Source of the DNA: Desulfobacteraceae bacterium
GTDB taxonomy: Bacteria; Desulfobacterota; Desulfobacteria; Desulfobacterales; RPRI01
DNA: 33,678 nucleotides
Direction: 5' to 3'
Assembly: GCA_003818505.1 (NCBI GenBank)
Contig: RPRI01000044.1
Span: forward strand, 1 to 33,678
Below are positions 1-33,678 of this stretch, piece by piece. The stretch's first letter is position 1. The number at the start of each line of letters is the position of its first letter. Under the pieces are notes generated by a model. That model did no database searches. It was not told the origin of the DNA and saw nothing but the letters and a program-made list of their open reading frames with translations. The position numbers and the translations under genes are program-made.

Positions 1-351
1 GGAGAGGATGGAAGCGACTCGCGGATCTGAGTGAAGGCTGGACACTGGCGGCTCAGGCATGATACTTGTGGGTAATAGAAAGCACACACCACCCCGAAAC
101 GACAAATCGGCTTCCATCTAAAGGAGAAGCAGTACCAGTATCGCAGAAAAGAAGTATTGAAGAAGCATTATATTTAATATCCTTTGACAAGATTCGATTA
201 AATTGCAAATAAAATACAAGCTGTTGTGCATGATATGAATTTTCAGGGTGTGAACAGATTTGTTCCCACCTGTATTAATAATTACCGGAAATTCTGTGTT
301 GCGGAAGCCCGGGCGCCCCTAATCGAGAACCTCATCGCGATCTCTTCATAA
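1..351 (+). other. Gene-poor window edge with possible decayed coding remnants
   Basis: No convincing intact gene. One plus-strand frame is open from base 3 to the TAA at 210-212 except for a single in-frame TGA at 60-62. Before the TGA it reads like the basic, Trp-containing end of a protein (contains KRLADLSEGWTLAAQ); after it the reading continues as YLWVIESTHHPETTNRL. A second frame (202-351) gives a protein-like stretch containing GVNRFVPTCINNYRKF and ending at a TAA. I cannot assign either to a family; a worn transposase or other pseudogene end is only a guess. No start codon with a ribosome binding site is seen. Confidence 0.2.
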
Positions 352-375
352 GTCAGGTCAATTTGCTCTTCATAT

Positions 376-951
376 TCAGCGTATGTCGGGAATAAAGAAT
401 CGCGATATGGCCCCTGTCACGACAAAAATAATGATCGCTGCGATGATTACGGCAATAGTGTACACTGTAGATTTTTCTTTTGGAGATTTCATGAGAACTG
501 GTAACCCGACATAGAGGAGATATAGACCGTATAACCCCAAAATACCGAGGACCCCAAGGGCAGGTATGAGCGCGAAAATACCAACCAACCAACCAGGTAT
601 ACAAGAATACATGGCAAGCTTGAAAGCCTGGTTGAGATTTTTCTCACCTGAAAAGGTAGGGGCAAGGGCATCGATAATAATGGCGAGAATATACACACCG
701 ACAAGGGTTAAACCGTATTGAACGACCGCAGTAATAATACCTGATGTTATTGGAACCCTGAATGCTCCTCCCATAGGCAGGCTAAATCCCACAAGGGACA
801 TGCCGATAAAAGAGGCAACCGGTCCGATGGCTGCCAATATAATAATATAGTTTTTATATAAATCACCAATAGGTGTTGTTTCACCCGCAATGGTCTGCCA
901 TTCCTCTTTGGGTCCAAGCAAAATTCCTTTGATACGTTCAGTGATATTCAT
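376..951 (-). CDS. Yip1-domain integral membrane protein
   Basis: A 191-aa protein that looks like the bacterial Yip1/YIPF-type membrane family, whose biochemical role is not established. The N-terminus (MNITERIKGILLGPKEEW) is the short amphipathic lead with a Lys-Glu-Glu-Trp motif typical of these proteins ('ILl-PkeeW'). About five hydrophobic helices follow, roughly at residues 35-57, 70-95, 113-137, 136-152 and 160-182. A Gly/Pro-rich stretch (GFSLPMGGAFRVP) lies between the first two. The start is supported by a purine-rich AAGGAGGGG just upstream on the minus strand. It stands alone: the next minus-strand gene ends about 580 bases away, so it is probably a separate transcript. The family call rests on the N-terminal motif and topology. 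Confidence 0.72.
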   Translation of the reverse strand: MNITERIKGILLGPKEEWQTIAGETTPIGDLYKNYIIILAAIGPVASFIGMSLVGFSLPMGGAFRVPITSGIITAVVQYGLTLVGVYILAIIIDALAPTFSGEKNLNQAFKLAMYSCIPGWLVGIFALIPALGVLGILGLYGLYLLYVGLPVLMKSPKEKSTVYTIAVIIAAIIIFVVTGAISRFFIPDIR

Positions 952-1533
952 GTTTTCCCCTCCTTAAGTATTTGCTAACAAGATCTTTATTTAAGTGTGC
1001 AAATGTCTGGGACATCCATAAATAAGTATATAACTTGACAAGCCAGTTATAAGAAACTTCATAACAGTTTTCCCATGATGGAAAACTCCCTTGTCAATTG
1101 AATTAAAAAAATCCGGCTTCCGGTCTCTTTTCCACAGGCCTACCTTAGCTGAGTTTCTATTCTTCCGCTTTCATCATTCCCGCATTCTTCACTTCTCATT
1201 CCCGAGAAAACGGACTTCGGTTAGCCTTTGAAGTGTAATCCAGAATCTATCCTAACCCCGATAAACGGGATAAGTAAGTTTACGAAATTATTTTCAGTTC
1301 AATTTCTTTACCTATTTTTCTCTTGTAATGGCTAATTCGGCTGTCTTGTGGTTTTTATACCATACCAAATGATGAACATCAAATTTATTTGTCCAATCAT
1401 CAATAATACTGTACCAATTTGGTTTTATGTTCAAAAATGCGAATTATAAGATATCACAGGGGTTAAGCATATTGTTCATAAGTAAAAGTGAAAACTTGTA
1501 AGAATTGAGGGTTTTGAAGTTGAAATTGGGAGG
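952..1533. other. Intergenic region without a recognisable gene
   Basis: About 580 AT-rich bases between two minus-strand genes. I see no credible coding frame, tRNA or array. There is a short CCCG-ATAAA-CGGG hairpin near 1257-1269, without a T-run. The part next to the 5' end of the Yip1 gene presumably carries its promoter, but I cannot pick convincing hexamers. Confidence 0.3.
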
Positions 1534-3177
1534 TTACATCTTGGAAATCTTATTAAAGGCAGGCAGAAGCCCTCTCTGCCTAAATGCCTGAATCGTCATT
1601 AAGCAATTTTCCTTATTAGTAAAAGGCCCTGCCATAACCCTGAACCATGTTTCATCGGGCGATACCTTTAGCGGGATAATTTCGATTTCGTGATCCGTAA
1701 TACTGATAAAATTCTTGTATTTCAAAGCTTCCTTGTTGGTCGAAAAAGTCCCAAGATGAGCCCTAATGCTTCCATCAGATGACTCAGCAATCAGATTCGA
1801 CTCTGTGATTTCTGGTATACGAATTTCCTGATCGATTAGAATCAGATCGGGATTGGCGATGTTCGGATTGAATGCCATGATAAAATCCATCAGGGTGGTG
1901 TTCACTTGATTATAATTATTTAAAATCAATGATGAAAGATTGGCCCCTTGTCCAATAGATACAATTCTTTTATACCGGACCTTGGTTTTTGCTGATGTAA
2001 CAGATGGTTTTGGCGAATCGGTGGATTTAGAATGGCCTGGTGCCAGCTGATCGAACTCAGAAGATGCAACATGAGTATTTTTTACTGAATCAGCCCAGAT
2101 AACGGGGTCTTTGGTTGCGATTTCTTCCATAACTGGAGCTTTGGTTATAACTTCTTCAGAAACGGCTGGAGGTTTCAAGGAAGTCCCCGGTTGCTGAATT
2201 TTCAGGATTTTATTCAGATACTCTTTCCCCAGGAAGACCGCAATCATAATGCATCCGGCAGTCAGGCAAAAATAAAGTGATCTTTTAAGCCAGGCATTTA
2301 TTTTCGCGAATAAGAAGCGGAGCTTTAGTTTACCCCCGTTTGCTGTATCTCCTGTTGGTTTGCCTGCTAAAAGATTATTTTCATTGCGAATCTTTCTTAC
2401 CGTTGAGGCAGGGATGGGTTTTTCAGAACGCTTGAATCCTTTAAATAAGGCGTTGTGGCATAGGATATTGATTTTTCGGGGAAGACCTCCGGCATATTTG
2501 CAAATCAATGCCAGTGCATCCGGTGAAAAAACGGAATCACTGTTACACCCTGCATTCAGTAATCGATGATCAATATATTCCATAGATTCCGCAGGGCTCA
2601 AGCGTGTGATACGTCCTATGGTGCCGATCCTCTGTTTCAGTTGTCTCAGCTCTCTGGTATTCAGTTTGGTTTCAGTTTTAGGCTGGCCCACAAAAATGAT
2701 TTGCAGGAGCTTTGAAGTACTGGTTTCCAGATTGGAAATCAATCGCAATTCTTCCATGACATCCTTGGAAATGTCCTGTGCCTCGTCTATAATCAGGATC
2801 AGATTATTGCCACGAACCAGATTTTGTATTAAGTATTCATTCAACTGGTGAAGCATAGTGCCCTTGATTATTCTCCCAAGGGGCAGCTTCAATTTGATAA
2901 GAATCTCCTTTAACATATGTTCAAAAGTAAGATTCCCTTGCCGAAAATAAACAGTAGTTACATTTTTATCTAAAAACTTTATCAAGCGGTTTATGAGGAC
3001 GGTTTTTCCGATACCGTCCTCTCCTACTACCAGCATAAATCCTTTGCGCTCTTTGACCACGTAAAGTAAAGAAGACAATATTTCCCTATGACTCTCTGAT
3101 GGAAAGAAAAATTCCGGATCCGGTGAGATATCGAACGGATTTTCTGAAAGGCCATAATATTGAATGTAGCCACTCAT
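1534..3177 (-). CDS. ExeA/GspA-like AAA+ ATPase with C-terminal LysM-like and SPOR-like domains
   Basis: A 547-aa inner-membrane ATPase of the ExeA/GspA type. The family energises placement of secretin or other envelope machinery through peptidoglycan. The N-terminus has the family signature YYGLSENPFDISPDPEFFF (residues 8-26). Walker A is GEDGIGKT (52-59) and Walker B is LILIIDE (126-132), followed by AQD; an arginine-rich sensor region (ELRQLKQRI, 176-184) follows. A single membrane helix at about 300-318 leads to a Pro/Ser/Thr linker, a LysM-like segment (about 405-460) and a SPOR-like end (AHLGTFSTNKEA; WFRVMAGPF), both suggesting peptidoglycan contact. An upstream ATG nine codons earlier is in frame, but GAGGTGG sits 5-6 nt before the ATG chosen here, so this start is preferred. 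No gspB or secretin partner is adjacent. The ATPase assignment is firm, the target machinery unknown. Confidence 0.85.
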   Translation of the reverse strand: MSGYIQYYGLSENPFDISPDPEFFFPSESHREILSSLLYVVKERKGFMLVVGEDGIGKTVLINRLIKFLDKNVTTVYFRQGNLTFEHMLKEILIKLKLPLGRIIKGTMLHQLNEYLIQNLVRGNNLILIIDEAQDISKDVMEELRLISNLETSTSKLLQIIFVGQPKTETKLNTRELRQLKQRIGTIGRITRLSPAESMEYIDHRLLNAGCNSDSVFSPDALALICKYAGGLPRKINILCHNALFKGFKRSEKPIPASTVRKIRNENNLLAGKPTGDTANGGKLKLRFLFAKINAWLKRSLYFCLTAGCIMIAVFLGKEYLNKILKIQQPGTSLKPPAVSEEVITKAPVMEEIATKDPVIWADSVKNTHVASSEFDQLAPGHSKSTDSPKPSVTSAKTKVRYKRIVSIGQGANLSSLILNNYNQVNTTLMDFIMAFNPNIANPDLILIDQEIRIPEITESNLIAESSDGSIRAHLGTFSTNKEALKYKNFISITDHEIEIIPLKVSPDETWFRVMAGPFTNKENCLMTIQAFRQRGLLPAFNKISKM

Positions 3178-3561
3178 TCTTACCACCTCATAAGCAGTGA
3201 ACAATTATAATCCCCCAGTTTCACTTTATTATAATATTAAAAATAGTTGAAGGGATTATTTTAGACTACTTTATATTAAAAGTGCTGTAATTTCCGCTAA
3301 TTTAAACCGAAATATTCAATAATACAAGAATAATACACTGATAAAAAACAAGCGTAATCTTATTAATGAACAAAATAAACATAATCAATTTCTGCCAAAT
3401 CCAGCCTGGTTTGAAATTGTATAGCGGCATCAAAGCATTGACAAGAGAACACCAGATGAACTTTACCCAGCAACACCGCTCAAGAAATATGCAGCAGCCT
3501 GAACAATAACAGATTATCATTTAAAAAATCCTTTTTCCTTTTCAAGCAAACCCTACCACCA
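3178..3561. other. AT-rich divergent intergenic region
   Basis: About 380 strongly AT-rich bases between the 5' end of the ExeA-like gene (minus) and the integrase remnant (plus). It must hold the minus-strand promoter, but none stands out. Frames here have no ribosome binding site or family resemblance. The region may include the lost N-terminal arm-binding part of the integrase, too decayed to read. Confidence 0.3.
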
Positions 3562-4406
3562 TTAGCATTGGAGAGATATAAACTATAATTATATTAATCA
3601 ACTACAGGTTGAAAAGTTCTTAATATTTCATAGGAACCTTTACCCGCAAGCGGCAAATAAGGAAATTAGATACTTGCAAGCCTCGTTAAATTATGGCATA
3701 AGAAAACGCTTAATTTTGAATAATCCTTTTGAAGGGATTGAATTTTTTTCCGATTTCGATAAATTTAAATACATCACATCTGACGAAAATATTAACAAGG
3801 TCATAAAAGTTGTCCCGATACTCATGATTATATTTGGGCTATCTGTGAGACAATGGCCCGCATGAATGAGATCAAACCATTGACTTGGTCTGATGTTAAT
3901 TTCAGTCAAAGATATATTGTACTCTGGACCAGAAAAAAAGAGGAAGAAACCTTATACCCTGAAAACTTCCAATGGCAGAGCGGGTGTATCAATTATTGAT
4001 GCGTCGATATGATAATCGAGATTAATCAATAAAATGGATCTTCTGGCATTCATTATGGAGCAAAAACGGAAAAATTGAAATCGGACAATACAAGGAACTC
4101 AAAAAAATAATTCGGAGCTTGTGTAATAAGACTGGAGTCAAACTTCAGGTTTCACGCTCTCAGAAACAGTGGCACCTCGATACTTAAAAGTAACAATGTA
4201 TCGATTGATCTATTCACCGGCTTCTGGGTCATGAAAACAGGATGACCACGGAAATTTATCTTCATAGCATCAGCGAAACTGAGCAAAAAGCTATGGACAT
4301 TTTTGAGAAAATCAGCAATAAGTCTCACACAGATTCTCACACAACCATATCAGATGGGATGGCCCGATTTGGCCAACCTATTGATTCAATTACATTGCCC
4401 CCGTAG
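3562..4406 (+). pseudogene. Frameshifted tyrosine-recombinase integrase running into tRNA-Arg
   Basis: A phage/island-type tyrosine integrase can be read only by joining several frames. The core-binding part reads NKEIRYLQASLNYGIRKRL then NNPFEGIEFF (frame of 3581-3865). A frameshift near 3845 leads to ETMARMNEIKPLTWSDVNF. Further shifts give MAERVYQLLMRRYDNRD, then WSKNGKIEIGQYKELKKII. The catalytic core follows: FHALRNSGTSILKSNNVSI (HxxR) and, after another shift, RLLGHENRMTTEIYLHSIS (second His and nucleophile Tyr). The last frame continues through SHTDSHTT to DSITLPP and stops at a TAG (4404-4406) inside the tRNA gene. At least four frame disruptions make it non-functional. The closest kin I recognise are Desulfobacterota integrases with the same LGHENR-TTEIYLHS end. 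It is a scar of an element that used this tRNA. Confidence 0.85.
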
Positions 4407-4472
4407 CTCAGTGGATAGAGCAACGGATTCCTAATCCGTTGGCCGCAGGTCCGATTCCTGCCGGGGGTACCA
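4397..4472 (+). tRNA. tRNA-Arg (anticodon CCU)
   Basis: Cloverleaf folded by eye. Acceptor GCCCCCG pairs with CGGGGGT (the 1-72 pair is G-U). The D-arm is GCTC...GAGC. The anticodon stem is ACGGA/TCCGT with loop TTCCTAA, anticodon CCT at 4430-4432. The T-arm is GCAGG/CCTGC with loop TCCGATT. Discriminator A is followed by an encoded CCA (4470-4472). The first ten bases also encode the last codons and stop of the decayed integrase upstream, so this tRNA is an integration site. Confidence 0.93.
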
Positions 4473-4500
4473 CAAATAGATCAAAAGATTATCAAAAAAC

Positions 4501-4519
4501 GGTACAGATTTATTGTACC
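4501..4519. repeat. Perfect short inverted repeat downstream of tRNA-Arg
   Basis: GGTACA / TGTACC arms of 6 bp around a 7-nt AT-rich loop, 28 nt after the tRNA CCA. There is no T-run, so it is not a standard intrinsic terminator. It could be a processing structure or a recombinase-binding site left by the element; both are inference. Confidence 0.35.
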
Positions 4520-4601
4520 AAGAACTGTACTCTGATATTTAATGCCATACTTATTTTGTAGATTTAATTTTTAAAAGTATAAAAAACATTCAACTCTCAT
4601 T

Positions 4602-6854
4602 ATGATTAACTTATCGAAATTATTTTTTAGACCCCCTACACTTCAGGGGCTTTCGTTAAAACCGTTTTTGGCAAGTCTTCCTTTGGAAGGGCTGAAAACA
4701 GGCGTTGATAATGTCCGCTGCGATGTCCATTTGAGCGACGGGCTGCATAAAACAGCCCACAATTTTGTCCTGTTGTTTCTTGCCAAACATACTCGCGCTG
4801 AAGAGATTCTGAATTTGGATAAAAGCGTTAGTCTATCTGATGAAAAAGAGCAGTTCAAACGGCTGAGTACCGAAGTTCTGATAGACGCTGTCAATAAGGC
4901 AAAGCTCAGGGATCAGCCTGTTATCAACACGCTGGCGCAGGTTGCCGTTATCAAGCTGTTGTTAAAAGAAATAAGAGATAGTTATGATAACCTGCTGGAT
5001 ATTTATGGTAATGCGGTTCGGGAATATCAAATCGCATCCGAACTGGAAAAAGCCATATCCATGAAAAATCAGCTTTCTAATCTAACTCAGCAGAAAAATA
5101 TTCTTTTATGCGCTATCAGTCGTGAGATTTTTCAATCTCTGTCAGAGATATATCATCAGGGCCTGAACGAGATAATACGTAGCAATTTCGGCGACGAAGC
5201 GATTATTCCGGACGATGTGTTTCTCAACCCTTTGTTGTTTGCCGAAAACCCGTCTGATAACGTATTTATGATCGAAGAATACGATATTCTTATTGAATAT
5301 CGGGAGGAAGATCCTGATAAATACCAAGCCTTGAAAGATACTGTTTCAAAAGCATTTTCGGAAATTAACGATAAAGACGGTGCAAAATCTGACGAAACAT
5401 TCAGAGAAAAAGTTAACGAATGGATTGGAAGTGTTGATAATGTTGATATATTGTTCAATCATTTTCAAACACTGCATCTTATGCAGCAGCTTAAAAAGAA
5501 AAAGGGAGACAAAAAGCAGATTAAGGCGATGAAGGAAGAGGCTGTGGCACAAGAAAAACGGCTTGATTTTTTTTATAAAAAATTCCGGCAAGAAGGATTT
5601 ATGCAGAGAATTGCTGCTTTGTATGAAATGCGTCTTTTTTATTCCGAATATTGTCCACCGCTTGTGCCGCAGGTTATTGTGCAGTATATGATTGTTCCAT
5701 CGAGTAGAAAAGCTGTCAGGCAGCGTCTTAAGCGATTAAGAGGATTTTATGGCAAAACATTGTCTTCGGAAAAATTGGATATGGCAGCAATGCGATATAA
5801 GAAAATCGGGAATAGAGTTAAAAAAGCCTATCTGATCCGGTTTTTAAAGGCTTTTTTTCGCTATCATCATGATTTTCAATGTGCTGAGATGCTCCGGAAT
5901 GTAATAAATACAATTAATCTCGTTACAGAGGAAAAAATCATCAGGCTTTCCAAAGCCAATAATACTCTTTATGAGTTTTTACTTAACCAGGAACAGGACT
6001 TTGAAGAAAAACCGATTATCCGGCATGTCATTATCAAGGCGGATGTCAGAGGTTCAACCGATATCACTCACCGTATGATCGAGCGGAAATTGAATCCCGC
6101 ATCGTATTTTAGCCTTAATCTATTTGATCCGATTACGAAAATTCTGGGGGTATATGATGCTTCCAAAGTTTTTGTAGAAGGAGACGCTATAATTTTATCT
6201 GTTTTCGAGCATGAAGAAACGCCCGAGGGCTGGTATAGCGTAGCTCGCGCGTGCGGACTTGCCATGAAAATGCGCTCCATTGTGCAGCAATACAACACCC
6301 GAAATCAGGAATATCAATTGCCGATCATTGAGATTGGCATCGGTATAAGTTTCAAAGACGGCGCGCCCTTGTTTTTGTTTGACGGTTCAAACCGGATTAT
6401 GATTTCATCAGCCATCAATCTGGCGGATCGTTTATCAGGTTGTTCCAGTGCAGTGCGTAAAAAAAGCGAGTTGGGCAAAGGGCATTTTAATCTTTATGTG
6501 TTTCAAACCTTATCTGAAGAAGAAATGTCAAAAACTGCTGATGATTTGTTCCTAAGGTACAATGTCAACGGTATCGAACTCAATCCCTCGGGATTTAAAA
6601 AGCTTGCGCAAGAAATTGCTATGAAAAGTATTTCCGCAACAACAGCAACATTGGGAACATCCGAGAGGAATACTTTTTATGTCGGTAAATTTCCAACTGT
6701 ACACGGGCAGTATCAATCGCTGGTGATTCGTGAAGCTCCCGTGCCTCAGATCAACCCGGATACTTTTGAAATCATTAAGATAACACATAGAAACTATTAC
6801 GAAGTCTGCACGAATCCCAAAATTTGCGAACAAGTCATGAACACATTGAAATAA
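4602..6854 (+). CDS. Uncharacterised 750-aa protein with divergent class III nucleotide-cyclase-like C-terminal domain
   Basis: A large cytosolic protein with no signal peptide or clear membrane span. Residues 1 to about 470 are helical and charged, with a Lys/Glu-rich coiled-coil-like stretch (LKKKKGDKKQIKAMKEE) around 300-320; I recognise no family there. From about 475 the chain resembles the class III adenylate/guanylate cyclase fold. KADVRGSTD carries the first metal-type Asp (D481), VEGDAIILSVF the second (D528), and AINLADRL keeps the transition-state Asn and Arg (N606, R610). The usual G-D/T-x-V-N lead is replaced by ISSAIN, and the nucleotide-selecting residues are not recognisable, so activity and substrate are uncertain. 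The start is the first ATG after an AT-rich leader; the ribosome binding site is weak. It is monocistronic, 130 bases after the tRNA, possibly island cargo. A cyclase-derived regulatory domain is the main alternative. Confidence 0.68.
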   Translation: MINLSKLFFRPPTLQGLSLKPFLASLPLEGLKTGVDNVRCDVHLSDGLHKTAHNFVLLFLAKHTRAEEILNLDKSVSLSDEKEQFKRLSTEVLIDAVNKAKLRDQPVINTLAQVAVIKLLLKEIRDSYDNLLDIYGNAVREYQIASELEKAISMKNQLSNLTQQKNILLCAISREIFQSLSEIYHQGLNEIIRSNFGDEAIIPDDVFLNPLLFAENPSDNVFMIEEYDILIEYREEDPDKYQALKDTVSKAFSEINDKDGAKSDETFREKVNEWIGSVDNVDILFNHFQTLHLMQQLKKKKGDKKQIKAMKEEAVAQEKRLDFFYKKFRQEGFMQRIAALYEMRLFYSEYCPPLVPQVIVQYMIVPSSRKAVRQRLKRLRGFYGKTLSSEKLDMAAMRYKKIGNRVKKAYLIRFLKAFFRYHHDFQCAEMLRNVINTINLVTEEKIIRLSKANNTLYEFLLNQEQDFEEKPIIRHVIIKADVRGSTDITHRMIERKLNPASYFSLNLFDPITKILGVYDASKVFVEGDAIILSVFEHEETPEGWYSVARACGLAMKMRSIVQQYNTRNQEYQLPIIEIGIGISFKDGAPLFLFDGSNRIMISSAINLADRLSGCSSAVRKKSELGKGHFNLYVFQTLSEEEMSKTADDLFLRYNVNGIELNPSGFKKLAQEIAMKSISATTATLGTSERNTFYVGKFPTVHGQYQSLVIREAPVPQINPDTFEIIKITHRNYYEVCTNPKICEQVMNTLK

Positions 6855-7222
6855 TTACTCTTATTAAAAATAGAAGTTCTGTTTTTATTATCAGAAACAT
6901 ATCATCTCTTACTGTTGTATTTTCAGGAGACGTTGACATGACAGCCAGCTTCCTCACTGTTGCGGCACATCAGGTGTTTTAAATTCTCCGCAGCAAGCTC
7001 GCTGTGGCTTGACGCTAAAGATCGCTCAAAAGGTGCCATTCCCAGATGGAAACTATTTTGTTATTTTACGTTTTCATTCTTGGGGGGATTCCAATATTAT
7101 CGATGCGACCAAGCGGTCTGTGTCCAGTACACACCCTCGTTCAGCCGCCATGCTCAACGCCGATTGCAGGGAACTTGAAAGGAGAACACCTGCTTATTCT
7201 TATCCTCATAGTTTATTAATGG
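6855..7222. other. Convergent intergenic region, no gene seen
   Basis: About 370 bases between two genes that converge. Several frames are open for 70-100 codons on the plus strand, but they lack a ribosome binding site and resemble no family, and one overlaps the end of the GGDEF gene. No strong hairpin with T-run was found to end either gene. Confidence 0.3.
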
Positions 7223-8614
7223 CTAAGAATTACTGCTTGAAAAGGAGGCCGATTGTAGAACAAGGCCTTTCTTGTTTTGCTTCTGTTCATACATTGATTT
7301 ATCAGCACGCGCCATGAGTTCGTCAAGAGAACAAGGACTTTCAGGATTGAAGTAAGAGCTGCCTACACTGATTGAAAGTTTGTATCTCCGGTTTTTCTGA
7401 TTGTTTCGTATGTCAATCAAAGTCTGCAAACGGGCTGTAAAGATTTCGGAATTTGCTTCGGTTATATCAACAGTTAGAACGGCATATTCATCTCCTCCCA
7501 GACGAGCAATGATGTCAGAAGTTCTGAAAGTCTCTTTGAATATTTTCGCCGCTTCGATGAGCGCTTTATCTCCTTCTTCATGACCCAGCGTATCGTTAAT
7601 CCTTTTCAGCAAGTCCAGATCAGCAAAATACAGAAGCACTCCTTTCTTATTTCTTTCTGATAATTTTAACTGCTGTTGCGCAAGAGTCAAAAAACCTCTT
7701 CTGTTATGCAGGCCTGTGAGCTGATCGGTGATCGAAAGGGACAGAATTTTCTCCTCCATACTTTTGCGTTCGGTGATGTCGGTGATAAAATTGACGGTGG
7801 CTGGTTTTCCTTTCCAGGAGACCACAACCGCACGCGAATCTACCCATCTGACAGTGCCATCCGAAGGAACAACCCTGAATTGTTGGATCGGCTGATTTTC
7901 TTCCCCTCTCATTATCTTCATGTGTGCCTCAAACACCTTTTTAATATCTTCTGGATGGAGAAGTTCCACAAAGGGCATTGAAGTTAGCATCTCCTCAGAG
8001 TAACCAAGAATTTTTACGGCCACAGGATTCACATATTTCAACAATCCATCCTGGGCGATCAAGATAACCTCTGCTGCATTCTCCACCATAAGACGATATT
8101 TCTCCTCACTCTCCCTGAGCGCTTCTTCCACCCTGTGTTTTTCGGTGGTATCAGAGAAAATCAACACAATCAGTCCTGAGGGAAGCTTGAATACATAGTT
8201 CTCCACCCATTGTTTCACTTGTCTGTCTTCGTAAGCTTTTAGTGGGTGCTGTTGAGCCTCACCAGTCCGCCAGACTTGGCGGAATACGTCCAGCAGTCCA
8301 TTTCTTTCAACGAATGGAAAGACTTCTGTCAAGCGTTTGCCAACGGAGTAGCTGCGGCCCATCGAACTTGATAGCTGTCCCTTTCTGTTAATATCAACAA
8401 AAATGAAATCACTGCCGTCGTCAATTGCCTGGCATATCGCAACGCCATCGGCCATATTGTCGAAGATCTGCCGGAAACGATCCTCGCTATCCTGCATGGC
8501 TTCTTCCGCCCGCTTGCACTCTGATTCAGCGTGTTTCAATTCCCGGATTTTCTTCTTTAAAAAGGCATTCTCTTCGAGGAGTTCTTGTTTTGTCCTTGAT
8601 TTTTCTTTCATCAT
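7223..8614 (-). CDS. PAS-PAS-GGDEF diguanylate cyclase
   Basis: A 463-aa predicted cytosolic sensor enzyme making cyclic di-GMP from two GTP. A short N-terminal coiled coil (1-45, Lys/Glu-rich) is followed by two PAS domains: about 46-165 (FRQIFDNMADGVAI to IFSDTTEKH) and 170-292 (YRLMVENAAEVIL to FITDITERK). The GGDEF domain starts after LSITDQLTGLHNRRGF. Its active-site loop is intact as GGDEY (373-377). The inhibitory I-site RxxD is present as RTSD (364-367), so feedback by c-di-GMP is expected. No transmembrane segment is seen, so the ligand should be intracellular. Two tandem ATGs exist; AAAGG lies 5 nt before the first. It stands alone on the minus strand, with no EAL partner nearby. 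The enzyme class is secure; the signal sensed is unknown. Confidence 0.93.
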   Translation of the reverse strand: MMKEKSRTKQELLEENAFLKKKIRELKHAESECKRAEEAMQDSEDRFRQIFDNMADGVAICQAIDDGSDFIFVDINRKGQLSSSMGRSYSVGKRLTEVFPFVERNGLLDVFRQVWRTGEAQQHPLKAYEDRQVKQWVENYVFKLPSGLIVLIFSDTTEKHRVEEALRESEEKYRLMVENAAEVILIAQDGLLKYVNPVAVKILGYSEEMLTSMPFVELLHPEDIKKVFEAHMKIMRGEENQPIQQFRVVPSDGTVRWVDSRAVVVSWKGKPATVNFITDITERKSMEEKILSLSITDQLTGLHNRRGFLTLAQQQLKLSERNKKGVLLYFADLDLLKRINDTLGHEEGDKALIEAAKIFKETFRTSDIIARLGGDEYAVLTVDITEANSEIFTARLQTLIDIRNNQKNRRYKLSISVGSSYFNPESPCSLDELMARADKSMYEQKQNKKGLVLQSASFSSSNS

Positions 8615-9210
8615 ATAAACCTTTATACCTCTGTAATGACAAATGTTGCCGGCTGGATAGAAAGACGGTTGGATTTATATGAGTCTTATATAATTATTTG
8701 AGGACTTATCTGGTTTCCATCCGGAAATGGTCCTTTTAAGCGATCTCTGTGTCAATCTGTAGGATTTCTTGTGCGACATGCTACGCGTATATCTCAATAC
8801 AACTCATTGATTTTCTTGTGCTTGTCCAAAATGACAGATTTCCAGATCGGAAACTCAACTGTATCCAAACTTTGTTTCCGAATGGACAATAATTATTTGA
8901 GAATTTATCTAATATCCATTGAGATGTCAAATCGAAAGTTGGCCAATTAAATTATATAATCTTGCAGAAACACCGGTATGATAAGCTATTATTATACTAT
9001 CAAATTATCAGAATATCCGCCTTGTAGGCGGAGAGCTTCACTTTTTACGAAGGTATCAATGTCGCCGGCTTCCTGAAAAGGTTTATCATTTTATTTTCCG
9101 GCATGTTTCCAAGTTTATTGCCTTATCTGTCCTGTTTATGGTATTGTCTCAAACAATATTCCGGATTGTATAAAGTGTATGATTCATTAACACAGTAAGG
9201 AGGCTATAAA
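8615..9210. other. Divergent intergenic region with repeated TTTCC/GGAAA motifs and hairpin
   Basis: About 600 gene-free bases between the GGDEF gene (minus) and the lipoprotein gene (plus), holding promoters for both. It contains an imperfect direct repeat (8690-8720 and 8889-8919) and two TTTCC-N4/5-GGAAA palindromes (8714-8727, 8839-8853). A perfect TCCGCC-TTGTA-GGCGGA hairpin lies at 9016-9032, with a TTTTT about 8 nt further on. No coding frame is supported. Confidence 0.4.
8690..8919. repeat. Imperfect 31-bp direct repeat pair (8690-8720 and 8889-8919)
   Basis: The two 31-nt stretches, both beginning ATAATTATTTGAG, match at 26 of 31 positions by hand alignment. Between and beside them are the TTTCC...GGAAA palindromes. 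This looks like remnants of a small repetitive element or duplicated regulatory sites; which one cannot be told from one window. Confidence 0.45.
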
Positions 9211-9696
9211 ATGATTACAATCAACAAAATAAAATCTGTTTTTAAACATTTATTGATACTTGCAATTATTTCATTCCTGATATCAGGATGTGCCGTACTG
9301 AGTAAGGATGATAAAAATAGCGCTCCGGGGTCCACCTTTCAGAAAGAGAAAAAGGATGTGCCTATTTATTATGATTTTGGAGACGTTATTATTCCGAACG
9401 AACTTAAGATAGACAGGGATTCCTCATTTGTATACAAGGCGCCGGGTTTTTCGGCAGGTGTTCTTGCTTTAAAAGGAAGAGTAGAGCTCGGTTCTCTATG
9501 CAATTTTTTTGAGGATAATATGGCAAAAGACAACTGGAAACTGGTAAGCGCGTTTAAATCGCCTAGGACGGTCATGCTCTTTCAGAAACAGAACAGATGG
9601 TGTATTATCAATATCACGGACGGCGATTTTTCTACAGATGTTGAAATATGGGTTGCGCCGTCAATTGCTGAAGGTGGATCAGGCCTTCTAAAATAG
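9211..9696 (+). CDS. Putative lipoprotein of unknown function
   Basis: A 161-aa envelope protein with a classic lipoprotein signal: positively charged start, hydrophobic core (LLILAIISFLIS) and lipobox ISGC with the lipidated Cys at residue 27. The mature part is small, about 135 residues, with alternating strands and helices (a segment FGDVIIPNELKIDRDSS, then NFFEDNMAKDNWKLVSAFK). This suggests a compact alpha/beta fold. I do not recognise a characterised family. The start is well supported by AAGGAGG 7 nt before the ATG. The next gene, coaBC, starts about 210 bases later beyond a repeat-filled spacer, so co-transcription is uncertain. Confidence 0.75.
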   Translation: MITINKIKSVFKHLLILAIISFLISGCAVLSKDDKNSAPGSTFQKEKKDVPIYYDFGDVIIPNELKIDRDSSFVYKAPGFSAGVLALKGRVELGSLCNFFEDNMAKDNWKLVSAFKSPRTVMLFQKQNRWCIINITDGDFSTDVEIWVAPSIAEGGSGLLK

Positions 9697-9713
9697 GCAT
9701 CAGGCAGGAAGAT

Positions 9714-9895
9714 TAAGGTTCAGGGAGCAAGGGACAAGGAAAAACAGTGATCAGTTGCCAGTGGTCATTGAGGAGTAGCTGTTCAAGCGGCTTAAACGGT
9801 TTGAGCCGTCCGAAACCAGAAACCGTAAACCAGAGGACCAAAAACTGAGTCCGGTGTCTAAGGTACGGAAACAATAACAACGTAAGTTGCGATGT
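9714..9895 (+). repeat. Repeat-derived spacer before coaBC
   Basis: The spacer is made of low-complexity phrases that recur elsewhere in the window. A 20-nt stretch at 9782-9801 (TTCAAGCGGCTTAAACGGTT) is identical to 24724-24743. The following GAAACCAGAAACC-type run resembles 24755-24795. A GATCA...CCAGTGGTCA phrase resembles the spacer after hslU. No gene is supported. Confidence 0.65.
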
Positions 9896-9905
9896 TGAGG
9901 ACGGT

Positions 9906-11126
9906 ATGGGATATATAAAAGGCAAAAACATCGTTCTTGGTGTGAGCGGAGGTATTGCTGCATATAAGAGCGCGGAACTTCTGAGGCTGATTAAGAAGCA
10001 GGATGCGGGTGCGAGGGTCATCATGACAAAAAACGCCTCTGCTTTTGTAGGCTCACTCACATTTGAAGCCCTCTCTGGCAATCCTGTATGCACGGATCTT
10101 TTTGAAAAAGAGGGCAACTCCTCCATAAGGCACATAGAATGGGCGAAAGAAGCGGATGCGGTTGTTGTTGCTCCTGCGACTGCGAATATTATCGGAAAGA
10201 TTGCGGGCGGTATAGCGGATGATGCGCTGAGCACCTTTCTTCTTGCCGTAACATGTCCGGTCATGATCTGCCCGTCGATGAATACCAACATGTATGAAAA
10301 AGTTTCGGTCCGGAGGAACATCGATATACTGAAAAAGGACGGGTATTTTATTGTCGAGCCCTCTGAGGGGGAACTTGCCTGCGGGACCACCGGGTATGGA
10401 AGGCTTCCCGAACCCGAAGAGATACTGGACAGGCTGATCTACTCTCTTGCCCCCAAGGATTTTATGGGAAAGAGAGTTCTTGTCACTGCCGGCCCCACGA
10501 GGGAGCATATGGATCCTGTGCGTTACATCAGCAATCCTTCTTCGGGTAGAATGGGTTATGCTATTGCGCGGGCTGCCGAACACAGGGGTGCTGATGTCGT
10601 ACTCGTTTCAGGTCCTGCTGGCATTAAACCGCCGGTAAATGTTGAAATAATAAGAACCGGTTCCGCAAAAGAGATGGCGGCGGCAGTTTTTAAGCATATG
10701 AATAAGGCGGATATAATTATCAAAGCCGCCGCTGTTTCTGATTACAGGCCTTCGGTGACCGCAAAACAGAAGATGAAGAAAAGCGAAAAAGAGATGACGA
10801 TCCTTCTTCAGAAAACCGAAGATATTTTACTGGAACTCGGGAAAACGAAGAAAGAGAAGATCCTTGTCGGTTTTGCCGCTGAAACCGAAAACCTCGAAAA
10901 AAACGCGAAAGAAAAACTCGAAAGAAAGAATCTTGATATCATAGCCGGAAACCTGCTTGACGGAAAAACTTCCGGTTTCGGGACCGAAACAAACAAGGTT
11001 ATATTGTTTTTCAGAAACGGCGATAAAGAGATATTGCCTCTTTTGGACAAGGAATCTGTTGCTCATATTCTTCTTGACCGGATACTGGAGCTGGATGCCG
11101 GAAGCTCTTCTGAAAGGAACATATAA
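9906..11126 (+). CDS. coaBC: Bifunctional phosphopantothenoylcysteine decarboxylase / phosphopantothenate-cysteine ligase
   Basis: A 406-aa cytosolic flavoenzyme of coenzyme A synthesis. CoaB joins cysteine to 4'-phosphopantothenate using CTP; CoaC then decarboxylates the product. The N-terminal CoaC half shows GGIAAYKSAEL (15-25), the catalytic His (H76 in RHIEWA), the PASANT-like PATANI (90-95), PSMNTNMY (123-130) and the flap Cys (C159 in LACGTTGYG). The CoaB half begins at about 188 with KRVLVTAGPTREHMDPVR, then SNPSSGRMGYAIA, and keeps the lysine motif KQKMKK (287-292). Length is normal for the fusion. The start has GAGGA about 8 nt upstream. The uracil-DNA glycosylase gene begins 2 nt after its stop, so it probably heads an operon. 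Confidence 0.97.
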   Translation: MGYIKGKNIVLGVSGGIAAYKSAELLRLIKKQDAGARVIMTKNASAFVGSLTFEALSGNPVCTDLFEKEGNSSIRHIEWAKEADAVVVAPATANIIGKIAGGIADDALSTFLLAVTCPVMICPSMNTNMYEKVSVRRNIDILKKDGYFIVEPSEGELACGTTGYGRLPEPEEILDRLIYSLAPKDFMGKRVLVTAGPTREHMDPVRYISNPSSGRMGYAIARAAEHRGADVVLVSGPAGIKPPVNVEIIRTGSAKEMAAAVFKHMNKADIIIKAAAVSDYRPSVTAKQKMKKSEKEMTILLQKTEDILLELGKTKKEKILVGFAAETENLEKNAKEKLERKNLDIIAGNLLDGKTSGFGTETNKVILFFRNGDKEILPLLDKESVAHILLDRILELDAGSSSERNI

Positions 11127-11128
11127 CA

Positions 11129-11833
11129 ATGGCCAGGAACGGGCAGGATCAGGATCCGGCCGATATACTGGGAAAAACATGCGATACGCTCAGATACATG
11201 GCAGAAGCCGGATGCACCGGTTTTGACTGTTCCGGAAAAACCATCGAAATCGTAAAAAACCTGGACAGGAACCTTTCCGTTGCAGCTGATTATCTTAAAG
11301 AATTGCGGAGCCTGCTTGGAGATTGTCAAAGGTGTAAACTCTGTAAGGAGCGCACCAATATAGTATTCGGGGCAGGAGACCCCGAAGCGAGGCTTGTATT
11401 CGTGGGGGAAGGCCCCGGGTATGACGAAGATCAGCAGGGCGAGCCGTTTGTCGGAAAGGCAGGTCAGCTTTTAACGAAGATAATTCAGGCTATAAATCTC
11501 ACAAGGGCGCAGGTATATATCTGCAACATCATAAAGTGCCGCCCGCCTGGAAACAGGAACCCGGCGTCCGACGAAATAAAGGCCTGCTTTCCGTTTCTTG
11601 AAGGCCAGCTCGATGCGATAAAGCCTGACTTTATCTGCGCGTTAGGCACATTTGCAGCTCAGACACTTCTTGATACGGTTGATCCGATTTCAAGGTTGAG
11701 GGGGCGGTTTTTTGACCTGCGGGGAATAAAAGTCATGCCGACCTATCATCCGGCATACCTTTTGCGCAATCCTGAGAAAAAGCGCGATGTGTGGGAAGAC
11801 ATGAAAAAACTTATGAGCATGATGGATGCCTGA
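11129..11833 (+). CDS. Family 4 (Fe-S) uracil-DNA glycosylase
   Basis: A 234-aa DNA-repair enzyme predicted to cut uracil from DNA. It belongs to the family 4 / 'UDGa' group, once called phage SPO1 DNA polymerase-related. Four cysteines expected for the 4Fe-4S cluster are present: C66 and C69 (CQRC), C137 (in IIKCRPPGNRNP) and C153 (in ACFPFL). The uracil-pocket motif GEGPGYDEDQQGEPFVG and the C-terminal HPAYLLRNP motif are intact. About 60 residues before the first cysteine are an N-terminal extension relative to minimal family members, a feature seen in Desulfobacterota proteins. The start lies 2 nt after coaBC with little room for a separate ribosome binding site other than AGGAACA, implying translational coupling. 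The NfeD gene follows within 10 nt. Confidence 0.93.
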   Translation: MARNGQDQDPADILGKTCDTLRYMAEAGCTGFDCSGKTIEIVKNLDRNLSVAADYLKELRSLLGDCQRCKLCKERTNIVFGAGDPEARLVFVGEGPGYDEDQQGEPFVGKAGQLLTKIIQAINLTRAQVYICNIIKCRPPGNRNPASDEIKACFPFLEGQLDAIKPDFICALGTFAAQTLLDTVDPISRLRGRFFDLRGIKVMPTYHPAYLLRNPEKKRDVWEDMKKLMSMMDA

Positions 11834-11842
11834 GAACCGAAT

Positions 11843-13126
11843 ATGAAAAACTTCAGATCAGGAATAACATTTTTTGTAGTATCTTTTCTGCTGCTGGCGC
11901 TTTCAGCCGAAGGCATTGCAGGGCAGGGAGATATATGCCTGATAAAGATTTCAGCCGACATAAATCCCGGCGTGGCCGATTTTCTGAAACGGGGCATGAA
12001 ACACGCCGCGGAGAATGATTTCGAATGCATCATCATCCAGCTTGATACTCCGGGTGGTCTTTCCGAATCGATGCGTGAAATGGTGATGGATATTCTTGCC
12101 TCAAAGCTGCCGGTAGTGGTTTATGTGGCGCCGGGCGGCGCAAGAGCAGCTTCCGCCGGGGTAATAATTACAATGGCCGCTGATATAGCAGCAATGTCTC
12201 CGGGGACGAATATCGGGGCCGCGCATCCGGTGGGTATAGGCGGAAAAGATGTCGGCGGACCGATATCTGATAAAATAACAAATGACATGGCCGCATATGC
12301 GAGAAGCATTGCTTCGAAACGGCAGAGAAATGCGGAATGGGCTGAAAATGCGGTGCGAAAAAGCGTATCCGTCACTGAGACGGAGGCCCTGAAAGATAAT
12401 GTAATTGATCTTACGGCAAAAGATATGGATGACCTGGTAAAAAAGATTAATGGCCGGAGTATTCAGGATAAGGGAGTGCTGAATCTTTCTGATTACAGGA
12501 TAACCGAATACATGGAGCCGTTAAGGACGAAGATTTTAAAAACAATAGGCAATCCTAATATTGCTTACATACTGATGATGATAGGACTTGCGGGTCTCTA
12601 TTTCGAGCTGGCGCATCCAGGGGCTGTTTTCCCGGGGGTGGTCGGAGGAATGGCCCTGATCCTGGCTTTTTTCTCTTTCCAGACGCTTCCGGTCAACTAC
12701 GCCGGCATACTTCTTATTATCCTTGCCGTGATATTTTTCATTCTTGAAATGAAGATAACCAGCTACGGCCTGTTAAGCGTCGCCGGGATTATTTCATTCC
12801 TGCTCGGCTCACTTATGCTTTTTGACGGGTCGGCTACGGGGGTTAAGGTTTCACTTGATGTCCTTCTCCCGACATTTATCTTCATATCTCTCTTTTTTGT
12901 AGCTGTATCCGCTCTTGTTTTCAAATCCCAGATTTCAAAATCAAGATCGGGTTCGGAAGGCCTTATCGGGGAGACGGGAATTGTTAAAAAAGATATAATG
13001 CCCGAAGGCAAGGTGTTCGTCCACGGGGAACTGTGGAAGGCAATATCAAAGAACCCGCTGCAAGCGGGAACAAAGGTGAAGGTCATCAGGGTTGAAGGTC
13101 TTGTTGTTGAAGTCGAACAGATTTAA
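11843..13126 (+). CDS. NfeD-family membrane-bound ClpP-class serine protease
   Basis: A 427-aa envelope protease of the long NfeD type. It has a signal peptide (residues 1-27), then a ClpP/SppA-like domain with the nucleophile Ser in RAASAG (S104) and the general-base Lys in DKITND (K144); the 40-residue gap matches the Ser-Lys dyad of characterised archaeal 1510-N proteases. A hydrophobic block (about 235-370) provides four or five membrane helices. The last about 60 residues form the soluble OB-fold NfeD domain (GLIGETGIVKKD to VEGLVVEVEQI). It follows the glycosylase by 10 nt and precedes a slipin gene. Long NfeD proteins are commonly paired with slipins, which they are thought to cleave, so the pairing supports the call. 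Biological role in bacteria remains loosely defined. Confidence 0.93.
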   Translation: MKNFRSGITFFVVSFLLLALSAEGIAGQGDICLIKISADINPGVADFLKRGMKHAAENDFECIIIQLDTPGGLSESMREMVMDILASKLPVVVYVAPGGARAASAGVIITMAADIAAMSPGTNIGAAHPVGIGGKDVGGPISDKITNDMAAYARSIASKRQRNAEWAENAVRKSVSVTETEALKDNVIDLTAKDMDDLVKKINGRSIQDKGVLNLSDYRITEYMEPLRTKILKTIGNPNIAYILMMIGLAGLYFELAHPGAVFPGVVGGMALILAFFSFQTLPVNYAGILLIILAVIFFILEMKITSYGLLSVAGIISFLLGSLMLFDGSATGVKVSLDVLLPTFIFISLFFVAVSALVFKSQISKSRSGSEGLIGETGIVKKDIMPEGKVFVHGELWKAISKNPLQAGTKVKVIRVEGLVVEVEQI

Positions 13127-13301
13127 CAGTAATAGCGTGAGCTTCACGGAACAGGTTAAAGATCCGGCATAGGTAACCCTTTATCCATGCCGACCCCAAA
13201 GAGCATGTTGTGCATAGGCATCTAAGCTTAACGTAGCGGACCTTTCGCCGGGTTAGCGATCCGTTCCGGTTCAATAGGATGAAATAAAAAAGGAGAACAA
13301 T

Positions 13302-14072
13302 ATGTTTGGAATTATTGCAATAATAGTCATTCTTGTTTTTTTTCTCTCGACCTCGATCAGGGTGCTCAATGAGTATGAAAGGGGTGTAATATTCAGGCTG
13401 GGCCGGGTGATAAATGCAAAGGGGCCAGGCCTTATCATTCTTATCCCGGTAATTGACAAAATGGTAAAAGTGAGCCTTCGCCTTATCGTGGTGGATGTTG
13501 ATCCCCAGGATGTCATAACAAGGGATAATGTTTCTGTTAAGGTGAATGCCGTTATTTATTTCAGGGTGGTCGATACCGTTAAGGCGGTTGTTGAAGTGGA
13601 AAATTATCAGTATGCCATGACGCAACTTGCCCAGACGACATTAAGAAGCATTTGTGGCCAGGCTGAACTTGATGAGCTTCTCTCTGCCAGGGAAAAGATT
13701 AATTCCCAGCTCCAGGAGATTCTTGATGCCCACACAGATCAATGGGGAATCAAGGTGGCAACCGTAGAGCTGAAGCACATAGACCTTCCGCAGGAGATGC
13801 AGAGGGCAATGGCAAAGCAGGCTGAAGCGGAAAGGGAACGCCGGGCAAAGATTATCAATGCCGAAGGCGAGCAGCAGGCTGCCGCCAAACTGGCTGAGGC
13901 TGCGCAGATTATTGAATCTCACCCTATGGCTCTGCAATTAAGGTATCTCCAGACAATGAGGGAAATGTCCGCCGAACAGAATACAACAACCATTTTCCCG
14001 GTCCCCCTCGACATGTTCAAGCCGTTTATGAATCTGGCAAATGTCATTGATAAGATTTCGAAGAAGGAATAG
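13302..14072 (+). CDS. Slipin / stomatin-like SPFH-domain membrane protein
   Basis: A 256-aa SPFH protein. One N-terminal membrane helix (about 2-20) is followed directly by the stomatin signature: [29 protein letters not shown], and [19 protein letters not shown] helical Ala/Glu/Arg-rich stretch ([20 protein letters not shown], about 175-195) is the usual oligomerisation region. Slipins form ring-like membrane assemblies and are the established partners of long NfeD proteases. The C-terminus ([13 protein letters not shown]) is typical. AAAGGAG lies 6-7 nt before the ATG. A 175-base spacer separates it from nfeD, so it may have its own promoter. Confidence 0.94.
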
Positions 14073-14425
14073 ATATCAATATTGATTTTATTTTCATGAA
14101 TCACGAAGTTGAAAACACCGCATATTCTATTTCGTTATTCGTGCTCTTCGTGCGCTTCATGGTAAAAGTTAAACTTTTTATCGGATTTGTCAATTAGGAG
14201 GGCTTTCCCAAATATTGACATTACTAAAAAAAATGGTTTACGAATTACAAGGGATGTATTAAAATATCGAACATTGACGGACAGAATAAATTTTTACGCA
14301 GCCATCAATTACAATCAAATAATTTAATGAGATTACCGGCCATTTGCAAAACTGGAAAAGGCGGAAGCATGTGAGCTTCCGCTTGTGCTTTTTTACAAGG
14401 ACTGTGAAAGGAGAGAAAAATTACG
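14073..14425. other. Intergenic region with repeat fragments and a terminator-like hairpin
   Basis: About 350 AT-rich bases with no coding frame. Inverted pieces ATGAATCACGAAG (14096-14108) and CTTCGTGCGCTTCAT (about 14147-14161) form a long, loose stem. The TTCGTGCTCTTCGTGCGCTTC phrase has the look of a dispersed repeat. A strong hairpin near the 3' end is listed separately. Confidence 0.4.
14361..14394 (+). terminator. Hairpin with T-run upstream of the Rho-N-like gene
   Basis: GCGGAAGC / GCTTCCGC gives a perfect 8-bp stem around a 6-nt loop. After 6 nt comes TTTTTT (14389-14394). The gap between stem and T-run is longer than ideal. It lies only about 30 nt before the next start codon, so it could be a leader attenuator rather than the end of the slipin transcript. 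Confidence 0.45.
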
Positions 14426-14746
14426 ATGAGCAGCAAGAAAAAGGCAGCTAAAGAGAAACCGCTCGATAAAATGACCGCCAAGGAATTAAGAGAGCTGGCA
14501 AAAGAGATCCCGGGGATCACCGGAGCTCACGGAATGAATAAACCTGAGCTTATAAGCTCCATCAAACAGGCAAAGGGAATTGCCGAAGTCCCCATGAAAA
14601 AATCAGATTCTTCAGTCAGGGAATTGAAGGTAAAATTAAAAACATTAAAGGCAAAAAGGGTAACGGCTCTTGAGTCGGATAATGCCAGGATGGCCCTTAT
14701 ATACAGGCGGCGTATTACAAAGCTTAAGAAGAAGACAAGAAGATAG
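14426..14746 (+). CDS. Small basic protein with Rho N-terminal / SAP-like domain
   Basis: A 106-aa, very Lys/Arg-rich protein. Residues about 12-51 (DKMTAKELRELAKEIPGI, then MNKPELISSIKQAKG) match the helix-extended-helix 'Rho_N' module that begins transcription termination factor Rho and is related to SAP nucleic-acid-binding domains. The C-terminal half is a basic helix pair (SVRELKVKLKTLKAKR and YRRRITKLKKKTRR). There is no Rho ATPase, so it is a stand-alone nucleic-acid-binding protein; a role in RNA or DNA binding is inference. AAAGGAGAG lies 10-11 nt before the ATG. A terminator-like hairpin sits just upstream. The HAD gene follows after 50 nt. Confidence 0.78.
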   Translation: MSSKKKAAKEKPLDKMTAKELRELAKEIPGITGAHGMNKPELISSIKQAKGIAEVPMKKSDSSVRELKVKLKTLKAKRVTALESDNARMALIYRRRITKLKKKTRR

Positions 14747-14796
14747 GGCTCTTTTCGAAAGGAAATTCCTATACTATCAGATTATCGGGTGTATTT

Positions 14797-15372
14797 ATGA
14801 TTGATTCGGCCTCGCTGGCCTTTGATATAGACGGTGTTTTTGCGGATACCATGTCCTTATTTATCGATATTGCCCGGGATGAATACAAGATAAATAACAT
14901 AAATTATGAAGATATCAAATGTTATTATATCTCAGAATGCATCGACATGAAACCGGAAATAATAAGCGATATAATAGTGAGGATACTTGACGGAAAACAC
15001 AAAGCACCGTTAAAACCGATTGACGGTTCGGCACGGGTACTCAGAAAACTGGGGAGACATGGACGGCTTCTGTTCGTCACCGCGAGGCCTTATCCCGGAC
15101 TGATAATCGACTGGATATCGGAGACTCTGCGTCTTGATCCGGCTTCCGTGGAAGTAATAGCCACAGGTTCCTTTGAAGCAAAAGCGGATGTGCTCCTGGA
15201 TAAAAAAATCTCATATTTCGTGGAAGACAGGCTCGAAACATGTTTTGCGTTAAAGGAGAAAGGCGTGACGCCGGTTCTTTTCAGGCAGCCATGGAACAGG
15301 ATGGAGCACCCTTTTGTTGAAGTCGGCAACTGGCAGGAGCTTGAAGCATTGATTGATTTTAATGGTTCATGA
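14797..15372 (+). CDS. HAD-superfamily 5'-nucleotidase-like phosphatase
   Basis: A 191-aa haloacid dehalogenase-fold protein. Motif I is FDIDGVFADT with the nucleophile D10 and acid/base D12. Motif II is LLFVTARP (T95). Motif III is the Lys in EAKAD (K129), and motif IV is FVEDR (E143, D144). The order and size fit the NT5C/YorS-like deoxynucleotidase subgroup acting on phosphorylated small molecules, but the substrate is not readable from sequence. Its stop overlaps the xerC start (ATGA), so the two are probably translationally coupled. No specific ribosome binding site is strong before this ATG, though a GGAAA run lies upstream. Confidence 0.82.
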   Translation: MIDSASLAFDIDGVFADTMSLFIDIARDEYKINNINYEDIKCYYISECIDMKPEIISDIIVRILDGKHKAPLKPIDGSARVLRKLGRHGRLLFVTARPYPGLIIDWISETLRLDPASVEVIATGSFEAKADVLLDKKISYFVEDRLETCFALKEKGVTPVLFRQPWNRMEHPFVEVGNWQELEALIDFNGS

Positions 15373-16301
15373 TGGAAAAACATCCTATTGATGAAATGAC
15401 AGGCTCTTTTATCGAAACCCTTGCTTCCGAGAAAGGGTATTCGGCGAATACCTGCCGCGCCTACAGTAACGATCTCGCCGAATTTGCATCGTTTGCCGCT
15501 GAAAGCACGTTGCCGGACGGGGAAGAGAAGGATAAAAAGTCCTTCATGGTTGAAGACGTGGACCACCTGATGATAAGGGGATATCTCGGATTTCTGCACA
15601 AGAGAAACAAAAAGAAATCGATTGCCAGAAAACTGTCGGCGCTCCGTTCCTTTTTCAGGTATCTGCTAAGGCAGGGAATTATTCAGAACAGCCCCGCTGA
15701 TTTGATATTGACCCCGAAACAGGATCAGAACATACCGGCATATCTTACTGTTGATGAGATGTTCAGGCTGCTTGACTCGATAAAAGCGGATACATTGCCG
15801 GGCTTGAGAAACAGGGCCATTTTCGAGACGATGTATTCTACGGGAATAAGGGTATCCGAGCTTTCCGGCCTAAATGTTTCGAGCGTGGATTTCGGCCAGA
15901 GTTTGATAAAGGTTTTCGGAAAGGGGAGCAAGGAACGGGTTGTCCCGATCGGCATGAAGGCAATGGATGCGATAAGGGCCTACCTGGAAAAATTAAGGGG
16001 AGAGACCGGGGTTTTGAATGAAAACGGTCCGCTTTTTTTAAATAAAAACAAGGGTCGTCTTACTACAAGATCCGTTGCCAGGATACTCGATACCTTTGTG
16101 AGAGAGTTTTCCATTTCGGTTCCCGTATCGCCGCACGCCCTCCGGCACTCCTTTGCGACTCATATGCTGGATGCAGGCGCCGACCTGCGGGTTGTTCAGG
16201 AGCTTCTGGGGCATAAAAGCCTTTCTACTACTCAGAAGTATACCCATGTAAGCATAGACAGGCTGATGGAAACTTATGACAAGGCCCATCCCAGGAAATA
16301 A
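15369..16301 (+). CDS. xerC: Site-specific tyrosine recombinase XerC/XerD
   Basis: A 310-aa chromosome-dimer-resolution recombinase. The N-terminal SAM-like core-binding domain (about 10-115) includes YSANTCRAYSNDL and ARKLSALRSFFRYL. The catalytic residues are complete: R161 (TGIRVSEL), K185 (GKGSKERVVPI), H256 and R259 (HALRHSFATHML), H282 (LGHKSLSTT) and nucleophile Y291 (QKYTHVS). Length and motifs match XerC/XerD rather than a phage integrase. Linkage to hslVU, as in other bacteria where xerC, hslV and hslU (codV-clpQY) adjoin, favours XerC. Two adjacent ATGs are possible starts; the first overlaps the HAD stop by 4 nt. A short hairpin with a T-run follows 40 nt after the stop. Confidence 0.93.
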   Translation: MMEKHPIDEMTGSFIETLASEKGYSANTCRAYSNDLAEFASFAAESTLPDGEEKDKKSFMVEDVDHLMIRGYLGFLHKRNKKKSIARKLSALRSFFRYLLRQGIIQNSPADLILTPKQDQNIPAYLTVDEMFRLLDSIKADTLPGLRNRAIFETMYSTGIRVSELSGLNVSSVDFGQSLIKVFGKGSKERVVPIGMKAMDAIRAYLEKLRGETGVLNENGPLFLNKNKGRLTTRSVARILDTFVREFSISVPVSPHALRHSFATHMLDAGADLRVVQELLGHKSLSTTQKYTHVSIDRLMETYDKAHPRK

Positions 16302-16341
16302 TACCGGGAGAATATGAAAGTCTTGTAAAAAATCGAAATAT

Positions 16342-16361
16342 GCTCACTTAATGAGCTTTTT
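16342..16361 (+). terminator. Weak intrinsic terminator after xerC
   Basis: GCTCA / TGAGC stem of 5 bp, 5-nt loop CTTAA, followed directly by TTTTT. It lies 40 nt past the xerC stop. The short stem makes termination partial at best. Confidence 0.4.
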
Positions 16362-16368
16362 GGGGATT

Positions 16369-16451
16369 TTTAAATCACTTTGCTAAATCACAAGAAGATT
16401 TCGCCTGCGGCGGGTTAAAGCCTTGTGATTTTTAACGCTCAGCAATTTAAA
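16369..16451. repeat. Large imperfect hairpin between xerC and hslV
   Basis: Nested inverted arms: TTTAAA (16369-16374) with TTTAAA (16446-16451), TTGCT (16380-16384) with AGCAA (16441-16445), AAATCACAAG (16385-16394) with CTTGTGATTT (16422-16431), and an inner CGCC-TGC-GGCG (16402-16412). The outer arms pair across an asymmetric bulge. It may be a REP/MITE-like element or a leader structure for hslVU. Confidence 0.55.
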
Positions 16452-16528
16452 AATATATTTCACAAAAACCTCAAATTCGTTCGCATATGACCTTTTATAA
16501 AGCCGTCAAATATGAAGGAAATCAAACA

Positions 16529-17059
16529 ATGAATTTCCATGGAACGACAATTCTTGCCGTAAGGCATAAGGGCAGGGTAGCGGTTGCCGGTGACGGACAG
16601 GTAACCATGAATAATATCGTGGTTAAGCATACGGCTAAAAAGGTAAGAAGGATATACAACGACACCATCATAGTCGGATTTGCCGGAGCTACCGCGGATG
16701 CCATGAACCTTTCGGAGCGGCTTGAAGGGAAGCTTGAGCGCTATAACGGAAATCTTACAAGAAGCGCGGTTGAGCTTGCAAAGGACTGGCGGACAGACAG
16801 GTATTTGAGGCGGCTTGAAGCCCTGATGATAGCCGTTGACAGCACGAGAATGTTTCTTGTTTCCGGAAATGGGGATGTTATAGAGCCCGATGAAGGTGTT
16901 ATCGGGATAGGGTCCGGTGGAGTAGGAGCGCAGGCGGCAGCCTCGGCTCTTATGAAGCACTCCGGTCTCGGCGCAAGGGAGATAGTTGAAGAATCTATGA
17001 AAATAGCCTCCTCCCTGTGTGTTTATACTAATGATAAAATAACAATAGAAGAACTCTGA
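16529..17059 (+). CDS. hslV: ATP-dependent protease peptidase subunit HslV
   Basis: The 176-aa proteolytic core of the HslUV (ClpYQ) machine, a proteasome-beta-like threonine protease forming a double hexamer. After removal of the leader MNFHG the catalytic Thr (T6 of GTTIL) becomes N-terminal. [27 protein letters not shown] and [10 protein letters not shown] are family hallmarks, and [13 protein letters not shown] is intact. A longer frame starting 14 codons earlier has no ribosome binding site; AAGGAA 8 nt before this ATG and the position of the catalytic Thr decide the start. hslU follows 4 nt after the stop, as expected for a subunit pair. Confidence 0.96.
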
Positions 17060-17063
17060 AAAT

Positions 17064-18437
17064 ATGAACAGTTTAAAACCATCAGAAATAGTTAAGGAAC
17101 TTGATAAATACATTATAGGCCAGCATAGGGCCAAGAGATCGGTTGCCATAGCCTTAAGAAACCGCTGGCGCAGGCAGCAGGTGCCTGAAGATCTACGCGA
17201 CGAAATTGCTCCGAAGAATATAATACTGATAGGTCCTACGGGAGTCGGAAAGACGGAGATTGCGAGAAGACTTTCAAGGCTCACTGATTCGCCTTTCAAC
17301 AAGGTGGAAGCATCCAAGTTTACCGAAGTCGGATATGTAGGGCGCGATGTGGAATCCATGGTAAGAGATCTTGTTGAACTGACTGTGAATCTGGTCAGGG
17401 CCAAAGAGCAGGAATCAGTAAAGGGAAAAGCCCTGGGTCTTGCGGAAGAAAGGATGCTTGATATCCTTCTCCCCAAACCAGGACGTCAGCAGGCCGATAA
17501 AAGAGATGAAACGACTGAAAACGGACCGGAACTCGTTACTTCTGAAAACGAAGAGTCGTCATCGACGAGGAACAAGCTTCGCGCCATGCTCCGTGAAGGA
17601 AAGCTTGACAACAGGATTATCGACCTTGATGTTTCGGAAAGGCAGACACCTGTCATAGAAATATTTTCCACACTGGGAATGGAAGAGATGGGAATGAACT
17701 TCAAGGAGATGCTGAGCGGACTGATGCCCAAATCCACAAAGAAGCGCAAGGTAAAGGTTTCCGAGGCCATGGAAATACTTGCTCAGGAAGAATCACAGCG
17801 TCTTGTTGATATGGACAAGGTTGTGAAAAATGCGATTTCAAAAGTCGAGCAGTCCGGAATTATTTTTATAGATGAAATCGACAAGATAGTCGGAAAAAAC
17901 GGCGGTTCAGGTCCGGACGTTTCGCGAGAGGGGGTGCAGCGGGATCTTCTTCCGATTGTTGAAGGGAGCGTGGTTGCCACAAAATACGGTTCCGTAAAAA
18001 CAGATCATATACTTTTTATCGCTTCGGGGGCATTCCACGCGGTTAAACCGTCGGATCTGATACCTGAACTCCAGGGGCGTTTTCCTATCCGTGTTGAACT
18101 TGAAGCGCTCGGGCAGAAAGAGTTTGTCAGGATTCTGACGGAACCTAAAAATGCTCTTCTGACCCAATACCTCGCCATGCTGAAGACGGAAGGCGTTAAT
18201 GTTTCTTTTCAGCCCGGCGCAATCGAAGCGATTGCAAGAATAGCCGAAGAGGTCAACAGTCATACGGAAAATATCGGGGCAAGAAGGCTTCATACGATCA
18301 TGGAGTGCCTGCTCGAAGATATCCTTTTTGATGCGCCGGATATGAACGGCAGCGACGTTGTTATCGACGCGGCTGCGGTTTTAAACAAGTTGAAAGATAT
18401 TAAGGACAATGAGGACCTGAGCAGGTATATACTTTAG
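17064..18437 (+). CDS. hslU: ATP-dependent protease ATPase subunit HslU
   Basis: The 457-aa AAA+ unfoldase partner of HslV; the hexameric ring feeds unfolded substrates to the peptidase. Walker A is GPTGVGKTE (57-65), the pore loop is GYVG (90-93), and Walker B is [10 protein letters not shown]. The intermediate domain (about 115-240) is present. The C-terminus ends DLSRYIL, the tail that inserts into HslV to activate it. Full length compared with E. coli (443 aa). No separate promoter: it is 4 nt downstream of hslV. Confidence 0.97.
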
Positions 18438-18650
18438 AGATAAAGGAACAGTCGTCAGGGATCATTGGCCGGTGGTCAGGGAACAGGGATCAGGTAATAA
18501 GGCGAAAGGCGTGAGGCGAAAATCTGAATATCGGACATCGAATATCGGAAATCGAGGTGCGATAAACGAAGTTCAAAGTTCTGATAAAAGGCCGGCCCGA
18601 TTAGGAATTACAATCATTGGATTGTAAATTAAAAGAGCGGATGGTAATAA
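18438..18650 (+). repeat. Repeat-derived spacer with GRAYATC heptamers after hslU
   Basis: Four head-to-tail 7-nt units (GAATATC, GGACATC, GAATATC, GGAAATC) occupy 18526-18553. A 20-nt stretch here (18528-18547) matches 24658-24677 at 19 of 20 positions. Upstream, phrases such as GTCAGGGATCA and GGTGGTCAGGG resemble the coaBC leader spacer. No gene or clear terminator is seen. Confidence 0.6.
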
Positions 18651-19526
18651 ATGACTCCAAAAGTTGCAGACATACTGGTTGAAGCTCTGCCGTATATCAG
18701 GAAATTTTACGGCATGACAATAGTTATCAAGTATGGCGGACATGCCATGTCGGATCCTCAGCTGAAAGAGGATTTTGCGCAGGATATAGTCCTGATGAAA
18801 TTTGTCGGGCTTAACCCGGTAATTGTTCACGGAGGCGGACCACAGATAAGTCAGGTGCTTTCACGGATGGGAATAGAATCGACATTTGTGAGAGGGATGC
18901 GGCTTACGGATGAACCGACCATGGATGTTGTTGAAATGGTCCTTGGCGGAAAGGTTAATAAGGAAATCGTTGCGCAGATAAACCGGCACGGTGGAAAAGC
19001 GGTAGGCCTGAGCGGAAAAGACGCCGGGCTTATCCTTGCCGAGAAACTTCACATCGTTTACAGGAAAGATGAAAATACACCGCCTGAAATAATAGACCCG
19101 GGACTTGTTGGTCAGGTTACGGATATAAATCCCGATATAATAAATACACTGGCTGAAAAGGGGTTTATTCCCGTTATTGCACCTGTCGGAGTCGGCAAAT
19201 CAGGCGAGACATACAACATCAACGCTGATCTTGTAGCGTGCAGCATTGCTGCCGCGCTTTCGGCGGGCCGTCTCATCCTGCTTACAGATGTTGACGGTGT
19301 GTTTGATGCTTCTGGAAATCTCATATCTTCGATTAATTCCAAAGCTGTCAGGAAGATGGTGGATGGCAAGATAATATCGGGAGGGATGATTCCGAAAATT
19401 GAATGCTCCATGAAAGCGCTGAAAAACGGTGTTGAGAAGGTTCACATTATAAACGGGAAAAAGAGACACGCCCTTCTGCTCGAGCTTTTTACCGATAAGG
19501 GCATTGGAACGGAAGTAAGGAAATGA
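18651..19526 (+). CDS. argB: Acetylglutamate kinase
   Basis: A 291-aa cytosolic enzyme that phosphorylates N-acetyl-L-glutamate with ATP, the second step of arginine synthesis. Amino-acid-kinase motifs are clear: VIKYGGHAM (24-32), [17 protein letters not shown] (about 46-62), [18 protein letters not shown] and the C-terminal [15 protein letters not shown]. The N-terminal helix before the kinase core ([16 protein letters not shown]) is the kind found in hexameric, arginine-inhibited forms, so end-product inhibition is likely. The start has only a weak GGATGG before it. It overlaps argD by 4 nt and opens the argBDFGH run; argC and argJ are not in the window. Confidence 0.97.
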
Positions 19527-20692
19527 AGAATAATATTATTGATAAAGCTGAAAAGTCGATTGCCGCGACATATAAGCGGCCGCCCATTGTAATTGAAAGA
19601 GGCAAGGGTTGCGTGGTTTGGGATACGGAGGGAAAGTCTTACATAGATTTTGTAGCAGGAGTGGCGGTATGCAGCCTCGGGCATGCGCATCCGGGAGTAA
19701 TAAAAGCCCTCTGCGCTCAGGCCGATCTTCTTTTCCATGTATCCAACCTTTATTATACGATTCCCCAGGTTGAACTTGCGGCATGGCTTGTTGAAAACAG
19801 TTTTGCGGACAGGGTGTTTTTCTGCAACAGCGGAGCTGAGGCAAATGAAGCGGCGATAAAACTGGCCCGAAAGTATTTCAACGAAAAAGGCAGGTACAGA
19901 ATAATTTCAATGGAGAGGTCTTTTCACGGACGGACAATGGCTACCTTATCTGCTACTGGGCAGGATAAGATCAAAAAAGGCTATGATCCTGTTCTTGAAG
20001 GATTTGATTTTGTGCCTTTTAACGACGTAAAAGCCCTTGCGGACAAAATAGGACCATCCACATGCGCTGTTATAATCGAACCCGTGCAGGGTGAGGGCGG
20101 AGTTCGCACCCCTGATCCTGATTATCTGGAAAAAGTCAGAAAGTTGTGTGATAAGGCCGGCGCGCTTCTTATCTTCGATGAAATACAGACAGGCATCGGA
20201 AGAACCGGGAGGCTTTTTGCTTATCAGCATTCAGGGGTTGAACCGGATATAATGACCCTCGCCAAGGCGCTCGGAAACGGCCTTCCGATAGGCGCGATGC
20301 TTGCAAAAGAGAATATCGCTTCGGCATTCGGGCACGGCTCTCATGCGACGACATTTGGGGGAACTCCCGTAATAACGGCTGCCGCTCTTCAAGTTCTGAA
20401 GATAATTTCGGAAGAAAAAATCGTCGATAATTGCCGCGATACAGGCGCATATTTCATGGAAAGACTTATTTGGCTTAAGAGCAGGCATACGTCCGTTAAG
20501 GATGTGCGCGGGATCGGGCTCCTGATAGGGATGGAGCTTGATATTGAAGGCGAGCCGCTGGTAAATAAGTGTCTTGAGAAGGGATTTCTTGTAAATTGCA
20601 TACAGGGCAATATACTGCGATTTGTTCCGCCCCTTATCATCTGCAGGAAAGAGATAGATTCGCTTGTTGTTTGTCTTGATGAAATATTATAA
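19523..20692 (+). CDS. argD: Acetylornithine aminotransferase
   Basis: A 389-aa PLP-dependent class III aminotransferase converting N-acetylglutamate semialdehyde to N-acetylornithine; members of the family often also act on succinyl-diaminopimelate. The PLP-phosphate loop is [15 protein letters not shown] (102-116), [14 protein letters not shown] follows, the PLP-binding Asp is in [14 protein letters not shown], and the Schiff-base lysine is K248 ([15 protein letters not shown]). The ATG overlaps the argB stop (ATGA), so the two are translationally coupled. Since this organism uses dapL for lysine, the dual lysine role is probably not needed (inference). Confidence 0.96.
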
Positions 20693-20756
20693 AAAGTATC
20701 AGGTTTTCAGATATTAAGAAATGATAGAAGTATCAAAGCCGTATTTTTGTTAATAT

Positions 20757-20899
20757 GAGACCTTTGAAGAACGCCCGATTTTGCCCAAGTACAAGGAAGG
20801 CGATAATTTTAACCGCAGGAATACTTTAAAGTATTTTGAGGAATGAAATTTGAGCCTGACGCAGTAATCGGTCAAAAGGGGGTGTTATACAAAGGTCTC
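20757..20899. mobile_element. MITE-like element with terminal inverted repeats, upstream of argF
   Basis: A 143-bp non-coding unit with exact 10-bp ends, GAGACCTTTG and CAAAGGTCTC. The similarity extends inward so that about 24 of the first 31 positions pair with the other end by hand alignment. A perfect 16-bp palindrome, AATACTTTAAAGTATT, sits in the centre (20820-20835). No obvious target duplication is visible. There is no transposase, so it would move in trans. It lies 64 nt after argD and 13 nt before the argF start, so it is carried in the arg mRNA or supplies the argF leader. Confidence 0.72.
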
Positions 20900-20912
20900 G
20901 ATAGAGGGTGTC

Positions 20913-21866
20913 GTGAAAAAAGATATTCTAACCATAATGGATCTTACAAAAGAAGATATTGACAGACTGCTTGAAAGGGCAGCTGAACTCAAGAAAATTC
21001 AGAAAGAGGGAGTTTTGCACAGGCCGCTTAAAGGGAAAACACTGGGCTTGATTTTTGACAAGGCGTCAACACGCACGAGGGTCTCTTTTGAATCTGCAAT
21101 GATTCAGCTTGGCGGAACCCCGCTTTTTATTAGCGCGAGAGATACTCAGATAGCGAGAGACGAACCGGTCAGGGACACTGCGAGAGTTCTTTCAAGATAC
21201 CTTGACTGTCTTGCAATAAGGACCTATTCCCAGGACCTGCTTGATGAGTTTGCGGAATATTCTTCGATACCCGTGATAAATGCGTTGACCGATTTATACC
21301 ATCCGTGCCAGGTTTTGAGCGATATAATGACCGTAATGGAAAAAAAGGGTGGATACGGCGGGATAAAGATAGCATGGATCGGAGACGGAAATAATGTAGC
21401 CCATTCATGGATTAATGCGGCAGCGGTATTAGGACTCTATCTTGTTCTTGCATGTCCAAAAGAGTACTATCCTGATGGGGAAATATTAAATAATGCCGTT
21501 GATAACGGAAGAGGGAAAATCAATGTAACGGATGATCCTTTTGAAGCTTCATCTGGTGCGGACGTCATATATACGGATGTTTGGGCGAGCATGGGGCAGG
21601 AACGCGAGCATAATATAAGGAAGAGTGTTTTCGAGGCTTACCAGGTGAACAGCCGGATAGTTAAAAATGCTTCAAAAGATGTTATCGTCATGCATTGCCT
21701 TCCAGCACACAGGGAGGAAGAGATCAGCGAGGAGGTTCTTGAAGGACCCAACTCTGTCGTATGGGATCAGGCTGAAAACAAGCTCCATATGACAAAAGCG
21801 ATACTTGAAGCATTGATAGGCGGAAGAGCCGGTGAATCTGATAATTTATTTTCCGATTCTTTGTGA
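20913..21866 (+). CDS. argF: Ornithine carbamoyltransferase
   Basis: A 317-aa cytosolic enzyme making citrulline from ornithine and carbamoyl phosphate. Carbamoyl-phosphate-binding STRTR is at 52-56 and HPCQ at 130-133. The ornithine-binding SMG loop is at 226-228 and the catalytic HCLP at 261-264. These residues mark ornithine, not aspartate, transcarbamylase. It starts with GTG preceded by GAGGG at 4 nt. The 5' leader is almost entirely the MITE-like repeat. argG follows about 110 nt later, beyond two REP-like hairpins. Confidence 0.97.
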   Translation: MKKDILTIMDLTKEDIDRLLERAAELKKIQKEGVLHRPLKGKTLGLIFDKASTRTRVSFESAMIQLGGTPLFISARDTQIARDEPVRDTARVLSRYLDCLAIRTYSQDLLDEFAEYSSIPVINALTDLYHPCQVLSDIMTVMEKKGGYGGIKIAWIGDGNNVAHSWINAAAVLGLYLVLACPKEYYPDGEILNNAVDNGRGKINVTDDPFEASSGADVIYTDVWASMGQEREHNIRKSVFEAYQVNSRIVKNASKDVIVMHCLPAHREEEISEEVLEGPNSVVWDQAENKLHMTKAILEALIGGRAGESDNLFSDSL

Positions 21867-21886
21867 CAAAAGAGGGTTTTAGGTTG

Positions 21887-21945
21887 CAGGCTGAAGCCTG
21901 ACAGCATGTATAATTGTTTCCTGAAGGCTAACTGCCTTCAGTCTA
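21887..21945 (+). repeat. REP-like hairpin pair between argF and argG
   Basis: Two perfect hairpins: CAGGCT-GA-AGCCTG (21887-21900) and CTGAAGGC-TAACT-GCCTTCAG (21921-21941), followed by TCTA. The phrases CAGGCTGAAG and CTGAAGGCTAA...CCTTC...CAGTCTA recur before dapL at 27511-27545. There is no T-run, so mRNA stabilisation or a dispersed palindromic repeat is more likely than termination. Confidence 0.6.
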
Positions 21946-21975
21946 TTTACCTGAATATATTACGGGAGACGAGAC

Positions 21976-23187
21976 GTGAATGATAAAATAAAGAAAATAG
22001 TGCTCGCCTATTCAGGCGGGCTTGATACATCCGTTATACTGAAATGGCTTCTTGAAACATACAAGTGCGAAGTCATTACCTTTTCGGCCGATCTCGGGCA
22101 GGAGGAAGAGCTTGACTACATCGAGGATAAAGCCAGAAAAACGGGTGCAGCGAAGGTATACATTGATGATCTGAGAGAAACATTTGTAAAGGATTACGTT
22201 TTTCCGGCCTTTCGCGCAAATGCCGTTTACGAAGGGCAGTACCTTCTCGGGACATCCCTTGCAAGGCCGCTTATTGCAAAAAGGCAGATGGAGATTGCAA
22301 AGATTGAAGGAGCTGATGCTGTCAGCCACGGTGCGACGGGCAAAGGGAATGACCAGGTAAGATTTGAGCTTACCTATCTTGCGCATGATCCCAACATCAG
22401 GATCATTGCTCCGTGGAGAGAATGGGCTCTCGGATCAAGAACACTGCTTATGGAATATGCTGAAAAACACGGCATTCCGGTTCCTACAACCCAGGCAAAA
22501 CCTTACAGTTCCGACAGGAATCTTCTTCATATAAGCTACGAAGGCGGAGTGCTTGAGGATCCATGGAACTCGCCCCCTGATGATATGTTTACGCTTTCAG
22601 TGTCACCCAAAAACGCTCCCGACGAGCCAGAAGTAATTGAAATAACATTTGTCAGAGGGAATCCGGCCTCGATCAACGGGAAAAGCCTTTCTCCGGCATC
22701 CCTTTTGAAGGAGCTTAACAGGCTGGGAGGGAAACACGGAATAGGAAGAGCCGATCTAGTTGAAAACAGGTTCGTTGGCATGAAGTCGCGGGGGGTTTAT
22801 GAGACACCCGGAGGAACAATCCTGAGAGCGGCGCACATGGCTGTTGAATCGATAACCATGGACAGGGAGGTTATGCATATCCGCGATTCGCTTATTCCAA
22901 GGTATGCGGAGCTTGTCTACAACGGATTCTGGTTTTCACCCGAGATGAAGCTTCTGCAGGGCATGGTTGACGATACCCAGGAATATGTTTCCGGTCTGAT
23001 CAGGCTTGAGCTTTACAAGGGAAACTGCAGTATTCTCGGTCGTAAATCGGATGAATCCATCTACAGTCATGATTTTGCGACGTTTGAAAAAGACAGAGTT
23101 TACAGCCAGAAGGATGCCGAAGGCTTTATCAGACTTAATGCTCTCCGGCTCAGGATACAGAGTTTGAAGAACAGGGCTTTGGTATAA
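21976..23187 (+). CDS. argG: Argininosuccinate synthase
   Basis: A 403-aa enzyme joining citrulline and aspartate with ATP cleavage to AMP and pyrophosphate. The N-type ATP pyrophosphatase loop is [10 protein letters not shown], near residues 11-20. [11 protein letters not shown] and [15 protein letters not shown] (citrulline and aspartate binding) follow, and [13 protein letters not shown] is in the C-terminal tetramerisation part. Length matches the family. It begins with GTG, with GGAG about 6-7 nt before. A competing ATG two codons downstream is out of frame. argH starts 29 nt after its stop. Confidence 0.97.
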
Positions 23188-23216
23188 ATATATCGGTAAC
23201 GAAAGAGGATTCCAAT

Positions 23217-24695
23217 ATGTCAGGCAAACCTTGGGGGGGCAGATTTTCCCAGAAAACGGAAAAAATCGTAGAGGAGTTTACCTCCTCTATTGGTACCGAT
23301 AAGAGGCTTTATTCGCAGGATATCGAGGGAAGCATTGCCCATTGCAGGATGCTTTTAAAAGCTTCCATCATTACAAAAAAGGAAGCTTCGCTGATGATAA
23401 ATGGCCTTACGAAGATAAGGAAAGATATTGAAAGCGGCAGGTTCAAATATAATGACAGTCTTGAAGATATTCATATGCATATCGAAGCAAGGCTTGCGGA
23501 GGATATCGGAAAAGTTGCGCTTAAACTCCATACCGCAAGAAGCAGGAATGACCAGGTTGCCCTTGACGTAAGGATGTATCTCAGGGATGAAGTACGTTGC
23601 ATTATCAAAGGAATCGCCGCTTTAAGGAAGGTTATAGTTGATCTTGCCGGAAAGCATACAGGCACGATAATGCCTGGATACACTCACCTGCAAAAGGCCC
23701 AGCCCGTCCTTTTTGCGCATCATCTCATGGCATATTACGAGATGTTTTCAAGAGATGCGGAAAGAATGCGCGATTGTTTCGGTAGAATCAATGTAATGCC
23801 TCTGGGAAGCGCCGCGCTTGCAGGAACAACTTATCCTGTTGACAGGGCTTTTACCGCTGAACTTCTCGGCTTTCCGATGGTATCGGCAAACAGCATGGAT
23901 TCGGTTTCGTCCAGAGATTTTATTATCGAATTCATCGCTTCAGCCTCCATCTGCATGGTGCATTTCAGCAGGATTTCCGAGGAGCTTGTGATATGGTCAT
24001 CAAATGAATTCGGTTTCATCGAGCTTACGGATGCTTTTGCCACAGGCAGCAGTATAATGCCGCAGAAGAAGAATCCCGATATCCCCGAGATAGTGAGGGG
24101 AAAATCCGGCCGTGTCTTCGGGGATCTCATATCCATGCTGACAATCATGAAATCACTTCCTCTCGCATACAACAGGGATATGCAGGAGGATAAGAGAGCC
24201 ATGTTTGATGCGGCAGATACCTTAAAAGCCTGCATTGAAATTTACATAAAAATGCTGCCTGAAATAATAATAAAAAAAGATGCCATGCTCCGGGCTTCCT
24301 CCGGAGGTTTTTTAAACGCGACCGATTTTGCCGATTATCTGGTGACAAAAGGCATGACATTCAGGGATGCCCACTCCTGCGCAGGAAAGGCGGTTGCTTT
24401 TGCCCTGGGGGAAAAAAAAGAGCTTCACGAGCTTTCAATTGCTGAGATGAAATCATTTTCACCTCTTTTTTCGGAAGATGTATTTAATCTTTTAACTCCG
24501 GTCAGCATGATAAACCGTAGAAAATCCTTCGGTGGAACAGCGACAAAAAATGTCCTTTCAGCAATCAGGAAAGCAAATAAAGATATTGATAAGGAAATGA
24601 AAAGTGGAAAGCAAGGGGTAAAGGTACAGAGGCACAAAGGGGAAAGCCGGACATCGGATATCGGACATCGTATATCGAAAAGAAAAAAACCGTGA
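23217..24695 (+). CDS. argH: Argininosuccinate lyase with repeat-encoded C-terminal tail
   Basis: A 492-aa fumarase/aspartase-superfamily enzyme splitting argininosuccinate into arginine and fumarate, the last step of the pathway. KPWGGRF starts it as usual. HTARSRNDQ (105-113), GYTHLQKAQP (H157 the usual acid/base region) and the signature GSSIMPQKKNPD with catalytic Ser279 are intact. The family normally ends near residue 460; here about 32 extra residues follow DIDKE, rich in Lys, Arg and Ser. They are encoded by spacer repeats, including four GRAYATC heptamers (24649-24676). The natural stop codon was probably lost and translation now runs into the spacer. AGAGGA before the ATG supports the start. 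Confidence 0.96.
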   Translation: MSGKPWGGRFSQKTEKIVEEFTSSIGTDKRLYSQDIEGSIAHCRMLLKASIITKKEASLMINGLTKIRKDIESGRFKYNDSLEDIHMHIEARLAEDIGKVALKLHTARSRNDQVALDVRMYLRDEVRCIIKGIAALRKVIVDLAGKHTGTIMPGYTHLQKAQPVLFAHHLMAYYEMFSRDAERMRDCFGRINVMPLGSAALAGTTYPVDRAFTAELLGFPMVSANSMDSVSSRDFIIEFIASASICMVHFSRISEELVIWSSNEFGFIELTDAFATGSSIMPQKKNPDIPEIVRGKSGRVFGDLISMLTIMKSLPLAYNRDMQEDKRAMFDAADTLKACIEIYIKMLPEIIIKKDAMLRASSGGFLNATDFADYLVTKGMTFRDAHSCAGKAVAFALGEKKELHELSIAEMKSFSPLFSEDVFNLLTPVSMINRRKSFGGTATKNVLSAIRKANKDIDKEMKSGKQGVKVQRHKGESRTSDIGHRISKRKKP

Positions 24696-24796
24696 GGCAT
24701 AAGGCTGATGAATGGATCAATGATTCAAGCGGCTTAAACGGTTCAAGCAGTCGGTAACCATAAACCAGAAACGAGAGACCAGAGACCGGAAACCTG
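24649..24796 (+). repeat. Spacer repeats at the end of argH and beyond
   Basis: Four heptamers (GGACATC, GGATATC, GGACATC, GTATATC) at 24649-24676 lie inside the argH 3' end. The 20-nt TTCAAGCGGCTTAAACGGTT at 24724-24743 is identical to 9782-9801. A run of ACCAGAAAC/ACCAGAGACC units (24758-24796) resembles the same upstream spacer. Confidence 0.65.
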
Positions 24797-24844
24797 GTAA
24801 GGGCATGAAAGGTGAAAAGTAAAGAGTTAAAAGAAAGCAGGAGC

Positions 24845-25291
24845 ATGAAACCCAAAATTGTTTCCGTCATATCGATTGCAGCTGTTTTGGGGGCCTCCCT
24901 GTTCCTCTCCGGGTGCGGGAAAAAAGGGCCTCCTGTTACGCCCCGTCAGGTTGCTCTTCCGGCTGTAAATGACCTAGTATCAGTTCATGAAGATGACAGG
25001 GTTACCCTGACGTGGTCTGTTCCTGAAATCAGCGAAGAGAAGGCGACTTCCATAACCGGTTTCGTGGTTCATATGGCAAAAAATCCGGTTGGGGAAGGCG
25101 AATGCAAGAATTGTCCTGTCAAATACGATGCTGTTGCCGAAATTCCGGCCCGGTCAACTGGAAAGTCCGGAAAGATGACATATGCCGGGCAGCTTGAAAA
25201 AGGCTTCAAATATTTTTTCAAGGTTACAGCTTTCAGCGAAAAAACGGCATCCGGAGGCAAGGATTCCAATATAGTTGAATTTATTTATTGA
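24845..25291 (+). CDS. LptM-like lipoprotein with fibronectin type III-like domain
   Basis: A 148-aa predicted lipoprotein. The signal (hydrophobic VSVISIAAVLGASLF) ends in lipobox LSGC, lipidated Cys at residue 24, followed by GKKGPPVTP, the motif at the mature N-terminus of small LptM/YifL-type lipoproteins. The rest (about 37-146) looks like one FN3 beta-sandwich: VNDLVSVHEDDRVTLTWSVP, ITGFVVHMAK, and FKYFFKVTAFSEK are typical strands. Two cysteines (ECKNC) could form a disulfide. The start is ambiguous: AGGAG is almost touching this ATG (1 nt), and an in-frame GTG 33 nt upstream would add 11 polar residues. It sits between argH and lysA; in many proteobacteria an LptM-like gene precedes lysA, as here. 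Confidence 0.8.
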   Translation: MKPKIVSVISIAAVLGASLFLSGCGKKGPPVTPRQVALPAVNDLVSVHEDDRVTLTWSVPEISEEKATSITGFVVHMAKNPVGEGECKNCPVKYDAVAEIPARSTGKSGKMTYAGQLEKGFKYFFKVTAFSEKTASGGKDSNIVEFIY

Positions 25292-25389
25292 TGGCTTTGT
25301 TTCCTTCGTGGTTTTATAAAATTATTATGACTTTTTACAAGAGCATCACTTATTGATACCTTTCTAAATTTACTTTAATCAGGAGTTGT

Positions 25390-26643
25390 ATGAATCACTT
25401 TGTCTACCGGGAAAAAGAGTTGTATTGTGAGGATATCCCTGTCCGCAGGATTGCTGAAAAGGTTGGCACACCGCTTTATATATACAGTCATGCCACCTTG
25501 AAAAGGCATTTCAAGGCATTTAGCGATGCGTTTAAAGGTGTAGACAGCCTTATATGCTTTTCAGCGAAGGCCAATACTAGCCTTGCGGTTTTGAGGCTGT
25601 TTTCAAATTTTGGAGGAGGGCTCGATATCGTTTCGGGTGGAGAGCTATACCGCGGATTAAAAGCAGGATTTTCTCCTGAAAAAATCGTCTATTCGGGTGT
25701 TGGGAAAAGAATTGATGAGATCGATTATGCGCTTGAAACAGACATATTGATGTTTAACATAGAATCCCTTGAAGAGCTTGATTTAATAAATAAAAGGGCT
25801 GGGATTATTAAAAAGAAAGCCCGCATATCAATAAGGGTGAACCCGGATGTTGATCCCAGGACACATCCCTATATTTCAACAGGTATGAAAAAAAATAAAT
25901 TCGGGATCAATAACGAATTTGCAGTTAAGGGATATAAGACTGCTATGGGGCTTGAAAATGTTAAAATAGTCGGGATTGATTGCCATATAGGATCCCAGAT
26001 TACTGAGATAAAACCTTTTGTGGAGGCGCTGCACAGCCTGAAGCTCCTGATTAAGAATCTTGAAGATTATGGCATTAATATAAATTATCTGGATATGGGT
26101 GGCGGGCTCGGAATAACCTATAACGATGAAGCTCCTCCCCAGCCAGCCGAATATGCGGGAGCGATAAAGAAATATTTAGGCAGAACGAAGCTGAAGCTTA
26201 TTCTCGAACCGGGAAGGGTTATTGTTGGAAATGCGGGCGTTCTTGTGACAAAGGTACTTTACAGGAAATCGACAGATGTCAAGGAATTTATAATTGTTGA
26301 TGCTGGGATGAACGATCTTGTACGCCCGACTCTATATAAGGCTTTTCATGCCATAAAACCGGTTGTTGTTTCAGGAGAAGGCGAGATCGTGGCAGACATT
26401 GTTGGCCCGATATGCGAGAGCGGTGATTTCCTGGCCCTTGATCGATATGTACAAAGGGTCCACCAGGGTGATCTCCTTGCAGTCATGAGCGCCGGAGCAT
26501 ATGGATTCGTGATGTCATCCAACTACTGCTCGAGGCTCAGGATTCCTGAAGTCATGGTAAGGGACGATAAATTTTACGTTGTAAGAAAACGCCAGAAATA
26601 TGAGGATCTTACAAGGGACGAAAATATTCCCTCTTTTTTATAA
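25390..26643 (+). CDS. lysA: Diaminopimelate decarboxylase
   Basis: A 417-aa PLP enzyme of the fold-III class making L-lysine from meso-diaminopimelate. The PLP lysine is K60 in CFSAKANTS. GGGLDIVSGGEL, GIDCHIGSQI, DMGGGLGITY (phosphate binding), EPGRVIVGNAG and ICESGDFLA (catalytic Cys of the partner subunit) are all intact. Length is typical. AGGAG lies 5 nt before the ATG. dapF follows after 34 nt and dapL further on, making a lysine block; dapA and dapB are not in the window. Confidence 0.97.
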   Translation: MNHFVYREKELYCEDIPVRRIAEKVGTPLYIYSHATLKRHFKAFSDAFKGVDSLICFSAKANTSLAVLRLFSNFGGGLDIVSGGELYRGLKAGFSPEKIVYSGVGKRIDEIDYALETDILMFNIESLEELDLINKRAGIIKKKARISIRVNPDVDPRTHPYISTGMKKNKFGINNEFAVKGYKTAMGLENVKIVGIDCHIGSQITEIKPFVEALHSLKLLIKNLEDYGININYLDMGGGLGITYNDEAPPQPAEYAGAIKKYLGRTKLKLILEPGRVIVGNAGVLVTKVLYRKSTDVKEFIIVDAGMNDLVRPTLYKAFHAIKPVVVSGEGEIVADIVGPICESGDFLALDRYVQRVHQGDLLAVMSAGAYGFVMSSNYCSRLRIPEVMVRDDKFYVVRKRQKYEDLTRDENIPSFL

Positions 26644-26677
26644 AAACCGGATACATCAGACAGGCTGAAAAGATAAT

Positions 26678-27505
26678 ATGAAAAACATACCTTTTTTAAA
26701 GATGAGTGGAAGCGGCAATGACTTCATCATAATAGACAACAGGAACAATCTTGTTGATGAAAGCGGACTTACCTCCTTTGTTAAAAAAGTCTGTATGCGC
26801 AGGATGTCGGCCGGGGCGGACGGTTTGATACTGATAGAAAAGCATGATTCGGCTGATTTCAAGTGGCGTTTTTTTAATTCAGACGGAGGCAGAGCCGAAA
26901 TGTGCGGAAACGGAGCAAGGTGCGCTGCAAGGTTTGCATATATAAACGGTATTGCAGGCTCCGGCATGTCGTTTGTAACCGATGCCGGTATTGTCAATGC
27001 CGAGGTTACGGGTGACAGGAGCATGGTAAAGATGCCGGAGCCCTCCGGCTTTAAAAATAATTGCCTGATACAGCTGAATAGCGGCCCTTTGAAAGTTTCA
27101 TGTGTAAATACAGGTGTTCCGCACGCGGTTATAGTTACGGACGGGATCGACGGGGTTGATGTTATAGGCACGGGAAGGGAGATCCGGTTCCATAAGCATT
27201 TTGCTCCTGCCGGGACAAATGTGAATTTTATAACCGGAATAGAAAACGGGACAATATCGATCCGGACATATGAGAGGGGAGTTGAGGATGAGACGCTCGC
27301 ATGCGGGACCGGGGCAATTGCATCAGCGCTTGTTACGGCGTTTAAGAACAAAGCTGTATCTCCGGTAAACGTAATAACAAGAAGCGGTGTGATTCTCACA
27401 ATCCATTTCAGCCGTGATAATGGAAGGTTTTACGATATTTATCTTGAGGGGGATGCAAGAGTCATATACAAGGGAGAACTCTGGGAGGACTCATGGAAGT
27501 ATTAG
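26678..27505 (+). CDS. dapF: Diaminopimelate epimerase
   Basis: A 275-aa cofactor-independent racemase converting LL- to meso-diaminopimelate, needed both for lysine and for peptidoglycan. The two catalytic cysteines are C76 (EMCGNGARC) and C209 (LACGTGAIA). The N-terminal KMSGSGNDFIIID and the NSDGGRAE segment are standard. The start is preceded by a purine-rich stretch (GAAAAGATA) rather than a strong Shine-Dalgarno. It sits directly between lysA and dapL, consistent with the aminotransferase variant of the pathway, in which DapL makes LL-DAP and DapF epimerises it. Confidence 0.97.
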   Translation: MKNIPFLKMSGSGNDFIIIDNRNNLVDESGLTSFVKKVCMRRMSAGADGLILIEKHDSADFKWRFFNSDGGRAEMCGNGARCAARFAYINGIAGSGMSFVTDAGIVNAEVTGDRSMVKMPEPSGFKNNCLIQLNSGPLKVSCVNTGVPHAVIVTDGIDGVDVIGTGREIRFHKHFAPAGTNVNFITGIENGTISIRTYERGVEDETLACGTGAIASALVTAFKNKAVSPVNVITRSGVILTIHFSRDNGRFYDIYLEGDARVIYKGELWEDSWKY

Positions 27506-27510
27506 AAAGA

Positions 27511-27545
27511 CAGGCTGAAGGCTAAACACCTTCGGTCTTCAGTCT
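27511..27545 (+). repeat. REP-like palindromic repeat before dapL
   Basis: CAGGCTGAAGGCTAA...CCTTCGGTCTTCAGTCTA can fold two ways: GAAGG with CCTTC, or GGCTGAAG with CTTCAGTC. It shares its phrases with the argF-argG spacer element (21887-21945), indicating a dispersed family. Confidence 0.55.
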
Positions 27546-27580
27546 AAACAACCTTATATATATGGGATGGTGCTGATAAT

Positions 27581-28750
27581 ATGATTACAATTGAAAAATC
27601 GGAAAGACTGAAAAATCTCCCTCCTTATCTTTTTAAGGAGATAGACAGGCAGAAGGAAGAGGTCAGAAAGCGCGGTGTTGATATAATAAGCCTTGGCGTC
27701 GGAGATCCCGATATGCCGACGCCTCCTCACATTATTGAAGCTTTGCAGAAAGCTGCTACGGATCCGGAAAACCATAAGTACCCCTCATATACGGGAATGG
27801 ATGATTTCAACAGGGCTGTTGCACGGTGGTACAAGAAAAGATTCAATGTGAAGCTTGATTCGGCAAACGAGGTCGTAACTCTTATAGGATCGAAGGAGGG
27901 TATAGCCCACATACCGCTTGCTTTCATAAATCCGGGAGATCTCGCCCTTATGACAAGCCCTGGCTATCCTGTTTACAATGTCGGCGTTCAGTTCGCGGGA
28001 GGGGTTTCATATTTTATGGATCTGAAGAAGGAGAACGATTTTCTGCCTGATCTCGGAGCCATCCCGGCCGATATTGCAAAAAAAGCAAAACTGATGTTTA
28101 TAAACTACCCCAATAATCCCACGTCGGCGGTTGCCACAGGTGAGTTTTTTAAAGAGGTAGTGCGTTTTGCTGAATCAAACAATATTATTGTCTGCCACGA
28201 CGCAGCTTACACTGAAATGGCCTTTGACGGATACAAGCCGGTAAGCTTCCTTGAAACCGAAGGCGCCGGGGAGGTAGGCATCGAGTTTCATTCACTTTCA
28301 AAAACTTACAACATGACAGGATGGCGCCTGGGCTTTGCGGTGGGACGGCAGGAGGTCATAAACGGACTTGGTCAGATAAAAAGCAACATTGATTCAGGAG
28401 CGTTTCAGGCGGTGCAGGTTGCAGGGATCGCGGCTCTTGACGGCGACCAAGCCTGTGTTGATGACATAAACAGGGAATATGAGGAACGTCGGAATATTCT
28501 GGTGTACGGTCTTATGGCTCTTGGATTTTCGGTGCAGAAGCCGCGTGCCACTTTTTATGTGTGGGTTGAGGTGCCCAAAGGATATACATCCACTCAGTTT
28601 ACAAGCCATCTTTTGTCAAAAGCAGGCATAGTAGTGACTCCGGGAAACGGTTTCGGCGCTGCCGGAGAGGGTTATATCAGGATGGCTCTAACTGTAGGAA
28701 AAGAGAGGATGAAAGAGGTTATAGAGAGGATGCGCGCAACCGGGTTCTAA
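27581..28750 (+). CDS. dapL: LL-diaminopimelate aminotransferase
   Basis: A 389-aa class I PLP aminotransferase. In the DapL pathway it converts tetrahydrodipicolinate straight to LL-diaminopimelate with glutamate as donor, bypassing succinylation or acetylation. Visible motifs are GVGDPDMPTP (39-48), YPSYTGMDDF, NYPNNPTSAVAT (PLP-binding Asn), CHDAAYTEMAF and the Schiff-base lysine K241 in HSLSKTYNMTGWRLGF, with the conserved Arg late in the chain (GYIRMALT). It resembles the bacterial DapL2-type more than generic aspartate aminotransferases, and its place right after dapF supports the call. The ribosome binding site is weak (GGATGGTG). The following folK starts only 5 nt after the stop. Confidence 0.88.
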   Translation: MITIEKSERLKNLPPYLFKEIDRQKEEVRKRGVDIISLGVGDPDMPTPPHIIEALQKAATDPENHKYPSYTGMDDFNRAVARWYKKRFNVKLDSANEVVTLIGSKEGIAHIPLAFINPGDLALMTSPGYPVYNVGVQFAGGVSYFMDLKKENDFLPDLGAIPADIAKKAKLMFINYPNNPTSAVATGEFFKEVVRFAESNNIIVCHDAAYTEMAFDGYKPVSFLETEGAGEVGIEFHSLSKTYNMTGWRLGFAVGRQEVINGLGQIKSNIDSGAFQAVQVAGIAALDGDQACVDDINREYEERRNILVYGLMALGFSVQKPRATFYVWVEVPKGYTSTQFTSHLLSKAGIVVTPGNGFGAAGEGYIRMALTVGKERMKEVIERMRATGF

Positions 28751-28755
28751 TTGTT

Positions 28756-29253
28756 ATGGAAAAACACACTGCTTATATTTCCGCTGGCTCCAACATCGGA
28801 GATAAGCTCTTAAACTGCAAAAAAGGCATATCAGATCTTGCCGGGTCTGGTGCTGCGGTCATTAAAGCATGGTCGCGCTTTTATAAAACCTCTCCTGTTG
28901 ACTACAAGGATCAGGACTGGTTCGTGAATGCCGCAGTAAAAATTGAAACGGAGCTCGATCCTTCAGATCTGTTAAAGGAGATGTTTTCGATCCAGACAAA
29001 GGCCGGCAGAAGATTTGATACGGTTCGTTTCGGTCCGCGAATCCTCGACCTTGACATAATACTGTATGACAGTGCGATAGTTAATTCACCCGGTCTTACG
29101 ATACCGCATCCCCGGATGCATAAAAGACGATTTGTACTTGAGCCTTTGTGCGATATAGACCCTGCGGTCGTTCATCCGGTATTAAAAAAGAATTTGAAAT
29201 GCCTGCTCGACAGCCTGGATGATGATGAGCAGAAGACGGTTGTGTGCGCATGA
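28756..29253 (+). CDS. folK: 2-amino-4-hydroxy-6-hydroxymethyldihydropteridine pyrophosphokinase
   Basis: A 165-aa enzyme transferring pyrophosphate from ATP to hydroxymethyl-dihydropterin in folate synthesis. AYISAGSNIGDK is the N-terminal signature, SRFYKTSPVDYKDQDWFVN holds the pterin-binding region, and FGPRILDLDIILYD is the magnesium-binding family motif. IPHPRMHKRRFVLEPL is the standard C-terminal part. It starts 5 nt after dapL without its own clear ribosome binding site, suggesting coupling. Its stop overlaps the next start (ATGA). Confidence 0.96.
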   Translation: MEKHTAYISAGSNIGDKLLNCKKGISDLAGSGAAVIKAWSRFYKTSPVDYKDQDWFVNAAVKIETELDPSDLLKEMFSIQTKAGRRFDTVRFGPRILDLDIILYDSAIVNSPGLTIPHPRMHKRRFVLEPLCDIDPAVVHPVLKKNLKCLLDSLDDDEQKTVVCA

Positions 29254-29507
29254 AACTTATAATATACTTAATCCTGATATATCTTGTATATAAGGTTATC
29301 AAAACATGGATGACTCCTTCGGCATATTCCGGGAAAAAGGAGTACGGCAGCACAGGTCAGTTGGATGACGTAATGATAAAAGATCCTGTCTGCGGTGTAT
29401 ATTTTCCGAAGAAAGACGGAATATATCTTAATTCTGACGGCAGGGATTTGTATTTTTGCAGCACTGAATGCAGAGACAGGTTCGTTGATTCAATTTCAAA
29501 AAAATAA
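29250..29507 (+). CDS. Small membrane-anchored YHS/TRASH-like cysteine protein
   Basis: An 85-aa protein. Residues 2-20 form a single membrane helix (KLIIYLILIYLVYKVIK); a short linker leads to a soluble end with a metal-binding look: KDPVCGVYFPKKDG (C48) and YFCSTECRDRF (C70, C74). The DPVCG...YFCS..C..F pattern is that of YHS/TRASH domains, small Cys-based metal-binding modules. A GTG two codons earlier is possible, but the ATG overlapping the folK stop by 4 nt is preferred. It is part of the dapL-folK run. The metal and partner are unknown; a heme or metal-delivery accessory role is only a guess. Confidence 0.8.
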   Translation: MKLIIYLILIYLVYKVIKTWMTPSAYSGKKEYGSTGQLDDVMIKDPVCGVYFPKKDGIYLNSDGRDLYFCSTECRDRFVDSISKK

Positions 29508-29541
29508 CATGAAGTATGCCGCATAAGGAGGAGGATCTGGT

Positions 29542-30195
29542 ATGAAATTTTTTATTGATACGGCCAACATTGATGAAATAAAGGAAGCAAACAGCATGGG
29601 GATGGTGGACGGGGTTACTACCAATCCGTCTCTTATCGCAAAAGAAGGACGTGATTTCGAGGAGATAATCAAAGAGATATGCGAAATCGTCGACGGCCCA
29701 ATCAGCGCTGAGGTTATAAGCCTTGATCTTAAAGGGATGTTGAAAGAAGCCCGTCATCTTGCGTCGATCCACAGGAATATAGTTGTAAAGATCCCCATGA
29801 CGGTTGAAGGTTTGAAGGCTGTAAGCAAGCTTACAGGAGAAGGAATCAAAACGAATGTTACCCTTGTCTTTTCACCTCTTCAGGCCCTGATGGCTGCAAA
29901 GGCTGGCGCAACTTATGTCAGCCCTTTTGTTGGGCGTCTTGATGACATCTCACATGACGGTCTTCTTCTGGTTGAACAGATAGTTGATATATATGATAAT
30001 TATGCCTACGATACTGAAATAATCGTGGCGAGTGTTCGCAATCCTCTCCACGTGCTTGATTCGGCTTTGCTTGGGGCCGATATCGCGACAATCCCTTTTA
30101 ATGTTTTAGGAAAGCTGGCTTCTCATCCCCTTACGGATAAAGGTATCAAAGCCTTCATGGATGACTGGAACAAGGCAAAAAAAGCAAAAAAGTGA
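29542..30195 (+). CDS. fsa: Transaldolase / fructose-6-phosphate aldolase family protein
   Basis: A 217-aa short-type transaldolase. The Schiff-base lysine is K83 (IVVKIPMT), and the substrate motif [14 protein letters not shown] (23-36) and [11 protein letters not shown] are intact. Enzymes of this size are either true transaldolases (TalB-like exchange in the pentose phosphate pathway) or fructose-6-phosphate aldolases; FIDTAN at the start and FVGRLDD fit both. A lone short transaldolase in anaerobes commonly acts as the transaldolase, which I favour slightly. AAGGAGGAGG lies before the ATG. It is 34 nt after the YHS-like gene. Confidence 0.92.
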
Positions 30196-30310
30196 TTAGA
30201 AGCCATAATAAAATAACCATTATATCTCTGATCATTTTCTTACGGCTCCTTATGCCGGTCACGGTATTTCAATATTACAGGTATTTTTAAACAACGGCTT
30301 ATGGAATAAC

Positions 30311-30877
30311 ATGAAAAGCAGCAGCAGAATTCAGGATATACTGAAACACCCGAACAGCATTACAATGTACAGAATGGCGGTAATTCCCGGTATTATTGTA
30401 ATTATGCTCTTTCCGAACAGGTACTGCACTTTTCTTGCTGCTGTTCTTTTCAGCGCCGCTGCCATAACCGATTATCTTGACGGCTATCTGGCAAGGCGAT
30501 GGGGGCTTGTGTCAAATATCGGAAAATTCATGGACCCGCTTGCCGATAAGCTCCTCGTGTCGTGTTCTTTCATAATGATGACTTCACTCGGCTGGATACC
30601 CGCCTGGGTGGTCTGCATTATTATCGGTCGCGAAATTGCCGTGACAGGACTTCGGAGCATAATGGCAGAACATGGCCAGGATGTAGCTGCAACAAATCTG
30701 GGGAAATATAAAACCGGTTTCCAGATAGCGGCGATAATTCCTCTCCTGATGCATTATCCTTATCTCGGGATAAATTTTCACGCTATAGGAATGTTTTTTT
30801 TATGGGGAGCGCTTGTTTTGACCATATGGTCCGGGATTGACTATTTCACTCATTTCAAGAGGCTTTTTAAGGAATAA
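30311..30877 (+). CDS. pgsA: CDP-diacylglycerol-glycerol-3-phosphate 3-phosphatidyltransferase
   Basis: A 188-aa inner-membrane enzyme making phosphatidylglycerol phosphate, the committed step to phosphatidylglycerol and cardiolipin. The CDP-alcohol phosphotransferase motif D-x2-DG-x2-AR-x8-G-x3-D-x3-D is complete in ITDYLDGYLARRWG and NIGKFMDPLADK. HPNSITMYRMAVIPGI is the usual N-terminus, and four or five membrane helices are apparent (for example ALVLTIWSGIDYFTHF at the end). No strong ribosome binding site; the AATAAC ATG is nevertheless the only sensible start. A tRNA promoter begins 7 nt after the stop. Confidence 0.95.
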   Translation: MKSSSRIQDILKHPNSITMYRMAVIPGIIVIMLFPNRYCTFLAAVLFSAAAITDYLDGYLARRWGLVSNIGKFMDPLADKLLVSCSFIMMTSLGWIPAWVVCIIIGREIAVTGLRSIMAEHGQDVAATNLGKYKTGFQIAAIIPLLMHYPYLGINFHAIGMFFLWGALVLTIWSGIDYFTHFKRLFKE

Positions 30878-30884
30878 ATTTGTA

Positions 30885-30911
30885 TTGACAAAATGTTGGG
30901 AAACTTATAAT
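30885..30911 (+). promoter_or_regulatory. Sigma-70-type promoter for the tRNA-Gly/tRNA-Cys unit
   Basis: TTGACA (30885-30890) and TATAAT (30906-30911) are both consensus hexamers, 15 nt apart, slightly shorter than the 17-nt optimum. They lie just after pgsA and about 90 nt before the first tRNA, with nothing else to transcribe between. Confidence 0.62.
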
Positions 30912-31000
30912 TGGAAAAACCTTGACGGAGACCTCTCTGAAATATCCTGAACAGGTAAAATGGGTTATTATGCAAGGGTTTCCAAGGTTTCTAATGGTGA

Positions 31001-31075
<75 letters not shown>

Positions 31076-31083
31076 TTCTTTTT

Positions 31084-31158
31084 GGCGGCATAGCCAAGTG
31101 GTAAGGCAGCGGTCTGCAAAACCGTTATTCTCCGGTTCAAATCCGGATGCCGCCTCCA
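31084..31158 (+). tRNA. tRNA-Cys (anticodon GCA)
   Basis: Acceptor GGCGGCA pairs with TGCCGCC. D-arm AGCC...GGCA. Anticodon stem GCGGT/ACCGT (one G-U pair), anticodon GCA at 31116-31118. T-arm TCCGG/CCGGA with loop TTCAAAT. CCA is encoded (31156-31158). Its 3' part from the anticodon loop is duplicated about 2 kb downstream, so it is a probable integration site. Confidence 0.96.
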
Positions 31159-31236
31159 ATTTAAATCAGATTTATTATCCAGGATATTTCTGCGTTGCTT
31201 TCCTGTACAAAATATTGGTTTTTAAAAACAGCTCTT
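31115..31236 (+). repeat. Direct repeat copy 1: tRNA-Cys 3' half plus downstream flank (att-like)
   Basis: This 122-nt stretch runs from the tRNA-Cys anticodon loop through CCA and 78 nt beyond. It matches 33111-33233 with 13 mismatches and one 1-nt gap by hand alignment (about 89%). The intact tRNA makes this the left, functional copy. Confidence 0.85.
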
Positions 31237-31338
31237 CCCCGTTCTCGATACAGGGAACTCAAATGATACTCCTCACCGCAATAATGAATCCAAAGTTATT
31301 GATAAGTAGATAACATGTTTGATACTGATTATTTTCCT

Positions 31339-31357
31339 GACACTGAAATCAAGTGTC
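31339..31357. repeat. Short inverted repeat in the cyclophilin leader
   Basis: GACACT / AGTGTC, 6-bp arms with a 7-nt loop, followed 8 nt later by TTTTT (31364-31368). It could be a terminator for transcription out of the tRNAs or an end of a mobile element. Confidence 0.4.
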
Positions 31358-31406
31358 CGGTGGTTTTTGTAGGCCTACTTCATTTCAATTTGAAAGGAGA
31401 AAAACA

Positions 31407-31994
31407 ATGCTGAAAAAGATTCTGGTTATCCTGTCCTGCGGTCTCCCGATTCTCTGCGCCGGGGTCGCGGTCATCGCCGAACCGGCCGATAGGAACCCTG
31501 TCGTACTCATGGAAACCAGCCTGGGCAATGTGAAACTGGAACTCTTCGCCAAGGAGGCGCCGATATCGGTAAAGAACTTTCTTGACTACGTCAACAGCGG
31601 CTTCTATGACGGCACTGTCTTCCACCGGGTAATTCACAACTTTATGATTCAGGGCGGAGGGTTCACGGCCGACCTGAATCAGAAACGGACCAACCCGCCG
31701 ATTAAGAATGAAGCGGACAATGGTCTGAAGAACCTGGTGGGGACGCTTGCCATGGCCCGCACCATGGTTGTCGATTCAGCCACGGCCCAGTTCTTCATCA
31801 ATGTGGTCGACAATAGTTTTCTAAACCATCGTGACAAGACGCCGCAGGGGTATGGGTATGCGGTTTTCGGCAAAGTTAGTGAGGGGATGAACGTAGTGGA
31901 CAAGATCGTTGCCATCAAGACCGGCACGCAGAAGGGGTTTCGGGATGTCCCGGAAACATCGGTCGTCATCAAGTCGATGAAGGTTTTTCCGTAA
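31407..31994 (+). CDS. Exported cyclophilin-type peptidyl-prolyl cis-trans isomerase
   Basis: A 195-aa protein with a cleavable signal peptide (1-24, [22 protein letters not shown]) and a compact bacterial cyclophilin domain. The catalytic region is [13 protein letters not shown], with its conserved Arg and Gln; QFFINVVDN and YAVFGKV complete the binding site. The expected role is proline isomerisation during folding outside the cytoplasm. A longer frame begins 18 codons earlier but lacks a signal peptide at the right place; AAAGGAG 6-7 nt before this ATG decides the start. Codon use is more G/C-rich than the arg/lys genes, and it lies inside the tRNA-Cys islet, both pointing to acquisition by transfer. 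Confidence 0.94.
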
Positions 31995-32382
31995 CCGAAC
32001 GGGTGTCCTGTGACGCTCCGCGAAAAAGCTGCGGTGGTAGCTATGGATACTTTTAGCTGAGCTGGTAATGGTGCTATCTAAAATCACCTTGACGGAAGCA
32101 GGAATTTATGGATATCGTAAACACAATGTAACATATCAACATCAATGAAAAAATCAGATTTTGTTACGTATAGTAAGGTTGCATATTTGATACTGACGAT
32201 CTTCCTTCCTGCTATCAAGGATGCTCAATGATTGACTGATTTCGAGAACCATGCGAAAGTACGAACGGTAATGTTTAAAATAATGAAGCACGGCCATAAA
32301 ACTAGGAGATAAACAGAGAAAAAAACTCAACCTGTTACATCGGGAGAAACCATTCTACTCAACTCCAAAAGGAGCCACCACT
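31995..32382. other. Islet intergenic region, no gene seen
   Basis: About 390 bases between the two islet genes. No coding frame, tRNA or strong hairpin is supported. The 3' end supplies an AAAGGAG ribosome binding site for the membrane-protein gene, so a promoter for it probably lies here. Confidence 0.35.
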
Positions 32383-32964
32383 ATGAAATTTCGCACTCCC
32401 TTCAATTGGCTGCCCATCGCTGAACAAACGCGTGCGTTCGTTGTATTATTTGTGCTTACTATTATTGTGATGGTTGCACTCCAAGTCCTCGGTGTAAAGC
32501 TCAAGACTGACGCCGCGCCCTCCGGCATTGTTTCTTTTGAACTTGCAGGAACGCTGCCTCTCGCGCAGAAAATCATCGACTCGTGGGGGCAGACGGGACG
32601 CGTTTACGCGGGCATGAACCTCGGACTTGATTTTCTATTCATCGTCGCGTATGCGAGTTGCATAGGCTTGGGCTGCGTGATGGTAGCGCGCAGTCTCGAG
32701 CAACGCAGCATCCTTATTGCTTACGTCGGTGTCGTTCTCGCGTGGGCGTTGTGGCTAGCCGCGCTGCTCGATTGCATCGAAAACTATGCGCTGATCAATC
32801 TGCTGCTTGGCTCACCGCAGGCAGTGTTTGCTGCGCTCTCAAAATGGTGCGCAATCCCGAAATTCCTGATCGTCGGGTTGGGCATCGCGTACTTCATCCT
32901 CGGCGCGCTCGTGGCGAGGGTAATAAAGCTTAGCGGCGGCGCACAGAGCAACGTCATCCGATAA
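32383..32964 (+). CDS. Four-helix integral membrane protein of unknown function
   Basis: A 193-aa membrane protein with predicted helices at about 19-38, 81-102, 110-132 and 160-181. A polar loop of about 40 residues sits between the first two (SFELAGTLPLAQKIIDSWG, then GRVYAGMNLGLDF). Acidic and aromatic residues lie within or next to helices (GLDFLFIVAYA, LLDCIENYALIN). I do not recognise a characterised family. AAAGGAG 8-9 nt before the ATG supports the start. Codon use favours GCG, CTC and CGC, unlike the AT-leaning chromosome around it, and it lies in the tRNA-Cys islet, so lateral origin is likely. Helix-packing suggests a small transporter-like or enzyme-associated protein, but this is not established. 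Confidence 0.8.
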   Translation: MKFRTPFNWLPIAEQTRAFVVLFVLTIIVMVALQVLGVKLKTDAAPSGIVSFELAGTLPLAQKIIDSWGQTGRVYAGMNLGLDFLFIVAYASCIGLGCVMVARSLEQRSILIAYVGVVLAWALWLAALLDCIENYALINLLLGSPQAVFAALSKWCAIPKFLIVGLGIAYFILGALVARVIKLSGGAQSNVIR

Positions 32965-33110
32965 AAAGGAAGGCTATCAATCTGAAAGCCCGATCTGTGG
33001 GCTTGTTGCTATTCCAGCCTTTCGTTTCAACGAATGGAGATCTTAAGAACAATCAACTAATGATAGACTAACAAGAAAGGTTAAAAATCAAAAATCCTTC
33101 CAGGTATATT

Positions 33111-33233
33111 TGCAAAACCGTTATTATCCGGTTCAAATCCGGATGCAGCATCTAATTTAAATCGGATTTTATCTCCAAGATATTTCTGAGTTGCTTTTCT
33201 GTACGAAATACTGGTTTTTAAAAAACAGCTCTT
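33111..33233 (+). repeat. Direct repeat copy 2: decayed tRNA-Cys 3' half plus flank (att-like)
   Basis: Begins abruptly at the anticodon loop (TGCAAAACCG), keeps a perfect T-arm (CCGGTTCAAATCCGG), but the acceptor strand and CCA have decayed (GCAGCATCTA). The homology continues 78 nt into the flank, ending at CAGCTCTT. No 5' tRNA half exists, so it is not a tRNA gene but a duplicated attachment-site-like segment. Confidence 0.85.
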
Positions 33234-33559
33234 TCACAAGCAGTGGGGAATACGCTCGCTGTTTTGGTTTAATATCAAGCTGGGTTTGTGTCTGCAGCAT
33301 GCCGGTTTCAACGGTGCTTTCATCGGCTCCCAAGATCGCTCATTTAAAAGGAGATCCGCACCATGGACAACACAAAAAGAAATTGTTCTGCAAGTGGAAT
33401 AAGGACTATATCAATGCCAACATCAATGAGATTCGCGTATTGACCGCCAAGGATAGGAATGTGTGCCAGAACCGCGCGAGAGCGGCCCGGCATAAGGACA
33501 ATCTGTGTAAGTCTTTGGAATTCAAAAAAAAGAAAAAAATAAAGATCTTTACTTGCAGC
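33234..33559. other. Intergenic region after the second repeat
   Basis: About 325 bases. AAAGGAG at 33348-33354 precedes an ATG at 33363 that opens only 26 codons before TGA. The reading then stays protein-like in places but is broken. It may be a small or decayed gene; I do not call it. No RNA gene is seen. Confidence 0.3.
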
Positions 33560-33678
33560 CTATAAAGCTTTCTCAATGGCCTTGGCCAGGGTTTGAAGGA
33601 TCGTGACGCGAGCATAATTTTTGTCGTTGGCCGACACGAGGGTCCATGGTGCAAGAGATGTGCTGGTGCGCTCAATGA
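33560..33678 (-). CDS. PPK2-family polyphosphate kinase / polyphosphate:AMP phosphotransferase, C-terminal fragment
   Basis: Only the last 38 codons lie in the window; the gene continues beyond the right edge. The reading is IERTSTSLAPWTLVSANDKN followed by YARVTILQTLAKAIEKAL and a TAG at 33560-33562. The ERTST..APW..V.ANDK.YAR..IL.TL..AIE pattern is the characteristic C-terminal end of PPK2-type enzymes, closest to polyphosphate:AMP phosphotransferases. These make or use nucleotides with polyphosphate as phosphate donor. The length is too short for subtype assignment. It converges with the islet, so it may belong to the neighbouring element or to the chromosome beyond. Confidence 0.75.
   Translation of the reverse strand, partial: IERTSTSLAPWTLVSANDKNYARVTILQTLAKAIEKAL

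Follow-up and report, generated by a model that had tools for sequence, protein, structure and literature searches.

Genomic islands that target tRNA genes are recognized by what they leave at the target. The Islander description of such tDNA-targeted islands uses the displaced 3' fragment of the tRNA gene and names an anticodon-centred attP site, 'A', which it gives for 2083 of 3919 islands (PMC4383910). As set out there, an island has an integrase inside or overlapping it and a length of 2-200 kb, and each member of a tandem array has its own fragment and its own integrase. A decayed element that has kept attL and attR, has lost its integration genes and is later joined by another insertion has been described as a CIME (PMC5704250), a kind of element that a neighbouring one can move in cis. 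Partial tRNA genes have been described as integration scars, and for P. fluorescens SBW25 a 121-kb island is mentioned that has another Cys-GCA copy, with a low score, next to it (PMC9897764). Toxin-antitoxin genes can also lie at such borders, as does hipAB, which adjoins the att site of the island GI21 (PMC8978831).

The locus described here lies at a tRNA-Cys gene in a metagenome-assembled genome (MAG; G000, 4.43 Mb in 352 contigs). The window, i.e., the whole stretch of DNA that was analysed, is the whole contig C98 (33678 bases). When held against the CIME description, it has two att-like cores, at 31115 and 33111, and genes for integration or transfer are absent. Its parts are given below in window coordinates, and the flank of the repeat, the DNA beside it and the possible histories are discussed in turn.

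The repeat at tRNA-Cys and its cargo

31001-31075, + strand: tRNA-Gly(GCC), preceding tRNA-Cys (ARAGORN)
31084-31158, + strand: tRNA-Cys(GCA), intact, the target gene (ARAGORN)
31115-31158, + strand: core copy 1, from the anticodon loop to CCA (self-BLAST); the match to phage contig L143 begins at 31113
31159-31236: shared flank, copy 1 (self-BLAST and alignment)
31181-31270, - strand: remnant, 3' part, of a BrnT-like toxin gene, copy 1, pointing to the tRNA (profile E 7e-9, positions 59-88 of 90)
31407-31994, + strand: cyclophilin-type peptidyl-prolyl isomerase, 195 aa (PF00160 9e-46; NCBIfam PPIase A 3.8e-72, below the cut-off of that model)
32383-32964, + strand: membrane protein, 193 aa, without a Pfam or NCBIfam match
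33111-33154, + strand: core copy 2, the displaced tRNA-Cys 3' half, with 4 changes in 44 nt
33155-33233: shared flank, copy 2, equal to copy 1 at 55 of 64 aligned nt
33174-33233, - strand: remnant of a BrnT-like toxin gene, copy 2 (profile E 2e-5)
33237-33272, + strand: an end of a repeat that is dispersed in the genus, beginning where the copies stop matching (flank to 33233)
33362-33565, + strand: small open frame, a start codon in frame with a nearby ATG lacking (by eye)
33560-33678, - strand: 3' end of a PPK2 gene, truncated where the contig stops (PF03976 2.3e-8)

The repeated segment consists of the tRNA-Cys half from the anticodon loop to CCA and 78 nt of flank. The stretches 31115-31236 and 33111-33233 are 88.6% identical over 123 nt (self-BLAST, E 9.6e-39), which bears out the original prediction of a duplication about 2 kb downstream, at about 89% identity and with the tRNA 5' half missing. 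The spacing is 1.95 kb from the tRNA end to the fragment, or 2.07 kb counting both. In an ungapped comparison copy 2 has 102 matches in 122 nt. Shuffling the letters of 31237-33678 200 times gives at most 53, and the best ungapped score for the repeat elsewhere in 1-31000 is 51. ARAGORN calls no tRNA in copy 2, which ends 445 bp before the contig end, and BLAST finds no further second copy in the assembly.

That the repeat starts in the anticodon loop had been taken as the mark of a tyrosine-integrase crossover site, and viral contigs agree with this. A scan with 29 nt of the tRNA-Cys 3' end gave one match, L143, and a degenerate 44-nt pattern matched three viral contigs, L143 included. This contig has tailed-phage genes (a portal-like protein, PF07230 1.1e-7; other genes judged by eye) and, near the end of the stretch, a piece running from the anticodon loop to CCA with the tRNA 5' half missing. 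Its match to the window begins at 31113 and that of copy 2 at 31115, so that the starts fall within 2 nt of each other. Because an independent phage contig has the same piece, the tRNA-Cys half is a genuine integrase core. L144 has an intact tRNA-Cys and then a 432-aa integrase frame (Arm-DNA-bind_3, Phage_int_M and Phage_integrase, PF00589), which starts 112 bp after tRNA-Cys by the mechanical TTG or about 180 bp after it by the first ATG. L145 has most of tRNA-Gly, then tRNA-Cys and then genes that look prophage-like by eye. The scan of viral contigs for the exact junction of tRNA and toxin gene gave no match, and the four phage records found with tRNA plus flank match the tRNA part alone. 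The tRNA-Cys gene is marked as an integration site used by phages of this bacterial group.

The predicted absence of an integrase from the islet holds: neither a PF00589 search nor tblastn with two integrases found a match between the copies or to the right of copy 2 up to the contig end. On the contigs that bear tRNA-Cys in the genus (10 genomes), PF00589 found no integrase except a syntenic Xer-like gene in G007, which sits on the opposite side of tRNA-Cys. Seven downstream stretches (1.6-10.9 kb) likewise gave no integrase by tblastn with the two integrases, a search that distant ones could escape. At the other end of the window, a decayed tyrosine-integrase remnant with several in-frame stops (3844-4268; PF00589 23.7 and 21.4 bits, below the cut-off) lies just upstream of tRNA-Arg(CCT) at 4397-4472.

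Between the copies are the two genes that had been noted for their deviating codon use, a cyclophilin and a membrane protein without a family, and both observations stand. Third-codon GC is 70.9% in the cyclophilin gene and 63.9% in the membrane protein gene versus 40.3-54.0% in 17 other genes of the window; their overall GC is 53-54% versus 44% for the window. The cyclophilin is probably secreted, as its N-terminus reads by eye. Its protein is 84% identical to a homologue in a Syntrophobacterales MAG (next best 65%), and its DNA is 83.9% identical to that MAG over 31384-32033, the neighbouring DNA being without a match. Within the genus, 8 of the 9 other genomes have distant cyclophilins only (best match 39-43%), the remaining one, G009 (63% complete), has no match, and a second cyclophilin in the own genome stands at 46%. 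Of 40 genomes, only its own gave the membrane protein, and proteins on two Nostoc plasmids match at 40% and 35%; no relative was found in the 113 stretches of genome contigs scanned or among phage records. Both genes are foreign to the genus, and we regard them as probably plain accessory genes.

The shared flank and the variation of the site

What is new beyond the original prediction is the nature of the flank: profile and alignment show it to be the 3' end of a BrnT-like toxin gene that is read in the direction of the tRNA. The lead came from a BLASTN match to G002 (contig C77), where the flank sequence forms the 3' end of a gene of 94 aa that is followed by a CopG-like antitoxin gene. For the toxin profile, 32 homologous sequences from the order were used, and its E-values assume a nominal 18 frames. 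In local alignment to each of four intact genes, copies 1 and 2 also score higher than any of 300 shuffles. About 30 toxin codons are left per copy, with neither a complete toxin nor an adjacent antitoxin. In intact pairs the antitoxin gene directly follows the toxin gene; at the locus the tRNA 3' end occupies that position, and an antitoxin profile finds no remnant in 24 translated frames (best E 0.64). The label BrnT-like is used because the intact relatives score 14.4 and 20.4 bits against Pfam BrnT_toxin, below its cut-off of 34.5.

At E 1e-6, 41 of the 146 genomes searched in the order have toxin relatives, the own genome in three places: with an antitoxin on C82, with a frame-broken antitoxin on C226 and, as a more distant gene with an antitoxin, on C115. 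The genes on C82 (L118) and C226 (L119) are two close copies. A 79-kb viral contig, which by its name comes from the same metagenome as the phage contig L143, also has an intact pair of BrnT-like toxin and CopG-like antitoxin close to its end (L227:376-967).

Nine other genomes of the genus were compared. The tRNA-Cys gene was matched in seven of them (G001, G002, G003, G006, G007, G008 and G009) and not in G004 and G005; the contig of G001 stops inside tRNA-Cys, which leaves six genus-mates readable downstream. In five of the six, homology to the window stops 0-4 nt past the tRNA-Cys end, and in one of these, G008, the 858 nt before the breakpoint are 91.6% identical to the window. In G009 the match continues 64 nt into the flank, which is present in a single copy with the same tRNA-flank junction, so that the junction of tRNA and toxin tail is common to three flank copies. 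The presence of the flank does not simply track kinship, since G008 stands at least about as near to the window as G009 does (the two stretches shared in the left flank are 89% identical in G008 versus 84% in G009, and 87% versus 88%). The downstream stretches of seven genomes including the own one (1.6-10.9 kb) have nothing in common at E 1e-3, barring a 44-nt piece in G002 and G006 and a dispersed repeat in G008 and G009. These comparisons show tRNA-Cys to be a variable site within the genus. The original prediction held that related genomes with the same two copies and no polymorphism would count against it; two flank copies were found in none of the nine, two of which are those without a tRNA-Cys match and one that ending inside the tRNA. 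That the flank is the ordinary DNA downstream of tRNA-Cys was rejected, since it is absent from five of the six readable genus-mates.

Against shuffles the flank of G009 does narrowly better for three of the four intact toxin genes and fails for one, and it has no significant match to the toxin profile. Once the tRNA is removed, it has no match to the flank of the window at E 1e-3; its homology rests on an anchored alignment (47 of 64) and on matches that include the tRNA. Copies 1 and 2 agree at 55 of 64 sites, and either of them agrees with G009 at 47 and 44 (sites 14 versus 6 and 3). In a survey of the order with tRNA-Cys plus flank as the query (163 positions; best rows first, two candidates scored per genome), 233 of 291 genomes matched, and among the matches listed only the own genome and G009 pass position 95 of the query.

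To the right of copy 2, 8 of the 10 genus genomes match the dispersed repeat at 33237, which has at least 22 further rows in the own genome. These counts are from the 40 of 85 candidates that were scored, and G002, whose sole match is a toxin gene, is not counted. Many of the copies seem to belong to a longer palindromic repeat that is rich in G+C. Two more dispersed repeats, of about 150-180 bp and with many genus copies at 82-92%, lie at 16322-16497 and 20757-20900 of the window. The original prediction had named as its other weak point that the flank might be a common dispersed repeat unrelated to tRNA-Cys. As a copy of the repeat at 33237 this was rejected, since that repeat begins only after the flank; in a weak sense it is borne out, in that the toxin family is dispersed, while the junction of flank and tRNA is seen only at tRNA-Cys. 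The small open frame has no Pfam match for 33392-33562. A search of the nine other genus genomes with the PPK2 end gave nothing at E 0.001, though a query of 38 residues is short enough to miss distant relatives. With foreign cargo to its left and the PPK2 end unmatched in the genus to its right, copy 2 seems to lie between two pieces of acquired DNA.

Probable successive insertion and its alternatives

We consider it probable that at least two related elements inserted in tandem at tRNA-Cys and that both have decayed, leaving no integrase. The 3' end of tRNA-Cys would be the target of tyrosine-integrase elements with a crossover in the anticodon loop, and at least two related elements would have entered it successively. 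Each would have restored the tRNA with a 3' half of its own and carried, behind it, the 3' end of a BrnT-like toxin gene. The later insertion would have displaced the left end of the earlier element to 33111, and both elements would then have lost the integrase, the antitoxin and most other genes. The remainder would be a 2-kb islet with the foreign cyclophilin and membrane protein genes, and next to it the stump of the other element, from 33111 to the contig end with PPK2.

In a single island, copy 1 would be followed by DNA of the element and copy 2 by the old chromosome. Because the same element end follows both copies, copy 2 is best taken to mark where another, related element begins on its left. 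The repeat, the use of the same core by a phage, the variable site, the identity of the flank, the junction in G009, the toxin family on a viral contig, the foreign cargo and the unmatched PPK2 end support tandem elements; against them count the lack of an integrase at the locus, the contig end 445 bp past copy 2, the mutual closeness of copies 1 and 2 and the poor matches of the G009 flank. The two related elements of the original prediction remain the best explanation of the shared flank; the order of events, the two separate insertions and the lost integrase are what we infer. Tandem insertion also agrees with a published course of events, i.e., decay to a CIME and then another site-specific insertion (PMC5704250). 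Most likely the locus has no present function as a mobile unit. There is a very slim chance that the tRNA-Cys core and the toxin tail are the fixed left end of a recurring family of small integrase-less cassettes, moved by the tRNA-Cys integrases of other phages and gathering foreign genes one at a time at this site (cyclophilin, membrane protein, PPK2).

The closeness of copies 1 and 2, each the other's nearest relative, is what one would expect if a single element had undergone a tandem duplication of about 2 kb with a breakpoint in the anticodon loop, and a deletion at 33234 had then removed the second cargo. However, the DNA after 31246 has no similarity to the DNA after 33233 (self-BLAST, E 0.01), the deletion is an extra step, and the start of copy 2 within 2 nt of the phage core is left unexplained; we consider this history unlikely. 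The toxin tail might also be old chromosomal DNA that stood by tRNA-Cys in a common ancestor and was later copied with the tRNA half, no second related element being involved. The single copy with the same junction in G009, another species of the genus, fits such an origin, but the flank is missing in five of the six readable genus-mates, among them G008, and an unrelated element entering the tRNA would leave copy 1 followed by DNA of that element instead of the old flank. We regard an ancestral flank as quite improbable. Finally, two sources may have been joined at a conserved tRNA sequence in assembly or binning. The MAG has an estimated contamination of 5.7% and the cargo differs in GC from the window, as noted above; the copies, however, are 11% divergent and so share no exact repeat of the length that matters to an assembler, and the dispersed repeat to the right of copy 2, present in 8 of 10 genus genomes, indicates that this DNA belongs to the lineage. 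An artefact is scarcely credible.

Comparison with described islands

The current understanding of tRNA islands is unchanged by this locus. What it adds is that worn tRNA islands may still be informative: a duplicated flank shows what an element end carried, here a toxin-antitoxin pair, and the tRNA-Cys site was probably hit more than once.

Like the islands of the Islander description, the locus has an intact tRNA gene, a displaced downstream 3' fragment in the same orientation and a probable anticodon-loop crossover. Unlike them, it has no integrase and has the DNA adjacent to the core duplicated as well; its length of only about 2 kb (1.95 or 2.07 kb, by the way of counting) falls on either side of the lower limit of 2 kb. 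In the DNA up to 33678 there is one fragment and no integrase, where the tandem arrays described have a fragment and an integrase for each member (PMC4383910). The locus is a tDNA-island relic that resembles a tandem tRNA island, and the integrase rule of Islander would exclude it from listing. Core copy 2 is a scar like the partial tRNA genes described earlier (PMC9897764), differing in that the fragment is too short for ARAGORN and the flank is duplicated. Among BrnT-type toxins with CopG antitoxins (PF04365, PF12441), the flank corresponds to the 3' end of a toxin gene, with about 30 codons in each copy. The hipAB pair of GI21 is described as complete and functional (PMC8978831), whereas the toxin-antitoxin system at this locus is a remnant. 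There is also a likeness to CIMEs and their accretion (PMC5704250): an integrase-less unit lies between two att-like cores and a related unit lies beside it. The locus fits this known pattern, and is a tidy but ordinary relic of it.
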